From Pseudomonadales bacterium (GTDB lineage Bacteria > Pseudomonadota > Gammaproteobacteria > Pseudomonadales > Pseudohongiellaceae), in assembly GCA_012103535.1 (NCBI GenBank), contig WLWQ01000003.1:806001-870000 (forward strand): 64,000 nt of DNA, written 5' to 3'. The position numbers were made by a program, and so were the translations under genes. The stretch's first letter is position 1. The number at the start of each line of letters is the position of its first letter. Below, piece after piece: positions 1 through 64,000 of the stretch. The notes below the pieces were generated by a model. That model worked only from the letters and a program-made list of their open reading frames with translations, did no database searches and was not told the DNA's origin.

Positions 1-38
1 ATTAAACCTTAGGATTACTTAATCACAACGGAACACAA

Positions 39-680
39 ATGGCGGAATCAACGGCAGCTAAATCAAACGTCGGTAGGCCTGCTGGCAGGGATAGCGAGAA
101 GGTTCGTTCTGATCTTATTGAGGCTGCTAGACAACATTTTTTGGCGCGGGAATTTAAGGCGGTTTCCATTCGGCAGATTGCAGAATCGGCAGGCGTTAAC
201 GGCGCCATGGTCAACTATTACTTCGGTGGAAAAAAAGGCCTCTATCTCGCCATGGTGGAAGATGTATTAAACGAGCTAAACACAAATTTAAGCAGTTTAA
301 ACACTGCCAACGAGATTACCTTGGCCGAATTCGGTCAGAGCTATTCTCTTGTTCTCGCCAGAAATCCTTGGTGGCCAAACTTTATGATACGGGAAGTATT
401 ATTCAGTGAAGGCGAAGTGCGAGAAGCAGTAATAGAAAAGTTTGGAACTGTAATCGGGCCAAAACTTTTGCACCTGGTACAACAACAAATTGACAACGGT
501 CAATTCCGACAAGATCTAAATCCACAACTGACGCTGATTGCATTTATGGGCATGACAATTTTTCCTTTTCTCGCAAGACCTGTAATCGAACAGGTATTCG
601 GAATGAAGGTTGATGAGTCATTCGTGCATGCAATCTCCGAACACAATCAACAGTTGTTCTTGCATGGCGCAAGTGCCTGA
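39..680 (+). CDS. TetR/AcrR-family transcriptional regulator, CecR-like
   Basis: A 213-residue TetR-type repressor. The N-terminal helix-turn-helix (about residues 22-68) reads as a typical TetR domain, with IRQIAESAGVNGAMVNYYF as the turn and recognition helix and the usual KKGLY continuation. The ligand-binding C-terminal half is not assignable to a ligand by eye. It starts at an ATG with a GGAA-type Shine-Dalgarno 6-7 bp upstream. Fourteen bp downstream an adaptor/ATPase/permease set begins on the same strand. This matches E. coli CecR (YbiH), which controls the ybhGFSR efflux operon. The inferred role is repression of its own operon and the exporter, relieved by an exported compound. No clear operator is seen because only 38 bp of upstream sequence lie in the window. 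Family assignment is firm; the CecR-like role is inferred from context. Confidence 0.88.
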   Translation: MAESTAAKSNVGRPAGRDSEKVRSDLIEAARQHFLAREFKAVSIRQIAESAGVNGAMVNYYFGGKKGLYLAMVEDVLNELNTNLSSLNTANEITLAEFGQSYSLVLARNPWWPNFMIREVLFSEGEVREAVIEKFGTVIGPKLLHLVQQQIDNGQFRQDLNPQLTLIAFMGMTIFPFLARPVIEQVFGMKVDESFVHAISEHNQQLFLHGASA

Positions 681-694
681 ACTTGGTATTGATT

Positions 695-1648
695 ATGACT
701 AAATCACTAATCCAACTATTTACTGGCTTCCTCTTAATCAGCGTATTAGTCGCTTGCGAAGAGCAGCCACTAATGGCAGTAGGTCAATTGGAATCAGATC
801 GGGTCGAAATAATTGCCGAATCGAATGAGCCAATCATTTCGATTCCGGTATTGGAAGGCGACAGTCTAAATCTAGGCGGCATCATCCTACGTCAGGATAC
901 AAATAGACTCGATATAAAAATTCGCGAAGCGGAAGCCAATATCGAACGCATTCAGGCAATTCTGGATGAACAGATAGCAGGACCAAGAATTGAAATTATC
1001 GATGCCATGAAGGCAAATCTTCTGGAAGCAAATATTGAAAGTGATTTTCGCGACCGTGAGCTTAATCGGCTAGTGGGTCTGCGGGAACAAAATCTGACAT
1101 CGATTGAAAGCGTCGATACGGCAGAGATGCTGCTGCAGCGAGCAAACGCCCGAATAAGTCTATTTGCAGCACAACTCGCGGAATTGGAGGCCGGTACACG
1201 AGTAGAGCAAATTGAACAAACCAGGCATCAGCTGAATCAGGCAGGTATACAAATGAGCAGTCTCCGCTTCGATCGCGAACGTCTGTTTGTTATTGCCACA
1301 GCGCCGGGTATTGTCGACTCGTTGCCTTTCGAAGTCGGAGAGCGACCACGAGTTGGTGATGTAGTGGCTGTCTTACTTGCAGGCCCTCAACCCTATGCTC
1401 GTGTTTATATCCCGGAAACGGTGCGAGTTAGTGTGAACATTGGGACTCAACTACAGGTTCACATAGACGGCCTGGAAGCACCTGTTACCGGAACAGTTAG
1501 GCGAATCGCATCGGAATCGAGTTTTACGCCTTACTTTGCACTTACCGAAAGGGATCGCAGCAGACTCTCCTATATGGCCGAAATTGCCTTGCAAGAAACC
1601 GGAATTCGATTGCCGGAAGGCGTTCCGGTTCAAGTCTACTTTGAATAG
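695..1648 (+). CDS. HlyD/YbhG-like periplasmic adaptor lipoprotein
   Basis: A membrane-fusion (adaptor) protein of about 317 residues for an ABC exporter. A hydrophobic leader ends in LVAC with Cys21 as the lipidation site, so it should be an inner-membrane-anchored lipoprotein. A split lipoyl-like half (around SIPVLEGDSLNLGGIIL) is followed by a long Glu/Gln/Arg-rich helical hairpin (about 70-200), then the second half and a beta-barrel region. This is the YbhG/HlyD_D23 architecture. I chose the ATG at 695; an in-frame TTG at 683 would add four residues but has no better ribosome site. The stop is 2 bp before the ATPase start, so the genes are co-transcribed. Expected role: linking the inner-membrane ABC transporter to an outer-membrane channel, which is not encoded here. 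Confidence 0.82.
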   Translation: MTKSLIQLFTGFLLISVLVACEEQPLMAVGQLESDRVEIIAESNEPIISIPVLEGDSLNLGGIILRQDTNRLDIKIREAEANIERIQAILDEQIAGPRIEIIDAMKANLLEANIESDFRDRELNRLVGLREQNLTSIESVDTAEMLLQRANARISLFAAQLAELEAGTRVEQIEQTRHQLNQAGIQMSSLRFDRERLFVIATAPGIVDSLPFEVGERPRVGDVVAVLLAGPQPYARVYIPETVRVSVNIGTQLQVHIDGLEAPVTGTVRRIASESSFTPYFALTERDRSRLSYMAEIALQETGIRLPEGVPVQVYFE

Positions 1649-1650
1649 CC

Positions 1651-2598
1651 ATGAGTGATTCTGAATTTGCAATTACATCTCAGGGATTGACCCGACGCTT
1701 CGGGTCGCTGATTGCAGTTAATGAAGTTGATCTGAAAATTCCTCGAGGCCAGATCTATGGCTTTCTCGGACCCAATGGATCTGGCAAGTCCACCACAATA
1801 CGAATGTTATGTGGATTGTTAACTCCCAGTGCAGGTTCTGCACAAGTGCTGGGGATGGATACCCGTAAGGAATCTGAAAAGCTAAAGCAACTAATTGGCT
1901 ATATGACCCAGAGGTTCTCATTATTCGAAGACATGTCCGTCATGGAAAACCTGCGATTTATAAGCGAGATCTATGCAATTGATCGTAAGTCCCGGAAGAC
2001 ACGAGTCGCTGAGTTGTTAGAAAAATTCGATCTAAGTAGTCGCATCAAACAGAAAGCAGGAACCCTAAGTGGTGGTCAGAAACAACGTTTGGCTCTGGCA
2101 GCCGCTACGTTGCATAAACCGAAAATTCTCTTTCTCGATGAACCTACCAGCGCGGTCGATCCGCAGAATCGCCGGGATTTCTGGGAAACTCTGTTTGAAT
2201 TAGCAGAGCAAGGCACGACTATTCTAGTGTCCACTCACTATATGGATGAAGCGGCACGCTGTCATCGCCTGGCAATTCTCGATCAGGGTGTGAAAGTAGC
2301 AGATGGCTCACCTCGTGAACTAGGAAACGAAATTCATTCTCATGTAATCGAAGTCAGCGCAGAGGATCCAAACCTAGCTCGGGCAGCATTAGTTGATGAA
2401 GCAAAAATAATCAGCATCACGCAGCTCGGTGTGCGCCTGCGAATTCTTATTCCAAAAGAGTTTTCCGGTCCGGTTGAAATTGTCAGTAGCAGACTAGGAC
2501 AGGCAAACGTCGATGCCGAAGTCGAGCAGGTTTTCCCGGATCTTGAAGATGTGTTTGTAGCAGTCACCGAATTGAGGCGTGAGGCCATTGCCGCATGA
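1651..2598 (+). CDS. ABC exporter ATP-binding protein (YbhF/CcmA-like)
   Basis: A 315-residue ABC ATPase for a type-2 (ABC-2) exporter. All motifs are present: Walker A GPNGSGKST (about residue 41), a Q-loop region around MTQRFSLFEDMS, signature LSGGQKQR, Walker B ILFLDEPTSAVD and the switch histidine in VSTHYMDEA. The roughly 80-residue C-terminal extension is typical of drug/polysaccharide exporter ATPases. YbhF of E. coli carries two ATPase domains; this protein has one. It follows the adaptor gene by 2 bp. Its stop overlaps, as ATGA, the start of a 27-codon ORF that copies the beginning of the downstream permease. Confidence 0.93.
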   Translation: MSDSEFAITSQGLTRRFGSLIAVNEVDLKIPRGQIYGFLGPNGSGKSTTIRMLCGLLTPSAGSAQVLGMDTRKESEKLKQLIGYMTQRFSLFEDMSVMENLRFISEIYAIDRKSRKTRVAELLEKFDLSSRIKQKAGTLSGGQKQRLALAAATLHKPKILFLDEPTSAVDPQNRRDFWETLFELAEQGTTILVSTHYMDEAARCHRLAILDQGVKVADGSPRELGNEIHSHVIEVSAEDPNLARAALVDEAKIISITQLGVRLRILIPKEFSGPVEIVSSRLGQANVDAEVEQVFPDLEDVFVAVTELRREAIAA

Positions 2599-2678
2599 AA
2601 TCATTGATTCGAATTATTGCAGTCATGCGAAATGAGTTAATAGAAAATTTCTCGATTATTAGGGCAGTGATTCTATGA
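2595..2678 (+). pseudogene. 27-codon remnant or leader duplicating the permease N-terminus
   Basis: A short ORF starts at ATG 2595, overlapping the ATPase stop as ATGA, and ends at TGA 2678, overlapping the permease start as ATGA. Its first 14 residues, MKSLIRIIAVMRNE, nearly copy the permease start MKSLIRIFAVMRKE, and the DNA match runs about 40 bp before diverging. The simplest reading is the residue of a second tandem permease gene: YbhS and YbhR are two permeases in related operons. An internal deletion would have left a frame that still couples translation of ATPase and permease. It could instead be a functional coupling peptide. No ribosome site separate from the coupling arrangement is evident. 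Confidence 0.5.
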
Positions 2679-3775
2679 AATCATTGATTCGAATCTTCGC
2701 AGTGATGAGGAAAGAGTTTCTGCAGCTTAGTCGCGATCGACTCACTTTTGGCATGATTGTAGGTATTCCGCTTATCCAGTTATTGATGTTCGGTTATGCA
2801 ATCAACACCGACGTGCGTAATTTGTCAGCAGCCTACAGCGATGAAGCTGACACTCATCTATCACGTGAATTTATAGCGGAAATCTCAGCCTCTCAGGTCA
2901 TTAACATAAGGCATCGAGTGTCCAGTGCTCAGGAACTGAATCAACTACTGGATAACGGGACGATATCGATTGGAATTTACATACCCGATGATTTTGACCG
3001 CCGCGTGATTAACAGAGATCGGCAGGCGGTACAGCTACTAGTAGATGGCACGGATCCAATAATTCTTGGCGTGGCCCAGCAACTAACCTCAATTCCAATT
3101 GCCTTCGATTCCCAAACTTCGATTAGACCTGATTCCAACCTCATTGAAGTGCGTAACTACTACAACCCAGAACGGCGCTCTGCGGTGAATATCGTGCCGG
3201 GCTTAGTTGGGGTAATTCTTACCATGACCATGGTGCTCTTCACAGCCGTGGCAATAGTGCGAGAGAAAGAGCGTGGCAATATGGAATTACTAATAAACAC
3301 GCCGGTAAAAACCCCTGAACTGATGCTAGGAAAAATATTTCCTTACATCTTTATTGGCCTAATTCAATTGGTCATTATTCTTTCGGCTGGCAGGATTTTA
3401 TTTTCTGTACCAATGCGAGGATCCGGATTGGATGTTTTTGCCACATCGTTACTCTTTATCGCGACGAATCTGTCACTAGGGCTTCTAATTTCTACTATCT
3501 CCAAAACTCAGTTCCAGGCGATGCAAATGGCATTCTTTATACTTCTTCCATCAATTCTGCTTTCAGGATTTATGTTTCCCTTCGATGGAATGCCAGTAGC
3601 CGCTCAATACATCGCCGAAGTACTGCCACTCACCCATTTTAATAGACTGATCAGAGGTATCGTGCTGAGAGGCGCAGATATGATGAGTATGTGGGATGAG
3701 CTGGTAGCACTGGCGGCCTTTATGTTCATAGCGCTCACACTTGCAATCGCCCGTTTTAATAAGCGGCTAGACTAA
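2675..3775 (+). CDS. ABC-2 type permease (YbhS/YbhR-like)
   Basis: A 366-residue inner-membrane permease. A first transmembrane segment lies at about residues 24-44, followed by a large periplasmic domain (about 45-175) and five or so C-terminal transmembrane helices from about residue 180. The family signature region EKERGNMELLINTPVKTPELMLGK follows the second helix, as in YhhJ/YbhR permeases. Only one permease is present, so the transporter would be a homodimer, unlike the YbhS-YbhR heterodimer. The gene is coupled to the preceding remnant ORF by an ATGA overlap and ends just before a strong bidirectional terminator. The substrate is unknown; the TetR, adaptor and exporter context suggests efflux of a xenobiotic or lipophilic compound. 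Confidence 0.9.
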   Translation: MKSLIRIFAVMRKEFLQLSRDRLTFGMIVGIPLIQLLMFGYAINTDVRNLSAAYSDEADTHLSREFIAEISASQVINIRHRVSSAQELNQLLDNGTISIGIYIPDDFDRRVINRDRQAVQLLVDGTDPIILGVAQQLTSIPIAFDSQTSIRPDSNLIEVRNYYNPERRSAVNIVPGLVGVILTMTMVLFTAVAIVREKERGNMELLINTPVKTPELMLGKIFPYIFIGLIQLVIILSAGRILFSVPMRGSGLDVFATSLLFIATNLSLGLLISTISKTQFQAMQMAFFILLPSILLSGFMFPFDGMPVAAQYIAEVLPLTHFNRLIRGIVLRGADMMSMWDELVALAAFMFIALTLAIARFNKRLD

Positions 3776-3800
3776 TTTTTTCAAATTAAGATTTTAAAAT

Positions 3801-3834
3801 GAAAAAACGGAGCGAAAATTCGCTCCGTTTTTTC
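3801..3834. terminator. Bidirectional rho-independent terminator
   Basis: A perfect hairpin has arms CGGAGCGAA / TTCGCTCCG extended by six A:T pairs, leaving a run of T on each strand. It lies between the convergent exporter operon and iorB, so it can stop transcription from both sides. Confidence 0.92.
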
Positions 3835-3853
3835 ATCTTGCCTTAGCTATTCT

Positions 3854-6070
3854 CTAAACTTGCGCCACCGGATTAGAACGAGAGAAATCGTGATTCTTAA
3901 TCGGTAACTCACGAACACGTTGGCCAGTAAGAATGTAGATGGCATTAGTCACTGCTGCTGCGATTGGTGGTGTAGCAGGTTCGCCGAGACCGCCCAGTGC
4001 TTCGCCGGATTCCACGATGTGGACTTCAATTTCTGGCGAAGTCGCCATTCTCACCATTTCATAATCCGGGAAATTGCCTTGGGCAACGCGTCCATTCTCT
4101 AATGTTATTTCACCGTAGAGTGCAGCAGATAATCCAAAAATGATTCCGCTTTCAATCTGTGCTTCCACCGTATCTGGATTCACTGCCCAACCACAATCGA
4201 TAGCACAGGTTACTTTGTGCACGATGGGTTGATTGTCTGCGTCCATCGACACTTCGGCAACTTCAGCCACGAAACTACCAAAACTTTCTTGAACGGCGAT
4301 TCCTAGGGCATGGCCTGCGGGTAAGTTTTGACCATAACCGGCGGCTTCTGCTGCAACCTCGAGTACTTTTCGATGACGGGGATGTTCTTGCAGTAGATCC
4401 ATTCGCATTTGATATGGATTGACACCTGCCCGATGCGCAACTTCATCCATAAACGATTCAGTAAAGAATGTTTGTTGTGAATGATCCACGCTCCGCCAGG
4501 CCGCGATCGGAACATGAGTATCTCCGTCTACAACACGAATCGATTGATGCTCGATTCCATAAGGTATATGTGAGGCGCCAGGTACCTGAATAGGACCGGT
4601 AAAACGACTATGCCACGCAGTGACATTGTTATTTGCATCGAAAGCGGCCTTAAAATTGTTGTGCACTGCTGGGCGGTAATAATCCTGCTGCATATCATCT
4701 TCACGACTGAATACAGTCTTTACTGGCACATCAAATTCTTTTGCGATCAGTGTGGCGTGATCAATCATGTTCCAGTTAAAAGGTAATCTGCGCCCGTAAC
4801 CCCCACCACAATATGTCTGATGAAAGGTGACGTTTTCTTCGGCCAATCCTGCAATGCTAGCAACCCGTCCCCTCATGCTGAGTGCGTCTTGAGTGCTGGT
4901 CCACATGTCAGCGCGGTCGCCCTGGATATGCACTGTACAGTTCATGGGTTCCATTGCCGCATGGGCGAGATAGGGCACCCGGTAGTTCGCTTCGATTACA
5001 TCTGCAGCATTTTCTAATGCGGCTTCGGCATCACCCACTTCCTTATCAGTGCTGCCATTACTCTCCGCCAGCGCTCGATCAAAACGCGCGGCGATATCAG
5101 CACTGGAAATATTCTCATTATCAGATTCTTCAAAAGTTGCGTTTACCAACTCAAGCGCCTTTTTCGCACGCCAATAATTGTCGGCGACAACCGCTACTGA
5201 ATCTTCTAATTCAACTACGCGCTCAACACCTCGTTGCGCAAGAGCTTCGCTTGCATCGACCGAGACAAGTCTGGTTCCGAAAACTGGAGCAAGCTTTATT
5301 GCCGCGTACAACATGTCTTCACTATGGGCATCGAGGCCATACATGGCAGAACCGTCAACCTTCGCCGGTATGTCGTTTCTGGAAATTGCCTTGCCCATAA
5401 TGTTGAATTGCGAGCGATCCTTTAACACTGGATCTTCAGGTGGCTCTAATAAAGCTGCATCGGCAGCCAGTTCGCCGTAGCTGAACGAACGACCGGAAGC
5501 ATTGTGATGCACATGACTTAGTTCAGTTGTTAATTCTGTAGTTGGCACATTCCAGCGATTTGCCGCCGCAGTAATTAACATTTCACGAGCAGCTGCACCG
5601 GCGGTTCGCATTGCAGTGTCTCCGGTATAACGCACTGAAGTACTTCCGCCTGTTGTTTGCAAATTCATTAACTCTGCCACTGCAAAGGCACTTACGTTGA
5701 CTAAACCCATTAGGAAATTAGGTACACCAAACTCTCCGGCAAAACCTTTAACTAAATCGCCATTGGCAAACAAGTCGATTGCGGGCGCTTGTTCTATATT
5801 TATATCTTCCCAGTCTGCGTCGAGTTCATCCGCCGCCATCATAGATAATGCCGTGTGAATACCCTGGCCCATTTCAGAATGGGGTACATAAATCGTGACT
5901 TCGTTACTTGGATCAATCTTTATAAAGGAGGTGACAAATCGTTCCGTACCTTGAACCAATTCAGCATTGGCACGGCGATGTCGGGTAGGACGAGTCGCGG
6001 AATAACCAATGAGTACACCGCCACCAGCGACTGCGCCTGCTAAAATAAACCTTCTTCTATTCATCTTCAT
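3854..6070 (-). CDS. iorB: Isoquinoline 1-oxidoreductase-like molybdopterin subunit
   Basis: A 738-residue large subunit of a xanthine-oxidase-family hydroxylase of the IorB type. The N-terminus has a twin-arginine signal (NRRRFILAG followed by a glycine/alanine hydrophobic stretch), so the folded cofactor-loaded enzyme is exported. Molybdopterin-binding stretches include CGGGYGRR and GGSTSVRYTGD; the conserved GLGEPATPP near the C-terminus carries the expected catalytic glutamate. Two close ATGs (6070 and 6064) are possible; a GGGGG ribosome site precedes the first. It lies 12 bp after iorA. No FAD subunit is present, as usual for IorAB enzymes, which pass electrons to a quinone or cytochrome c. 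The substrate cannot be read from sequence; aldehydes or N-heterocycles are known for the family. Confidence 0.88.
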   Translation of the reverse strand: MKMNRRRFILAGAVAGGGVLIGYSATRPTRHRRANAELVQGTERFVTSFIKIDPSNEVTIYVPHSEMGQGIHTALSMMAADELDADWEDINIEQAPAIDLFANGDLVKGFAGEFGVPNFLMGLVNVSAFAVAELMNLQTTGGSTSVRYTGDTAMRTAGAAAREMLITAAANRWNVPTTELTTELSHVHHNASGRSFSYGELAADAALLEPPEDPVLKDRSQFNIMGKAISRNDIPAKVDGSAMYGLDAHSEDMLYAAIKLAPVFGTRLVSVDASEALAQRGVERVVELEDSVAVVADNYWRAKKALELVNATFEESDNENISSADIAARFDRALAESNGSTDKEVGDAEAALENAADVIEANYRVPYLAHAAMEPMNCTVHIQGDRADMWTSTQDALSMRGRVASIAGLAEENVTFHQTYCGGGYGRRLPFNWNMIDHATLIAKEFDVPVKTVFSREDDMQQDYYRPAVHNNFKAAFDANNNVTAWHSRFTGPIQVPGASHIPYGIEHQSIRVVDGDTHVPIAAWRSVDHSQQTFFTESFMDEVAHRAGVNPYQMRMDLLQEHPRHRKVLEVAAEAAGYGQNLPAGHALGIAVQESFGSFVAEVAEVSMDADNQPIVHKVTCAIDCGWAVNPDTVEAQIESGIIFGLSAALYGEITLENGRVAQGNFPDYEMVRMATSPEIEVHIVESGEALGGLGEPATPPIAAAVTNAIYILTGQRVRELPIKNHDFSRSNPVAQV

Positions 6071-6082
6071 TGTTAGCCCCCT

Positions 6083-6556
6083 TTATGCAGTTGCCAGAGC
6101 GCGAATGGCTTTGCGCACTCTTGGATAGGAGCCACATCGACAAACGTTGGTGATGCCGGCATCAATTTCAGCATCAGTTGGGCTTGGATTGCTGGCTAGA
6201 AAAGAAGAGACCGCCATTATCATGCCGGATTGGCAGTAACCACACTGTGGAATCTGATGGTCGATCCAGGCCTGTTGAACTGCGGATAAATCAGGCGCTG
6301 AAGTATTGGTGCCTGCCACGGCAACGGCCAGTCCTTCAATGGTGATGATTTCCTGACCTTCAACGGCGGATACCGGAGTGACGCAGCTTCTTATGGCGTT
6401 GCCATTAACATGGACTGTACAGGCACCGCAGGATGCAATACCGCATCCGAATTTTGTACCGGTCATACCAAGTTCATCGCGAATTGCCCATAACAACGGC
6501 ATATCCGCTTCCACATCCAGCGTATGTTCTACGCCATTTACCTTAAAAGTAGCCAT
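6083..6556 (-). CDS. iorA: Isoquinoline 1-oxidoreductase-like [2Fe-2S] subunit
   Basis: A 157-residue iron-sulfur subunit of the molybdenum hydroxylase. Residues 2-75 form a plant-ferredoxin-type domain with ligands in [12 protein letters not shown] and a later cysteine in RSC. The C-terminal helical domain carries [10 protein letters not shown] and CRCG for the second cluster. I chose the ATG at 6556 because GAGGGGG lies 6 bp upstream; upstream in-frame ATGs at 6562 and 6583 fit the ribosome site less well. It is the first gene of the iorA-iorB pair and is divergent from the iron alcohol dehydrogenase, with about 160 bp between them for both promoters. Confidence 0.9.
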
Positions 6557-6717
6557 TTCCATCCCCCTCATTAATGGGAACACAGTGATCCAAGCAGGAT
6601 ATAGCAGGGCACTCCGGGCATCAATCTGAAATTTCCCCAGAACCTACTCATCAATAGGATCATAGGTTGGGCTGTGGGAGAATGCGCAGCTTAGTTGAAG
6701 GTATTGATTACTGATTT

Positions 6718-7887
6718 ATGGAATTTAACTACTCAGCTCTTGAAACCGTGGTTGTCGGGAAGTCTGTAAATGCTGAGTTGCCAAGATTGGCGGATAAACT
6801 CGAAGCAAATCGTATCTTTCTTTTTGCTTCTAACAGTTTAAGTCGCGCTACCAACAGTTTTGCTGAATTACGGGATTCATTGGATGAAAGATGCATTGGG
6901 CTGTTTGATCAAATCGGGGCTCATACTCCACGAGAAGACGTGCTTACTGCCTTAGCATCCGTTAAAGAGTCGGATGCCGATCTATTGGTTGCTCTCGGAG
7001 GAGGATCAATTATTGATGCTGCTAAAGCTGTGCAACTTGCACTCGATCAGGATGTAAAAACTGAAGATGATTTACTCGAGTATGCACAACACAGCGACGG
7101 TTCGCGAGGTTCGAAATGGGGAGATTTCAGTTTATTTACAGGTGGTTCAAAAATTCGACAGATAGCTGTGCCAACAACATTGTCTGGTGCAGAGTACAGT
7201 AATAATGCGGGAGTGCTTAACTCCAAAAATTCTGCAAAGGAAGGATATCGCGGAATCGATCTGTGCCCCCAATGCATTGTCTACGACCCACAACTCGCCA
7301 CTCATACTCCTGAGTGGTTATGGCTTTCAACAGCAATTCGGTCGCTGGATCATGCGATTGAAGGATTCTGTTCTAATGAAACTACTCCCTTTTTAGATGC
7401 CCATTTTATCGAAGCAATGAAATTGTTTGCAGATTCATTGCCAAAAGTTAAAACCGATTCAGAGAATCTTGAAGCTCGTGCGGAAAATTTTCAGGCTGTT
7501 TGGTTGGCTTGTTGCGGATTAGGAACGGTATCTCATGGTGCCAGTCATGGTATTGGCTATATTCTCGGAAGTTACTGTAGTGTTCCTCACGGTCATACAT
7601 CGTGTGTTATGCTTCCAGCAGTTTTGCAATGGAACAGTAATGGGTTCTCCCAAAGACAAAAGAATATTTCTGATGCACTAGGTAAGCCCAATCTCAGCGC
7701 AAGTGATGCGGTAAAAGACCTGGTTTCAAGCCTGGGTCTTCCCACTTCGTTACAGGAAGTTGGAGTAAAGGAAGAGCATCTGGATGAAATAGCTGCACGG
7801 GCAATAAAACACCCTGTCGTCAGACGTAATCCCAGGAGTCTCACAGATGCAGCCCAAGTGCGAGAGATTCTACAACTCGCCTGGTGA
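6718..7887 (+). CDS. Iron-containing alcohol dehydrogenase / maleylacetate reductase family
   Basis: A 389-residue group III (Fe-dependent) dehydrogenase. The NAD(P)-binding region has GGGSIIDAAKAV (about residues 96-107) followed by PTTLSGAEYS. Metal ligands are visible as the Asp in RSLDHAIEGF and histidines in ASHGIGY and VPHGHTS. The closest-looking relatives are maleylacetate-reductase-like dehydrogenases, but without the ring-cleavage genes that normally surround them, so the substrate stays open. The gene is divergent from iorA and 121 bp upstream of a GST gene on the same strand. An aldehyde/alcohol role alongside the molybdenum hydroxylase is possible but is inference only. Confidence 0.85.
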   Translation: MEFNYSALETVVVGKSVNAELPRLADKLEANRIFLFASNSLSRATNSFAELRDSLDERCIGLFDQIGAHTPREDVLTALASVKESDADLLVALGGGSIIDAAKAVQLALDQDVKTEDDLLEYAQHSDGSRGSKWGDFSLFTGGSKIRQIAVPTTLSGAEYSNNAGVLNSKNSAKEGYRGIDLCPQCIVYDPQLATHTPEWLWLSTAIRSLDHAIEGFCSNETTPFLDAHFIEAMKLFADSLPKVKTDSENLEARAENFQAVWLACCGLGTVSHGASHGIGYILGSYCSVPHGHTSCVMLPAVLQWNSNGFSQRQKNISDALGKPNLSASDAVKDLVSSLGLPTSLQEVGVKEEHLDEIAARAIKHPVVRRNPRSLTDAAQVREILQLAW

Positions 7888-8008
7888 GCCTGGCCAAATT
7901 GTGATGTGATCGTCGATACAAACTCAGATATTGAAGCTAGAATAAGAATAGTAGCTACATGCTTGACTAGATATCCAAAATCTACCAATTCATTGGAGGC
8001 TAATCCCA

Positions 8009-8689
8009 ATGAACACTGAGCAAGAAGCAGTAGAAGAGAACATTCCTAAAGTTACTTATTTCGACGCCCGCGGTCGAGCCGAAGTTATTCGTATTCTATT
8101 AGAAGAAACAAATACGACTTATCACGAAAGAAGAATCTCAATAGAAGAGTGGCCGGAACTAAAATCTAATTTCACCTTTGGCCAACTGCCAGTTTACGAA
8201 GAGGGAAGTCTGCTGCTCAATCAATCAAACGCAATCTATCGCTACCTGGGCAGAAAATTCGATCTCTATGGAGACAGCATGTTTGAGCATGTTCGTTGCG
8301 ATATTGTTCAGGAAACCTTTGTAGATGCACAGAATACTCTGGGGGGATTTTTCTGGAATCCAGATTTCGAAAAATTACGGGATGAATTTGAAAAAAGTGA
8401 ACTACCTGATCTTCTTCTAAGGATGCAGGGATTGTTTGAAACTAACAGTGAAAATAGTGGATACTGGGTTGGCAATCGATTAAGTTTCGTCGACATCATC
8501 GCCTGGCATTTTCTAGATTACGTCCGGCCCTTTTCGCTAAAGACCTTGTGTCAATTCGAGCAGCTCTGTCGTTTTAAAGAACTAATCGAAGAGCGACCTC
8601 GAATTTCTGCCTACCTGAATTCAGACAGAAGGCCTAAAACCATGACCGTAGATCTCGCTCCATTCGGCGGAACTCCTGAAACCAGTTAA
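8009..8689 (+). CDS. Glutathione S-transferase, sigma-like class
   Basis: A 226-residue cytosolic-type GST. The N-terminal thioredoxin-like domain has YFDARGRAEVIRILL, a motif typical of sigma/mu/pi-like enzymes with a catalytic Tyr (about residue 17), followed by the cis-proline region FGQLPVYEEG and the glutathione-binding QSNAIYRYLGRKF. The all-helical domain contains the N-capping region NRLSFVDIIAWHFLD. A GGAGG site lies 11 bp before the ATG. The stop is 3 bp before the next gene, a TraB/TIKI-like exported protein, so the two are probably co-transcribed. Sigma-like GSTs are commoner in animals but occur widely in marine Gammaproteobacteria. Confidence 0.88.
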   Translation: MNTEQEAVEENIPKVTYFDARGRAEVIRILLEETNTTYHERRISIEEWPELKSNFTFGQLPVYEEGSLLLNQSNAIYRYLGRKFDLYGDSMFEHVRCDIVQETFVDAQNTLGGFFWNPDFEKLRDEFEKSELPDLLLRMQGLFETNSENSGYWVGNRLSFVDIIAWHFLDYVRPFSLKTLCQFEQLCRFKELIEERPRISAYLNSDRRPKTMTVDLAPFGGTPETS

Positions 8690-8692
8690 GCG

Positions 8693-9568
8693 ATGACCTC
8701 AACAATTAAAATAATTCTATTCTTTGTTGTTTCCTTAATTGCTAATACTCTAAGTGCACAATCAGAGGATTCTAATAGCAGCTTCGTAAAATTTGTCGCT
8801 GGAAGCGGGGAATGGCAGGGGGAGCTGCAAACTGCAATAGTCAGTTATGAGAATTCGGACGGAGTTATTGTCGATTTGGTTTCGGCAGTACATCTAGGTG
8901 AAGTTGAGTACTACGCAGAACTGAATGATTACTTTAAACAACAGGATGCAGTGCTTTACGAACTGGTTGCTTATGAAGATGACAGACCATCTCCAGAGAC
9001 TGTTATTGAGAATGTGTCCGCAGTTAGTTTTTTGCAGCGTACACTTGGTAATTTTTTGGATGTAAGTTTTCAACTAGAGCAGATCGATTATTCACCTGAA
9101 AATTTCATACATGCCGATCTAAATCCTGATGAGTTAATGCAAATCATGGAAGAAAAGAATGAAAATTTCTTTTCAATGTTTCTCTCCCTTGCCACCGCAC
9201 AACTCGCCAGTGAACAAGCCGCAATGCAACAAGGAGAAGCCCCTACATCCTTTACTATGCTGGCAATAGTCAATGCCTTGTTAGCAGAAGATCAAACGGC
9301 GGCGTTTAAGTACTTGTTTGCAGAGGAGCTTGGACGTAGTGATGGTCTTATAGTGGGCCCCGAACTCGAGAATCAAATCACAATTCTGGGTGATCGGAAC
9401 CGAGTTGCATTGCAAGTATTGGGCAAGTCACTGAAAGATCCCTCTTATAGAAAAATCAGCATTTTTTACGGTGCGGCGCATATGCCGGGAATAGAAAGAG
9501 AGTTGTTCAGTAGTTTCGATTTTGAGCGGACTGAGCAAAGTTGGGTAACTGCCTGGAAAATGCCATAG
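8693..9568 (+). CDS. Exported TraB/TIKI-like protein
   Basis: A 291-residue protein with a cleavable signal peptide (about residues 1-22, ending LSAQS). The mature part shows scattered motifs of the TraB/TIKI/GumN fold: SAVHLGE (GxxH-like) near residue 63, an acidic YELV, an Arg in GDRNRVAL near residue 241, and FYGAAHMPGIE near residue 262. Some members are metalloproteases (TIKI) and others have unknown chemistry; whether this one is active is not clear. It starts 3 bp after the GST stop. Fold assignment is by motif order and is moderately sure. Confidence 0.65.
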   Translation: MTSTIKIILFFVVSLIANTLSAQSEDSNSSFVKFVAGSGEWQGELQTAIVSYENSDGVIVDLVSAVHLGEVEYYAELNDYFKQQDAVLYELVAYEDDRPSPETVIENVSAVSFLQRTLGNFLDVSFQLEQIDYSPENFIHADLNPDELMQIMEEKNENFFSMFLSLATAQLASEQAAMQQGEAPTSFTMLAIVNALLAEDQTAAFKYLFAEELGRSDGLIVGPELENQITILGDRNRVALQVLGKSLKDPSYRKISIFYGAAHMPGIERELFSSFDFERTEQSWVTAWKMP

Positions 9569-9624
9569 TGCTGTTGATTGCCCGTAAATTCCGGTGGATG
9601 GGAATGAATTGGCGGTTATTACAG

Positions 9625-9652
9625 TTGACTAGAACGTTTTTAACAGGACAAT
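9625..9652 (+). promoter_or_regulatory. Candidate sigma-70 promoter upstream of small lipoprotein
   Basis: TTGACT and GACAAT are separated by 16 bp. The start point would be about 140 bp before the lipoprotein ATG at 9803. The 234-bp intergenic stretch otherwise shows only a G-rich run near 9690-9706 and no gene. Confidence 0.35.
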
Positions 9653-9802
9653 AGGCAAACGTTTCGCAATTGAGGCAACTCCACATAGAAGGGGGGATTT
9701 TGGGGGTTAAATACTGCCAGGAGCTGAAACCGAAAGGGCACTCCGAGCTTCCGTTGTAAAACAGTCTGAGCTTTTTGAATTACAAAAATGGTGGATACAT
9801 TT

Positions 9803-10162
9803 ATGAAAAAATTAGTTAGCGGATTCTTGGCAATGACTCTGGCTGTTCTGGTTGGCTGTGCCGCGGGAACTCCTCCGGGGGTTGGGGTATGGGATGTTGA
9901 GATGAATACACCTTTGGGTGCATTACCTGCTGTCTTGACATTAAATGCCGATGGTTCTGGCAGTATGTCAGCCGACGGGCTCGGTGAAGCGCCAATTTCA
10001 GGTGTTGCCTATGATGCCAATGGTGTGGCCTTCCAGGCTGAAGTTGATGCCCAGGGCCAAACTTTGGTACTTGAGTTCAGCGGAACCGTCGAAGGCGATG
10101 CAATAGATGGTGAATTCGACAGTGACTTTGGAGCTTTTGGAGTTTCTGGTTCGCGTCAATAA
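9803..10162 (+). CDS. Small lipoprotein of unknown function
   Basis: A lipoprotein of 119 residues. The leader MKKLVSGFLAMTLAVLVGC ends in a clear lipobox (LVGC), followed by a Gly/Asp-rich, Cys-free domain that looks like a small beta-barrel or lipocalin-like sheet (alternating strands such as GVWDVEM, AVLTLNADGSG, LVLEFSGTVEG). I start at ATG 9803, preceded at 6-7 bp by GGTGGA; an ATG at 9788 would add five residues. It is a single-gene unit between a candidate promoter and a strong terminator. The function is not recognised. Confidence 0.75.
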   Translation: MKKLVSGFLAMTLAVLVGCAAGTPPGVGVWDVEMNTPLGALPAVLTLNADGSGSMSADGLGEAPISGVAYDANGVAFQAEVDAQGQTLVLEFSGTVEGDAIDGEFDSDFGAFGVSGSRQ

Positions 10163-10174
10163 AACAGAACGAAC

Positions 10175-10207
10175 AAAAAAAGGGGATTCAATTGAATCCC
10201 CTTTTTT
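10175..10207. terminator. Bidirectional rho-independent terminator
   Basis: A perfect inverted repeat has core GGGGATTCAATTGAATCCCC flanked by seven A and six T. It separates the small lipoprotein gene from the convergent TPR gene. Confidence 0.93.
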
Positions 10208-10220
10208 ATGCTCAGATTTC

Positions 10221-10769
10221 TTAAATCACATTAAGTCTTAAATCTTCGGTAACCCTGCGTAAGTTTTCTTGTGCATTGGGACTATTAGGATGTACGTCGA
10301 CTAAGTTTTCAAATGCTTGCTTTGCCTCACTTAATTGTTCCTGTTGCAAATAGACCAATCCTAATCCAGACAGCGCACCAAAATGTCGCGGTTCGAGTTC
10401 GAGCACTTTTTCAATATCCGCAATGGATTCCTCATAATTTCCAAGAATGTAGTGAAGCGTAGCCCTTCGATTCCACCCTTCAGCGTAGTCAGGAAAACTT
10501 TCAACCAATTGTGAAAAGATAAGCATGGCATCGGCATAACGATTGTAGTTCATGCGGGTCACACCCAATTGCAAGAGTTGTTCAACATCTTCGTTGGGAT
10601 GCTCGAACCAAATTTCCCAAATCTGGTTTTCAGTTGCTCGAATAGTCGGAAGATCAGAACTAATCAACAAGGTGGAAAATAGACCGTCCAAACGGATGTC
10701 AGTTTGATCTGCAAACAGTGTAGCGGGGATAAAGAGAAAGCTCGTAAACAGGAGCCGCAACATACGCAT
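10221..10769 (-). CDS. Exported tetratricopeptide-repeat protein
   Basis: A 182-residue protein with a signal peptide (about residues 1-20, ending LFA before DQTD). At least three TPR-like helical pairs follow (about residues 65-170), with typical A/G/Y/P spacing such as LGNYEESIADIEKVLELEPRH and LSEAKQAFENLVDVHP. It is likely a periplasmic scaffold or assembly protein; the partner is unknown. It stands alone on the minus strand, 82 bp after the start of the FMN-dependent glutamate-synthase-like gene upstream of it. Confidence 0.8.
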   Translation of the reverse strand: MRMLRLLFTSFLFIPATLFADQTDIRLDGLFSTLLISSDLPTIRATENQIWEIWFEHPNEDVEQLLQLGVTRMNYNRYADAMLIFSQLVESFPDYAEGWNRRATLHYILGNYEESIADIEKVLELEPRHFGALSGLGLVYLQQEQLSEAKQAFENLVDVHPNSPNAQENLRRVTEDLRLNVI

Positions 10770-10851
10770 AGCGATAGTCCACTAAATTCTCAACAGAGGC
10801 AGTTTGAGTATAGCCCCAGTGAGCTCGTCGTGGCTAGCCAAAGCTGACTGC

Positions 10852-12471
10852 TTAGAAAGTTGCAGCGCTGGCCTTAAGCCAATCATCTCGATAGAAATCT
10901 GGAACCGTATCACTTAGTAATTGGCCCTCGACCAGCGGCTCATAGATCTGATCGAAATTTCGAGGGCTTCCTTCCAATCGGGAATAGAGATCGGAAGGCT
11001 CTAGATCACAGGGATTACTAAATCCCATTGCGCCACAAAGGTCCAGAAAAGCGTGCACAGTCGCCTGATGAAAGTTACGAACTCGTTCGGATTTCTCAGG
11101 CACATTAATTGCTCTGGCTCTTGAAGGATTTTGCGTGGCTATACCAGTAGGGCAGTGATTAGTGTTACAACTTTGTGCCTGAATACAGCCGAGGGCCATC
11201 ATCATGGATCGCGCCGCATTGACTGCATCGGCACCAACAATGATTTTTTCCAGCATGTCGAATCCAGTTGCGGTTTGACCCGAACTTATAACTTTCACGT
11301 GTTCTCGAATGCCTGCACCTAATAGCACCTGATTTACATAGTAAGTTGCTTCCAGACAAGGTGTCCCGAGACGATTGGAAAATTCAACTGGCGCTGCACC
11401 GGTACCACCTTCCGCGCCATCGACTGTAATAAAATCTGGATAGATTTTGGATTCCAACATGGCTTTTACTATTGCCAGAAACTCAGTTTTTCTACCTAAA
11501 CAAAGCTTGAAGCCAACAGGTTTGCCATTACTTAAATCACGTAGCCGTTTAACAAAGTTTAACAATCCTGCTGGTGAATCAAACTCTGGATGAGTGGGTG
11601 GTGACAATACGGTTTTGCCAACTTCAACCAAGCGAATCTTGGCGATCTCCACTGTAACTTTAGCGCCAGGCAGTACCCCGCCATGTGAAGGCTTGGCTCC
11701 TTGGGATAACTTAATTTCGATCATTTTTACAACGTCTAGATTGGCCCTCTCTTGAAACGAGTCATCGTTAAAAGTACCGTCTGGATTACGACAGCCGAAG
11801 TAACCTGTGCCAATTTGCCAGATTATGTCGCCTCCATGTGCTAAATGGTGTTCGCTCATACTGCCTTCGCCAGTGTTATGCGCAAAGTTACCCAATGCAG
11901 CGCCTCTGTTTAGTGCGGCAATTGCGGTAGAACTGAGTGCCCCAAAACTCATTGCTGAAACGTTTAGGCGTGAAGCGCTATAGGGTTGTTTGCAATCAGG
12001 TCCGCCTATGGTGACGCGTTCATGTTCATGGCTAACTTCTGTTGCTTTTATTGAATGGGAAATACTGCGGTAGCCATCTTCAAGGATGTCTTGCTCAGTT
12101 CCAAAGGGAAGAGTGTCGTTGGCGGATTTGGCGCGACGATAGATTAAGCTACGTCGTTCTCTACTGAACGGCTTTTCATCTACATTGTTTGCAATAAAGT
12201 ATTGCTGAATCTCCGGCCGAATGTACTCCAACAGATAACGAATGTTGGCCAGCACAGGATAGTTACGACGGAGATTACTATCGCAGAAGAATAACTCGAA
12301 CGTACCTACCAGTGTCCATGCGAGCAGGATAAGAAACAAAATTAGTTGGAACGGCGATGAAGTGAGTGACTCAAGCGAATACGAGCCCCCGATGCTCCTA
12401 TGCAACCAGAGCAAACTCAATGGCATGAAGATCAGGGCGATTGCCCAATACAAACGAACAACAGGGGTCAT
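10852..12471 (-). CDS. Membrane-anchored FMN-binding glutamate-synthase-family protein
   Basis: A 539-residue stand-alone version of the FMN/iron-sulfur core of the glutamate synthase large subunit (Glu_synthase domain, about residues 110-470). Two N-terminal hydrophobic segments (about 5-25 and 38-60) anchor it to the membrane. GEGSMSEHH, PGAKVTVEIAKIR, DGAEGGTGAAP and the cysteine cluster CIQAQSCNTNHCPTG (3Fe-4S ligands in the parent enzyme) are all intact. It lacks the amidotransferase domain and the C-terminal beta-helix of GltB, so it cannot make glutamate from glutamine alone. The family is widespread but its substrate is uncertain. AAGGAGAGG lies 7 bp before the ATG. Confidence 0.85.
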   Translation of the reverse strand: MTPVVRLYWAIALIFMPLSLLWLHRSIGGSYSLESLTSSPFQLILFLILLAWTLVGTFELFFCDSNLRRNYPVLANIRYLLEYIRPEIQQYFIANNVDEKPFSRERRSLIYRRAKSANDTLPFGTEQDILEDGYRSISHSIKATEVSHEHERVTIGGPDCKQPYSASRLNVSAMSFGALSSTAIAALNRGAALGNFAHNTGEGSMSEHHLAHGGDIIWQIGTGYFGCRNPDGTFNDDSFQERANLDVVKMIEIKLSQGAKPSHGGVLPGAKVTVEIAKIRLVEVGKTVLSPPTHPEFDSPAGLLNFVKRLRDLSNGKPVGFKLCLGRKTEFLAIVKAMLESKIYPDFITVDGAEGGTGAAPVEFSNRLGTPCLEATYYVNQVLLGAGIREHVKVISSGQTATGFDMLEKIIVGADAVNAARSMMMALGCIQAQSCNTNHCPTGIATQNPSRARAINVPEKSERVRNFHQATVHAFLDLCGAMGFSNPCDLEPSDLYSRLEGSPRNFDQIYEPLVEGQLLSDTVPDFYRDDWLKASAATF

Positions 12472-12511
12472 AATGTCCTCTCCTTTAGAAACTAAACAGA
12501 GGACCGGCAGT

Positions 12512-13225
12512 TTAGAAATTCATTACGAAGGTGACTGCAGTTTCCATGTCTGTTTCTTCTCTTCCAACAGGAACGTCAGTTTGATGCTTAAGTCGCAATG
12601 AAAGTCGTAGTGAGAGATTTTCCAGCACCTGGGTTGTTATGCCGGAATCAGAACGATAAATATTGGAATCCGTACCATACTCCATTGCGAGCTCCTGGGT
12701 AAAAGTTGCAGATTCACTAATTACCCATTCGTAATTGCCGGCTAATCTCATTATTGGCTCGTCAAAATCTGAACCATCAAGGCGCGACCAGCGAATACCA
12801 ACACCAGCATTTAGCACCAGGTCCATATTGCTTCGATTCTGAAGAAATCCTCGTCCGTATGAGAATGTTAAGTCAGACTGACTATCGAATCCGCTAAAAC
12901 GATCATCTTCATGGGAAGCTCGAGCCAGGAAAAAACTATCCTCGGTAAATTCGTAGTTTGCGCTGGCTACACCGTAAAAGCGCTGACCTTTGGTTTCATC
13001 ATCACTTGCTGAATAGATTCCATCAAGGGTGAATCCGTATTCCCAACTGTTTCGAGTAAAGGCAACGTTGCCGGCAAAATTAATTGATTGCTCGTCTGTA
13101 TTTCCAGAAGTGAAAAGGGCGCCTACTTCGAGTTCTCGCGTAATTCCGCTTGGCTGTTGGGCAAGCACCGAAGTAGCCAGCATGGCCAGTAAGACGCATA
13201 ACACTGGTCTGCCTATTGTTTTCAT
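12512..13225 (-). CDS. DUF481 outer-membrane beta-barrel protein (YdiY-like)
   Basis: A protein of about 237 residues with a signal peptide (MKTIGRPVLCVLLAMLATSV, cut near VLA-QQ) and a chain of amphipathic beta strands with the family opening ELEVGALFTSGNTDEQSINF, ending in FVMNF with the C-terminal Phe typical of Bam-inserted barrels. DUF481 proteins are salt- or stress-induced outer-membrane proteins of unknown transport role. I place the start at ATG 13225, with AAGGA 8 bp upstream; an ATG at 13231 would leave only 2 bp to the ribosome site. It is divergent from sixA over a 213-bp shared upstream region. Confidence 0.82.
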   Translation of the reverse strand: MKTIGRPVLCVLLAMLATSVLAQQPSGITRELEVGALFTSGNTDEQSINFAGNVAFTRNSWEYGFTLDGIYSASDDETKGQRFYGVASANYEFTEDSFFLARASHEDDRFSGFDSQSDLTFSYGRGFLQNRSNMDLVLNAGVGIRWSRLDGSDFDEPIMRLAGNYEWVISESATFTQELAMEYGTDSNIYRSDSGITTQVLENLSLRLSLRLKHQTDVPVGREETDMETAVTFVMNF

Positions 13226-13296
13226 GTCCATGTTCCTTCATTGATTTCGTTCGTACTACAGTGTTTCGGCAATTTGGCCTGATGGCTTAGTGCTCC

Positions 13297-13315
13297 TTGT
13301 GAAAAATTGTCACAA
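13297..13315. promoter_or_regulatory. Inverted repeat TTGTGA-N7-TCACAA, possible operator
   Basis: Arms TTGTGA and TCACAA flank seven bases in the intergenic region between the divergent DUF481 and sixA genes. It looks like a CRP half-site pair (TGTGA/TCACA), but the 7-bp spacer is one longer than the CRP consensus, so identity is uncertain. Confidence 0.35.
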
Positions 13316-13443
13316 AAAAGCCCGATTTCCCCGGAACTTATCGGTAAAATCTAAAATCTTAGTTAGCTGGAGTCGCTCGAATAATTACGGTATAAAACCA
13401 AGTCATATGGATAGGTACTTGGATAGGTAAAAAATCCATCTAA

Positions 13444-13938
13444 ATGAAAACCCTTTTTCTTCTGCGCCATGCAAAATCTTCTTGGGACGATCCTGAATTG
13501 AGAGATTTTGAACGACCTCTTGCAAAGAGAGGAATGAACGATGCACCGGTAATGGCAGGTCGATTTGTGGAAAGAGACAGCAAGCTTGGCTGCATAATTT
13601 CATCGCCAGCAAACCGGGCCAAATCAACTGCGAAATTATTTGCTGAGAATATTGGTTATCCGGTTGATGATATTGTCAGCAATCCTGAATTGTACTTTGC
13701 CGGAACAGGCATGTTCCTAAAGGCAGCCTCTTTGGTGGATGAAAATTGCGATTCAGCCATGCTGGTTGGGCACAATCCCGCAATTACCGAATTTGCCAAT
13801 ATGATGGCTAATTCAGATATAGATAATGTTCCAACCTGTGGATTAGTAGAGTTAAGCTTGCCCATAGGTAACTGGTCAGATGTAGATAGTGGCATCGCTA
13901 CATTGATCGAATTCGATTATCCCAAAAAGAAATCTTAG
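13444..13938 (+). CDS. sixA: SixA-like phosphohistidine phosphatase
   Basis: A 164-residue histidine phosphatase. The catalytic RHAKSSWDD starts at residue 8, and the second catalytic histidine is in VGHNPAITEF, in the place typical for SixA. The SixA family removes phosphate from histidine phosphotransfer domains; E. coli SixA acts on the nitrogen PTS protein NPr. There is no signal peptide, so it is cytoplasmic. It is followed 8 bp later by a lipoprotein cytochrome c and then a ChaN-like gene, giving a three-gene unit that mixes signalling and heme functions. Confidence 0.88.
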   Translation: MKTLFLLRHAKSSWDDPELRDFERPLAKRGMNDAPVMAGRFVERDSKLGCIISSPANRAKSTAKLFAENIGYPVDDIVSNPELYFAGTGMFLKAASLVDENCDSAMLVGHNPAITEFANMMANSDIDNVPTCGLVELSLPIGNWSDVDSGIATLIEFDYPKKKS

Positions 13939-13946
13939 AAAGAATT

Positions 13947-14471
13947 ATGAAATTTGTAAAAATGAATTATCGAGTATTACTGTTTTTCGCTATTAGCATT
14001 GTTCTAGTAGCTTGTGGTGAATCGCCTTCGGAGTCAGTTGGGGATAATCAATCAGAGCAGTTGTCGGCGGCAGAAATGGAACTCGTTCAAGGACAAGTGC
14101 AAGATCAATTACAAGAGACTGATCGTTGGTACTCGTCGGAACAAGTTGCGATGGGAGCGAGTGTTTTCTCTCAAAACTGTGCCGAGTGTCATGGGCCCAA
14201 TGCCGAGGGTACAGTAGAGGATTGGCGCCAGCGTCTGGACGATGGCAGCTTTCCACCACCACCGCTAAACGGATCTGCCCATGCATGGCATCATCCTAAT
14301 GCTATGTTATTGCAAGTCATCAACAATGGCGGTGAGGCCTACGGTGGGAACATGCCACCCTTTGATGAGGTGTTAGAGGAAGAAGAGAAGCTCGCGGCAA
14401 TTGCTTTTTTCCAGAATTTTTGGACCGATGAAATTTATTCTCAATGGGAGCAAATGGGTGGTGCGAATTAA
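13947..14471 (+). CDS. Lipoprotein cytochrome c (monoheme)
   Basis: A 174-residue c-type cytochrome. The hydrophobic leader ends LVAC (Cys about 25), so it is membrane-tethered as a lipoprotein. A low-complexity acidic/Gln stretch follows, then a cytochrome c domain (about 65-165) with one CAECH heme site. The Met in GGNMPPF is the probable sixth ligand. It is likely a periplasmic electron carrier or a sensor. Its last 14 bp overlap the proposed start of the downstream ChaN-like gene. Confidence 0.85.
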   Translation: MKFVKMNYRVLLFFAISIVLVACGESPSESVGDNQSEQLSAAEMELVQGQVQDQLQETDRWYSSEQVAMGASVFSQNCAECHGPNAEGTVEDWRQRLDDGSFPPPPLNGSAHAWHHPNAMLLQVINNGGEAYGGNMPPFDEVLEEEEKLAAIAFFQNFWTDEIYSQWEQMGGAN

Positions 14472-15396
14472 GTTATTAGTTGCTTTGCTGTCTTGTCTTA
14501 TTGCGAATTTTGCAGCTGCGCAACTCGTTGTGCCATCGCAGTGGGAGTCGGAGCTTCATTCCGATCATGAGCTCATTGGAAAAATTTGGGATAGTGGAAA
14601 CAACAGTTTTATTTCAGCAGAAGAACTTGCACAGATATCTCAAAGTGCAAGCTATCTAATCTTAGGCGAAAAACATGATAATCCGGATCATCATGCTTTG
14701 CAGTTAGCTTTCGTAAATCTACTTTTAGACAACGACAAGTTAGGACAGCTCACTTTTGAAATGATGGAGAGCGATTCACAAGACTTGCTAGATCAAATCC
14801 AAGAAGAAGAATTGGGTTCTATAGAAGAACTGAAAGAGTACCTGGATTGGGATGAAGAAGGGTGGGACTGGAGTTTTTACGGCCCACTTTTACAAGCTGC
14901 TTACAGCGCCGATATACCTCTTGCTGCTGGCAATATTACTAATGCGAGAATGGGTGAAGTCTATGGGCTTGAGTCTTCACCAGACGAATTTGATGTATTG
15001 GATGAACTAACATTTGCACAACTAAATTTAGATATCGATGAAAGCCATTGTGGTTTATTACCTGAATCCCAATTTCCGGCGATGGTAAGAGTACAACAAG
15101 CTCGGGATTATTCGATGGCCTCCAGCCTGGCGGAACCCAGCAATGGCTCAGTCGTAGCTCTTATTACAGGTAACTACCATGCCAGAAAAGACTTGGGCGT
15201 TCCCAACTACTTGGTAGCGCAACATAACAACCTGTCGATGGATGACATCGTCTCAATCGGATTTATGGAAGTATCGCCGGAAGAGTTAAACCCCACAGCC
15301 TATTTACAGCAATATGGCGAAGTTGCGGCTTTTGACTTTATCTGGTTTACGCCGGTAATTTCAGAAGAAGATTACTGCGCGTCGTTACGTCAATAA
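14458..15396 (+). CDS. ChaN-like exported heme-binding protein
   Basis: A protein of about 312 residues of the ChaN family (haem-binding uptake, Tiki superfamily). The motifs LILGEKHDNPDHH near the N-terminus and GNYHARKDLGVPNYL near residue 240 are characteristic; ChaN of Campylobacter binds stacked heme in a dimer. I favour a GTG start at 14458: GGGAG lies 7 bp upstream and the product then begins with a clean signal peptide ending FAAAQ. An in-frame ATG at 14428 or TTG at 14401 would put extra polar residues ahead of it. Lying directly after a cytochrome c gene, a role in periplasmic heme handling is plausible. Confidence 0.78.
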   Translation: MVRIKLLVALLSCLIANFAAAQLVVPSQWESELHSDHELIGKIWDSGNNSFISAEELAQISQSASYLILGEKHDNPDHHALQLAFVNLLLDNDKLGQLTFEMMESDSQDLLDQIQEEELGSIEELKEYLDWDEEGWDWSFYGPLLQAAYSADIPLAAGNITNARMGEVYGLESSPDEFDVLDELTFAQLNLDIDESHCGLLPESQFPAMVRVQQARDYSMASSLAEPSNGSVVALITGNYHARKDLGVPNYLVAQHNNLSMDDIVSIGFMEVSPEELNPTAYLQQYGEVAAFDFIWFTPVISEEDYCASLRQ

Positions 15397-15446
15397 TAGC
15401 GTCAATTAAAGCTGAACTTTTTTCTCGAATGGAGACCAAAGAAAGG

Positions 15447-15525
15447 AGGGGATTTCCAGTCACATGCATGTCCCTATGTCACGACTACTGACTGGATTTC
15501 TCAAATGAGAATCAATGAATCCCCT
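15447..15525. repeat. Nested inverted repeats able to form a three-way-junction structure
   Basis: AGGGGATTTCCAGTCA (15447-15462) pairs completely with two blocks downstream: TGACTGGA (15489-15496) and AATCCCCT (15518-15525). Between these blocks sits its own hairpin TTCTCA-AA-TGAGAA (15498-15511). No T run follows, so it is not a normal terminator. It occupies the middle of the 284-bp gap before the DUF4159 gene. It could be a small structured RNA, a leader element or a mobile palindromic unit. Confidence 0.5.
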
Positions 15526-15680
15526 GTTTCCTTATGTCAGTGTAGGCCAGCTTAATAAAAAGGAAAGGACTTTATCCTGCCTATAATTCATTTTGACTGA
15601 CCAATTACTAGAGTACGGGCGCTTGAATAAATAACTGAATATAGAGACACTTGCTTAGACCTCAACCAAGATGAGAATTC

Positions 15681-16475
15681 ATGAAGCTTATTAAACTTGC
15701 AAGCTGGACCACTGCACTATTTAGCCTGGCGCTGAGCGGTGTTGCCGGTGCTCAGGTGTATCCGCAGATCAGCGGTGCTGACGATCAAATATATGACTTA
15801 GGCTATGACGAGGCTGGCGAGTTTAATTTCGTGCGAGTACAGTTTGATACTTATTATGGCCGGGGATTCGGCTACGGCACCTGGTCTATTGATTTTCCCG
15901 ACGCTGATATGAATTTCCTACGTGGCGTATCACGCCTGACGAATATTCGGGTCATGAGTGATCCAATCGTATTGCGTTTCGATGATGAGAAAATATTCGA
16001 TTATCCTTTCCTTTATATGTTGGAAGTCGGGCAAGGTGGAGGAATCGTACTTAGTCCGAACGAAACTGAAAATTTGAGGGAGTATTTGCTCAGAGGTGGC
16101 TTTCTCCTCATCGATGATTTCTGGGGCCAGCAACAATGGAACAATTTTTATGCGGCTTTCAGTCAGGTATTCCCAGATCGGGAAATCATTGAGCTCAAAC
16201 CCGATCACGAGATCTTTCATGTCTATTACGACATAGACGGTCCTCAACTTATTCCAGCCCTGTATCGTTCAGATGAATATGGCGAACAGGGGATCGATTT
16301 TGCCAGTAACCACGCTATCCTCGATGACGATGGCAGGGTGATGGTGCTTATCAATTGGAACTCCGATATGGGAGATGGTTGGGAACATACCTACCATCCC
16401 GCTTATCCAACGCGTTACGCGAACTCAGCTTATCGTCTCGGTATAAATTATCTAATGTATTCCATGACCCATTGA
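15681..16475 (+). CDS. Exported DUF4159-domain protein
   Basis: A 264-residue protein with a signal peptide ending GVAGAQ (about residue 25). The mature part matches DUF4159: a FVRVQFDTYYGRGFG opening, a LREYLLRGGFLLIDDFWG core, HEIFHVYY, and a NWNSDMGDGWE motif near the end. DUF4159 domains adopt a glutamine-amidotransferase-like fold and usually occur with MoxR ATPase, DUF58 and von Willebrand genes; none of those is here. Function is unknown. The intergenic region upstream carries the three-way-junction element. Confidence 0.78.
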   Translation: MKLIKLASWTTALFSLALSGVAGAQVYPQISGADDQIYDLGYDEAGEFNFVRVQFDTYYGRGFGYGTWSIDFPDADMNFLRGVSRLTNIRVMSDPIVLRFDDEKIFDYPFLYMLEVGQGGGIVLSPNETENLREYLLRGGFLLIDDFWGQQQWNNFYAAFSQVFPDREIIELKPDHEIFHVYYDIDGPQLIPALYRSDEYGEQGIDFASNHAILDDDGRVMVLINWNSDMGDGWEHTYHPAYPTRYANSAYRLGINYLMYSMTH

Positions 16476-16525
16476 TACCGACAATTCCTTAGCGTGAAAC
16501 AATATAAAGAAGAAAGAGGCGCCGA

Positions 16526-17305
16526 ATGAAAAAACTAGCTCTATTCCTATTTAGCTTGTTCTTGGGTAGCAATTTGTTTGCTGCAGTGCCCTATGACCAT
16601 ATTCATCTAACAGCTACTAGCGCCCAAGATGCTGTGAACTGGTATGTAAAACATTTCGGAGGTTCCGCTGGGAGATTTAATCGCGGAGACGCCGATCGAG
16701 TTCAATACCCGGTGGATCGAGTTTTCTATGATGAAATTTCCGTAATCTTTTTCGAACGTGAACCAACCGGTGGCTCAGTTGGAACCGGTGTGGATCATAT
16801 TGGATTCTCCATGAATAATGTAGAAGAAGTCACTGCGTCTGCACTTGCCGATGGTGCTACACAACTTGGTGACTTGGTCGAATTCTCCGGTATGAAGATT
16901 GCATTTATTGAAGATCCCTGGGGAACCAAGATCGAATTAATCGATGATCCTGAAACTCGCGGTCTACATCACATTCATCTCTCCTCACCTGATCCTCGAA
17001 GTACTTTGGACTGGTATCAAGAAATCTTCGGTGGAGAAATTGTGCAGTGGAAGGGAGCGCTAGCTGCCATCAACTATAGCGACGTATGGCTGATGGCTGC
17101 TCAGGCCAGTGGGGAAATAATCCCAACCCAGGGGCGAGCCATGGATCATTTGGGATGGGCTGCGGAAAACCTGGATGAGTTTGGTGCGGTATTAGACGCA
17201 AACGCTGAGGTATTTACGATGGAACCACGAGAGTTTCGTGGTATTCGCATTTCTTTTGTGGAAGGACCGGACGGTGTGCGGATTGAAGTCGTCGAACCAG
17301 ACTAG
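16526..17305 (+). CDS. Exported VOC (glyoxalase/bleomycin-resistance) family protein
   Basis: A 259-residue protein with a short signal peptide (ending NLFAAVP) and two tandem VOC modules (about 23-140 and 145-258). Each has the opening DHIHLT / LHHIHLS and a closing metal-ligand Glu (KIELIDDP / RIEVVEPD). The paired His and Glu positions fit a metal-dependent dioxygenase or isomerase fold, but VOC proteins have diverse reactions and a periplasmic location is unusual. The last 4 bp overlap the 3' end of the convergent aceE gene, so no terminator separates them. Confidence 0.78.
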   Translation: MKKLALFLFSLFLGSNLFAAVPYDHIHLTATSAQDAVNWYVKHFGGSAGRFNRGDADRVQYPVDRVFYDEISVIFFEREPTGGSVGTGVDHIGFSMNNVEEVTASALADGATQLGDLVEFSGMKIAFIEDPWGTKIELIDDPETRGLHHIHLSSPDPRSTLDWYQEIFGGEIVQWKGALAAINYSDVWLMAAQASGEIIPTQGRAMDHLGWAAENLDEFGAVLDANAEVFTMEPREFRGIRISFVEGPDGVRIEVVEPD

Positions 17306-19971
17306 CGTTCCATTGGGTTAACTTTATCAGGATCGATTTCTAGACTCTGTAATTTTTTCTTCAGTTCCGCAGCAGTGATTTGCTTGTTGCGGAACAAACC
17401 TACCAACGCCGCATGGCAAATATAGTCGGTGCTGATTTCGAAATATTCTCGCAAATCAGGACGCGATTCGCTTAAGCCGTAACCGTCTGTTCCAAGAATC
17501 ATAAAATTCTCTGGCATCCAGGGAGCTATGCTATTTGGCAACGCCTTCATATAGTCCGAGGCTGCAACATAGACACCCTCTGTCTCAGCAAACAGTTTTT
17601 TGAGATAGGGTCTTTTCTCTTTGCGTAGAGGATGCAGTCGATTGTGGCGATCGCATTCTTCCGCTTCCCGATAGAGCTCGTTATAACTGGTAACGCTCCA
17701 TACTGAAACTTCACAATCCATCGCTTCCAATTTGTCTTTTGCCGCCAACACCTGTTGCATGATTGAGCCACTACCCAATAAATGCACCTGAGATGAATTT
17801 TCCGATTTCGTGGATTGATAGTGGTAAGCGCCGGCAAGAATACCTTCTTGTACTTGTTTCTTCTCAGGCATTGTTGGCATTTCGTAGTTCTCGTTATATG
17901 CCGTAATGTAGTAGAAGATGTTTTCCTGCAGCTCGTACATGCGGCGAATTCCTTCTCGCACTATGACCACGAGCTCATAAGCGAATGCTGGATCGTAACT
18001 CTTCAAATTTGGAAACGTGTTAGCAATAAGCTGTGAATGCCCGTCTTGATGCTGAATACCTTCGCCGTTTAGCGTGGTCCTTCCAGCAGTGCCTCCAATT
18101 AGAAATCCGCGGCACATCATGTCACCGCAAGTCCAAATCATGTCTCCCACTCGTTGAAATCCAAAGATGGAATAGAAGAAATAGAACGGAATCATCGGCA
18201 AACTATGAATCGAATAGGCGGTACCGGCTGCCAAGAATGATGCCAGCGCACCAGTTTCACAGATTCCCTCCTGCAATATCTGTCCATCCTCCGCTTCGCG
18301 ATAGGCAAGCAGGGTATCGGCGTCAACAGGAGTGTATTTTTGTCCTTGTAATGAAAATATGCCGGCAATCTTAAATAGCGCTTCCAGGCCAAAGGTACGC
18401 GCTTCATCGGGAACTATAGGGACGATATATTTTTTCAGAGATTTGTCTCTCAACAAGATCGAGAGAATTCTTACTAGTGACATAGTTGTCGATTGACTAC
18501 GAATACTCTTGCTCGTAGTTAGTGCATCGAAACTGGAAAGTGGTGGTGGAGATAGTTTTTCACATTCATTTAGACGTTCAGGTAGAGGACCGCCTAGTTC
18601 TTTTCTGCGCGCCTTTAGATACTGAATTTCCGGGCTGTTGTCTAAGGGTTTGTAGAACTGCGCTTGTTTAATGTCTTCATCGCTCAGAGGAATTCCAAGA
18701 TTTCTTGCAATCGCCAGGCGTTGCTCATCATCGAAATTCTTTTTCTGGTGTACGCTGTTGCTACCTTGCGCACCAATCATGCCATCACCCTTAACTGTTT
18801 TAACTAGAATGACAGTTGGCTTGCCGCCGCTGTTAATGGCGCGATGAAAAGCCGCAAATACTTTCCTGGCATCCTGCCCGCCTCGCTTTATCTGTTTTAC
18901 TTCCTCATCGCTGAGGGATTCCATCATATGTTCTAACTCTGGATTTCCATCAACCCAATGTTCTCTTTGACGGTCACCGGTCAGAACAGAGTATCGTTGA
19001 TAGTCACCATCGACACACTCTTCCATACGTCTGCGCAATGTCCCGTTTCGATCCTGGCCTAACAGTATGTCCCAGCCACCACCCCAAATTACCTTGATGA
19101 CATTCCAGCCAGATCCAGTAAAGGAAGCTTCTAGTTCCTGGATGATTTTGCCATTACCTCTTACTGGGCCATCGAGTCGTTGCAGATTGCAATTAACTAC
19201 GAGTATGAGATTGTCCAGATTTTCTCTCGAGGCAATATTGATGGTCCCGAGAACTTCTGGCTCGTCAGTTTCTCCATCGCCAATAAAACACCAGACTTTG
19301 CCGCCAAGTTTCGATTTTAATCCGCGATTTTCTAAATACTTGGCAAACCTTGCCTGATAAATTGCAGTTGGTGTCGACAATCCCATTGATGCATTAGCTA
19401 CCTGCCAATAGTCTGGCATTGAGCGGGGATGTGGGTAGGAAGTTAAGCCCCCATCTCCCTGTAGTTCCCGGCGATAGTTTTGCAGTTTCTCCTTGTTGAG
19501 CTCGCCTTCTAACCAGGAGCGAGCATAAACCCCCGGCGCCGCATGAGGTTGTAGTATGACCAGATCACCGCCGTAGTCTTTCGACTTCTTTTTGAAAAAG
19601 TGGTTAAAGCCAACTTCCATCATGGTGGCTGCCGACGCATAAGTGGCAATGTGCCCACCGACCCCTGCACCAGAGTCTTGCCCTTGCAACACCATGGCCA
19701 TGGCATTCCAGCGCAGTATATTTTCTATTCGCTGTTCTATCTCCAGATCCCCTGGATAAGCAGGTTGTTCGGTGAGGGGAATGGTATTTAAGTAAGGAGA
19801 ATTAACCGCAACTGAGCTGGCTTTGATTTGATTTTGACTGCGCCAGGAAGAAAGACTTTCGAGGATGTGATTTACGCCAGCTGTCCCATAAGCATCATAG
19901 ATATTTTCAATGGCTTCCAGCCATTCTAGTTTGTCTTCTTCGATACCTGGTGGATACTGACGTTTATTCAT
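17302..19971 (-). CDS. aceE: Pyruvate dehydrogenase E1 component, homodimeric type
   Basis: An 889-residue protein, the usual length of AceE. It catalyses thiamine-diphosphate-dependent decarboxylation of pyruvate and reductive acetylation of E2. The TPP motif runs from GDGETDEPEV to VVNCNLQRLDGPVRG (about residues 230-275), and the C-terminal transketolase domain is full length. Neither aceF nor lpd is adjacent, which is atypical because aceE-aceF are normally one operon. Instead it follows a DUF2059 gene with an ATGA start/stop overlap. Either the E2/E3 genes lie elsewhere or this is a second copy. Confidence 0.95.
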   Translation of the reverse strand: MNKRQYPPGIEEDKLEWLEAIENIYDAYGTAGVNHILESLSSWRSQNQIKASSVAVNSPYLNTIPLTEQPAYPGDLEIEQRIENILRWNAMAMVLQGQDSGAGVGGHIATYASAATMMEVGFNHFFKKKSKDYGGDLVILQPHAAPGVYARSWLEGELNKEKLQNYRRELQGDGGLTSYPHPRSMPDYWQVANASMGLSTPTAIYQARFAKYLENRGLKSKLGGKVWCFIGDGETDEPEVLGTINIASRENLDNLILVVNCNLQRLDGPVRGNGKIIQELEASFTGSGWNVIKVIWGGGWDILLGQDRNGTLRRRMEECVDGDYQRYSVLTGDRQREHWVDGNPELEHMMESLSDEEVKQIKRGGQDARKVFAAFHRAINSGGKPTVILVKTVKGDGMIGAQGSNSVHQKKNFDDEQRLAIARNLGIPLSDEDIKQAQFYKPLDNSPEIQYLKARRKELGGPLPERLNECEKLSPPPLSSFDALTTSKSIRSQSTTMSLVRILSILLRDKSLKKYIVPIVPDEARTFGLEALFKIAGIFSLQGQKYTPVDADTLLAYREAEDGQILQEGICETGALASFLAAGTAYSIHSLPMIPFYFFYSIFGFQRVGDMIWTCGDMMCRGFLIGGTAGRTTLNGEGIQHQDGHSQLIANTFPNLKSYDPAFAYELVVIVREGIRRMYELQENIFYYITAYNENYEMPTMPEKKQVQEGILAGAYHYQSTKSENSSQVHLLGSGSIMQQVLAAKDKLEAMDCEVSVWSVTSYNELYREAEECDRHNRLHPLRKEKRPYLKKLFAETEGVYVAASDYMKALPNSIAPWMPENFMILGTDGYGLSESRPDLREYFEISTDYICHAALVGLFRNKQITAAELKKKLQSLEIDPDKVNPMER

Positions 19972-20498
19972 TCAAGTCTTATATATTCCAAATTGTTCAG
20001 GTTTTGCGCCGCGAGAAAGTCATTAATTAGTTCGGCATCTCGCTCCACGCAGCTGTCACTGTTATTAAAAATATATTCAATACTACTTAGCTCGATCTCT
20101 TGCGCTTTGGCAACGGTGTTTTTGAAGGTATCAATCTCCATAGGAGGCAGACCTCGATCGCTGTAGAAATCGATTAGAAGTCGAATTTCTTTTTGGGTCA
20201 GATTTTCAGCCAGTATTTGGACAATACCAGGTTCAAACTGCTCCCAGGCATAAACTTCAGCGTAACAAGCTGCGATTGAATTTTTCAGGTTTTGAGGTAA
20301 CGCGATAGCGACGGACATATTCACAATACTGGAATAGGTCCGAATAATTTTGCGGGTCTGGTCTAACGCCATCAATTCGAATCGGTTCCCGAGATTTGTC
20401 ACTCGCAGAAGACGATTTGCGTCTCGAACTGCATCAGCGTAACTGAAGGTTGAAACGAAACACAGACTGGCAAAGAGAATAAGTACTTTTATCTTCAC
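19968..20498 (-). CDS. Exported DUF2059-like protein, coupled to aceE
   Basis: A 176-residue protein starting at a GTG, with a signal peptide ending SYADA (about residue 22). The C-terminal part carries the family feature LLIDFYSDRGLPP (DUF2059-type FYxTxxG variant) and one cysteine in SDSCVERD. Function is unknown. Its stop overlaps the aceE start (ATGA), so translation of aceE is probably coupled to it, and the promoter for both should lie in the roughly 295-bp divergent gap before the MarR gene. That gap shows no other clear feature. Confidence 0.68.
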   Translation of the reverse strand: MKIKVLILFASLCFVSTFSYADAVRDANRLLRVTNLGNRFELMALDQTRKIIRTYSSIVNMSVAIALPQNLKNSIAACYAEVYAWEQFEPGIVQILAENLTQKEIRLLIDFYSDRGLPPMEIDTFKNTVAKAQEIELSSIEYIFNNSDSCVERDAELINDFLAAQNLNNLEYIRLE

Positions 20499-20793
20499 AA
20501 ACTAGTTCGATCACCGTTGTCATGGATCACAGTCATTCTACTGCATCGATTTTAGGAGCAACAGTGGAACAACAAGGCTTCCATTTGCTCTGAGTACGAT
20601 CTCTAAAAGTAAGGATCTGCTCCGATTCCGGATTTTTAACGCAGGTAATCTCTAAGTTTAATAATGACTGTCGATTCAATTCTGAGCTTCATCAAATTGC
20701 TAATTTCGAAGACTTTCTAGCCCAGATCAATTGACTGGCATTGGGTACAATGACAACATGCTGACAGTTGAAGACACGAAGAGATAATAACTA

Positions 20794-21231
20794 GTGCACG
20801 GCTCAAAGAGAGTGTTATTTCTAGACTTGGTGCTGTCAGTTTTTCGGTTAAACGGATTACTGATCGCCGAGGGTGACGACATGACCGAAGGGCTTGGCTT
20901 GACCCACGCCCGCTGGAAAGTAATTGGTGCCATTGCCTTGTCAAACAATGGACTCACGGTACCAGGAATTGCCAGGGTGCTAGGCCAGTCAAGACAGGCA
21001 GTGCAGCGAATAACAGACGTTATGGTTGAAGATGGCTTATTGGAATACCACAAAAATCCTAAACACAAACGCTCAGTTCTGGTGCTGCTTAGTGAGCAGG
21101 GTAAAGAGATTTATAACACGCTACGGGAAGTTCAGGATCCCTGGGCAATCGATGCCACTGAAGATATTCCAGTGGAAGAATTGGAAACGGCGCTCCGATT
21201 AATTCGCCGTTTGATCAAGAAATTTAATTAG
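20794..21231 (+). CDS. MarR-family transcriptional regulator
   Basis: A 145-residue winged-helix regulator starting at a GTG. Helix-turn-helix region LTVPGIARVLGQSRQAVQRITDVMVEDGLLEYHKNPKHKRSVLVLLSEQG is the classic MarR recognition helix and wing, with the KHKRS wing basic and an LSEQG downstream. It precedes the nnr gene by 14 bp, so it may be part of the housekeeping transcript or regulate the divergent DUF2059-aceE unit. The ligand is unknown. Confidence 0.85.
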   Translation: MHGSKRVLFLDLVLSVFRLNGLLIAEGDDMTEGLGLTHARWKVIGAIALSNNGLTVPGIARVLGQSRQAVQRITDVMVEDGLLEYHKNPKHKRSVLVLLSEQGKEIYNTLREVQDPWAIDATEDIPVEELETALRLIRRLIKKFN

Positions 21232-21245
21232 CAGCATCTCAGCTC

Positions 21246-22808
21246 ATGAGCGATTTCACTACCAGACTACCGAAAAATCTTTATCGTGCAGAACAAGTTC
21301 GAGAGCTTGATCGCATCGCTATCGAAGATAAAGGCATTGCGGGATTTGAATTGATGCAAGCTGCCGCGGCCGCCTCATTCAATGCTCTGCAAGAACAATG
21401 GCCGCAAATCCGGCATCTCATGGTATTTGTAGGAAGTGGAAACAATGGCGGTGATGGCTATGTAATTGCGGCACTAGCGAAAGACGCAGGTATTGGCGCA
21501 GAGGTAATCCAGGTTGCAGAAAGCTCAAAGCTTACGGGAGACGCAAAACTGGCCTACGAGATGGCGCAGGAAAAACAAGTTCCCATGCATCTCTTTTCTG
21601 AAAGTGCATCAATCGCAGAAACCGACCATGCGCACACAGTCGTAGTAGATGCCTTATTGGGTACTGGCATAGATCGCGAAGTAGCTGGTGATTACGCATT
21701 GGCCATAACTAGAATCAATGCCATGCAATGCCCGGTTGTCGCCATCGATATTCCGTCTGGATTAAGCGCCGATACCGGCAAGTGTTTGGGCAGTGCGATC
21801 GAAGCAGATTTAACAGTTAGCTTTATCGGCATGAAGCAAGGATTGCTCACCTGTCAGGGAAGAGACTTCGCCGGTGAGATTGTCTATGACAGTCTCGATG
21901 TGCCAGAAGATGTCTTTACTGGAAAATCATCGCCGACGCCATCAGCAACTCGAATAGATATTAATGATGCTACCCGGCACCTTTTGCCAAGACGCAGATC
22001 TTCCCACAAAGGAAATCACGGTCATGTAGTAGTCATCGGCGGTGACTATGGCTACGGGGGGGCTGCGCTCATGGCTGCTGAAGCAGCACAACGCAGTGGA
22101 TCTGGGCTAGTAAGTGTTATTACGCGGTCCCAGCATCGTTCTGCCATTTTGGCCAGAAGACCAGAACTAATGGTTCTGGGAACGGAAGACGATGATACTG
22201 AGACAGACGAACTGGTAAAGAAAGCGACTGTTATCGTTATTGGACCTGGACTTGGGAACAATAAATGGGCAAGGCAACTTCTCCAATCAGCGTTGAGCGG
22301 GCAACAGGCCGAAGGTACACCATTAGTTGTCGATGCAGATGGTCTAAATCTTCTTGCCGAAAGAGTAGAGTCAGGTGCGCCGATAAAGCGCAGCAACTGG
22401 ATCATGACACCTCATCCTGGCGAGGCAGCTTCGCTACTTAATACTTCAGTAGCAGAGGTTCAATCAGATCGTTTTAGTGCAGTTGCGAAATTGGCAGAAT
22501 TCTGGGGCGGTGCTTGCTTGTTAAAAGGCAGTGGCAGTCTTATCTGCAGTGAAGCTCATAACAACGCGATTTATCTTTGCACTGAAGGCAATCCAGGAAT
22601 GGCAACAGGCGGTATGGGTGATGTACTTACTGGCATTGCCGCAAGCCTGGTTGGCCAGGGTATGGAACTAACGGATGCCCTCTGCTGCGCAGTGTCGATT
22701 CACGGCGAGGCCGCTGATTTGGCAATGGCTAACGGTGGTGAACGTGGAATGACTGCAACAGATCTTTTTCCTTATATTAGGCAATTGGTAAATCCTTCAT
22801 TAAATTAG
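21246..22808 (+). CDS. nnr: Bifunctional NAD(P)HX epimerase / ADP-dependent dehydratase
   Basis: A 520-residue NAD(P)H-hydrate repair enzyme (YjeF). The N-terminal epimerase domain (about 10-225) has VGSGNNGGDGYVIA and VVAIDIPSGLSADTG; the C-terminal ribokinase-like dehydratase domain (about 240-515) has GGDYGYGGAALMAA, ADGLNLL, MTPHPGEAA and the ATP/ADP-binding NPGMATGGMGDVLTG. It repairs damaged nicotinamide cofactors. It is followed 5 bp later by tsaE, the standard neighbour in Gammaproteobacteria. Confidence 0.96.
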   Translation: MSDFTTRLPKNLYRAEQVRELDRIAIEDKGIAGFELMQAAAAASFNALQEQWPQIRHLMVFVGSGNNGGDGYVIAALAKDAGIGAEVIQVAESSKLTGDAKLAYEMAQEKQVPMHLFSESASIAETDHAHTVVVDALLGTGIDREVAGDYALAITRINAMQCPVVAIDIPSGLSADTGKCLGSAIEADLTVSFIGMKQGLLTCQGRDFAGEIVYDSLDVPEDVFTGKSSPTPSATRIDINDATRHLLPRRRSSHKGNHGHVVVIGGDYGYGGAALMAAEAAQRSGSGLVSVITRSQHRSAILARRPELMVLGTEDDDTETDELVKKATVIVIGPGLGNNKWARQLLQSALSGQQAEGTPLVVDADGLNLLAERVESGAPIKRSNWIMTPHPGEAASLLNTSVAEVQSDRFSAVAKLAEFWGGACLLKGSGSLICSEAHNNAIYLCTEGNPGMATGGMGDVLTGIAASLVGQGMELTDALCCAVSIHGEAADLAMANGGERGMTATDLFPYIRQLVNPSLN

Positions 22809-22813
22809 CTGTT

Positions 22814-23326
22814 ATGAAAGATCATCAACTGTTTCTCTCTGATGAAGAAGCCACTATTAGCTTTGGTAAGGATCTTGCGCGGGCGACCTTCGGCAATACT
22901 GTTAATGCAGATAAATTAGGAGAAGGTATAGGGACAGAAACAATAGGAGGAGTAATTCACTTAAATGGTGAGCTGGGCGCAGGTAAGACTACGTTAACTC
23001 GAGGAATCATGCGCGGTTACGGTTACAACGGCGCAGTTAAAAGTCCTACTTACACTTTGGTTGAGCCTTATGAATTTGAAAAGTGCCATATCTACCATTT
23101 TGATCTCTATCGCTTAGCCAACCCGGTAGAAGTGGAATATCTTGGCACTGAAGACTATTTTCAATCCAAAAATCTATGCATCGTCGAGTGGGCAAATCGC
23201 GGCGCTGGCATAATTCCAAGTGCTGATCTGACCATCGATCTCGAAACCGAAGGAACAGGTCGCCAATTAAATTGTCAAATTCATTCAGAAAAAGGCCTTA
23301 AGATCGCCAAAAGATTGTGGAAATAA
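22814..23326 (+). CDS. tsaE: tRNA threonylcarbamoyladenosine biosynthesis ATPase TsaE
   Basis: A 170-residue P-loop ATPase of the TsaBDE complex that makes t6A37 in ANN-decoding tRNAs. Walker A is GELGAGKTTLTRG; SPTYTLVEPYE and HFDLYRL follow as in the family, and IVEWANRG near residue 135 is the conserved Walker-B-like segment. It is longer than E. coli TsaE (153) because of an insertion of about 18-20 residues (around GNTVNADKLGEGIGTETIGG) before the P-loop. It sits in the conserved nnr-tsaE-amidase order. Confidence 0.95.
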   Translation: MKDHQLFLSDEEATISFGKDLARATFGNTVNADKLGEGIGTETIGGVIHLNGELGAGKTTLTRGIMRGYGYNGAVKSPTYTLVEPYEFEKCHIYHFDLYRLANPVEVEYLGTEDYFQSKNLCIVEWANRGAGIIPSADLTIDLETEGTGRQLNCQIHSEKGLKIAKRLWK

Positions 23327-23370
23327 GGCCGAAATCTATAGACATGTTGAAGTACGCCAGAAACAAGTGA

Positions 23371-24888
23371 ATGAATATTCGTAGTAATTACAAGTACTTA
23401 GCAATAGTCGCCTTAGCCGCGAGCAGCGCGCTCGGGCTAAATTTAGCCTTTGCTGCCAGTATTGATGAAGTTCGCATGTGGCGAGCGCCCGATCATACTC
23501 GGCTAGTCTTCGACTTAAGTGACAATGTGAATTACAACTTATTCACTTTGGATAGTCCTCATCGGGTCGTCATCGACATTGAAGATTCCATATTGAATGA
23601 TGATTTTTCTGGACTCGATTTTAGCAGTAGCCCAATTGAAGCCGTGCGCAACGGCGTTCGAAATGGTGACGATTTGCGCATCGTCTTGGATCTTACCCAT
23701 GAAATAAATCCTTCCAGTTTTACCCTGGCTCCCAATAGTGAACTCGGTAATCGTTTGGTAATAGATCTTTACGATCTGGGTTCTGTAATTCCAGACACAG
23801 CGCCAATAGTAAATCCAATTACTCCAGTAAGTTCTGATGAAAGAAGAGATCTCGTCGTTGCTATCTCCGCCGGCCACGGAGGAGAAGATCCGGGCAGTAT
23901 CGGTTACGACGGTCGCATAAGAGAAAAGAACGTCACCTTGGCAATTTCACGCTACCTGCGGGATTACTTTAATTCCATACCTGGATACAAACCGGTAATG
24001 ATTAGAGACGGGGACTACTATGTGAATTTGCAACGTCGACCGCAAATTGCACGAGAAAATAGAGCCGATGTATTTGTTGCCGTACACGCTGATTCCTATA
24101 GTAGTAGTCGCGCTAATGGAGTAACTATTTATGCACTGTCAGGGGATCGGGCCGACCGTGAAAATGCCCGTAGAGTTGCCGAGAAAGAGAACAGCTCAGA
24201 TCTCTTGGGCGGGGTCGGGGGCGATCTAGTGATAGGCGGTCTTGACGATGATGTGGCATTGACCCTGGTGTCTTTGCAAATGGCCTGGAGTATGGAGCAG
24301 AGCTTGATAGCCGGGACGAGTGTTCTGGAGTCCCTGGATGCGGTAACTCGCTTGCGTCGAGATAAAGTCCAACAAGCTTCGTTTCAAGTGCTCAATTCAC
24401 CAGATATACCTTCTATATTAATAGAGACTGGCTACCTCACTAATCCCAACGAGGCACAACGGCTCAACTCTTCCGGCTTTCAACGTAATATGGCGCAGGC
24501 TATTGCCCAGGGAATCATGAATTATTTCTACGATGCTCCGCCGCAAGGGACTTTAGTTGCCTGGCAAAAAGAAAATGGCATTACACCGGGAACTTACACG
24601 GCCAGGTCAGGAGATAATCTGTCCGAGATAGCCGAGCGCTTCGGATTAACTCTCGGTGAATTGAAAACTCTGAATAACTTGAGATCGGACACGATTCAGA
24701 TTGGTCAGGTATTAACACTTCCCGGTGGCGGACCCATTCGTGTGTCAGAACACACCATTTTAAATGGTGAAACCCTGTCTGAAATTGCCGCCCGATATTC
24801 TGTGACTCTTGCCAATTTGCGTGCTGCGAATAATCTATCCAACGATATAATTCTTGTTGGACAAGTATTGAAAATTCCCACCATCTAA
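23371..24888 (+). CDS. amiC: N-acetylmuramoyl-L-alanine amidase AmiB/AmiC type with two LysM domains
   Basis: A 505-residue cell-division amidase. A signal peptide (ending LAFAAS, about 29) is followed by an AMIN domain (about 30-130), an Amidase_3 catalytic domain (about 162-388) with zinc-site segments SAGHGGEDPGS, VAVHADSYSS and ILIETGYLTN, and two C-terminal LysM repeats (about 410-455 and 462-504). It cleaves the peptide stem from glycan strands at the septum; EnvC/NlpD-type activation is expected from the family. Position in front of mutL is conserved; E. coli calls this locus amiB, and the exact paralogue name is uncertain. Confidence 0.92.
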   Translation: MNIRSNYKYLAIVALAASSALGLNLAFAASIDEVRMWRAPDHTRLVFDLSDNVNYNLFTLDSPHRVVIDIEDSILNDDFSGLDFSSSPIEAVRNGVRNGDDLRIVLDLTHEINPSSFTLAPNSELGNRLVIDLYDLGSVIPDTAPIVNPITPVSSDERRDLVVAISAGHGGEDPGSIGYDGRIREKNVTLAISRYLRDYFNSIPGYKPVMIRDGDYYVNLQRRPQIARENRADVFVAVHADSYSSSRANGVTIYALSGDRADRENARRVAEKENSSDLLGGVGGDLVIGGLDDDVALTLVSLQMAWSMEQSLIAGTSVLESLDAVTRLRRDKVQQASFQVLNSPDIPSILIETGYLTNPNEAQRLNSSGFQRNMAQAIAQGIMNYFYDAPPQGTLVAWQKENGITPGTYTARSGDNLSEIAERFGLTLGELKTLNNLRSDTIQIGQVLTLPGGGPIRVSEHTILNGETLSEIAARYSVTLANLRAANNLSNDIILVGQVLKIPTI

Positions 24889-24967
24889 ATCCTCTGTTCG
24901 TTCTCCATAGGATTCGAGAATGATAATGCTACAATGCATGCACTAGTCACAGTATCCACGTTCGTTC

Positions 24968-26788
24968 ATGAATCGAATTAACTTACTCAGTCAAAGACTT
25001 GCAAATCAAATTGCCGCAGGTGAAGTGGTTGAACGGCCGGCATCAGTCGCTAAAGAGTTATTGGAAAATAGTCTCGATGCTGGCGCCGATCGGATTGAAA
25101 TTGATTTAGAGCAAGGAGGTGTAAAGCTCCTTCGAGTTAAGGATAACGGTAGCGGAATCGTGAAAGACGATTTGGCCTTGGCCCTTAGCCGACATGCGAC
25201 AAGTAAGATTACCAACTTGGAAGATTTAGAAAGTATTGGCAGCTTGGGCTTTCGTGGCGAAGCATTGGCAAGCATCAGTTCTGTTTCCCGCTTGGCAATG
25301 ATGTCGAGATCTGATTCAGACGAAGAAGACAATGGCTGGAAAGTTCAGGTTGAAGGCCAGAACATGAACGCGAAAGTCGAACCCATCGCCCACCCACGAG
25401 GCACAACTGTCGAAGTTAGGGATTTGTTTTTTAACACTCCCGCACGAAAAAAGTTTCTAAAAACGGAAAAGACAGAATTCACACGTATCGATGAAATAGT
25501 CAAACGCATCGCCCTGAGTCGGTTTGATGTGCAATTTTCGCTACAGCATAATCAGCGCAGCATTCACAAGTTACTGCCGGCTAAATCAGAACAGGAACAG
25601 CAACGCCGAGTTGCTCTCGTTTGCGGACCTGCATTCGTAGAGAATTCAGTCTACATCGATGTGGAACGCGCTGGCCTGCGCTTGTGGGGTTGGGTAAGTT
25701 TGCCAACCTTTTCTCGAAGCCAGGCTGACCTACAATGTTTTTATGTAAATGGAAGAATTATTCGTGACAAGCTTGTTACCCACGCCGTTAAACAAGCCTA
25801 TCGAGACGTGTTGTTTCACGGAAGACATCCAGCCTATGTGCTTTACCTGGAACTCGATCCAGCAATTGTTGATGTAAACGTACACCCAACAAAACATGAA
25901 GTACGTTTTCGAGATAGCAGACTCGTACATGATTTTCTTTTCAGTTCGCTGCATAAAGCACTAGCGGAAGTTACTCCTAAAGATCAAATGACAGGAGAGA
26001 CTTCGAATCCGAATATAAAAATAGTCGACTTACCAAGTTCAGAAAACAAGCAAGCAAAAGCGTTTGTCTTTCAGAGCCCTCTAAGTCTGCAAGAAGCTTC
26101 GCCACCTCCTTACCAAGTTGATCCACATTCTGCAGGCGGTTCACTCGCGAGCGTGCAGGATCAGCTAGCTGTATTAGCCAAGCTAAGCAGTGACAATGAA
26201 GAAGTCCCGCCCCTGGGTTATGCGGTAGCTCAAATCCATGGCATTTACATTTTGGCGCAAAACAAAGAAGGGCTAATTATTGTCGATATGCACGCGGCCC
26301 ATGAGCGAATCACCTATGAACGAATGAAGCTTGCTTGCGAGAATGAAGAACTAAAAATGCAGCCATTACTTGTACCACTTTCAATTGCAGTAAGTCAGGC
26401 TGAGGCAGATTGTGCCGAAGAGCAGCAGCAAGTATTACTTAAACTGGGCATTGAACTTGAGCGAGTTTCTGCAGAGGCAATCGTTATTCGACAAGTGCCT
26501 TCTATTCTGAAAGATTCGAATATTGAACAAATGGTGCGGGATGTTTTATCCGATGTGTTGGAGTATGGCAGCAGTGATCGAATCCAATCCCATCAAGATG
26601 CACTACTATCCACAATGGCTTGTCACGGTTCAGTTCGAGCTAATCGGCATCTTACTATTCCAGAAATGAATGCCTTGTTGCGAGATATGGAAGCAACTGA
26701 ACGTAGCGGCCAATGCAATCACGGCAGACCTACCTGGGTTTATCAGAGTCTTGATGAACTGGACAAACTTTTTCTTCGTGGCCAATAA
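24968..26788 (+). CDS. mutL: DNA mismatch repair protein MutL
   Basis: A 606-residue GHKL ATPase and MutL dimerisation protein. The ATPase region has [20 protein letters not shown] and [10 protein letters not shown]. The C-terminal domain contains [12 protein letters not shown], matching the endonuclease metal-site motif DQHA(X)2E(X)4E apart from Q to M, together with ACHGSVRA and CNHGRPTW. E. coli MutL lacks these; P. aeruginosa MutL, which nicks DNA, has them. So this MutL is probably a nicking endonuclease for methyl-independent repair, and no mutH is needed. It lies 17 bp before miaA. Confidence 0.96.
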
Positions 26789-26805
26789 CAACGCTTTCGA
26801 TTGCA

Positions 26806-27768
26806 GTGAATCAATCAAACACTAAACCCAATGTTTATTGCCTGATGGGTCCAACATCATCGGGCAAAACCGGCATGGCCGTTGAACTTGTGCAGCGCTT
26901 TCCTTTTGAAATCATCAATGTGGATTCGGCCCAGGTCTATCGCGGAATGGATATTGGCACCGGCAAACCGGATAAAGCGACTTTAAGTACTGCTCCTCAT
27001 CGCCTAATAGACATCAAAGATCCAAGTGAAGCTTACTCAGCATCAGATTTTCGTGAAGATGCAATCCAAGAGATAGGCAATGTTTTAACCCTTGGTAAAA
27101 CTCCATTACTGGTTGGCGGCACTATGTTGTATTTCAAAGTGTTGCGGGATGGTCTGGCGGCTATGCCCCACGCTGATGCAGAAATAAGAAGTGAAATTGA
27201 GACCTTGGCGAAGGAGAAAGGATGGGAAGAAGTACACCAAAAATTAGCACAGGTAGATCCCGATTCTGCTCAACGTATTCACCCTAATGACCCGCAACGC
27301 TTGCAACGGGCGCTGGAAATTTATCTGGTTTCAGGCAAAACCATGTCTCAGTTTCATGCTGAGGAACAGGAGAAAAAGGGCAAAGAGGGGGTAGCTCTGC
27401 CTTTTAATTTGCACTATTTCGCGATCCAACCGGAAGACAGAGACGTATTACATAAACAAATTGCCCATCGGTTTATGCAGATGCTCGAGGACGGATTACT
27501 AAAAGAGGTCTCAATCTTATATCAGCGCGAAGACCTGCATGAGATGCTTCCTTCAATAAAATCAGTAGGATACAGGCAAGTCTGGCAACATCTGGCGGGA
27601 GAATTAAGCTATGATGCAATGGTAGAAAAGAGTATTATTGCCACCAGACAACTAGCCAAGCGTCAGCTTACCTGGCTTCGCAGTTGGGAAAATCTGCGAA
27701 GTTTGCGAGATCCATCAGGTAAATCCATTGATACCGTCTTGAAATACGTGGAATCTACCGCAATATAG
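26806..27768 (+). CDS. miaA: tRNA dimethylallyltransferase
   Basis: A 320-residue enzyme that isopentenylates A37 of tRNAs reading UNN codons. The P-loop GPTSSGKTGMA, the substrate motif NVDSAQVYRGMDIGTGKP and the C-terminal SVGYRQVWQHL are intact. The start is a GTG 17 bp after the mutL stop. The miaA-hfq-hflX-hflKC superoperon is conserved in most Gammaproteobacteria. Confidence 0.96.
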   Translation: MNQSNTKPNVYCLMGPTSSGKTGMAVELVQRFPFEIINVDSAQVYRGMDIGTGKPDKATLSTAPHRLIDIKDPSEAYSASDFREDAIQEIGNVLTLGKTPLLVGGTMLYFKVLRDGLAAMPHADAEIRSEIETLAKEKGWEEVHQKLAQVDPDSAQRIHPNDPQRLQRALEIYLVSGKTMSQFHAEEQEKKGKEGVALPFNLHYFAIQPEDRDVLHKQIAHRFMQMLEDGLLKEVSILYQREDLHEMLPSIKSVGYRQVWQHLAGELSYDAMVEKSIIATRQLAKRQLTWLRSWENLRSLRDPSGKSIDTVLKYVESTAI

Positions 27769-27878
27769 AACTTTATTACCGTATCACTAGTCACAATAGT
27801 GTCCAGTGACGATTTAGCGACTGTGGCGCTGGGCGCACCGCACCAAAGACAGCATTGTAGATTGCAAGGAGAAGAACA

Positions 27879-28145
27879 ATGTCCAAAGGACATACACTAC
27901 AAGACCCTTTTCTGAATGTACTTCGAAAAGAGCGAATTCCAGTATCCATTTACTTAGTTAGTGGCATCAAACTGCAAGGCCAGATCGAATCATTCGATCA
28001 ATTCGTAATTCTGCTAAAGAATGCTGTGAGCCAGATGGTTTATAAGCATGCTATTTCCACAGTCGTCCCTGCGCGTATGGTTAAAATTCCAATGTCAGGG
28101 GCAGACTCTCAGGATGACGATAGCGGTGAACCAGGGAATGCCTAA
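27879..28145 (+). CDS. hfq: RNA chaperone Hfq
   Basis: An 88-residue Sm-like hexameric RNA chaperone. The Sm1 segment [34 protein letters not shown] and the Sm2 segment with [10 protein letters not shown] are almost canonical. The C-terminal tail is short and acidic (about 18 residues, [13 protein letters not shown]), as in Pseudomonas rather than the long E. coli tail. AAGGAG lies 8 bp before the ATG. The 110-bp gap after miaA, in which no other feature is clear, probably holds an hfq promoter. Confidence 0.97.
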
Positions 28146-28176
28146 CAGGGCAGTGTGCCCGATTTGAGGTTTCTAT

Positions 28177-29514
28177 TTGTTTTTTGAAAGGCCAGAATCT
28201 GGCGAGGTTTCAATTCTTGTTCATCTCTCGATCGAATCCGACAAGGAACGAGAGGATCCAATTGAATTTGAAGAACTAGCCTTATCAGCAGGCGCACAAC
28301 CAGTAGAATTTATTACCGGTACTCGCAAACAACCTTCACCTAATTATTTTGTAGGCAGTGGCAAACTCGAAGAGATTGCTGCTGCAGTTCGTGCCCATAA
28401 AGCGCAGTTGGTTTTATTTAACCATGCTCTCACGCCGAGTCAGGAACGAAATCTGGAAAAAGTGTTTGAATGTCGCGTCCTCGACCGAACTGGTTTGATA
28501 TTGGATATATTTGCCCAGCGTGCACGCAGCCACGAAGGCAAGTTGCAAGTTGAACTGGCGCAGCTGCAGCATCTAAGCTCTCGTTTGAAAAGAGGCTGGA
28601 CTCACCTCGATCGGCAGAAAGGTGGTATTGGTCTACGAGGAGCAGGTGAAACTCAGCTTGAATTAGACCAGCGTATGATCGGTCAGCGTATTAAGGCGAT
28701 TAACAAAAGCCTGTCTAAAGTGAGAAGCCAGCGCGAGCAAGGTCGACGATCGCGAAATAGAGCAGAAATTCAAACAATTTCTCTAGTCGGCTATACCAAC
28801 GCCGGCAAATCTACATTGTTTAATGCGCTGACGAATTCGGATTCCTATGCAGCCGATCAGTTGTTTGCAACCTTGGATTCAACCCTAAGGCGCATCGAAT
28901 TACCAAACTTCGGTACAGCGATCGTGGCGGATACGGTTGGGTTTATCAGTCATTTACCCCACCAGCTGGTGGAAGCTTTCAGGGCGACCTTAGAAGAAAC
29001 GGCGGCAGCGGATTTGTTATTGCATGTCATAGATTGTGCACATGAATCTCATGCAGACTATATTGAAGAAGTTAACACCGTATTAGAGGAAATAGGGGCA
29101 GCATCCGTTCCTCAGCTGAAAGTCTTCAACAAGATCGATTTACTGGATGGGTTTGAACCAAGAATCGATTATGGGGAAAACGGTGTTCCCAAAAGAGTAT
29201 GGGTATCTGCACAGCAGGGAATTGGCATCGATCTTTTACTGCAGGCAATGAGTGAAGCATTGGCAGGTACTCTGGTTGCTGAAACTATACGCATAGCGCC
29301 AGAACAGACCCGATTACGCAGTAAGTTATATGAAAAAGGATTCATCGAAGCTGAACGAATCGATGAAAGCGGTTTTTATCACCTTGGCGTTCGACTGCCG
29401 AAGCAGGAGTTGGAGCGGGTGATGCAACAAGGTGCAGTAATTGAGCAAACACCTGAATTAGTGGAATCATCGGATCCCGTTTGGACCGAAGGCGAACAGG
29501 CGCGAACCGCGTAG
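28177..29514 (+). CDS. hflX: Ribosome-splitting GTPase HflX
   Basis: A 445-residue GTPase that splits stalled or heat-damaged 70S ribosomes. The N-terminal HflX domain is followed by a helical linker (SRLKRGWTHLDRQKGGIGLRGAGETQLE) and a G domain with GYTNAGKSTLFNAL, DTVGFISHLPHQLVEAF, NKID and VSAQQ. The start is a TTG giving MFFERPESGE, matching the usual family N-terminus, with GAGG about 8 bp upstream. It lies 31 bp after hfq. Confidence 0.96.
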   Translation: MFFERPESGEVSILVHLSIESDKEREDPIEFEELALSAGAQPVEFITGTRKQPSPNYFVGSGKLEEIAAAVRAHKAQLVLFNHALTPSQERNLEKVFECRVLDRTGLILDIFAQRARSHEGKLQVELAQLQHLSSRLKRGWTHLDRQKGGIGLRGAGETQLELDQRMIGQRIKAINKSLSKVRSQREQGRRSRNRAEIQTISLVGYTNAGKSTLFNALTNSDSYAADQLFATLDSTLRRIELPNFGTAIVADTVGFISHLPHQLVEAFRATLEETAAADLLLHVIDCAHESHADYIEEVNTVLEEIGAASVPQLKVFNKIDLLDGFEPRIDYGENGVPKRVWVSAQQGIGIDLLLQAMSEALAGTLVAETIRIAPEQTRLRSKLYEKGFIEAERIDESGFYHLGVRLPKQELERVMQQGAVIEQTPELVESSDPVWTEGEQARTA

Positions 29515-29615
29515 TTTGCTGATTTCAGGGCTTTTTAACTTTGCAAAATGCTGTGTTAATTCACAATTATTAGCTAAAATTGACCTCTTGTGTCTTAGAA
29601 GCTATGGAGAAACCA

Positions 29616-30821
29616 ATGGCTTGGAATGAACCTGGAAATAACGGTAACGACAACGACCCATGGGGCGGTGGTCGTCGCGGCGGAGACCAGGGACCACCGG
29701 ACATTGACGAAGTTATTAGAAATCTTACGAAGAAATTTAACAATCTCTTCGGAGGATCTGGTAGCGGCGGCTCAAGTAATAGTGGTGGCTCTCCCTCAAC
29801 GCCTGGTGGTATTTCTGGAGGGCTGATTGCCGGCTTGGTTGTTGTTGTCGTCGTGATATGGGGATTCATGGGATTCTATATCGTCGACGCAGCAGAACAG
29901 GGAGTCGTTCTGCGCTTCGGAAAAGTTCTCGATACCACACCACAACCCGGACTGCATTGGAACCCACCACTCATCGATGAAGTCAATTTAGTCAACGTAT
30001 CTGAACTAAATGCCAAAACCTATGAAAACAGAGCGATGCTTACGACCGATGAAAACATCATCGATATCGAAGTGACCGTTCAGTATTTGATTCAAGATCC
30101 AATCAAATACGTCATCGCTGTACAGAATCCTGAACGTAGTCTGGACAATGCTGCAGAATCCGCCATTCGCCATGTAGTTGGTGGCAATACGATGGAACAA
30201 ATTCTGACAACAGGTCGTGATCGAGTTGCAGCCGACGTTGCTGAGCGACTGCAAGACTATATGGACGTCTATAACACTGGAATTTTTGTCAGTCAGATTA
30301 ACGTTGTTGATGCACAACCACCTGATGGCGTTCGAGCGGCATTCGATGATGTTATTCGTGCTCGAGAAGACGAGCAGCGAGCGCAAAACCAGGCGCAGCA
30401 ATACGCCAATCGAGTAATTCCTGAAGCACGTGGTGAAGCGCAGCGACAAATTGAGCAGGCAAACGCTTATAAGGAAGAAGTAATTGCCCGAGCTGAAGGT
30501 GATGCGTCTAGATTCGATCAGTTACTCTTCGAATACGAAAAAGCGCCAGCGGTAACCCGACAACGGCTTTACATAGATTCATTACAGGACGTGTTTACCG
30601 CAAGTAGCAAAATCATGATCGATGTCGAAGGTGGAAATAACATGTTGTATGTGCCTTTGGACAAGATCCTTGAACAGAGCGGAAGCTCAACAGCAAGACC
30701 ACGCAGCTCTTCCGAGTGGCAAGATCTTGCCGATCAAATAGCACCTTATTTACAGGGCCCCTCCAGTGCAAATGCAGTTGATAGAGCACGGTTGAATGGT
30801 GGCAGAGGAGGCAGACCATGA
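29616..30821 (+). CDS. hflK: HflK, SPFH-domain regulator of FtsH protease
   Basis: A protein of about 401 residues. The N-terminal Gly/Asn-rich cytoplasmic tail (MAWNEPGNNGNDND) is followed by one transmembrane helix (about 68-90), the SPFH/band-7 domain facing the periplasm, and a coiled coil (about 250-320) rich in Glu, Arg and Gln. With HflC it forms the large cage around FtsH. I chose the ATG at 29616 because the product then matches the family N-terminus and GGAG lies 6 bp upstream; upstream in-frame starts at 29580 and 29604 look spurious. The stop overlaps the hflC start by 4 bp. Confidence 0.95.
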   Translation: MAWNEPGNNGNDNDPWGGGRRGGDQGPPDIDEVIRNLTKKFNNLFGGSGSGGSSNSGGSPSTPGGISGGLIAGLVVVVVVIWGFMGFYIVDAAEQGVVLRFGKVLDTTPQPGLHWNPPLIDEVNLVNVSELNAKTYENRAMLTTDENIIDIEVTVQYLIQDPIKYVIAVQNPERSLDNAAESAIRHVVGGNTMEQILTTGRDRVAADVAERLQDYMDVYNTGIFVSQINVVDAQPPDGVRAAFDDVIRAREDEQRAQNQAQQYANRVIPEARGEAQRQIEQANAYKEEVIARAEGDASRFDQLLFEYEKAPAVTRQRLYIDSLQDVFTASSKIMIDVEGGNNMLYVPLDKILEQSGSSTARPRSSSEWQDLADQIAPYLQGPSSANAVDRARLNGGRGGRP

Positions 30822-31687
30822 AGAATTTTTTATCAATAGGCTTATTGTTTTTTGCTGTAATTATCGCCACCAATACCCTATTCGTTGTTAAAGAAACTGA
30901 ACGAGCGGTATTGCTGCAATTCGGTGAACTTGTGAATTCTGATATCCAGCCAGGAATACACGCAAAAATTCCCTGGGTGAACAACGTTCGAATATTTGAT
31001 GCGAGAATTCAAACTGAAGATGCCACACCGCAGCGCTTTCTAACCCTAGAGCAAAAAGCTCTGGATGTTGATTCCTATGCGAAATGGCGCATTATCGATG
31101 TAGGTCAGTTTTATGTTTCTACTCGAGGAAATGTTGGCACAGCAGGTAATTTATTGGCTCAGCGAATCAATGATGGACTACGAGACCAAATTGGTACCCG
31201 TACTCTAATCGAAGTGGTTGCCGGTGAGCGCGACCAGTTAATGTTAGACCTGACCGATGAATTAAACGAAACAACCGCCTCGGATATCGGTATCGAAGTT
31301 ATCGATGTGAGAGTTAAGCGAATCGATCTTCCCGATGATGTACGTTCTTCAGTGTACGATCGAATGATTACTGAACGAAATCGAGAAGCACAGGAAATTC
31401 GTTCTCGTGGTGATGAATTAGCCATTGGCATTCGTGCCGATGCAGATCGTCAGGTTGTCATTTATGAAGCTGAAGCTTATCGCGATGCAGAACAAATTCG
31501 TGGTGAAGGTGATGCTAATGCGACGTCAATCTACGCCGAGGCCTACACGAAAGACGAAGAGTTTTTTGCATTTACCCGCAGCTTAAACGCATATCGTGAA
31601 ACGTTTAGCTCAAAGAACGATGTACTACTGTTAGATCCTGACAGTGATTACTTCAAATATTTGAAGGATGGGCTTACTCTGCAGTAG
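30818..31687 (+). CDS. hflC: HflC, SPFH-domain partner of HflK
   Basis: A 289-residue partner of HflK. An N-terminal transmembrane helix (about 5-25) is followed by VVKETERAVLLQFGE and PGIHAKIPWVNNVR (the band-7 opening), VKRIDLPDDVRSSVYDRMITERNREAQEIRSRG and a coiled coil. It ends near an Ala/Glu-rich tail without a second membrane segment. It is translationally coupled to hflK and followed by a terminator. Confidence 0.96.
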   Translation: MKNFLSIGLLFFAVIIATNTLFVVKETERAVLLQFGELVNSDIQPGIHAKIPWVNNVRIFDARIQTEDATPQRFLTLEQKALDVDSYAKWRIIDVGQFYVSTRGNVGTAGNLLAQRINDGLRDQIGTRTLIEVVAGERDQLMLDLTDELNETTASDIGIEVIDVRVKRIDLPDDVRSSVYDRMITERNREAQEIRSRGDELAIGIRADADRQVVIYEAEAYRDAEQIRGEGDANATSIYAEAYTKDEEFFAFTRSLNAYRETFSSKNDVLLLDPDSDYFKYLKDGLTLQ

Positions 31688-31744
31688 ATAAAAAGAAGAT
31701 TAGCTAGCGAGTAGAGCCAAGAAATAATCCCGATAAAGAATAAC

Positions 31745-31785
31745 AAACCTGAATTGCAATTAGAGATGCGATTCAGGTTTTTTCG
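31745..31785 (+). terminator. Rho-independent terminator of the hfq-hflC transcript
   Basis: Arms AAACCTGAAT / ATTCAGGTTT enclose a 16-base loop, with the T run continuing to 31783. It ends the hfl segment 58 bp after the hflC stop; the DUF2065 gene follows. Confidence 0.82.
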
Positions 31786-31842
31786 GGCTGCGTTTTCGGA
31801 AATGATAGTGATTGCGAAACAGGCCAGAGATGATGGCGAAAC

Positions 31843-32028
31843 ATGCTACATGAACTCGCGATAGCTTTTTGTTTGATGCTAGTAATAGAAGGGATACTTC
31901 CTTTTATTGCGCCGAAGAGATGGCGCAATTTGGTAATGATGTTAGATGAAGTCGATGACACCACGATGCGATTCATCGGTTTAGGCAGTATGTTAACTGG
32001 AACAATTCTTTTACTGCTTATTAATTAG
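31843..32028 (+). CDS. Small membrane protein DUF2065 (YjeT-like)
   Basis: A 61-residue protein with two transmembrane helices (about 5-22 and 43-60) separated by the family loop IAPKRWRNLV. It is the usual gene between hflC and hisZ/purA in Gammaproteobacteria. Function is unknown; the loop charge suggests both termini are on the same side of the membrane. Confidence 0.85.
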   Translation: MLHELAIAFCLMLVIEGILPFIAPKRWRNLVMMLDEVDDTTMRFIGLGSMLTGTILLLLIN

Positions 32029-32054
32029 AAACACGTACGAGTGATAGACCGATC

Positions 32055-33245
32055 ATGACAGACGCTAAACGCTGGTTGCTTCCCGATGGGGTAGAAGAAA
32101 TTCTGCCGGCAGAAGCACACAAGTTAGAATCTCTCCGCCGGCAGTTGTTGGACCTCTATGAGTCCTGGGGCTATCAGTTGGTGATTACCCCTCTCATTGA
32201 ATTTCTCGATTCACTGTTGGTTGGTTCGTCACACGATCTGGATTTGCACACTTTCAAGATAACGGATCAACTTAGCGGTCGCATGATGGGGATTCGCGCC
32301 GACATCACTCCCCAGGCGGCCCGTATCGACGCCTACCGCTTAAATCGCGAAGGCCCGGTGCGTCTTTGCTACGCAGACAATGTCCTTCACACCAAACCTC
32401 GAGGCATCATGACCTCCAGAGTACCGATTCGAATTGGTGCCGAGCTCTATGGCCATTCTGGAGTCGAGTGTGACATTGAGCTCGTGTGTTTAATGCATGA
32501 AACCTTGAACGCTATAGCAATCGATAATATTCATATCGTGCTAGGGCATGTAGGTATTTTTAGATCCCTGGTTGAAGCGGCGAATCTTGATGTCGAGACC
32601 GAACAATCCCTCTTCGAAGCAGTACAACGTAAGGCCTATGATGAAATCGATGAGGTGTTGAATACTTCAGTAAACGACGCAGACTTGAAGAAAATGTTGC
32701 AGCAACTCTCTCGACTGTCTGGTGACGAAAAAACCTTAGCGGAGGCGTTGAGTGTGTTCTCTAATGCTCCGGATAGTGTCAAAGCTGAGCTACAAGAACT
32801 TGTCGCGATCGTTGAAGGTGTGAAACAACGTATTCCCGATATCGTTCTCTGTTTCGATCTCTGTGAATTACGTGGTTACGAATATCACACCGGAATTGTA
32901 TTTGCAGCTTACACTCCAGAGTACGGTCGTGCCGTGGCAAAAGGCGGACGCTATGATCATATCGGAGAAGTTTTTGGGCGCGCTCGACCTGCCTCAGGAT
33001 TCGATAGCGATTTGAAAGTACTGGCAAAGCTTTCTGCAATAGAGTTCCAGCAACGGAAGGGTATTATTGCTCCTAATTTAAATGATGAAGCCTTGCGTGA
33101 TTCAATCTCCACCTTGCGTCAACAAGGTGAGATCGTAATTATCAATCTTACCGATAGACCCCTGGATGAAAATGCTCGCACTGAAATGAATTGCGACCGC
33201 CAACTAGTCAATAATCAAGGTGCCTGGGAAGTAGAACCACTTTAG
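32055..33245 (+). CDS. hisZ: ATP phosphoribosyltransferase regulatory subunit HisZ
   Basis: A 396-residue class-II histidyl-tRNA-synthetase paralogue. It opens with WLLPDGVEEILPAEAHKLESLRRQLLDLYESWGY and has the motif-2-like GRMMGIRADITPQAARID, but the HisRS-specific anticodon-binding domain is absent. HisZ partners with short-form HisG (not in the window) for the first step of histidine biosynthesis and confers histidine feedback. Presence of hisZ between hfl and purA is typical of Pseudomonas-type genomes. Confidence 0.94.
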   Translation: MTDAKRWLLPDGVEEILPAEAHKLESLRRQLLDLYESWGYQLVITPLIEFLDSLLVGSSHDLDLHTFKITDQLSGRMMGIRADITPQAARIDAYRLNREGPVRLCYADNVLHTKPRGIMTSRVPIRIGAELYGHSGVECDIELVCLMHETLNAIAIDNIHIVLGHVGIFRSLVEAANLDVETEQSLFEAVQRKAYDEIDEVLNTSVNDADLKKMLQQLSRLSGDEKTLAEALSVFSNAPDSVKAELQELVAIVEGVKQRIPDIVLCFDLCELRGYEYHTGIVFAAYTPEYGRAVAKGGRYDHIGEVFGRARPASGFDSDLKVLAKLSAIEFQQRKGIIAPNLNDEALRDSISTLRQQGEIVIINLTDRPLDENARTEMNCDRQLVNNQGAWEVEPL

Positions 33246-33281
33246 TCAATATCTGGTATTCAAACCACACTCGCTGAGTAG

Positions 33282-34583
<1,302 letters not shown>

Positions 34584-34596
34584 CCAAATCGAATTG

Positions 34597-35493
34597 TTAA
34601 GGAATACTCCAAAGGCAGGCGGCGCCTAATGCACCACTTGCATCACCAAAACTTGGTGCAGCCATCTTAGTCTGAATCTCATCGGTAAATACCTGTCCCT
34701 CCAGATATCGAGGCACCAATTCGTAGAGCGCAGAGATATTCGAAAGTCCGCCGCCCAATACAATCATATACGGATCGACTACGTTAATGATGGTTGAGAG
34801 ACACCGCGCGAGTTGCTTAGCGTAAAGGTCTATACATGCTATGGCATCAGCATCTTCGTTTCGTGCCAAGTCTGCGATAGCAACAGCAGATAGATCCTTC
34901 TCAGTTAATTCTCGAAAAGATTGCTGCAAGCCTCTTCCGGATAAAACCGTTTCGTTACAGTTAACTTTTCCACAATAGCAGACGCGATCATCTTGGATTA
35001 AATCTCTTACTGAAGTAGGGATGGAGTTATGGCCCCATTCTCCTGCAATGCTGTTCGGTCCGGTAAGCAATTGTTTATCGATAACAACTCCGCCACCACA
35101 TCCAGTGCCGATGATTACGCCAAACACACTGTGCTCTTCTCGAGCCGCTCCATAATGAGCCTCTGACAAAGTGAAACAATTTGCGTCGTTCTCTAAACAA
35201 ATTTCAAAGCCAAGTCTCGTTTCTATGTCCTTCTTTAAAGGCTGCCCATTCAAACAAACTGAATTTGAGTTTTTCATGAGTTCACTGGGAAATGCCAAAG
35301 CACCAGGAGTTCCAACTCCAACTGAGAATTGATTCGAAGAACGCAGTTTTTCGATTACGCCACAGACAGCTTCTACAGTTCCGGAGTAACTATCGGCAGG
35401 CGTATCAACTCTGACTTTTTCTTTAACAGTGCCATCGTTGGCCAAGCCAATACCTTCGATCTTGGTGCCGCCTAAATCAATGCCTATACGCAT
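34597..35493 (-). CDS. mak: ROK-family kinase, fructokinase (Mak)-like
   Basis: A 298-residue sugar kinase very similar in motif order to E. coli Mak: IGIDLGGTKIEGI (phosphate 1), the substrate-binding NSNSVCLNGQPL, LENDANCFTLSEA with the catalytic Asp, GTGCGGGVVID, EWGHNSIP and the zinc-type cluster CYCGKVNCNETVLSGRGL. It phosphorylates fructose or a related hexose, with ATP as donor. The product is cytoplasmic. It is the first gene of the accessory block after purA. The 144 bp upstream separate it from the divergent transposase gene and hold short TGTCAC repeats. Confidence 0.85.
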   Translation of the reverse strand: MRIGIDLGGTKIEGIGLANDGTVKEKVRVDTPADSYSGTVEAVCGVIEKLRSSNQFSVGVGTPGALAFPSELMKNSNSVCLNGQPLKKDIETRLGFEICLENDANCFTLSEAHYGAAREEHSVFGVIIGTGCGGGVVIDKQLLTGPNSIAGEWGHNSIPTSVRDLIQDDRVCYCGKVNCNETVLSGRGLQQSFRELTEKDLSAVAIADLARNEDADAIACIDLYAKQLARCLSTIINVVDPYMIVLGGGLSNISALYELVPRYLEGQVFTDEIQTKMAAPSFGDASGALGAACLWSIP

Positions 35494-35637
35494 TAAAACT
35501 TCCTTTCTTCATTGTCCCTTTCATATGTGTCACTGTCACAAAAACCCTTAAATAACAATGTGTTGCATACTACTACAAACACTCTAAAATCGTCGGTCCG
35601 CCAATAAAAACGCCGTTAGCAAGAAGACACTCTAGTA

Positions 35638-36732
35638 ATGACCCGGGCCCGCTACCAACAGATTTCTCTCGATGATACGCCTTATTATCATTGCATCTCT
35701 CGCTGTGTTCGGCGCGCTTATCTATGTGGTGATGATCCCGTAAGCGGTCATAATTTTGATCATCGCAAGCAGTGGTTAGTTACTCGAATTAAGCAACTCT
35801 CGGCTCAATTTGCAATTGATGTTTGCGCCTACGCGATCATGAGCAATCACTATCATCTTGTTTTATTTGTTAACGAAGAAAAGGCGAAAAACTGGAGCGA
35901 TGAAGAAGTTATTCGGCACTGGACCGCAATTTTTCCTCGTAATGCAGCAATCATCGAAACCTTGCGTAAAAATGCGAATTCACGCAAAGCCCAAAAACAA
36001 TTGATTCAACAAGTGGACTCATGGCGCGAGAGATTGATGGACATAAGTTGGTTTATGCGTTGTTTGAATGAGTCAGTCGCCCGTCAGGCGAATAAGGAAG
36101 ACGATTGCAAGGGTCGATTCTGGGAAGGCCGATTTAAGAGTCAGGCGCTGTTAGATGAAAAGGCCCTGGTAACCTGTATGGCCTATGTTGATCTCAATCC
36201 GGTTCGTGCAGGGATGAGCGAATCTTTAGATACCAGCGACTTCACCTCCATTCAGGAGCGTCTTATTAGTCATGCCAAAAAAGTGAAAAATCGCAGTTAT
36301 CGGCAACATCGTTTACTGACGCGCCGCGGCGCGAAACACTTAGTGGGAAGGCAATCATCAAGAAAACAGTCACCGCTTAAACCGCTTAAAGACTTACCTG
36401 GAATAGATGATGGAAACATTCCATTCTCCCAGCAAAGCTATTTCGAATTGCTGGAATCCACCTGCAAAGCGCTTGCGCTTGTTAATCATGAACCCGCAAA
36501 AGCGACTCATATTCTGGAAGAAAAACAATCTGTGCTTCAATCGTTGGGCATTCCAGCGAGCACCTGGATAAGAAGCGTCAAATACTTTCATCGCCACTAT
36601 GGTACCGCTGCCGGAGCTGAATCTTCACTGGTACATTTTCATAACAGTCGAATAAAGGCAGGAGTGGATTTTAAGTATCCCCACAAATGGATACGGGGAG
36701 TGCACTCAGCTCGATTGTTATACGGTACTTAG
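35638..36732 (+). CDS. REP-associated-type tyrosine transposase (RAYT/Y1_Tnp)
   Basis: A 364-residue HUH single-strand transposase-like protein. The HUH site is seen in AYAIMSNHYHLVLF (His-X-His, about residues 69-77), with further core strands around PYYHCISRCVRRAY and YVDLNPVRAGM. The catalytic Tyr of RAYTs lies in the second half and is not certain by eye. About 150 residues of basic C-terminal extension make it longer than IS200 enzymes, so it belongs to the domesticated RAYT-like group rather than a mobile IS. Imperfect repeats lie in the 600 bp downstream, but I do not see the classic REP hairpin immediately flanking it. Confidence 0.85.
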   Translation: MTRARYQQISLDDTPYYHCISRCVRRAYLCGDDPVSGHNFDHRKQWLVTRIKQLSAQFAIDVCAYAIMSNHYHLVLFVNEEKAKNWSDEEVIRHWTAIFPRNAAIIETLRKNANSRKAQKQLIQQVDSWRERLMDISWFMRCLNESVARQANKEDDCKGRFWEGRFKSQALLDEKALVTCMAYVDLNPVRAGMSESLDTSDFTSIQERLISHAKKVKNRSYRQHRLLTRRGAKHLVGRQSSRKQSPLKPLKDLPGIDDGNIPFSQQSYFELLESTCKALALVNHEPAKATHILEEKQSVLQSLGIPASTWIRSVKYFHRHYGTAAGAESSLVHFHNSRIKAGVDFKYPHKWIRGVHSARLLYGT

Positions 36733-37333
36733 AAACCCTTATTCGAGTTAGAACAAAAGTCGGAACAAACACTTCCTGTGGTCAGCCCGTTTCCGATCTC
36801 CTTACTTGCTTATCTTTTAGACAATAGCACCTTCCAATCTCTACTATTGTCGAACAAAAACCAACTGAAAATAGCCCCTGACTAAAATTTCATCAAATAC
36901 CTGAACTTCATGTTTATCTAATAGAATAATTGGGTGTCCTTTAAAATTTAATTGGGTGTCATTTTTAAAAATAATCACTGTAAACACTGAACTTTCGTAA
37001 GTATCAGATATCCAATGATTTATTGATTGGTGAATAACGCTCGATCTAAGGAGAGGGCTGGTACAACATTTTAACTATGTATGTGAAATACATAGAAAAA
37101 CCAGCCAAAATCACTAGATATTGTTTGACTTTGACCGATTAACACTATATGTTGCGCTGCTAAGTACTTGCTAACTTATTGAATTTTCAGGACTAGAGAC
37201 GGGGACATTCTCAAAATCCAGAGTTAAAAGCAGTACAAAAAAGCAGCAATCGTTATTGGGGAATAGGGATTTATGCTTTTTCCAAAAATAGAAAAACAAC
37301 ACAAAGGCACCCCAAAAAAATCACATTAACTAT
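36733..37333. other. AT-rich, repeat-bearing intergenic region downstream of the RAYT
   Basis: About 600 bp without a convincing gene. It holds an 8-bp inverted repeat GACAATAG/CTATTGTC (36820-36851), two direct copies of AATTGGGTGTC 22 bp apart (36928-36938, 36950-36960), a nested inverted repeat (37056-37106) and the sequence ACGGGGACATTCTC (37199-37212), reminiscent of repeats found near other Y1 transposases. Together these look like remnants of REP-type elements or a structured RNA region. Confidence 0.55.
37056..37106. repeat. Nested inverted repeat (two-stem hairpin)
   Basis: Outer arms GGCTGGT / ACCAGCC and inner arms CTATGTAT / ATACATAG with a GTGAA loop can form one extended hairpin with an asymmetric internal loop. 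It lies between the RAYT and the small 58-residue ORF and is a candidate REP-like or small RNA structure. Confidence 0.5.
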
Positions 37334-37369
37334 TTGCAAATCACTGGGCATAAGCTGGAGCACTATCGA

Positions 37370-37546
37370 ATGAGTAAACTCGCTCAAGTAGTAGTTGAAG
37401 AAACTGAAAGCGAAAAAATGCAGGAAGCTGAATTCGACGGCGATAATCTTTACCTAAAAAAGAAAAAGGAAGATGAAATTCGAATGAAACTGGATCAGTT
37501 CGCCAAGGAACTATCTCAGGTAAAGAAACAACGAGACGAGCACTAA
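37370..37546 (+). CDS. Small Lys/Glu-rich cytoplasmic protein, unknown
   Basis: A short protein of 58 residues beginning MSKLAQVVVEETESEK; an upstream TTG at 37334 could add 12 residues. It is highly charged, with a KKKKED core and a helical C-terminal segment (MKLDQFAKELSQVKKQRDEH) that could be a coiled coil. No signal or membrane segment. A GGAG lies 12 bp upstream, which is longer than ideal. A perfect palindrome follows 20 bp after the stop. No family is recognised; the coding call rests on composition and on the ribosome site only. Confidence 0.5.
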   Translation: MSKLAQVVVEETESEKMQEAEFDGDNLYLKKKKEDEIRMKLDQFAKELSQVKKQRDEH

Positions 37547-37565
37547 GCGTCGTCCAGACCTTCCC

Positions 37566-37592
37566 AAAGTGAGTGAATTATTCACTCACTTT
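37566..37592. repeat. Perfect 13-bp inverted repeat, possible terminator or operator
   Basis: AAAGTGAGTGAAT and its exact complement flank a single T. The palindrome sits between the 58-residue ORF and the CopC-like gene. Only three T end the right arm, so termination would be weak; an operator role for the CopC-like gene is possible. Confidence 0.6.
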
Positions 37593-37680
37593 AAGATCCC
37601 CTCCCTCACAAATCTCTCATTATTTCGTTTATTTTTACTTCGGTGCGGTTACACTTGTTGAAGTTTCAAAGGGGATATCG

Positions 37681-38052
37681 ATGAAAACTCTGAGCCGAAT
37701 TGCGTTCTTCCTATTAATAGGTATAAGCCTAAGCACTTGTCTTGGCACTACAGAATATTCTCCATTATTAGGCGCGGAGCCAGAGATTGATGGCGCGCTT
37801 ACCAGGGCGCCGAGAACTTTGCGGCTTTACTATGATGCCTTGCCCGATGTTTCTCAAAGTAGCCTGAAGCTCATCGGGCCGAACGGCGAACACCAACTCC
37901 GCGGATTACATACTATGGCAGCAGATGATCTGATGATTGAAATCATGGATCCAGTGACATCTGGTGAATACCAAGTAGAGTGGGTGACCGTGGTTGGTGA
38001 TAATCCAACAATCCAATCTGGCTCCTACAGTTTTTCTGTAATTACAGATTAG
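37681..38052 (+). CDS. CopC-like small lipoprotein lacking copper ligands
   Basis: A 123-residue protein. The leader ends in LSTC at about Cys20, a slightly non-standard lipobox. The rest resembles the CopC/YobA beta-sandwich: RAPRTLRLYYDALPDVSQSSLKLIGPNGEH, SGEYQVEWVTVVGDNPTIQSGSYSFSV. Canonical CopC has an N-terminal His and DGHxxxG in the final loop; here the loop reads GDNPTIQSG, and the N-terminal His is replaced. So it probably keeps the fold but not copper binding. I start at ATG 37681 with AAAGGGG 6-8 bp upstream; the longer frame from 37573 overlaps the palindrome and has no ribosome site. Confidence 0.68.
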   Translation: MKTLSRIAFFLLIGISLSTCLGTTEYSPLLGAEPEIDGALTRAPRTLRLYYDALPDVSQSSLKLIGPNGEHQLRGLHTMAADDLMIEIMDPVTSGEYQVEWVTVVGDNPTIQSGSYSFSVITD

Positions 38053-38074
38053 ACGCCCAAAGACAGTAACTTTT

Positions 38075-39403
38075 TTAGACTGCCAATTTCCTGTAAAGCG
38101 ATCGAAGACTTATCCCCAACACCTTTGCAACGCGTTGTTTGTCCCCTCCGAAAACTTGTAACAATTCTCGCAAGTAACGAGTTTCGTTTTCTTCCAGCGA
38201 CGGCCATTGGTTTTTCTCAGCTGTTTCGATTGCGTGGAAATCATCTGAAGCAGGCTGCAGCTCATCCTCAAGGCATTGAAGAATAATGTTCGCATTAATA
38301 GTACCTTCATCACTTAATACGACAGCCCGATTTAAGATATTTCTTAGCTCTCTTATATTGCCCTTGTAATCATGCTTGGAGAGCAATTCGAGTGCCTTTT
38401 GGTCTATTTCCACGTTTTTGTCATCGGTGAGTTGTAGCAGCAGCCTGGTACCTATTAGTGGTATGTCTTCTCTGCGCTCAGATAATGAAGGTAGCCGAAT
38501 TGGAAATACGTTTATTCGATAATACAAATCACTTCTGAATTCTCCGAGTTCAACTAGCTCTACCAGGTTTCTGTGGGTAGCGCATATCAACCTGAAATCT
38601 GATGAACGCACTTCTTCACTACCCACCGGTCTGAATGTTCCAGTTTCCAATAACCTCAATAGTTTCACCTGCAGTGGTAATGGTATATCACCTAGTTCAT
38701 CCAGAAATAAGGTGCCGCCATCGGCCAATTCAACTAGGCCTTTTTTATTCGAATGTGCGCCTGTAAACGCTCCCTTCATATGTCCAAAGAGTTCACTTTC
38801 GAAAAGCGATTCAGTGAGACCAGCACATTCCAACGTGACCATCGGTTTTGTGCTCCGTTCGCTCGCTATATGAATGGCCCGTGCAGCAAGTTCCTTGCCG
38901 GTACCCGATGCACCCAGTAACAAAACGGTCGCATTGCTACTACTTACCCGAGAGATTTTTGCCAACATGTGCTTAAAGGCTTGGCTTTTTCCAACTAATT
39001 CCTGCTCCTTGATGGTTCCACTTGCCAAAGGCACAGGCCGCAATAATTCAACAAAATAGACAAGCTCGCCTGCTGAATCATGGATAGGCAACATTTCCAC
39101 ATCCACATGTTCTCGCCCATTGGGAGTTTGGTGGATATGCAGAACCCGTTCTTTGTGACCCGACTCTCGTGCCGCTCCAAGCGGGCAATCTTCTCCTGAC
39201 TTGTCGCAGGGTTGATCATAGCCATGGGACACCTGGTAGCAGCTTGGTTGTTGGTCAAGATTAATGTCACCGAAGGCGGCTCGGTAATCAGAATTCGTCG
39301 CCAATATCTTGTAATCCGCGGAAACCAGAATGGCGGGGCAGTCGAAGCCCTCTAGCATTGCAGCAGGCGGAGACTGGTGGTCGGAGGCAATTTTATTGTT
39401 CAT
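38075..39403 (-). CDS. Sigma-54-dependent activator with cysteine-rich PAS domain
   Basis: A 442-residue enhancer-binding protein. An N-terminal PAS domain (about 18-125) contains CYQVSHGYDQPCDKSGEDCPL and a later HIH, that is several Cys and His suited to metal, heme or redox sensing. The central AAA+ domain (about 138-365) has GASGTGKELAARAIH, the sigma-54 contact loop GAFTGA, and GTLFLDELGD; the C-terminal Fis-type helix-turn-helix is QRVAKVLGISLRSLYRKL. It is encoded on the minus strand, divergent from a sigma-54 promoter with a palindromic upstream site. It probably activates the small peptide gene and perhaps genes beyond it in response to oxygen, redox state or metal. Confidence 0.9.
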   Translation of the reverse strand: MNNKIASDHQSPPAAMLEGFDCPAILVSADYKILATNSDYRAAFGDINLDQQPSCYQVSHGYDQPCDKSGEDCPLGAARESGHKERVLHIHQTPNGREHVDVEMLPIHDSAGELVYFVELLRPVPLASGTIKEQELVGKSQAFKHMLAKISRVSSSNATVLLLGASGTGKELAARAIHIASERSTKPMVTLECAGLTESLFESELFGHMKGAFTGAHSNKKGLVELADGGTLFLDELGDIPLPLQVKLLRLLETGTFRPVGSEEVRSSDFRLICATHRNLVELVELGEFRSDLYYRINVFPIRLPSLSERREDIPLIGTRLLLQLTDDKNVEIDQKALELLSKHDYKGNIRELRNILNRAVVLSDEGTINANIILQCLEDELQPASDDFHAIETAEKNQWPSLEENETRYLRELLQVFGGDKQRVAKVLGISLRSLYRKLAV

Positions 39404-39472
39404 TTGACAGATATGGCGAAATTGTAGACAAAAATGACAAATATTTTGCCAATAGTCAATCTAATTCTCTTG

Positions 39473-39498
39473 TTTAAAGCGCTCATCTGCGCTTTAAA
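39473..39498. promoter_or_regulatory. Perfect palindrome, candidate enhancer (UAS) of the sigma-54 activator
   Basis: TTTAAAGCGC-N6-GCGCTTTAAA, with 10-bp arms of perfect symmetry. It lies 70 bp upstream of the activator start and about 75 bp upstream of the predicted sigma-54 transcription start on the other strand, a typical enhancer distance. It probably binds the Fis-type domain of the adjacent regulator. Confidence 0.75.
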
Positions 39499-39535
39499 GT
39501 CAGCAAAAACAGAAGCTTATGAAATACTGGCCAAG

Positions 39536-39552
39536 TTGGCACGCAGTCTGCA
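39536..39552 (+). promoter_or_regulatory. Sigma-54 (-24/-12) promoter
   Basis: TTGGCACG-CAGT-CTGCA matches the sigma-54 consensus (TTGGCACG-N4-TTGCA) at all but one base, with exact GG-N10-GC spacing. Predicted start is near 39562, about 88 bp before the 29-residue ORF. It is divergent from the enhancer-binding protein gene. Confidence 0.8.
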
Positions 39553-39649
39553 ATGAGAGTTGTATCCGGTTTTAGAAGCTGGATTTTTGGAGAGACAATT
39601 TTCACGGTACTGAATATTAATTTTTTACTATTGATAAGGAGCAAAGCTA

Positions 39650-39739
39650 ATGACAGATATTAAAAAGATGTGGATGCTAATGATGGTGCCAGTTGTCACA
39701 GCATTATTGTGCTGGGCGATTTGGCAAATGCTGCTATAA
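39650..39739 (+). CDS. 29-residue single-pass membrane peptide
   Basis: A very short ORF behind a strong AAGGAG site about 8 bp upstream. The product starts MTDIKKMWML and continues as a hydrophobic helix ending WAIWQMLL, so it should be a single-pass membrane peptide with a short charged cytoplasmic start. It is the first gene downstream of the sigma-54 promoter and lies upstream of the FNR-type promoter of the cbb3 operon. Small single-helix subunits (CcoM, CcoQ-like) are known for cbb3 oxidases, but I see no sequence match. It is predicted from ribosome site, hydrophobicity and promoter position. Confidence 0.6.
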   Translation: MTDIKKMWMLMMVPVVTALLCWAIWQMLL

Positions 39740-39786
39740 GCATTTCTAAATAGAACTCTTAGAGGAATTGCTGGATTGTCGAGTCA

Positions 39787-39827
39787 TTGAGACAGATCAA
39801 TCCATTAGAAAATTCGCTGCCTATACT
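39787..39827 (+). promoter_or_regulatory. FNR/Anr-type box with TATACT -10, promoter of cbb3 operon
   Basis: TTGAG-ACAG-ATCAA (39787-39800) fits the FNR/Anr consensus TTGAT-N4-ATCAA with one mismatch. TATACT (39822-39827) is placed so that the box centre falls near -41 from the predicted start, the class II activation position. This fits oxygen-limited induction of the downstream ccoNOQP genes. Confidence 0.78.
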
Positions 39828-39941
39828 CACCGCTGTTTGGGGATGTTAAATCCATGTTCGCACCGTGCTGTATTGACCAGATAGTTCTCAAGAGTCGATT
39901 TAGTCACAGGATTGAATAATAAATTACGGATCAAACCAGTA

Positions 39942-40556
39942 ATGGGCACGGAAATTTACTCGCACCTTCTTATTCGCTCGCTTTATCAACCGATCGATGC
40001 TTTCCAGGAACTGGCGAAAGTCGAGCCTTCGCCAATGGGAGTATTGTTTCGCTATACCATTTGGCTGCTTCTCTTACCGCCGATTTTTTCCTTAATTGGA
40101 GCTGCAAATTTTGGCTGGCGCTTGGGCGCTGACGAGCCATTATTGCTGCCAACGAATTCCCTGGTACTTATTAGTATTGGCTATTTTCTAGCCTTGGTAT
40201 TCGGCCTGATAACCACAGCAATTATAAGTAGCTGGATGGCAGCAACTTATGGAGCTAGTGCAAATTTCGGCAAACATGTTGCGCTGATAACCATTGTCGG
40301 TGAACCTCTTGCCATTGCCAGTGTCATCCATTTGTTTCCGGACGTATTCGTAAACTTGCTGGTGCTGATACCAACCATGATGTGGAGTATGTATTTGCTC
40401 TACAAAGGTGTGCCGATTGTTCTGGATACGCCGCCAGAGCGAGGCATGTTAATGGCTTCTTCACTTGTGGGGTGGTTATTAGTAGCTGCAGTTAGCTTAC
40501 TTGGACTCAGCATGGCGCTTTGGACATTAGGGGTTGGACCCTTGCTGGGAGTGTGA
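39942..40556 (+). CDS. Yip1-domain-like membrane protein upstream of ccoN
   Basis: A membrane protein of about 204 residues with five transmembrane helices, resembling Yip1-domain proteins (PF04893) in its MGVLFRYTIWLLLLPPIFSLIGA and GKHVALITIVGEPL segments. Start choice is uncertain: ATG 39942 is taken; an in-frame TTG at 39912 would add 10 residues. The stop is 5 bp before ccoN, so it is the first gene of the cbb3 transcript. Such genes are found next to respiratory operons in related marine bacteria; the role may be in assembly, but this is inference. Confidence 0.68.
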   Translation: MGTEIYSHLLIRSLYQPIDAFQELAKVEPSPMGVLFRYTIWLLLLPPIFSLIGAANFGWRLGADEPLLLPTNSLVLISIGYFLALVFGLITTAIISSWMAATYGASANFGKHVALITIVGEPLAIASVIHLFPDVFVNLLVLIPTMMWSMYLLYKGVPIVLDTPPERGMLMASSLVGWLLVAAVSLLGLSMALWTLGVGPLLGV

Positions 40557-40561
40557 AGGAA

Positions 40562-41998
40562 ATGGAAGCAGTAACCAATAACGTGTACCACGATAAAGTC
40601 GTTATTCGTTTAATTCAGTTCTCAATTGTCTGGGCACTGGCGGCTATGGGTGCTGGGGTCTACATCTCCGCAGAGCTGATTTGGCCCGGTATAGATTTCG
40701 GTCAATTCTGGTTGTCATTTGGCAGATTACGTCCGCTTCACACTAACGGAATCATTTTCGGCTTTGGCGTGTCAGCGCTTATGGCAACAGCGTTTTACAG
40801 TGTACAGCGTACCTCCCATGTGCCCTTGTTTGCACCAAAGCTTGCCTGGTTTTGTTGTTATGCCTGGCAACTGCTGGTTCTCACCGGAGGACTGTCCTTA
40901 TTGGCAGGATGGAACACATCGAAGGAATACGCCGAACTGGAATGGCCGTTTGATATTGTTATCGCAGTAATCTGGGTTTGTTTTGGCGTTGTCTTCTTCG
41001 GCACCATCGCCACGCGCAAGATAAAGCCCATCTACATTTCTAATTGGTTCTATGGTGCCCTCATTATTGTGATTGCGATGCTGCACATCGTAAACAACTT
41101 GGCTATTCCAGTAAGTATCGGTAAGTCCTATTCCCTTTATGCTGGTGCGCAAGACGCCGTGGTTCAGTGGTGGTATGGCCACAACGCCGTTGGCTTTCTG
41201 CTGACCGGGGGATTTCTCGGCATGATGTATTACTTTTTACCGAAGCATGCCGAACGTCCCATATGGAGTTACCGTTTGTCGGTTGTTGCATTCTGGGCAT
41301 TTACTTACAGCTATATTTGGGCAGGCCCTCATCATCTGCATTACAACTCTATCCCGGAGTGGGTGCAGTCTTTGGGTATGGTGATGAGCATCGTTCTTCT
41401 CGCGCCATCATGGGCTACCTTAATCAATGGAGTAATGACGGTTAGTACGGCCTGGGAAAAACTGCGCACCGATCCCGCCCTCAAATTTATTGTTCTATCA
41501 CTTGCCTTCTATGGTCTGGCTACTTTCGAAGGGCCAATGATGTCGCTTCGGAGTGTGAATGTGGTTAGCCATTTCACTGACTGGACCATCGGACATGTGC
41601 ACTCGGGAGCTCTGGGTTGGAACGCGATGATTACTTACGGCACTTTCTACTTCATGGTGCCAAGACTGGTCGGGCGAGAACTTCATAGTGTAAGGCTAGC
41701 TAATATCCATTTCTGGCTCGCGCTTGCTGGAACCATGCTTTATATCGTGTCGATGTGGGCAGCAGGTGTCTCTCAAGGATTGCTTTGGTTGAGTGTCGAC
41801 AATATCGGTGAGCTAAGTTTCAGCTTTAAAGACATTATGGCAAGCATGGCGCCCTACTATGGGTTGCGCTTGGTCGCAGGTCTCATCTTCCTGAGCGGAA
41901 CGGCGTTAATGGCATTCAATTTGTTTATGACCCTGAAAGGGCAGCATGCAACCAGAGTCTCAGTACCAGCAGTCGATCCTGCCTATGGAGTTAGCTAA
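40562..41998 (+). CDS. ccoN: Cytochrome c oxidase cbb3-type subunit I
   Basis: A 478-residue heme-copper oxidase subunit with about 12 transmembrane helices. Low-spin heme ligands: His in RPLHTNGIIFG and in TIGHVHSGALGW; CuB ligands: WWYGHNAVGF and WAGPHHLHYNSIPEW. It holds the heme b/b3-CuB centre that reduces oxygen with high affinity. I start at ATG 40562 (AAGGA 3 bp upstream), because the longer frame from 40520 overlaps the previous gene. The stop overlaps ccoO as TAATG. The ccoGHIS maturation genes are not in the window. Confidence 0.95.
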   Translation: MEAVTNNVYHDKVVIRLIQFSIVWALAAMGAGVYISAELIWPGIDFGQFWLSFGRLRPLHTNGIIFGFGVSALMATAFYSVQRTSHVPLFAPKLAWFCCYAWQLLVLTGGLSLLAGWNTSKEYAELEWPFDIVIAVIWVCFGVVFFGTIATRKIKPIYISNWFYGALIIVIAMLHIVNNLAIPVSIGKSYSLYAGAQDAVVQWWYGHNAVGFLLTGGFLGMMYYFLPKHAERPIWSYRLSVVAFWAFTYSYIWAGPHHLHYNSIPEWVQSLGMVMSIVLLAPSWATLINGVMTVSTAWEKLRTDPALKFIVLSLAFYGLATFEGPMMSLRSVNVVSHFTDWTIGHVHSGALGWNAMITYGTFYFMVPRLVGRELHSVRLANIHFWLALAGTMLYIVSMWAAGVSQGLLWLSVDNIGELSFSFKDIMASMAPYYGLRLVAGLIFLSGTALMAFNLFMTLKGQHATRVSVPAVDPAYGVS

Positions 41999-42627
41999 TG
42001 AGCGGTTTATCTTTACACAAAAAGATAGAAGAAAATGCCGGGCTATTAATCTTCGGGATTTTGTTTGTGTCGGCCATCGGAGGATTGGTGCAAATACTAC
42101 CAATTCTTAATCAAGATAGTTTATCTACGGCCACTGAAAATACACGAGTGTATTCAGCAGTAGAATTAACTGGCAGAGATATCTACATTCGTGAAGGCTG
42201 TTCGGTATGCCATTCGCAACAAGTCAGGCCACTGATTGCAGAAGTAGAGCGGTATGGTGCTTACTCCCGAGCTGGTGAATTTGTTTATGACCGTCCATTT
42301 CTGTGGGGATCGAAGCGCACTGGACCGGATCTTCATCGTGTGGGTGGAAAATTTTCAGATGATTGGCACCGCATACATTTAATTGATCCACGATCGGTGG
42401 TGGAAGCGAGCATTATGCCTGCATACCCCTGGTTAGCCGATCGGGATGCCAGTGACACAGGAAACATCTCTGCGAAACTCTCGGCACTGAGAATACTTGG
42501 GCACCCTTATAGCGACGAAGACATTGATAATGCTGATGCCGATTTGCAGGGAATTAAAGAGATCGACGCGTTAATCGCTTACCTGCAGATGTTGGGAACA
42601 GGATATAGCGAAGGAGATTCTTCATGA
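41998..42627 (+). CDS. ccoO: Cytochrome c oxidase cbb3-type subunit II (monoheme c)
   Basis: A 209-residue membrane-anchored cytochrome c. An N-terminal transmembrane helix (about 12-35) is followed by EGCSVCHSQQVRPL (CxxCH heme site), the conserved RYGAYSRAGEFVYDRPFLWGSKRTGPDLHRVGGKF and the Met ligand region ASIMPAYPWL. It passes electrons to CcoN. Start and stop overlap ccoN and ccoQ by a base or a few bases, so translation is coupled. Confidence 0.96.
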   Translation: MSGLSLHKKIEENAGLLIFGILFVSAIGGLVQILPILNQDSLSTATENTRVYSAVELTGRDIYIREGCSVCHSQQVRPLIAEVERYGAYSRAGEFVYDRPFLWGSKRTGPDLHRVGGKFSDDWHRIHLIDPRSVVEASIMPAYPWLADRDASDTGNISAKLSALRILGHPYSDEDIDNADADLQGIKEIDALIAYLQMLGTGYSEGDSS

Positions 42628-42791
42628 CATTCTTTATCTTCGCCGGGGACATGTTGGTAATGGCATTCATGATTGGTTTAGCCATTTGGTTTACCAGTCG
42701 TGAGAACGATGAACAAATTTCTCAGGCCGCAAATATTCCTTTACTCGATGAATGCTTCGAGAGTGATGCCAAAGGAGAAACCCATGGCTGA
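42624..42791 (+). CDS. ccoQ: cbb3 oxidase small subunit CcoQ
   Basis: A 55-residue protein with a single transmembrane helix (about 8-24, FAGDMLVMAFMIGLAIWF) and a short polar tail. It starts at an ATG overlapping the ccoO stop and overlaps the ccoP start by 8 bp. CcoQ stabilises the oxidase complex, helping CcoP association in Rhodobacter/Bradyrhizobium. Position and size match CcoQ; sequence conservation in this family is low. Confidence 0.8.
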   Translation: MTFFIFAGDMLVMAFMIGLAIWFTSRENDEQISQAANIPLLDECFESDAKGETHG

Positions 42792-43659
42792 TCTACCAAG
42801 CGGTTTCTGGAGTGGATGGATAATTGTCCTAACCTTAGTGTCATTAGCAGGTGTTGCCTGGCTATCTATAAGTATTTATTTCTCGAAAGATGCTGAAACA
42901 CAAGCTGATCATGAGCCAGTTTGGGACACCGATTTAAAAGAAGGAAACAACGCTCCTCCAATGTGGTGGTTCTGGATGTTGTTTGCCGCCATGATATTTT
43001 CCTTAATTTACTTAATGTTTTTTCCAGGGCTTGGATCCTATTCCGGATTACTTAATTGGTCCCAGGGTTCTCGTGTAGCAGACAGTTACGCAAATTATGA
43101 AGCAACTTTCGCTGATTCTCGCCAGGTAATCTCTGACGCGAGTCTAGAAGAACTTCAGAATGACCTGGATCTAATGGCCACCGCGGAAAGAATTTTTACA
43201 AGAGAATGCTCGCCTTGTCATGGGCCCGATGGGCGTGGTCAGGCTGCCATGTTTCCAAATCTGCATGACATAGACTGGCAATGGGGAGGAACCCCGGAAC
43301 AGATCGAGCAATCCATTCGACAAGGTCGCAACGCTATCATGATTTCATGGCAGCAAATGCTAGGTAATGACTTAGATGCGGTGACGGAATACGTCTCGTT
43401 GCTAAGTGAGGGCAACAACCAATCCCATGCGGGTAAAGCGGGTTACGATCAAAATTGCGTGGTCTGTCATGGGCCGACTGGCGATGGCAATCAACTTCTA
43501 GGTGCGCCTCGATTGAATGATGATACTTGGCTTTATGGCGGCGACATCGATTCGATAAGAATGTCTTTGACTAATGGGCGCTTCGGTGTGATGCCTGCAT
43601 TCGACCAGCGATTGGATGATGTGCAAATTAAGCTACTAGTTGCTTTGCTTGCCCGCTAG
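42784..43659 (+). CDS. ccoP: Cytochrome c oxidase cbb3-type subunit III (diheme c)
   Basis: A 291-residue subunit with two transmembrane helices (about 7-27 and 56-78), the conserved HEPVWDTDLKEGNNAPPMWW between them, and two cytochrome c domains with CSPCHGPDG and CVVCHGPTGDG. It takes electrons from soluble c-type cytochromes. I start at ATG 42784 with AAAGGAG 5-6 bp upstream; a longer frame from 42700 is not supported. It ends the ccoNOQP operon; the next gene on the other strand ends 10 bp away. Confidence 0.95.
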   Translation: MADLPSGFWSGWIIVLTLVSLAGVAWLSISIYFSKDAETQADHEPVWDTDLKEGNNAPPMWWFWMLFAAMIFSLIYLMFFPGLGSYSGLLNWSQGSRVADSYANYEATFADSRQVISDASLEELQNDLDLMATAERIFTRECSPCHGPDGRGQAAMFPNLHDIDWQWGGTPEQIEQSIRQGRNAIMISWQQMLGNDLDAVTEYVSLLSEGNNQSHAGKAGYDQNCVVCHGPTGDGNQLLGAPRLNDDTWLYGGDIDSIRMSLTNGRFGVMPAFDQRLDDVQIKLLVALLAR

Positions 43660-43669
43660 CCATTTCTGC

Positions 43670-44149
43670 TTAGAGGGAGCTAAGTGCCGCAATCCCTTCT
43701 TCGCGTACTTCCAATAGAGTACCGAACTCCACTACGGCGTAGGCAAAGTCATTATTGCGAAATACTAAGTCAGTGAATTCCATCCAGAACTCGCGCATCT
43801 CATCCCCCATGTCTACTGACCAGGTAACCTGGTCTCTGAGAATGTGGAAATCAGCGGGTAAGATTTCTGCATATTGCTTATAGTCTTGGCGTACAAACGA
43901 GGGTGCACAAACGCGTTTAGGGATATGCGAATCTGTAGCTTTCAAGCTTTGACATCGGATATCAAATCGATTGCTGCTGTTATTCGCATTAAACAGTCTG
44001 AAAATAGTTTGCTCAGCCTGACGTATGTTTGCATCGAGATCGCTAATTACTGAATCAATTTCTTCAGCACTGTCCTGAGCGATAACTACGTTGCTAGCTA
44101 GTGAAAATAGAACGCTTACAATAATCGCAGAACTAGCGTGACGGTTCAT
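43670..44149 (-). CDS. Exported protein of unknown function
   Basis: A protein of about 159 residues with a signal peptide (MNRHASSAIIVSVLFSLASNVVIAQD). The mature part is acidic and helical, with the block RFDIRCQSLKATDSHIPKRVCAPSFVRQDY: two Cys 16 apart flanked by basic residues, which may form a disulfide. I do not recognise the family, though similar short exported proteins with an Asp-Ile-x-Cys motif occur widely in marine Gammaproteobacteria. The start at ATG 44149 has GGAGG 5 bp upstream; the longer frame to 44164 is not favoured. Downstream of a 34-codon ORF and a palindrome. Confidence 0.7.
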   Translation of the reverse strand: MNRHASSAIIVSVLFSLASNVVIAQDSAEEIDSVISDLDANIRQAEQTIFRLFNANNSSNRFDIRCQSLKATDSHIPKRVCAPSFVRQDYKQYAEILPADFHILRDQVTWSVDMGDEMREFWMEFTDLVFRNNDFAYAVVEFGTLLEVREEGIAALSSL

Positions 44150-44178
44150 CGAATCCTCCATCAATATTGTTTTTGACG

Positions 44179-44283
44179 CTAAAGAAGGAGCACATAAGTA
44201 CCTAATACCAGAGCAAGAACTATGGATTTAGGTACATTTCGCACCGACCTTGGCTTCTGCTTTTGCTTTTCAGAAATTTCCAT
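44179..44283 (-). CDS. 34-residue single-pass membrane ORF
   Basis: A short ORF, MEISEKQKQKPRSVRNVPKS followed by a hydrophobic VLALVLGTYVLLL stretch, hence a basic N-terminus with one membrane helix at the C-terminus. The ribosome site is weak (GAGAG close to the ATG). It starts 35 bp downstream of a perfect 20-bp palindrome and ends 30 bp before the next gene's start on the same strand. No family recognised; coding status rests on the membrane-like composition and on its placement. Confidence 0.38.
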   Translation of the reverse strand: MEISEKQKQKPRSVRNVPKSIVLALVLGTYVLLL

Positions 44284-44317
44284 GGCTCTCACGGTATGAC
44301 AGCCGCGAACAAATTTA

Positions 44318-44337
44318 TATGGTGTGGCCACACCATA
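44318..44337. promoter_or_regulatory. Perfect 20-bp palindrome, candidate operator
   Basis: TATGGTGTGGCCACACCATA is perfectly self-complementary. It lies in the 263-bp gap between the SUOX-type gene and the 43670-44149 gene, just upstream of the 34-codon ORF. A dimeric regulator binding site is the likeliest reading; the cognate protein is unknown. Confidence 0.6.
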
Positions 44338-44427
44338 CGCAGAGGCCGCAAGAATCCTGGTATTAGAAATTAGGCAGGGATCGAGATTGGTTTCTTACAA
44401 TACTTAAAAATAGATTTTGCGCTGAAA

Positions 44428-45210
44428 CTAGGCGCCAGCATACCAATGAAATCCGAAGTCGGAGTTCAAACCACCGGTGCCACGACCAAAGCCCTCTACT
44501 GAAGAGACCACTTGAATGGACTTGATAAATTTCAATTGTTTGTAGCCACAATGACGTTCAACGCGCAGTCTCAACGGAGCGCCGTTACCCAGCGGCAAAT
44601 CTTTTCCATTCATGCCATAAGCAAGAATCGTTTGTGGATGAACTACATCGAACATGTCATAGCCTTCGTACCAACCACCGTAGGCATCTATCATGATGTA
44701 CTTCGCTTCTGGTTGGATCCCACCGGCAGCTTGCAGTACTGAGAGAAGTGGGGCGCCGGTCCATTGTGCAATCGCGGACCAACCCTGTTCGCAAATATGC
44801 ATCGTGGTTTGGGTCCGACTTGGCATCCGCTTCAATTCTTCTAGTGACAAAGAGATGGGATTGTTTACTAATCCAGATACGGGCAGTCGCCATTCTTCGT
44901 AATTACCAGCCTTCAGTCGCTGATATTCCTCGTCGTCTGGATCGCTTTGGTTCCAAACTGGAAAATTTGGCGTAATCTCACTGACATCGTGTTCTTGCAC
45001 CAATTGCTGGTTGGACATAAGCATGCGTTGGCTTGCCATTGTCAAAGTATCCGCCACACCCATCAGGCCGTCTCGAACCACCGGCGGTTTATAAAACTGC
45101 GTATCACAGCCAGTTAACAGCAATCCCCCAAGCGCACCGGCTCGAGTCATTAACTGTCTGCGAGTCAACTTGGATTGTTCAGCAACTTTGTTTCTACTTT
45201 TCTTTTTCAT
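44428..45210 (-). CDS. Exported SUOX-type molybdopterin oxidoreductase
   Basis: A 260-residue protein with a twin-arginine leader (LTRRQLMTRAGALGGLLLTGC) that also shows a possible lipobox (LTGC). The mature part is the sulfite-oxidase-like Moco domain: WRLPVSGLVNNPISLSLEELKRMPSRT, the Mo-ligand Cys in HICEQGWSAI, GGWYEGYDMFD, and RVERHCGYKQLKFI. The dimerisation domain of true sulfite oxidase is absent. Together with the upstream cytochrome b it forms a periplasmic oxidoreductase module, distantly like MsrPQ. Physiological substrate unknown; organic sulfoxides, sulfite and others are possible. Confidence 0.86.
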   Translation of the reverse strand: MKKKSRNKVAEQSKLTRRQLMTRAGALGGLLLTGCDTQFYKPPVVRDGLMGVADTLTMASQRMLMSNQQLVQEHDVSEITPNFPVWNQSDPDDEEYQRLKAGNYEEWRLPVSGLVNNPISLSLEELKRMPSRTQTTMHICEQGWSAIAQWTGAPLLSVLQAAGGIQPEAKYIMIDAYGGWYEGYDMFDVVHPQTILAYGMNGKDLPLGNGAPLRLRVERHCGYKQLKFIKSIQVVSSVEGFGRGTGGLNSDFGFHWYAGA

Positions 45211-45219
45211 GAGGAGTCC

Positions 45220-45933
45220 TTACTTCTCATCGCCAATGATTTCATATTTTCCAATGATCATGCCACGCAATTGATTTACAGCTCCAGCAATAAACATTTC
45301 TAACAGATGCACAATGACAAACACAACTAATAGTAGCGAACAAACAACATGCAGAGTTCGTGCTGTTTGTCTGCCACCAAAAAGATCAATTAGTTCAGGA
45401 GATATTGCGGTAAAGGCTGGCATCTGTGCGAAGCCGCTAATGATCATAAAAGGAAACAGCGCAAACAAGACGATTAGATAAGAGAGCTTTTGTAAAACAT
45501 TGTACTGTTTTGCTTGCTCACCTTTAGCTGCTTTGAACTTCAGGTGCCGAACCATTTCAGATTTGAAATTTGTTGGGGAAAGTTGTTCTCTGGTGGGCAA
45601 TATTTTCCGATAGAACTTTTTCTGCCAGGCATTCCAAAGTAAATAAACTAAACCATTAATGACGAATACCCAGGCGAACAGATAGTGGTAATTGCGACCC
45701 CAGCGACGATCACCAAGTTCTTCTGACTGTTCCCATGAGATACCCCAGTCTTCCAGTTTAAAAATAGTCGGGTAGCCTTGAAACCCAACTTTGCCCCAAT
45801 ACAGTTCCGGAAAATGGAGGAAGATCATGATGCCGCTATAAAGTAAGTACACAAAGGAAAGCACCATGATCCAATGACAAATGCGCGCATTGATGGTGTG
45901 GCGGTAGATCCAGTTTTTTGGTGATTCAGACAT
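45220..45933 (-). CDS. Cytochrome b561-type membrane protein, partner of SUOX-type protein
   Basis: A 237-residue inner-membrane b-type cytochrome with four main transmembrane helices. Heme ligands are probable among the His of INARICHWIMVLSF, HYLFAWVFVI and LHVVCSLLLVVFVIVHLLEM, as in the Ni/Fe-hydrogenase-type cytochrome b and b561 (PF01292) families. It precedes the molybdoprotein by 9 bp and most likely exchanges electrons between the quinone pool and the exported molybdoprotein. Confidence 0.88.
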   Translation of the reverse strand: MSESPKNWIYRHTINARICHWIMVLSFVYLLYSGIMIFLHFPELYWGKVGFQGYPTIFKLEDWGISWEQSEELGDRRWGRNYHYLFAWVFVINGLVYLLWNAWQKKFYRKILPTREQLSPTNFKSEMVRHLKFKAAKGEQAKQYNVLQKLSYLIVLFALFPFMIISGFAQMPAFTAISPELIDLFGGRQTARTLHVVCSLLLVVFVIVHLLEMFIAGAVNQLRGMIIGKYEIIGDEK

Positions 45934-46023
45934 GCTGGGAATCGTGTTCTTATTTTTTGAACAGTTTTACAGCAAAAGGATGTTTTAGCAAAGTCGTATA
46001 CAGCGGTTTATGGGTTGCGTAGA

Positions 46024-46042
46024 TTCGAAGCTATGCTTCGAA
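46024..46042 (-). repeat. Stem-loop downstream of tRNA-Leu, possible terminator
   Basis: TTCGAAGC-TAT-GCTTCGAA is a perfect 8-bp stem directly after the tRNA 3' end on the transcribed strand. The sequence following on the minus strand has no T run, so it could be a processing or attenuating structure rather than a full terminator. Confidence 0.5.
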
Positions 46043-46044
46043 CT

Positions 46045-46131
46045 TGGTGCCCGGGAGAAGACTTGAACTTCCACGGCCCGAAGGCCACTAGCACCTGAAG
46101 CTAGCGCGTCTACCAATTCCGCCACCCGGGC
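46045..46131 (-). tRNA. tRNA-Leu(CAG)
   Basis: An 87-nt class II tRNA including an encoded CCA. Acceptor arms GCCCGGG/CCCGGGC pair perfectly; the D arm begins TGGCGGAATTGGTAGACG; the anticodon stem CTAGC encloses loop TTCAGGT with anticodon CAG (decoding CUG); a variable arm TGGCCTTCGGGCCG and T arm GTTCAAGTC follow, typical of tRNA-Leu. It lies on the minus strand beside rnr, a tRNA position also known in Pseudomonas near purA-rnr. Confidence 0.96.
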
Positions 46132-46346
46132 CCTATTTCTTCTTGGCGCCAATTGCTGGCACTTACTACTGATGTATCTAAAGCTGCCTTTCTGCAACAC
46201 TACCATTTCCCCGAGCACGCTGGTAAAACGCTCGCGTTCAGCAAGACTCAAAGCTAGCGCTTTGAAAGCGTCTTGCCTCACCCACCTGGGCTGAGAGGCA
46301 TGTGTAGGACGCGGAACTGTATAGACAGCTATGGTGGCTGTCAACA

Positions 46347-46389
46347 TCTGTGATTTGTCACAGACAATACAAAATTCCGGGTGTATACT
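46347..46389 (+). promoter_or_regulatory. Inverted repeat and candidate promoter of rnr
   Basis: TCTGTGA-TTTG-TCACAGA (46347-46364) is a perfect 7-bp palindrome. A TATACT (46384-46389) lies 17 bp after CAGACA, a weak -35. The start would be near 46395, about 26 bp before the rnr ATG. The palindrome overlaps the -35 and could be an operator; its 4-bp spacer is too short for CRP. The gap from tRNA to rnr shows no other feature. Confidence 0.4.
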
Positions 46390-46420
46390 TGCGCCCGAAT
46401 GTTCATTCCTCTCCTCCTTA

Positions 46421-48946
46421 ATGCCTAAGTCCCGCAAGTCGGCCGACCCCTTCGCAGCACGCGAATCGGAAAACTACGCGAATCCAATCCCCAGTCGAGA
46501 ATTCATTCTTGAACACCTGGAAGCTCTCGGTGCGCCCGCATCGTTTGCGACTTTATGCGAACAATTAGAATTAGAGAGTGAAGAACGAATAGAAGGGCTT
46601 AGACGTCGACTCATTGCCATGAGTCGCGACGGCCAAATAATAAGTAATAGAAAAGGAGTCTATGGACTAGCAACACATATGGATTTAATAAAAGGAATTG
46701 TTCAGGGAACTAAGGATGGCGTTGGCTACCTAATTCCCGAAGATGGAACTGAAGATTTATTTCTCAATCTTCGTGAGATGGAAAAGCTATTTGACGGAGA
46801 TGAAGTATTAGCACGATTTAGTGGATTCGAAAGTAGAGGAAGAAAGGAGGGAACCGTAGTAGAAATATTGAAGCGTCGCTATACAGAAATCGTTGGACGC
46901 TTATTTTTGGAATCGGGATTCGGAATTGTCATTGCTGACAGTAAACGAGTGAGCCATGAAATACTGATCCCTGAGAAACATTTAGGGAATGCCAAGGAAG
47001 GGGAATTCGTTGTCGCTGAAATTACCGAATACCCAAGTCGGCGCCGTAAAGCCATTGGAAAGATTCTTGAAGTATTAGGCGATAACACTACCCCTGGCTT
47101 GGAAATCGAAGTAGCCGTGCGTAGCCATGGTTTACCCCATACCTGGCCAAACAAAGTCAGAAAAGAAGTCGCACGTTTGCCGAATGCAGTTGCGCAAGAA
47201 GAAACAGCAGATCGGTTTGATCTTCGAGATGTCCCTTTCGTCACCATTGATGGTGAAGACGCAAAAGATTTTGATGATGCAGTTTTCGCCCATCGACATC
47301 AACGAGGAAACTGGACTCTCTACGTGGCCATCGCCGATGTTTCTAACTATGTGCAGTTGGGAAGTTCATTAGACGAAGAAGCAATCAATCGCGGCACTTC
47401 AGTTTACTTTCCGGGCCATGTAATCCCCATGTTGCCGGAGCAATTATCGAACGGCTTATGCTCCCTCAAACCGAAAGTAGATCGCCTGGCAATGATTTGC
47501 GAAATGGAAATTTCTGCCGAGGGTCATCTTACGGATTTTTCTTTCTATGAAGGAGTCATCCATTCTCATGCGCGTATGACTTACACAGAAGTCGCAGATA
47601 TTTTAGTGCCAGCCCGAAATGCAACTCAGGAAAAAGTGCAACAGAAGGTTCAAAACAAATACAAGCCATTACTAAAATATCTGGAGGACCTCTATACACT
47701 TTATAAAGCGTTAAGGCTTGCACGAGAAAACGATGGCGCGATGGACTTTGAGTCAACCGAAACCAGAATCGTGTTCGGTGAAGACAAAAAAATAAAGGAG
47801 ATTGTCCCGGTAGAAAGAACCGATGCTCACCGCCTAATCGAAGAGAGTATGTTATGTGCAAACGTAGCGGCGGCGCGACTACTGGAACAGTCGAAGACGC
47901 CAGCTCTTTATCGAACACACGAAGGGCCGAACGTTGAAAAATTAGAAAACGTCCGCGAGTTTCTCAGTGAGCTCGGTTTATATTTGGGAGGAGGAGAGAA
48001 GCCATCCCCTGACGATTACTCCCAGTTACTCAATGTAGTAGCCACCAGACCTGACCGTCATCTCTTACAAACCATGCTGATTCGATCGATGATGCAGGCA
48101 GTCTATCAAGCGGAAAACACAGGGCACTTTGGGCTAGGATTTCCGGCCTATACACACTTCACGTCTCCCATACGCCGCTATCCAGACCTTCTGGTACACC
48201 GAGCTATTCGCTACCTTGTTCGCAATAAATCGGGAGCACATACTCAGAAAAGCTCTGCTGCGAAGAAATTAAACAAGAGTTCTATTTATCCTTATGGTGA
48301 ATCCGAAATTGAAAGTTTTGGAGTAAGCTGTTCGGCCGCCGAGCGCAGAGCCGACGCTGCGGGTTATAGCGTTATCGATTGGCTAAAATGTGAATATATG
48401 TTGGCTCATGTGGGAGATGAGTTCCCGGGAACGATAACTTCCGTTACGAGTTTTGGTCTGTTTGTAGAGCTGGATGATATTTATATCGAAGGGCTGATTC
48501 ATATCTCAGAACTTAGTAATGACTATTACCACTTTGATCCAGTCAGGCACTGTTTAGAAGGCGAGCGTAGCAATCAAATTTACAGACTCGGTGATCGATT
48601 AGAAGCCAAAGTCGTTCGGGTTGACCTCGAAGAGAAAAAAATTGATTTGCAGATTAAAGGATCTAAATCCAAAAAAGCACAATCAGGTCGACCAGGCAAA
48701 AGATCTAAAGGCTACAAACGAAAGCAAAAAGGAAATAAGGAAGAAAGAGGGAAAAAAAGAACAAGCAAGAAAACAAGAACGCGACAAGATAAAACAAAAC
48801 CTAAAAAAAGTAAGTCACGAAAGCCGAAGAAGCAGACTAAAAAGTCTTCCAAATCGTCGAGTAAAAAGCCGAATCGAAATTCCCGAAAAAAGACTGGTAA
48901 GAAAAGTAATCGATCATCAGTGAAATCCGGACGTAAACGTAGATAG
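46421..48946 (+). CDS. rnr: Ribonuclease R
   Basis: An 841-residue 3'-5' exoribonuclease. N-terminal winged-helix (about 1-90, with NPIPSREFILEHL), two cold-shock domains, the RNB catalytic domain with DGEDAKDFDDAV (metal-binding Asp series), an S1 domain (about 650-740) and a very basic C-terminal tail of about 90 residues dominated by Lys, Arg and Ser. The tail is longer and more repetitive than in E. coli. I choose ATG 46421 because it gives the family N-terminus; upstream frame from 46331 is not conserved. No Shine-Dalgarno is seen before the ATG. It opens the rnr-rlmB-rpsF unit. Confidence 0.95.
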   Translation: MPKSRKSADPFAARESENYANPIPSREFILEHLEALGAPASFATLCEQLELESEERIEGLRRRLIAMSRDGQIISNRKGVYGLATHMDLIKGIVQGTKDGVGYLIPEDGTEDLFLNLREMEKLFDGDEVLARFSGFESRGRKEGTVVEILKRRYTEIVGRLFLESGFGIVIADSKRVSHEILIPEKHLGNAKEGEFVVAEITEYPSRRRKAIGKILEVLGDNTTPGLEIEVAVRSHGLPHTWPNKVRKEVARLPNAVAQEETADRFDLRDVPFVTIDGEDAKDFDDAVFAHRHQRGNWTLYVAIADVSNYVQLGSSLDEEAINRGTSVYFPGHVIPMLPEQLSNGLCSLKPKVDRLAMICEMEISAEGHLTDFSFYEGVIHSHARMTYTEVADILVPARNATQEKVQQKVQNKYKPLLKYLEDLYTLYKALRLARENDGAMDFESTETRIVFGEDKKIKEIVPVERTDAHRLIEESMLCANVAAARLLEQSKTPALYRTHEGPNVEKLENVREFLSELGLYLGGGEKPSPDDYSQLLNVVATRPDRHLLQTMLIRSMMQAVYQAENTGHFGLGFPAYTHFTSPIRRYPDLLVHRAIRYLVRNKSGAHTQKSSAAKKLNKSSIYPYGESEIESFGVSCSAAERRADAAGYSVIDWLKCEYMLAHVGDEFPGTITSVTSFGLFVELDDIYIEGLIHISELSNDYYHFDPVRHCLEGERSNQIYRLGDRLEAKVVRVDLEEKKIDLQIKGSKSKKAQSGRPGKRSKGYKRKQKGNKEERGKKRTSKKTRTRQDKTKPKKSKSRKPKKQTKKSSKSSSKKPNRNSRKKTGKKSNRSSVKSGRKRR

Positions 48947-48959
48947 CGAATTAGAAATT

Positions 48960-49712
48960 GTGAATAAGCAAATTACATACGGCTTGCATGCTGTAAAAGA
49001 AGTTCTTAAGCAGCGTGCATCTGAAGTCGAACAGCTCTTGATAATGTCGGGGCGCAAAGATAAGCGGATACAAGAAATTCAGGCTCTGGCAGAGAAATAT
49101 AATGTGTCAGTAACATCCGCTACAAAAGCTGACTTAGATAAGCAGGTAAGTGGAAAGCATCAGGGCGTGATAGCCCATGTCAGTGATAATGGTGCGGCTG
49201 ACGATTCCACCATGACTGAGCAACAATTGCTGGAATTGGTGAAGTCCTTGGCATCACCATTTCTGTTAATACTCGATGGCGTGACGGATCCTCATAATTT
49301 GGGCGCCTGTTTGCGTACGGCGGACGCCGCCGGTATTGATGCGGTAATCGTCCCAAAAGATAAGTCCGCTGGCTTAAATGCAACGGTAAGGAAAGTTGCC
49401 AGTGGAGCTGCTGAATCGGTGCCTCTGGTTACCGTAACAAATCTGGCTCGCTGCCTGGAAAAACTGAAAGAAAACGGCGTTTGGATCATTGGTACCGATG
49501 ACGAAGCGGCTAATTCCCTCTTTTCTCAAGACTTCAAAGGCCCAATCGCCGTGGTAATGGGCTCTGAAGGCGCAGGAATACGCAGGCTGACCCGAGAAAA
49601 GTGTGATTATCTGGTGTCTATTCCAATGGCAGGAGCGCTAAGCAGTCTAAATGTCTCTGTTGCAGCTGGAATCGCGTTATTCGAGGCGATGCGACAGCGC
49701 TCAGAGAGCTAA
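48960..49712 (+). CDS. rlmB: 23S rRNA (guanosine2251-2'-O)-methyltransferase
   Basis: A 250-residue SpoU/TrmH (SPOUT) methyltransferase. The N-terminal substrate-binding domain starts TYGLHAVKEVLKQ; the catalytic knot has LLILDGVTDPHNLGACLRTADAAGID, VVMGSEGAGIRRL and SIPMAGALSSLNVSVAAGIALFEA, the three SPOUT motifs. It uses SAM to methylate G2251 of 23S rRNA. GTG start, 13 bp after rnr. Confidence 0.95.
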   Translation: MNKQITYGLHAVKEVLKQRASEVEQLLIMSGRKDKRIQEIQALAEKYNVSVTSATKADLDKQVSGKHQGVIAHVSDNGAADDSTMTEQQLLELVKSLASPFLLILDGVTDPHNLGACLRTADAAGIDAVIVPKDKSAGLNATVRKVASGAAESVPLVTVTNLARCLEKLKENGVWIIGTDDEAANSLFSQDFKGPIAVVMGSEGAGIRRLTREKCDYLVSIPMAGALSSLNVSVAAGIALFEAMRQRSES

Positions 49713-49806
49713 ATATCGGCGATTTTATTTGCATACATCCCCCAAACTCTCTAGAATTCCGGCACTTTTTATTGGTGGAGCCTGTCTCCGCCCTACATAA
49801 CTCCTT

Positions 49807-49840
49807 GTCTCACCACGCGCGCTAGCGTTTGCTGGGAGAC
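49807..49840 (+). promoter_or_regulatory. Possible structured leader of rpsF
   Basis: GTCTC (49807-49811) can pair with GAGAC (49836-49840), enclosing a GC-rich loop with CGC-GCTA-GCG. It lies just before the rpsF ribosome site. rpsF leaders in many bacteria bind the S6:S18 complex for feedback, but I could not confirm the CCG signature, so the function is uncertain. Confidence 0.3.
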
Positions 49841-49860
49841 CTAAATCAAGAGGAGTCTCT

Positions 49861-50463
49861 ATGAGACACTATGAAGTAGTATTCCTCGTGCACCCGGACC
49901 AATCCGAGCAGGTGCCTGGAATGATCGAACGTTATACCCAATTGATGGCCGATAACGATGGCAAAATTCATCGTATGGAAGATTGGGGTCGCCGACAATT
50001 AGCCTATCCAATCAATAAGATTCACAAAGCACACTATGTGCTAATGAATGTAGAATGTGGTGGTGAAACTCTGGAAGAGTTAACAACACTGTTTCGCTAC
50101 AACGACGCAGTACTGCGTAATCTCATTATCAAATGCAAAGATGCCGTTACCGAAGAATCTCTGATTCTTAAAGGTGAACGTGAGGGTAAAGAACGCAAAG
50201 CTCGTGCAGAACAAAAACGTAAAGTGGAAGAAGAGGCAACAGCCGCAGCTGCCGCTGCAAGGGCCACCGACGATGTCGAATTGGATCCAGGTTCATTAGC
50301 AGAAACTGCAGACAGCGCCGATACCGAGGCACCTGTTAGCGAAGAAGCTTCAGCTGAAGTACCTGCTGAAGTCCCTTCTGAAGAGAGTGCAGAAGAAGCC
50401 CCTTCTGAAGAAAGCGCAGAGGAAACCCCTCCGGAAGAAAGCGCTGAACCAAAAGAAGAGTAA
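49861..50463 (+). CDS. rpsF: 30S ribosomal protein S6 with long acidic tail
   Basis: A 200-residue S6. The ferredoxin-like core (about 1-100) has [49 protein letters not shown] and [11 protein letters not shown]. It binds S18 on the 30S platform. The C-terminal 65 residues are a low-complexity tail rich in Glu, Ala, Ser and Pro with repeated [15 protein letters not shown] units; E. coli S6 has about 131 residues with a short Glu tail extended by RimK. GAGGAG precedes the ATG. First r-protein gene of the rpsF-rpsR-DUF2232-rplI operon. Confidence 0.95.
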
Positions 50464-50493
50464 ATCTTCCACCAATTACTATAGGTAAAAAAT

Positions 50494-50724
50494 ATGGCTC
50501 GTTATTTTCGTCGACGTAAATTCTGCAAATTCACCGCAGAAGGCACTAAAGAAATTGACTACAAAGATATAGAAACGTTGAAAGCTTACGTTTCTGAAAC
50601 AGGAAAAATTGTTCCTAGTCGCATAACTGGAACAAAAGCGCGTTATCAGCGTCAACTTGCAACTGCAACTAAGAGAGCAAGATACCTGGCTCTGATTCCT
50701 TACACGGACAGTCATCAGGTTTAA
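50494..50724 (+). CDS. rpsR: 30S ribosomal protein S18
   Basis: A 76-residue S18. [28 protein letters not shown] and [28 protein letters not shown] match the family almost exactly. It binds 16S rRNA and S6. It is 30 bp after rpsF and 11 bp before the DUF2232 gene. Confidence 0.97.
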
Positions 50725-50735
50725 ATAGATTTAGA

Positions 50736-51563
50736 ATGCGCGGCCTTGCTGAATTCGTAATGACCGGAAGAAAGCAGGCCCTACTTGCAGTAGGCTTGAT
50801 TGGTCTGATTCCGGTAATCAACTTACTAAGTCCTGTAGTGGTTGGGCTGGTAATGTTGCGCAAAGGCATGCGAGAAGCAGCCATTGTTTTCGTTTGGGGA
50901 CTATTACCGTTAGGTGCCTGGGCAATGGTGGGAGACGTACCCCCACTCATGATGTTGTTTGGTATCAGCGGGCTCACCTGGTTACTGCGAGAATCGGAGT
51001 CCTGGGAATTTACGCTGCTGGCGGCCATTGTTGTAGTGATTGCAGTTGAGTTCTATTTCCGATTGCAACCGGCTGTATTAGATGCGGTGTTTCAACAGTT
51101 ACAGCCGTATTTTCAGCAGAACAATATTCAGGGATTGGCAGTAGAGCAACTTAGAGAAACCATGACCAGCATCATCGGTTCGGTTTATATGTTTCTCGCG
51201 ATTGTTTTAACTATGTTAGCCCGCTGGATGCAGGCAACGTTGTTTAATCCTGGTGGATTTAAAAACGAAATCCATCTGTTGCGAATAGAACAGAAAGTAG
51301 CCATTGGGCTGCTCGTGTTCATGTTACTAGCAAGCTTTGAAGTATTAGTGCCACCGCCGTGGATTCTGTATTTCATGCTTCCACTAGTATTTTCAGGCAT
51401 TGGACTTATTCATGCCGTCGTTGCAAAAAGAAAGCTACCAGGGATGGTGTTAGTAGCGTTTTACTTATTGTTAGCGTTGCCTCTTGTTGTGCAACTTGTC
51501 GTACTGCTGGCCTTAATAGACAGCTGGTACGATTTTCGAACCAGAATTGACCAGGCGACATAA
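50736..51563 (+). CDS. DUF2232 (YybS-like) membrane protein
   Basis: A 275-residue polytopic protein with about seven transmembrane helices and a DUF2232-like C-terminal half. It is found between rpsR and rplI in Pseudomonas and relatives but not in E. coli, so it supports the lineage suggested above. Function unknown. The small gap to rpsR suggests cotranscription. Confidence 0.8.
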   Translation: MRGLAEFVMTGRKQALLAVGLIGLIPVINLLSPVVVGLVMLRKGMREAAIVFVWGLLPLGAWAMVGDVPPLMMLFGISGLTWLLRESESWEFTLLAAIVVVIAVEFYFRLQPAVLDAVFQQLQPYFQQNNIQGLAVEQLRETMTSIIGSVYMFLAIVLTMLARWMQATLFNPGGFKNEIHLLRIEQKVAIGLLVFMLLASFEVLVPPPWILYFMLPLVFSGIGLIHAVVAKRKLPGMVLVAFYLLLALPLVVQLVVLLALIDSWYDFRTRIDQAT

Positions 51564-51612
51564 GCCTGCATTTATTTTTAACAGTATTTGAAGAGTACGT
51601 GAGGAACATAGA

Positions 51613-52206
51613 ATGAACGTAATCTTGCTAGAAAAAATTGGCAAACTCGGAGAGATTGGTGACACCGCCAACGTTAAATCCGGTTACGCCCGTAATTTTC
51701 TTTTTCCGCAAGGCAAAGCGATTCCGGCAACAAAAAACAATCTCGCCGATTTCGAGCAACGTAAATCTGAACTGATGGCAGCGCACAATGAGAAAGTTGG
51801 CGTAGCACAGGGCAGAGCGCAAAAAGTCGATGGTGCCAGCTTGGTTATCGAAGTTAATGCTAGCGATGAAGGTAAGTTGTTTGGATCTGTTGGCACGCGC
51901 GACATTGCCGATGCTGTAAACGCAAAAGCCGGAAGTGATGTCACCAAAGCGGAAGTATTACTGCCTCATGGCGTTATCCGTGATCTTGGTGATTACGAGA
52001 TTGCTCTGGATCTTGGTCATGATGTTCACGCCAGCATCTCTGTCTCCGTAGTCGGCTTGCAATCTGCTGCCGGCGTTTCCGCTGACGGAAGCATCATTGA
52101 GGAAATCGATGAGGCTGAAGCTGCAGAAGCAGATGCCACTGCAGCAGAATCCGCTCCTGCAGAAGCTCCTGTTGAGGATGCAGAGGAAGAAAAACCAGCT
52201 GAATAA
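51613..52206 (+). CDS. rplI: 50S ribosomal protein L9 with acidic tail
   Basis: A 197-residue L9. N-terminal 23S-binding domain MNVILLEKIGKLGEIGDTANVKSGYARNFLFPQGKA is canonical; a long helix and the C-terminal domain (about 80-148) follow. The usual length is about 150; here about 45 extra acidic, Ala/Glu-rich residues are appended. GAGGA precedes the ATG. The same kind of tail is on S6 in this operon. Confidence 0.95.
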   Translation: MNVILLEKIGKLGEIGDTANVKSGYARNFLFPQGKAIPATKNNLADFEQRKSELMAAHNEKVGVAQGRAQKVDGASLVIEVNASDEGKLFGSVGTRDIADAVNAKAGSDVTKAEVLLPHGVIRDLGDYEIALDLGHDVHASISVSVVGLQSAAGVSADGSIIEEIDEAEAAEADATAAESAPAEAPVEDAEEEKPAE

Positions 52207-52208
52207 TC

Positions 52209-52235
52209 TTGGTGCTCAAATGATTTGAGTGCCAA
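52209..52235 (+). repeat. Stem-loop after rplI
   Basis: TTGGTGCTCAAAT / ATTTGAGTGCCAA pair (one G:T) around a single G. It immediately follows rplI, upstream of a stronger terminator. Confidence 0.55.
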
Positions 52236-52246
52236 CTTTCTAAATG

Positions 52247-52283
52247 AAGTACCATTCTGTACACTCAGGTGGTACTTTTTTTT
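52247..52283 (+). terminator. Rho-independent terminator after rplI
   Basis: AAGTACCA / TGGTACTT arms with a 15-base loop are followed by a T run that continues to 52283. It ends the rpsF-rplI transcript 19 bp before dnaB. Confidence 0.82.
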
Positions 52284-52301
52284 CGCCCGCGATTCCTGTA
52301 A

Positions 52302-53714
52302 ATGTCCGAAACTTTTGAACCAAGCCCGCCAAATCCAGATAGAAATCCGTCTAATCTGACTGCATTGAAAGTTCCGCCGCACTCTGTTGAGGCTGAGCAA
52401 GCTGTCCTGGGCGGGCTCATGATTGACAATACCGAATGGGATAATGTTGCCGACGTAATTCTTCCGGAAGATTTTTATCGCGCCGAACATCAATTGATCT
52501 TCCGGGTAATGACCCAGCAGAGTGAAGCCAGTAGCCCTATCGATGTGGTGACTTTGGTGGAATCACTTAACAGTCTTAATGAATTGGAAAATGCTGGCGG
52601 CCTCGATTATCTGAGTGAACTGGCGGGAAATGCCCGCGGTACAGCAAACATTCATGCCTATGCAGACATTATTCGTGAACGCGCGATATTGCGGCGCTTG
52701 ATTTCAGTTGCTAACAACATCGCTGACACGGGCTACAACACCGGTGGTAGAAAAGCAGCTGAAATTCTCGATGAAGCGGAACAACATGTCTTCAATATTG
52801 CTGATGAACGGCCGCAGGATCAGGGTCCGGTACCAATAAACCCTCTGCTGACGAAAGCCGTTGATCGAATCGATGAGTTAGCAGGTTCCGATGGCAATCT
52901 CACCGGGCTGGCTAGTGGCTATAAGGATTTGGACAACATGACCTCCGGCTGGCAAAGATCTGATTTGGTGATCGTGGCCGGTCGACCTTCCATGGGCAAA
53001 ACGGCGTTTGCTATGAATCTTGTAGAGCACGCCATTCTGAATGAAGACAAGCCGGTTCTCGTATTCAGTCTGGAAATGCCTGCCGAGAGCCTGATCTTCA
53101 GAATGCTTTCTTCTATTGGTCGCATCGACCAGACCAAGTTGCGCACCGGACAGTTAACTGAAGAGGATTGGCCCGGATTTAACAATGCAGTGGCGAAGTT
53201 GAAAGACCGGCCACTCTTCATCGATGACAGTGCTGGCGTCAGTCCAATGGAAATGCGTGCCCGGGCACGTCGCATAATTAGAGAGCATGGCCAGCTCGGA
53301 ATGATTGTGGTGGATTACTTGCAGCTCATGCAGATTAAAGGAACAAAAGAAAACCGGGTAAATGAGATTTCCGAAATTTCACGCTCTCTTAAATTGCTCG
53401 CTCGAGAATTTGAATGCCCGGTAATTGCGCTGTCTCAACTTAATCGTGGACTAGAGCAGCGACCCAATAAGCGACCGGTAATGTCAGACTTACGGGAATC
53501 GGGTGCGATCGAACAGGATGCAGATTTAATTACATTCATCTATCGAGACGAAGTGTATAACGAAGACTCTCCTGACAAAGGTATCGCGGAAGTAATTATT
53601 GGCAAGCATCGAAATGGACCTATAGGCACGATACGCCTGAGTTTCCTTGGTCAATTTACCCGCTTCGAAAGTCATGCTCAGCCGCGTTACGATGACAGCT
53701 ACACCCACGGCTAG
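52302..53714 (+). CDS. dnaB: Replicative DNA helicase DnaB
   Basis: A 470-residue hexameric helicase. The N-terminal domain (LKVPPHSVEAEQAVLGGLMID) is followed by a RecA-like core with VAGRPSMGKTAFAMN (Walker A), IVVDYLQLM (Walker B) and DLRESGAIEQDADLI. It unwinds DNA at the fork together with DnaG. Length is normal and there is no intein. It lies in the standard rplI-dnaB-alr order. Confidence 0.97.
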   Translation: MSETFEPSPPNPDRNPSNLTALKVPPHSVEAEQAVLGGLMIDNTEWDNVADVILPEDFYRAEHQLIFRVMTQQSEASSPIDVVTLVESLNSLNELENAGGLDYLSELAGNARGTANIHAYADIIRERAILRRLISVANNIADTGYNTGGRKAAEILDEAEQHVFNIADERPQDQGPVPINPLLTKAVDRIDELAGSDGNLTGLASGYKDLDNMTSGWQRSDLVIVAGRPSMGKTAFAMNLVEHAILNEDKPVLVFSLEMPAESLIFRMLSSIGRIDQTKLRTGQLTEEDWPGFNNAVAKLKDRPLFIDDSAGVSPMEMRARARRIIREHGQLGMIVVDYLQLMQIKGTKENRVNEISEISRSLKLLAREFECPVIALSQLNRGLEQRPNKRPVMSDLRESGAIEQDADLITFIYRDEVYNEDSPDKGIAEVIIGKHRNGPIGTIRLSFLGQFTRFESHAQPRYDDSYTHG

Positions 53715-53737
53715 CGTAATCCTAGGCTAATCAAGGA

Positions 53738-54883
53738 ATGATAGAACCTACCAAAAGAAATTGGGCAACCATCGACCTCGACGCCTTGCGTAAGAATCTC
53801 GCGATAGTACGAGCTCGTTGTCCTGAATCTAAAATCTACCCCGTTATTAAATCCAATGCCTACGGTCACGGCATGGAGCAGGCAGCGCGCGCAATCAATT
53901 CTTCCCATACCAAGATTGCGGGAATTGCTGTTGCCACAATTCAGGAAGCATTGGACTTAATTGACCTCGACTTAGGTCAGCCCATCATGCTTTTAAATGG
54001 ATTCGTCAACGAAGATGAATTCAAGTTGTGTCTTGAAAAGGGCATCGAACCGGTTATTCATTCCACCTACCAAACCGAAATTGCAGTCAAAGCATTAAGT
54101 AGTGATTTCTTCTCTGGGAAACGCAAGTTGTGGGTAAAACTGAACTCGGGTATGAATCGCCTGGGCATGAATGCATTAGATACCTGTGATTCATTTTTAA
54201 GGCTGCATGCTTTCCCCGACACTGAGTTGGTTCTCATGTCTCATCTTGCTTACGCAGATGACATGGATAATCCAGATTCGAAAGCGTTTACAGAAAAGCA
54301 GTTGGAAAAATTCAGCTCGGTAGAAAAGCAATTGCAAGCCAGTTGTGATGACAAGGTGGAAACTAGCCTGGCCGCCTCGGCAGGTATTCTGACGCTACCG
54401 GAAACCCATCTAAATTATGTAAGACCCGGCGTTATGCTCTATGGTAGTTCACCACTTGCCCAACAAACCGGGGAAGAAGTGGGCCTGCATTCGGTAATGA
54501 CACTATCTTCACGCCTGATTGCAATTAATGATGTGGCGGCTGGTGCAGCCATCGGCTACAACGCAACCTATGTGTGTGACAAAAACACGCGAGTCGGTAC
54601 AGTATCGATTGGTTATGGCGATGGCTATCCTCGCTCTGCGGTTAACGGAACGCCTGTATTGGTAAAAACACAGTCCCAGACTTTGCGCACTCGGCTTATA
54701 GGTAGAGTTTCAATGGACATGATCACTATCGACCTCAGTGGAATCGAAGATGCGCAAATAAATGATGAAGTCATCTTGTGGGGATCAGGACTCTGTCCTG
54801 ATGAAGTTGCCAAACACGCGGACACAATATCTTATGAATTGTTCTGCAAAGTCACCAAACGCGTACCTTTTATCTATAGCTAA
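53738..54883 (+). CDS. alr: Alanine racemase
   Basis: A 381-residue PLP enzyme making D-alanine for peptidoglycan. The PLP lysine is in VIKSNAYGHGM (about residue 37), the HSTYQTE and NSGMNRLGMN barrel segments follow, and the second catalytic Tyr is near VSIGYGDGYPR. It lies 23 bp after dnaB. Confidence 0.96.
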   Translation: MIEPTKRNWATIDLDALRKNLAIVRARCPESKIYPVIKSNAYGHGMEQAARAINSSHTKIAGIAVATIQEALDLIDLDLGQPIMLLNGFVNEDEFKLCLEKGIEPVIHSTYQTEIAVKALSSDFFSGKRKLWVKLNSGMNRLGMNALDTCDSFLRLHAFPDTELVLMSHLAYADDMDNPDSKAFTEKQLEKFSSVEKQLQASCDDKVETSLAASAGILTLPETHLNYVRPGVMLYGSSPLAQQTGEEVGLHSVMTLSSRLIAINDVAAGAAIGYNATYVCDKNTRVGTVSIGYGDGYPRSAVNGTPVLVKTQSQTLRTRLIGRVSMDMITIDLSGIEDAQINDEVILWGSGLCPDEVAKHADTISYELFCKVTKRVPFIYS

Positions 54884-54938
54884 GGTGCATTCAGACAGAT
54901 TCCAAAAACGAATGAATATTCAGCTTCGATGAGCCACG

Positions 54939-56312
54939 ATGGCAAAAACTAAAACGTCTTTTGTTTGTACTGATTGCGGTGCCGAACACGGACAGTGGCA
55001 AGGTCAATGTGTTGCCTGTAAAGCCTGGAATACACTTTCTCAGGTAAATCTGGGTGCTAGCAGTTCGCCAGCTACCAAGGCTGATTTTCGCCGACAGGGT
55101 TATGCCGGCGACCAATCAAATGTGCAAAACCTCTCAGACATTGATCTGCAGTCTTTACCCAGGTATTCAAGTTCAATTAGTGAATTAGATCGTGTACTTG
55201 GAGGAGGGCTGGTCCCTGGTTCCGTGGTGCTTATTGGTGGTAATCCCGGCGCAGGGAAGAGTACTTTGCTGCTGCAGATTATGTGTCAGCTTGCTCATGC
55301 TAATCGACCTGCACTCTATGTAACGGGTGAAGAGTCATTGCAGCAAGTAGGAATGCGTGCCAGTCGGCTTAACTTACCAACTGAAAATCTCAAATTGTTA
55401 GCAGAGACTAACGTTGAGCAAATTTGCCAGGCAGCACAAGAGCATCAACCGGAATTACTCGTCGTAGATTCTATTCAAGTAATGCATAGCGCGGATGTGC
55501 CATCGGCTCCTGGCAGTGTGTCGCAGGTTCGAGAATGTGCGGCTTTTCTAATTCAATTCGCGAAACAGACAAATACCGTGTTGTTTTTAGTTGGTCACGT
55601 AACTAAAGAAGGTAACTTGGCCGGACCAAAAGTTTTAGAACACATGATTGATTGTTTCATCATGTTAGAAGGTGGAAACGACACCAAATACCGAATCCTC
55701 CGTGGCCAGAAAAATCGCTTTGGCGCCGTAAACGAGTTAGGTGTTTTCGCCATGACGGAACAGGGCTTAAAGGAAGTGAAGAATCCTTCAGCTATTTTCC
55801 TCGCACGTACGGAAGAAGATACACCAGGCTCGCTAGTCATGGTGTTGTGGGAGGGAACACGACCGCTATTGGTAGAAATTCAAGCTTTGGTTGATGCCAG
55901 TCCTTTAGGCAATCCACGCAGGGTTGCAGTGGGATTAGAACAAAACAGACTCGCTATGTTGTTGGCGGTTTTGCATCGTCACGGTGGTTTATACATGGCG
56001 GACCAAGACGTGTTCGTAAACGTTGTCGGTGGTGTGAAAGTGACCGAGACGAGCGCTGACCTGGCATTATTGCTCGCTATCGTTTCTAGTTTTAAAGATA
56101 AGTCACTGCCAAAAGACCTGGTAGTATTTGGCGAAGTCGGTTTGGCTGGAGAAATTCGACCGGTACCTGGTGGTCAGGAGAGATTAGCGGAAGCAGCCAA
56201 GCATGGCTTCAAACGCGCCATTGTGCCAAAGGCCAATTTGCCAAAGTCGAAGATAGAAGGATTGGAAGTGATTGGTGTAACCAAGATCGCACAAGCTTTG
56301 GATGCGATCTAA
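54939..56312 (+). CDS. radA: DNA repair protein RadA
   Basis: A 457-residue RecA-like branch-migration helicase. An N-terminal zinc finger CTDCGAEHGQWQGQCVACKAW, Walker A GGNPGAGKSTLL, Walker B-type LLVVDSIQVMH, the RadA-specific KNRFG and a C-terminal Lon-type domain (about 350-455) are all present. It acts in recombination intermediate processing. It ends the second conserved block. Confidence 0.97.
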   Translation: MAKTKTSFVCTDCGAEHGQWQGQCVACKAWNTLSQVNLGASSSPATKADFRRQGYAGDQSNVQNLSDIDLQSLPRYSSSISELDRVLGGGLVPGSVVLIGGNPGAGKSTLLLQIMCQLAHANRPALYVTGEESLQQVGMRASRLNLPTENLKLLAETNVEQICQAAQEHQPELLVVDSIQVMHSADVPSAPGSVSQVRECAAFLIQFAKQTNTVLFLVGHVTKEGNLAGPKVLEHMIDCFIMLEGGNDTKYRILRGQKNRFGAVNELGVFAMTEQGLKEVKNPSAIFLARTEEDTPGSLVMVLWEGTRPLLVEIQALVDASPLGNPRRVAVGLEQNRLAMLLAVLHRHGGLYMADQDVFVNVVGGVKVTETSADLALLLAIVSSFKDKSLPKDLVVFGEVGLAGEIRPVPGGQERLAEAAKHGFKRAIVPKANLPKSKIEGLEVIGVTKIAQALDAI

Positions 56313-56374
56313 TTGCTTTCGCAGAGACCGTGATACTATCGAAATCTTGTTTGATCGTGCCCCAGTAAAAGCAT

Positions 56375-57667
56375 TTATTCCACAGCGAGCCTACGAATAA
56401 GCACGGCACTGAGTTGTGCTCTTTCTACCAATGAGCTGACCCGAGCTTCTTCGCGGTTGGAGTGTGCACCAGTTCCGGCAACACCTAAGGAGTCTAGAGT
56501 TGCTAAGCCAACTGCCTGAGTTAATGAACCGTCAGTGCCGCCTCCAGAGTCTGTGACACCTAATTCCTGGCCAAGCAATCTACCAATGGCTCGGGTTTTT
56601 TCCAGCAGATAATCACTTTCAGTTGTTGGAATTTTTGGCGGGCGATGCAAATTTATCCAATGCTCCGTTGTGATCTCACCGGAATCGACAGGGTAGCTAT
56701 AAACTTGGTCAGCGATGTTCTCAAATTGCTGGCGTGCTTCCATTCCTTGTTGTGGTTCTGGGTAGCGCAAATCAATCAGAGCTTCTGCGCAGGGAGCGAC
56801 GGTGTTGCGGGCTTCTCCTCCATTAACAATACCAACGTTTACGGTAACTCCAGTCTCATAATCAGTCATGTTTTCAATTTCAACAATTTTGTAAGCCAGC
56901 TCTTTAATGGCAGAACGACCTTGTTCATGGGCGCCACCGGCGTGACTCGCAATTCCATTGACGACGAAGCGCGCCTGACCCAAGCCTTTCCTGGTTCTGG
57001 TTAGATTATTGGTGCCGGAAGATTCATACACTAATCCCCAATCGTGACCGAGTGCTTGTTCCTCTATGTATTTGCGGGAAGAGAGTGATCCAATTTCTTC
57101 GTCGCTGTTGAGCAGAATTGAAATAGATTTATTTTCCAGTTCACCGAATTCCTGTAATGCCTTTAAGGCAAAGAGCATTACCACTAAACCGCCATGCATG
57201 TCTGCTACGCCTGGGCCGTACATGACATCTCCTTCTCGACGAAATTCTTGAAAAGGACTGCCCGGCGGAAACACCGTATCCAGATGACCAATGAGTAAAA
57301 ACTTCGGACCGATACCAGTCTTGGTCGCTAAGACGTGATCTGCAACATCTATGTTGTAGTCACTGCCGGGACAACTTGGCATCTCAATCAATTCGCCGGG
57401 CAAGTTGCTAGTGCTAAATCCAAGTTCGCGAAACTCTGCACTAAAAATTGCTGCCAATTCATCTACACCGGCTTTGTTTAAGCTACCTGAATTAATGTTG
57501 GTGATGCGTTCTAGCAGAGCGAGCATGTTGGCTTCTTGGGATTCGAGCCATGTATTTATCTTCCGCTCATCTTCAGAGATGGCTGGTTCGACATTTTCTG
57601 CGGCAATCAGACTTAAACTAAGCGTGACAAAAACTGTAAATGTTGAAATGCTGCTTATGAATTTCAT
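56375..57667 (-). CDS. Exported M20-family metallopeptidase (glutamate carboxypeptidase-like)
   Basis: A 430-residue protein with a signal peptide (ending SLIAAEN). Zinc ligands are visible in IGHLDTVF (His, Asp), GVADMHGG, SDEEIGS (the catalytic Glu) and VAGTGAHSNREE. It resembles carboxypeptidase G2-type enzymes that release C-terminal glutamate, but the substrate is not certain. It is convergent with radA (62 bp apart) and 27 bp downstream of the membrane protein gene on the same strand. Confidence 0.85.
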   Translation of the reverse strand: MKFISSISTFTVFVTLSLSLIAAENVEPAISEDERKINTWLESQEANMLALLERITNINSGSLNKAGVDELAAIFSAEFRELGFSTSNLPGELIEMPSCPGSDYNIDVADHVLATKTGIGPKFLLIGHLDTVFPPGSPFQEFRREGDVMYGPGVADMHGGLVVMLFALKALQEFGELENKSISILLNSDEEIGSLSSRKYIEEQALGHDWGLVYESSGTNNLTRTRKGLGQARFVVNGIASHAGGAHEQGRSAIKELAYKIVEIENMTDYETGVTVNVGIVNGGEARNTVAPCAEALIDLRYPEPQQGMEARQQFENIADQVYSYPVDSGEITTEHWINLHRPPKIPTTESDYLLEKTRAIGRLLGQELGVTDSGGGTDGSLTQAVGLATLDSLGVAGTGAHSNREEARVSSLVERAQLSAVLIRRLAVE

Positions 57668-57694
57668 TTACTACTTCTCTTTTGATTGTTCCAA

Positions 57695-58354
57695 TTACTT
57701 TAATTCTTCCGAATTTTTATCTTTGCCTTCTCTTGGTGGTCCCAGAATAAATAACTCGACCAATCCTAAGGCTGCAAAATAGACTGCAGCTCCAGCAATC
57801 GCTCTTTCTGGTTCTCGTTCCCAAACACCACCGCCTCGCCCAGGATAAACTTCATTTAGAATTTCCGTGCTTATTCCCAGTTCAGGAATTGGGAGCATGA
57901 TGGTACCGAACACTGCCGCCATGTAAAGTATGATTCCCAATGCCGATCGCGCCATCATCGTTTGCGCGCCTTCGCTGGCGTTAGTCAGGGCTGTAATCAG
58001 GCGGCTCAGTGATACGGCACCAAATATCCAAAGTAATTGAATACTGTCGAAAGAATAGGCAAATCCAACAACCATTAAGGTATAGAACAGCATCAGGCCT
58101 GCAGCGATTTGTAGCTTTTTGCTAATTTTATCCTTAGTCGCAATCATTGCGCTGATAAAAGCACCGGAATGAAGCAGTACAAATTCGAGCGCCATTAAGC
58201 CAACGCCGAGTCTGACCCAGTTGCCATCATCCCAGCTCATTGGATCACGCCACACATTTACCAGTACCCAGCTTAAATAGAAGCATGGTGCCGCAGAGCT
58301 AATGGCACCAATCCATAAGATTGGTCGCGGTGTCCTGTTGATCGAATCATTCAT
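57695..58354 (-). CDS. Membrane protein of unknown function
   Basis: A protein of about 219 residues with five to six transmembrane helices, ending in a short charged tail (GPPREGKDKNSEELK). A TATACT sits 6 bp before the ATG, so the gene may have a very short leader or use a start at 58360 (TTG). No recognised family. It lies upstream of the peptidase, on the same strand, and divergent from the ABC exporter. Confidence 0.62.
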   Translation of the reverse strand: MNDSINRTPRPILWIGAISSAAPCFYLSWVLVNVWRDPMSWDDGNWVRLGVGLMALEFVLLHSGAFISAMIATKDKISKKLQIAAGLMLFYTLMVVGFAYSFDSIQLLWIFGAVSLSRLITALTNASEGAQTMMARSALGIILYMAAVFGTIMLPIPELGISTEILNEVYPGRGGGVWEREPERAIAGAAVYFAALGLVELFILGPPREGKDKNSEELK

Positions 58355-58459
58355 AGTCAAAGTATAAGGATAAGTGCATGGCTAATGTGAATCTGCATTG
58401 TCCCTGCAATTGAATCTATCGTTGTATTTGTAGTTATCTGTCTTCATAATCCCTCGCCC

Positions 58460-59398
58460 ATGGATGCTATAACTGAACCCATTCTTACCGTTCGCGACCT
58501 GAACAAAACTTTTGCCGGAGGTTTTCAGGCCTTAAAAAATATTGATCTCGATATCGATAAGGGCGAGATCATTGCGCTATTGGGCCCGAACGGTGCCGGT
58601 AAAACTACGTTAATTTCTGTTATTTGCGGGATTGTGCAAGCAACTTCCGGCTCGGTGCGCGTGGCCGGATTTGATATTACTAAAGAATACCGAAAAACCC
58701 GCTCGATGATTGGATTAGTTCCACAGGAACTAACGACCGATTCTTTCGAATCCGTATGGAGCACGGTGACTTTTTCCCGTGGTTTGTTTGGCAAACCACC
58801 AAATCCTGCACACATAGAAAAAGTGTTGAAAGATCTTTCTTTATGGGACAAGAAAGATGACAAGATCATGACTCTTTCTGGAGGCATGAAGAGAAGAGTG
58901 TTAATTGCCAAAGCCCTTTCCCACGAGCCCGAAGTTTTATTTCTCGATGAACCTACTGCTGGTGTTGACGTGTCGTTGCGTAAAGACATGTGGAAGATAG
59001 TCGAAGAACTAAAAGCTACCGGTGTGACAATAATATTGACTACACACTATATCGAAGAGGCGGAAGAGATCGCCGACCGGGTTGGCGTAATAAACAACGG
59101 TGAAATAATTCTTGTTGAAGATAAATCCAAACTCATGAGCAAGCTTGGCAAGAAACAAGTGACGCTCGATCTTTGCGATCCGCTCAAAAATATTCCTGGA
59201 GAGTTGTCGAATTATACCCTGGAGCTTTCTGAAGATGGCAATCAGTTAATCTATACCTTTGACACTGGGGGCGATAGAACTGGAGTAACCGCATTGCTCG
59301 ACGATCTCAAGCTCGCTGACATTTACTTTCGAGATTTAAATACCACTCAGAGTTCCCTCGAAGATATTTTTGTCAATTTGGTTAAGGAAACTTCCTAA
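58460..59398 (+). CDS. ABC exporter ATP-binding protein (YadG-like)
   Basis: A 312-residue ATPase. Walker [11 protein letters not shown]-loop region VPQEL, signature LSGGMKRR, Walker [13 protein letters not shown] and the switch His in TTHYIEEA are intact. E. coli YadGH is its closest-looking match. The C-terminal 80 residues form the small domain common to ABC-2 ATPases. The next gene begins immediately (1-bp gap), encoding its permease. Confidence 0.92.
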
Positions 59399-59399
59399 T

Positions 59400-60161
59400 A
59401 TGAATTTCTACGCAGTATTGGCTATTTATAAATTCGAGATGGCTCGCACGCGACGCACATTAGTGCAAAGTATCGTCGCTCCAGTGATATCGACATCTTT
59501 GTACTTTATAGTTTTCGGTGCAGCGATAGGATCGAGAATTACTGAAGTTGAAGGAGTTAGCTACGGAGCATTCATCGTGCCTGGATTAATCATGCTCAAT
59601 TTGTTGATGCATAGTATTTCCAACGCGTCCTTTGCCATTTATTTTCCCAAGTTCGTTGGCACTGTCTACGAAGTTTTATCTGCGCCAGTATCAACCACCG
59701 AGGTAGTCATGGGTTATGTCGGCGCTGCGGCAACTAAGTCCATAATCCTTGGCTTAATCATTCTATTGACTGCAACGTTTTTCATAGATTTGCAAATTGA
59801 ACATCCCATAATCATGTTGTTGTTCGTTGTGCTTACTGCTATTTCTTTTAGTCTACTCGGTTTTATTTTGGGAATCTGGGCTGACAACTTTGAGAAGCTC
59901 TCTGTCGTGCCTTCGCTGATCGTTACGCCTCTGGTTTTTTTGGGCGGTAGCTTTTATTCAACTGATATGTTGCCAACGTTTTGGCAGTCTGTGACTTTGT
60001 TGAATCCGGTGTTGTATTTGGTTAGCGGACTGCGTTGGAGTTTTTACGAAATTTCGGAAGTGAATGTATTTGTAAGTCTTGGCAGTATCACGGCATTCTT
60101 AGTGTTGTGCTTTTGCATTGTCGTTTATATGTTTAAAACGGGATACAAACTACGGCACTAA
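59400..60161 (+). CDS. ABC-2 type permease (YadH-like)
   Basis: A 253-residue permease with six transmembrane helices. The segment [24 protein letters not shown] matches the ABC-2 family coupling helix region, and [13 protein letters not shown] the conserved region before the last helices. I start at ATG 59400; the longer frame would overlap the ATPase. Substrate unknown. Confidence 0.9.
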
Positions 60162-60201
60162 GCCTGAGTTCTTGTCTTGGATTAGTGCCTGAATTTCCTA
60201 C

Positions 60202-61149
60202 CTAAGATACGCGGCGGCCGCCTCTGAAATCCATTTCCTGAGTATTGCCTGCGGAATCGTAGTACCTGCCTGGTCCATCTCTTTCACCCCGTAACCAGGG
60301 GCCTACATAGCGATCACCATTGGCGAAGAAATAGGTACCATTTCCGTTCAGCCGATCATCACGAAAACCGCCTTCAAAACGATTGCCGTTGGCATAGAAG
60401 AAGATGCCTTGTCCGTTCATTTGATCATCGAGCCATTGGCCTTCATAGCTATCGCCGTTGGCCCAATATTTCGTTCCTTGCCCGGATTGCAGGCCATCAC
60501 GCCATTGACCTTCATAACGATTGTCATTGGCCCAATAATAAGTGCCTAAGCCATGCCGCACGTTGTCACGAAAGTCTCCCTCGTAGCGATTACCGTTAGT
60601 CCAAGTAAAAGTGCCGCGACCGTTTTGTAGTCCTTGGCGCCACTGCCCTCGGTATTCATCGCCGTTTTCATAAAAATAGGTTCCTTCACCGGAAAACTGA
60701 TCGTTCTCCCAATTCCCTTCGTAACGAGCGCCATTCAAAAAGTAATAGTTGCCACGTCCAGTGCGCCGGTCATTGCGAAACTGCCCAACGAAGCGTTCGC
60801 CGTTTTGTCGATAAAGGGTACCCTGGCCATTGCGCCGACCGTTTTGAAATTGGCCTTCATAGCGATCGCCATTAGCAAAGAAATAAACACCTCTGCCATT
60901 TTTCTGATCTGCTGCGAATTGACCTTCGTAACGGTCACCATTAGTGAGATAGAGCGTACCCTGTCCTTGGAAGTAGTTACTAACGCACTGACCTTCATAG
61001 CGATTTCCGTCCGACCAACGATAAACCCCAGTACCAGACGGGCAAGAGCCCTGCAACCAACCATTGTCGGCAGCGTTAACAGGAATGGAGAATGCCAGTA
61101 GAAATACCGAAAGTAGGGACGTGCTGATGAGGATTAATCTTTCTTTCAT
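60202..61149 (-). CDS. Exported MORN-repeat protein
   Basis: A 315-residue protein with a signal peptide (ending VNAAD). The mature part is eleven complete MORN repeats of 23 residues (for example GTYFFANGDRYVGPWLRGERDG) plus a degenerate twelfth, and one disulfide-like Cys pair near the start. At the DNA level the repeats have a 69-bp period. MORN proteins form extended beta sheets that bind partners or lipids; an extracytoplasmic role in surface binding is inferred. No operon partner is apparent. Confidence 0.88.
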   Translation of the reverse strand: MKERLILISTSLLSVFLLAFSIPVNAADNGWLQGSCPSGTGVYRWSDGNRYEGQCVSNYFQGQGTLYLTNGDRYEGQFAADQKNGRGVYFFANGDRYEGQFQNGRRNGQGTLYRQNGERFVGQFRNDRRTGRGNYYFLNGARYEGNWENDQFSGEGTYFYENGDEYRGQWRQGLQNGRGTFTWTNGNRYEGDFRDNVRHGLGTYYWANDNRYEGQWRDGLQSGQGTKYWANGDSYEGQWLDDQMNGQGIFFYANGNRFEGGFRDDRLNGNGTYFFANGDRYVGPWLRGERDGPGRYYDSAGNTQEMDFRGGRRVS

Positions 61150-61259
61150 ATTGAATTGCTAATAATTGACCTGTAAATCCAATTCTAGCTCGAATTTCTG
61201 TTTGATAACGGTACTAGTTCTCATAAATATCGACCGCCATATTGCATACATTGAAGCAC

Positions 61260-61790
61260 CTAGTTTCTGAATCTGTCTGACATCAAAATTCGCCTGTTCA
61301 TACGCCAACCCTCAGGGGTTTTTTGCCAGCTTATTCGGTAAATTCCGGAGCTACTAATAAACGCCGCAGGATCATTCGCCGTTTGATGAGTAATTAAGGC
61401 CATGTTTTCTGTGACGGCAGTTGCCTCATTTAGTTCCAAAAAGACAATCCCGGAAAAATGGTGGCGGGTCTGTCGGTCCGCTAGTCGCCCTGCATGTGAG
61501 CGCTGGGCATAGTCGAATATCGCCGACCTTCCTGCTACGCGAGAGCCTTCTACCAGCTCTCCATAGACCCATCTTTCCATTATTCCCTCTTCAGTAAATA
61601 ATCCGGCGAATCCTTCTGCATCTTTTGAATCCCAGCGATAGGAATACTGAGTCAACACATCGGTAATCGCGAGTCGGTCAATTATCTCAACAGGCTCATG
61701 AGCCTCACTAATTTGAGCCAAGCAAAGCATCCAGATTATACCGAAGCATCGAATCAGCTTTGATTGCTGCCCTGTGATTTTCTGACCCAT
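61260..61790 (-). CDS. Exported SnoaL-like (NTF2 fold) protein
   Basis: A 176-residue protein with a signal peptide (ending SEAHE). The rest resembles SnoaL_4: IIDRLAITDVLTQYSYRWDSKDAEGFAGLFTEEG, a His-rich RQTRHHF strand and a WRMNRRIL end. AAGGAG lies 7-8 bp before the ATG. NTF2-fold proteins include isomerases, dehydratases and binding proteins; the activity is not clear. Confidence 0.78.
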   Translation of the reverse strand: MGQKITGQQSKLIRCFGIIWMLCLAQISEAHEPVEIIDRLAITDVLTQYSYRWDSKDAEGFAGLFTEEGIMERWVYGELVEGSRVAGRSAIFDYAQRSHAGRLADRQTRHHFSGIVFLELNEATAVTENMALITHQTANDPAAFISSSGIYRISWQKTPEGWRMNRRILMSDRFRN

Positions 61791-61926
61791 AAGATTCTCC
61801 TTAAATCTGGACGTAAGCCATAATAATTTAGCACGTCGTTAAACGAAATAGGGCGCTTTCAACGCCTGGCAAGAGCTCGAGAATTGGGGGCTTGGAGGGT
61901 TTACCTAGATTGATTTTGAAAAAGGC

Positions 61927-61955
61927 TTGCAATAAATAATAGACTGGTCTAATAT
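61927..61955 (+). promoter_or_regulatory. Promoter with embedded TetR operator, copy 1
   Basis: TTGCAA-N17-TAATAT, with the palindromic TAGACTGGTCTA (61940-61951) inside the spacer. Transcription would start within about 2 bp of the ATG, giving a leaderless mRNA. The same 21-bp sequence recurs after the gene (62569-62589). Autorepression is likely. Confidence 0.78.
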
Positions 61956-61962
61956 TCGAAAC

Positions 61963-62556
61963 ATGGCCAGAACCCGAGACCAGGAAAGATATCAGCAAAG
62001 CAGAGAGCAGCTGCTCGCAGTTGGGCAGGATCTTTTCATCAACAGCAGTTTTAACTGTGTTGGTCTCAATGACATATTGAAAAAGGCTGGAATCCCGAAG
62101 GGTTCGTTTTATCACTATTTTGAAAGCAAAGAGGATTTTGGTCTCCAAGTAATTGAAATGTACGCGAAGCAGAATTACGAAGAATTGAAAACAATCGTAA
62201 GTGATAACTCTTTAACGCCTTACGAGCAGTTGGAAAAATTTTTCGAAACCAACATCGCCCACTTTGATGACATTGATTATTGCCAGGGATGTTTGATGGC
62301 AAATCTTTCACAAGAGCTTGCAGATGTGAATGAGAAACTACGTTGCAAGATAAATGAGTTATCCCAATTGGCAGTCGATCAGATAGCAGAATGTATTGAA
62401 AACATGGCAGCGAATGAATTGAATTTGAATCATCTGGAACCAAGAGAAGCAGCGCAGGTTTTAATGAATTCATGGCAGGGCGCCATCATGAAAATGAAAC
62501 TAGAGAAGAGTCGTGAGCCCCTCAACGTATTTATGAAATTCTTCTTCAGCCGCTAA
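61963..62556 (+). CDS. TetR/AcrR-family transcriptional regulator
   Basis: A 197-residue TetR-type regulator. Helix-turn-helix GLNDILKKAGIPKGSFYHYFESKEDFGLQVIE is a good match to AcuR/NemR-like regulators; a Cys pair in YCQGCLMANL suggests electrophile or redox sensing, known for NemR-like proteins. It sits between two identical copies of a TAGAC-N2-GTCTA palindrome. It probably represses itself and the downstream mlaA-like gene. The likely TSS is next to the ATG. Confidence 0.88.
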   Translation: MARTRDQERYQQSREQLLAVGQDLFINSSFNCVGLNDILKKAGIPKGSFYHYFESKEDFGLQVIEMYAKQNYEELKTIVSDNSLTPYEQLEKFFETNIAHFDDIDYCQGCLMANLSQELADVNEKLRCKINELSQLAVDQIAECIENMAANELNLNHLEPREAAQVLMNSWQGAIMKMKLEKSREPLNVFMKFFFSR

Positions 62557-62568
62557 AAAAATTTGAGT

Positions 62569-62589
62569 AATAAATAATAGACTGGTCTA
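62569..62589 (+). promoter_or_regulatory. TetR operator, copy 2, upstream of mlaA-like gene
   Basis: An exact 21-bp copy of the sequence in front of the TetR gene, including TAGACTGGTCTA and its AT-rich left flank. It lies 12 bp after the TetR stop and 64 bp before the mlaA-like ATG, near candidate -10 sequences (TATTTA, TAATAT). It probably controls the mlaA-like/cupin transcript. Confidence 0.75.
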
Positions 62590-62653
62590 TTTAATATAGT
62601 TCACAGACAAAATATCGAGGTTGCGAAGGGCAATCAGAATTGGAGCAGGAGCA

Positions 62654-63421
62654 ATGTTGAAGTTAAGAACGAACCCAGTAATTCCCAGATTTAAGGCTCT
62701 CCTTGGTTTGCCAATGCACAAGATGTCCCGTCCCCTGGGCATCGCATTGGCACTCTTTTTAATGCTAAGTGCAGTCAGTGTTCCTGTCCATGCCGCTGCG
62801 GAAAGCGATCCTCTCGAGTGCCTGAATCGAACCACTTACAGCTTCAATCGCGGCATCGACAAACTATTTTTCAAACCACTAGCGACAAGCTATAAACAAG
62901 TTACACCTGCTTTTTTGCAGCGAGGTGTGCGTAACATTTTTAAAAACCTTGACGACGTCCGCGTTAGTTTTAACGATGTGTTGCAGTTAGATTTTAAACA
63001 AGCTTCGGCGGACTTAGCCCGAGTAGCGATTAACACCACGCTAGGAATAGGCGGTGTATTTGATGTGGCCAATGACAGTTTTGGACTCAGAAAAAACCGC
63101 CAGGATTTCGGCATGACACTCGCTCATTACGGGGTAGGATCAGGTCCATATATTGTTCTTCCGCTATTCGGTCCTAGTACCCTTCGCGATGCATTTGGTA
63201 TTGGCTTCGATAGAGGAGTAGATTCTGTGGCAAACCTTTCTCATGTCGCAACAAGAAATTCTCTTAGCACTGGCAAAGCCGTTGATTTTCGCGCTAGCGT
63301 GTTAAGCTTTGATGACCTGATCGTGGGTGATGAATATCTTTTTGTTAGAGGTGCTTATCTACAGCAAAGAGATTTTGCAATTCATGGTAGATTTCCTGAA
63401 TTTGCCTTCGAAGATTTTTAA
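62654..63421 (+). CDS. MlaA (VacJ)-like phospholipid-transport protein without lipobox
   Basis: A protein of about 255 residues matching MlaA: the DPLECLNRTTYSFNRGIDK opening (canonical DPLEGFNR), GLRKNRQDFGMTLAHYGVGSGPYIVLPLFGPSTLRDAFG and so on. MlaA is normally an outer-membrane lipoprotein that removes phospholipids from the outer leaflet; this one has a signal peptide ending PVHAAAES and no lipobox, so it may be soluble or anchored otherwise. Start at ATG 62654 (GGAG 8 bp upstream); ATG 62714 is an alternative. The genes mlaBCDEF are not nearby. It is under a putative TetR operator. Confidence 0.82.
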   Translation: MLKLRTNPVIPRFKALLGLPMHKMSRPLGIALALFLMLSAVSVPVHAAAESDPLECLNRTTYSFNRGIDKLFFKPLATSYKQVTPAFLQRGVRNIFKNLDDVRVSFNDVLQLDFKQASADLARVAINTTLGIGGVFDVANDSFGLRKNRQDFGMTLAHYGVGSGPYIVLPLFGPSTLRDAFGIGFDRGVDSVANLSHVATRNSLSTGKAVDFRASVLSFDDLIVGDEYLFVRGAYLQQRDFAIHGRFPEFAFEDF

Positions 63422-63435
63422 CAGAGCAAATTGCA

Positions 63436-64000
63436 ATGCTAAATATGGATTTCTCGCAACGAGTAGTAGTAAGTACTGATGCCTTGGAATGGCAGCAGAG
63501 TTCGAAGGAAGGTGTATGGAGAAAACCTTTAGCTCGAGAAGAAGCCGAGCGTGGCCATGCAACCAGTATTGTTAAATATGAACCCGGTGCCAGTTTTTCA
63601 GAACACGGGCATCCATTGGGAGAAGAGATTCTCGTGCTTGAAGGAACCTTTTCTGACGAAACGGGCGACTATTCTGCAGGGACATATTTTAGAAATCCCG
63701 AAGGTTTTAGGCATACGCCATTCAGCGAGGCGGGATGTATAATTCTGGTGAAACTGCATCAGTTTCAAGAACAGGACACCTCTCATGTCCAGGTGGAGTT
63801 GGATAAAGCCGAATGGGAACATACTGAAAACGGGCTGCAAATTCTCCTTCTGCATGAATTTAACAATGAAAAAGTTGCGCTGATTCGCTGGCCAGCAGGA
63901 TTACAAATACCCCTGCATTCCCATGACGGAGGTGAAGAAGTTTTCGTAATGCAGGGAAAGTTTAGCGATGAACATGGCAAGTACCCAGTCGGAACCTGGG
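63436..64000 (+). CDS. ChrR-like double-cupin protein, cut by window end
   Basis: A partial gene that runs off the window at 64000; 188 codons are visible. Two cupin units have metal-binding patterns: first FSEHGHPLGEEILVLEG (His, His, Glu) and HTPF; second IPLHSHDGGEEVFVMQG (His, His, Glu). This ChrR-type cupin (anti-ECF sigma family, PF12973) usually binds zinc or another metal; without a neighbouring sigma-factor gene in view, it may be a stand-alone cupin. It begins 14 bp after the mlaA-like gene, so it may share the TetR-controlled transcript. ATG 63445 is an alternative start. Confidence 0.72.
   Translation, partial: MLNMDFSQRVVVSTDALEWQQSSKEGVWRKPLAREEAERGHATSIVKYEPGASFSEHGHPLGEEILVLEGTFSDETGDYSAGTYFRNPEGFRHTPFSEAGCIILVKLHQFQEQDTSHVQVELDKAEWEHTENGLQILLLHEFNNEKVALIRWPAGLQIPLHSHDGGEEVFVMQGKFSDEHGKYPVGTW

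Follow-up and report, generated by a model that had tools for sequence, protein, structure and literature searches.

Three traits are established among relatives of the regulator considered here: they repress their own genes, thiol-reactive agents or acrylate release them, and their mRNA is leaderless. In Rhodobacter sphaeroides the acuR promoter (TTGATT, TATTAT) is overlapped by an inverted repeat, TAATAGAC/n6/GTCTATTA; the published account places the 5'RACE start at the gene's own AUG, which makes the mRNA leaderless, reports that operator mutations render expression constitutive, and gives acrylate as the co-inducer (PMC3017554). Opinions on NemR are divided: oxidation of Cys106 is reportedly sufficient for the bleach response, while another study favours Cys21 and Cys116 (PMC3739934). 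The operator given for DitR is CATAC-N5-GTATG (PMC9342713).

With the acuR-acuI-dddL system, as described, the present locus shares a TetR regulator, an operator lying over the promoter and a probably leaderless mRNA (autorepression having been shown for AcuR); it differs in having n2 instead of n6, an mlaA-like gene in place of acuI/dddL as target, and a second operator ahead of that target. E. coli NemR is its best sequence match in the PDB and has the aligned sensor cysteine and the TAGAC half-sites, but nemR of strain K-12 is preceded by TAGAC-N6-GTCTA and followed by nemA and gloA, and NemR has no cysteine at the position of Cys107 (see below). AltR of Pantoea ananatis, a further repressor related to NemR, likewise has a key cysteine that is conserved and an operator at the promoter of its own gene; it differs, on the published description, in its operator (CAATCTAC-N6-GTAGATTG) and in controlling the alt cluster (PMC13178969).

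The locus lies in a 64 kb window (the whole stretch of DNA that was analysed) of a 4.53 Mb genome whose closest named relatives were assembled from metagenomes, two of them under the title Pseudohongiella (Gammaproteobacteria, Pseudomonadales, Pseudohongiellaceae). Its parts, in window coordinates, are these:

61927-61932, plus strand: -35 element TTGCAA of the predicted tetR promoter (TTG in 15 of 17 covered loci, the window's included; TAG in two)
61931-61951, no strand assigned: copy of a 21-bp repeat upstream of tetR, with a predicted operator TAGAC-N2-GTCTA at 61940-61951
61950-61955, plus strand: -10 element TAATAT of the predicted tetR promoter, 17 bp after the -35 element (TAWTAT in 17 of 17)
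61963-62556, plus strand: tetR, a TetR-family regulator of 197 aa with TetR_N and TetR_C_13 domains, PKGSFYHYF at residues 45-53 and Cys107-x2-Cys110
62563-62568, plus strand: candidate -35 element TTGAGT of the mlaA-like promoter, read by eye, 19 bp before TATTTA
62569-62589, no strand assigned: copy of the repeat downstream of tetR, with a predicted operator at 62578-62589
62654-63421, plus strand: mlaA-like ORF of 255 aa, counted from ATG (the ORF list has an earlier TTG at 62621)
63436-64000, plus strand: ChrR-type, two-domain cupin, beginning 14 bp past the mlaA-like stop and continuing beyond the window's end (216 aa at full length, read from the genome)

We take this to be a local thiol-responsive repressor module, in which a TetR protein of the NemR/AcuR type would act through contracted operators on an MlaA paralogue; sequence comparison and analogy with the relatives just described lead us to give this reading a probability of roughly 0.75.

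The regulator exceeds the Pfam cut-offs for TetR_N (35.2 bits; cut-off 24) and TetR_C_13 (49.2 bits; cut-off 27). To judge from its NCBIfam scores and its alignment with NemR, it belongs to a common NemR/AcuR/CurR branch. Its scores against the AcuR model NF051457 (157.8 bits) and the CurR model NF058643 (132.6 bits) fall below the respective cut-offs of 247 and 300, so neither name applies to it. The closest solved sequence is E. coli NemR (4yze; E 2e-28), and an AlphaFold2 monomer model (mean pLDDT 90.3) superimposes on a TetR protein of Rhodobacter sphaeroides (3bru) with a TM score of 0.86 and on 4yze with 0.82. PA2196, for which a DNA complex has been solved, is also among the related regulators. 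Residues 45-53 we take, from the TetR fold, to be the recognition helix. Among 911 plasmid records returned for the regulator, none reached 60% identity.

The two cysteines differ in distribution. Cys110, in the motif GCL, aligns with Cys106 of NemR and is present in all 111 regulators compared. Cys107 is found in 15 of 15 members of the clade that comprises the full-length regulators of the genus and elsewhere in only two regulators of 96, L115 and L152, the latter with an N5 operator; being nearly confined to the clade, it does not belong to the conserved sensor. The first-pass annotation had read the pair as a device for electrophile sensing. As a family sensor the pair is rejected; sensing through Cys110 is plausible by its alignment with NemR and its constancy among the regulators.

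The 21 bp sequence AATAAATAATAGACTGGTCTA occurs identically at 61931-61951 and at 62569-62589, on either side of tetR, just as had been reported when the locus was first annotated; it is the sole 21-mer that occurs twice on the same strand of the window. Each copy contains TAGACTGGTCTA without mismatch (61940-61951; 62578-62589). This 12-mer is not by itself significant: allowing up to one mismatch, 35 of 100 shuffles reach the window's 2 matches or more, and the whole genome has 3 exact sites, fewer than the 5 of the reversed control pattern, which is chance frequency. The repeat stands above chance because the identity extends over 21 bp within 640 bp and is conserved in relatives (at 17 of 17 gene starts and 17 of 17 gene ends).

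The upstream copy sits in a promoter. In all 17 covered loci the operator falls inside a TTGnnn (or TAGnnn)-17 bp-TAWTAT promoter, and the ATG follows the -10 element at a distance of 6-8 nt (7 nt in the window, where it stands at 61963). A transcript starting about 7 nt after the -10 element would have no room for a Shine-Dalgarno leader, and the tetR mRNA is thus probably leaderless, as analogy with acuR would also suggest. (A technical note: a generic promoter scan does not pick up TTGCAA-17-TAATAT, which has 8 of 12 consensus bases and so falls below the limit of 9; over 61800-62700 it yields one match, to a different overlapping pair of elements, where shuffled sequences average 1.7.) The suggestion that the first operator lies in the spacer of a promoter giving a leaderless message is thereby backed by conservation and by the acuR precedent, the mRNA start itself still being predicted; the arrangement, with the operator in the spacer and the -10 element some 7 nt from the ATG, is that of AcuR found again, and is to that extent already known. 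The promoter of the mlaA-like gene is longer-spaced, weaker and less clear than that of tetR: most loci have a TTG, read by eye, 19-20 bp ahead of a TAWTWA-like -10 element.

How constant is the module? Among 84 genomes of the genus returned by the search, 18 contain the regulator (matches at E 1e-20): 15 at full length (66-100% identity), one truncated (G062), and two that run off contig ends, namely G091 and G073 (the latter in two pieces). Each locus was searched for TAGAC, any two bases, and GTCTA, and the identity of the arms is therefore by construction; the telling points are that every covered locus has the site and that the free central bases are restricted. The site is present 10-12 bp ahead of the tetR ATG in 17 of 17 loci with the start covered, its centre being TG in all 17, and after tetR in 17 of 17 with the end covered (G091 is uncovered there), its centre being CG in 9, TG in 7 and CA in 1. 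G062 has no upstream operator; the 5' half of its tetR is missing, its mlaA-like gene is broken, and the operator between the two is retained (L055 / L112), so that tetR and the mlaA-like gene seem to decay together. The absence of the site from relatives, which the first-pass annotation had named as one of the findings that would count against it, did not occur in the covered loci of the genus.

One genome departs from this picture. G079 (85% complete, 6% contaminated) has the operator (L066 5704-5715) and an intact mlaA-like gene and no match to tetR at E 1e-20; the sequence preceding the operator likewise gives no tetR match. Perhaps the site is in part a feature of the promoter; tetR may also have been lost recently, or the assembly may be at fault. 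The first of these possibilities can be carried to its limit: the repeats would then stem from the duplication of a promoter and be retained for their promoter activity, and the mlaA-like gene would not be specifically controlled by the regulator at all. The overlap of the operator's right arm with the -10 element would fit such an account, as would G079. The left arm, which lies outside both hexamers, is nevertheless there beside the right arm at all 34 sites (a count fixed by the search pattern, every covered locus having the site), distant relatives have the same half-sites beside their own regulators, and mutants of the acuR operator are reported to be constitutive (PMC3017554). We consider the promoter-duplication account very unlikely.

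The repressor module appears to end at its own boundaries. A genome-wide search for the palindrome had been suggested as a check on the first annotation. That search speaks against a wider regulon: in the 18 genomes with tetR, exact TAGACYRGTCTA occurs at 37 sites, 34 of which are the module's own; in the 66 without tetR there are 14, one being the site ahead of the mlaA-like gene of G079. The residue outside the module, 3 in 18 genomes versus 13 in 66, comes to much the same rate whether or not the regulator is present, and the 3 sites in genomes with tetR are without AT-rich flanks. The extended 21-mer, allowing up to 3 mismatches, turns up nothing in the window's genome beyond the two local sites. 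A genome-wide regulon is accordingly rejected.

Behind the second operator there is an MlaA-like gene in 17 of the 17 loci that reach that far (broken in one, G062). Its product has a full MlaA domain, as MlaA/VacJ does (Pfam MlaA, 217.5 bits; cut-off 25), and matches the MlaA of PDB entry 8i8r at E 5e-30, but stays below the cut-off of the PRK15091 equivalog (119.5 bits; cut-off 375), and the canonical lipobox, [LVI][ASTVI][GAS]C, was not found in the first 62 residues of the proteins of 13 loci (for one of which, L071, the frame as printed lacks a start codon there). All 13 N-termini have, by eye, a hydrophobic, signal peptide-like export signal. At least one MlaA match is present in 52 of 61 genus genomes searched. 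In the window's genome the only other match at 1e-10 (C2:243095-243760, that is, L181 4096-4761; 40% identity) is interrupted by a TGA in frame, following residue 188 of the match; barring a sequencing error, this would leave the genome with the regulated paralogue as its one intact copy.

The operator is absent from eight loci of MlaA-like paralogues elsewhere in the genus (L067, L068, L070, L072-L076). A different palindrome, GACCGACCAGTTGGTCTGT, stands ahead of another MlaA paralogue (L067 4325-4343, on the reverse complement of the locus; L068 5727-5745), and in L068 a TetR gene other than the one described here (8139-8738) is found further downstream, apparently in the paralogue's operon. 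Control of MlaA paralogues by TetR proteins may thus be recurrent in the genus. In G024 (L036 8453-7726) the mlaA-like match is split into two pieces that overlap and differ in frame, reflecting a frameshift or an assembly error.

The cupin (Cupin_7, 204.7 bits, found twice by Pfam on the full-length protein; PDB 3o14, E 7e-42) scores 77.1 bits, for the part within the window, against the ChrR anti-sigma factor model TIGR02451, whose cut-off is 124.5. It adjoins the mlaA-like gene in 12 of 14 covered loci (in G024 with a gap of about 700 bp) and not in G082 and G075; G074 and G080 (cut by contig ends), G062 (decayed) and G091 (uncovered) are excluded from the count. In a search of 61 of the 84 genomes, 18 gave a match at 1e-20. 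The cupins of G022, G064 and G059 lie in stretches of 9-9.5 kb that contain neither tetR nor the mlaA-like gene nor the operator, and in G019 a cupin fragment lies at a contig end, the other three being absent from the stretch read. As an obligatory partner the cupin is therefore rejected: the core of the module is tetR, operator and mlaA-like gene, and the cupin is a frequent companion. Of the original proposal that the second operator controls an mlaA-like/cupin pair, the first half gains from the constancy of the gene's position and from family precedent; the second is weaker.

At this locus we infer binding, repression and release largely by analogy. 1) The TetR dimer would bind TAGAC-N2-GTCTA at its own promoter and at that of the mlaA-like gene. 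2) Both operators lie between the -35 and -10 elements, and bound repressor would therefore exclude RNA polymerase. 3) The repressor would be released when Cys110 is modified, possibly by bonding to the clade-specific Cys107. 4) The repressor would probably be made in small amounts from its leaderless mRNA, as AcuR is, and the mlaA-like mRNA would have a normal leader. 5) The N2 operator would be a contracted form of the family operator, with the half-sites unchanged and N2 replacing N5 or N6. 6) More speculatively, the MlaA paralogue, with a presumptive role in outer-membrane lipid handling, would remove damaged or misplaced outer-membrane phospholipids during thiol-reactive stress; phospholipid retrieval at the outer membrane would then answer to that stress. 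Several things count against this main explanation: the chance frequency of the bare 12-mer; the operator without a regulator in G079; the tetR promoter's place below the limit of the generic scan; the by-eye reading of the second promoter; the 14 siteless distant relatives to be mentioned presently; and the spacing itself.

That spacing is where the locus departs, as the comparison indicates, from the norm of its family, a point that the first reading of the sequence missed: the half-sites are those of NemR/AcuR operators (TAGAC, with N5 or N6 between the arms), and the interval is N2 at both sites. A trial of spacings from 0 to 8 over 780 kb from distant relatives (67 of them, at 29-37% identity) placed TAGAC/GTCTA near the regulator genes at N5 74 times, at N2 twice and at N6 once; the rest of the same 780 kb has N5 7 times and every other spacing zero times. 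A site is near the gene in 53 of the 67, and 14 have no site with exact arms. Lone N2 sites accompany two distant regulators from outside the Proteobacteria (L117, Ktedonospora; L146, a cyanobacterial MAG).

When 111 regulators are compared, 15 of 15 full-length members of the genus have N2 upstream and N2 downstream, and 10 members of two order-level groups, f20 and f24, have N5 upstream and N2 downstream; the remaining 86 have N5, N6 or no exact site, except for two with N2 (two further f20 members have N5 upstream, an exact downstream site being absent). The f20/f24 regulators, which are AcuR-like, resemble that of the window in that operators flank tetR and the downstream one is N2 (in L042, for example, where the -10 element is also about 7 nt before the ATG), and differ in the N5 upstream and in what follows: of the 7 of ten loci checked, 6 have a next gene that reads as an old yellow enzyme (3 of them Pfam-confirmed), L195 being different. 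One of these enzymes scores above the NCBIfam cut-off for N-ethylmaleimide reductase and adjoins a gene for S-(hydroxymethyl)glutathione dehydrogenase. At L199, the N5 locus of a further relative, acuI comes after the regulator.

The spacing differs, and the helix presumed to read the half-sites is nearly unchanged. The sequence PKGSFYHYF at residues 45-53 is present in 15 of 15 of the N2 clade, in 9 of 10 of the N5/N2 group (the tenth has one H to Y change) and in 56 of 56 other N5 users, 80 of 81 in all; it is also found in 23 of the 30 regulators that fall under none of these labels. A quick tree gathers the N2/N2 members in one clade (support 97) and does not make them sisters of the N5/N2 group, the fork having a support of 85 amid several long branches; the N5/N2 group forms one side of a branch with a support of 53. 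N2 operators thus occur in at least two groups of the tree, one of which has N5 and N2 around a single gene. A single origin of N2 is not favoured, the case being a weak one in view of the long branches and the modest support.

How can one helix serve such different operators? The half-sites are 7 bp apart, centre to centre, at N2, as against 10-11 bp, a drop of about one-third of a helical turn, and should not fit a TetR dimer of the usual geometry. Perhaps the dimer of the clade has changed in the arrangement of its subunits, with the helix-turn-helix elements closer together or rotated, and the N5/N2 group has a flexible one. That N2 stands at both ends in all 15 full-length members of a single, well-supported clade is what a changed dimer would lead one to expect, but at the ten N5/N2 loci one protein must do both, and the monomer model looks ordinary. 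We regard a rearranged dimer as unlikely.

Another possibility is that the unit being read is not a half-site but GAYYRGTCTA. The N5 spacer is not free: GAYYR occurs in its forward sense in 65 of 74 spacers, in reverse in 1 and in neither sense in 8, where the random expectation is 1 in 128 per sense, and GAYYRGTCTA, contained in most N5 operators, is spelled by the N2 operators too, whose centres are TG, CG or CA and never TA (34 of 34). On this account N5 and N6 operators would be two overlapping copies of the unit, possibly occupied by two dimers, as QacR is described as binding IR1 as a pair of dimers (PMC3022030); at N2 the two copies would coincide and one dimer would bind. The near-identity of the helix in N2, N5/N2 and N5 users suits such a scheme, but the unit was defined after the sites had been viewed, and the counts include operators of shared ancestry. 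We think this quite possible, at somewhat less than even odds. The promoter spacer keeps its 17 bp at the present locus; if the overlap of the -10 element with the right arm at acuR is as the motifs suggest, the four central bases lost in contraction would reappear to the left of the operator.

Put together, and offered tentatively: a near-fixed recognition helix would serve half-sites 2, 5 or 6 bp apart, with GAYYRGTCTA as the shared element; two overlapping dimer sites would have contracted to one; and in the genus the contraction would accompany a change of target, from electrophile-detoxifying enzymes to an MlaA paralogue. The interest of the locus lies chiefly in these two changes, of operator spacing and of target. 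The natural series N6, N5, N5+N2, N2+N2 lends itself to a direct test of how far TetR dimers tolerate a change of 3-4 bp in spacing, and the module hints that an MlaA paralogue may be controlled by thiol stress. Among the open-access matches listed, no report of the spacing change or of such control was found (which is not proof of absence), and the exact operator strings brought up only unrelated papers.

On the other side of the module, on the minus strand (window positions 60202-61149), is encoded a 315-aa protein with eight stretches of MORN repeat, which stays close in several relatives.
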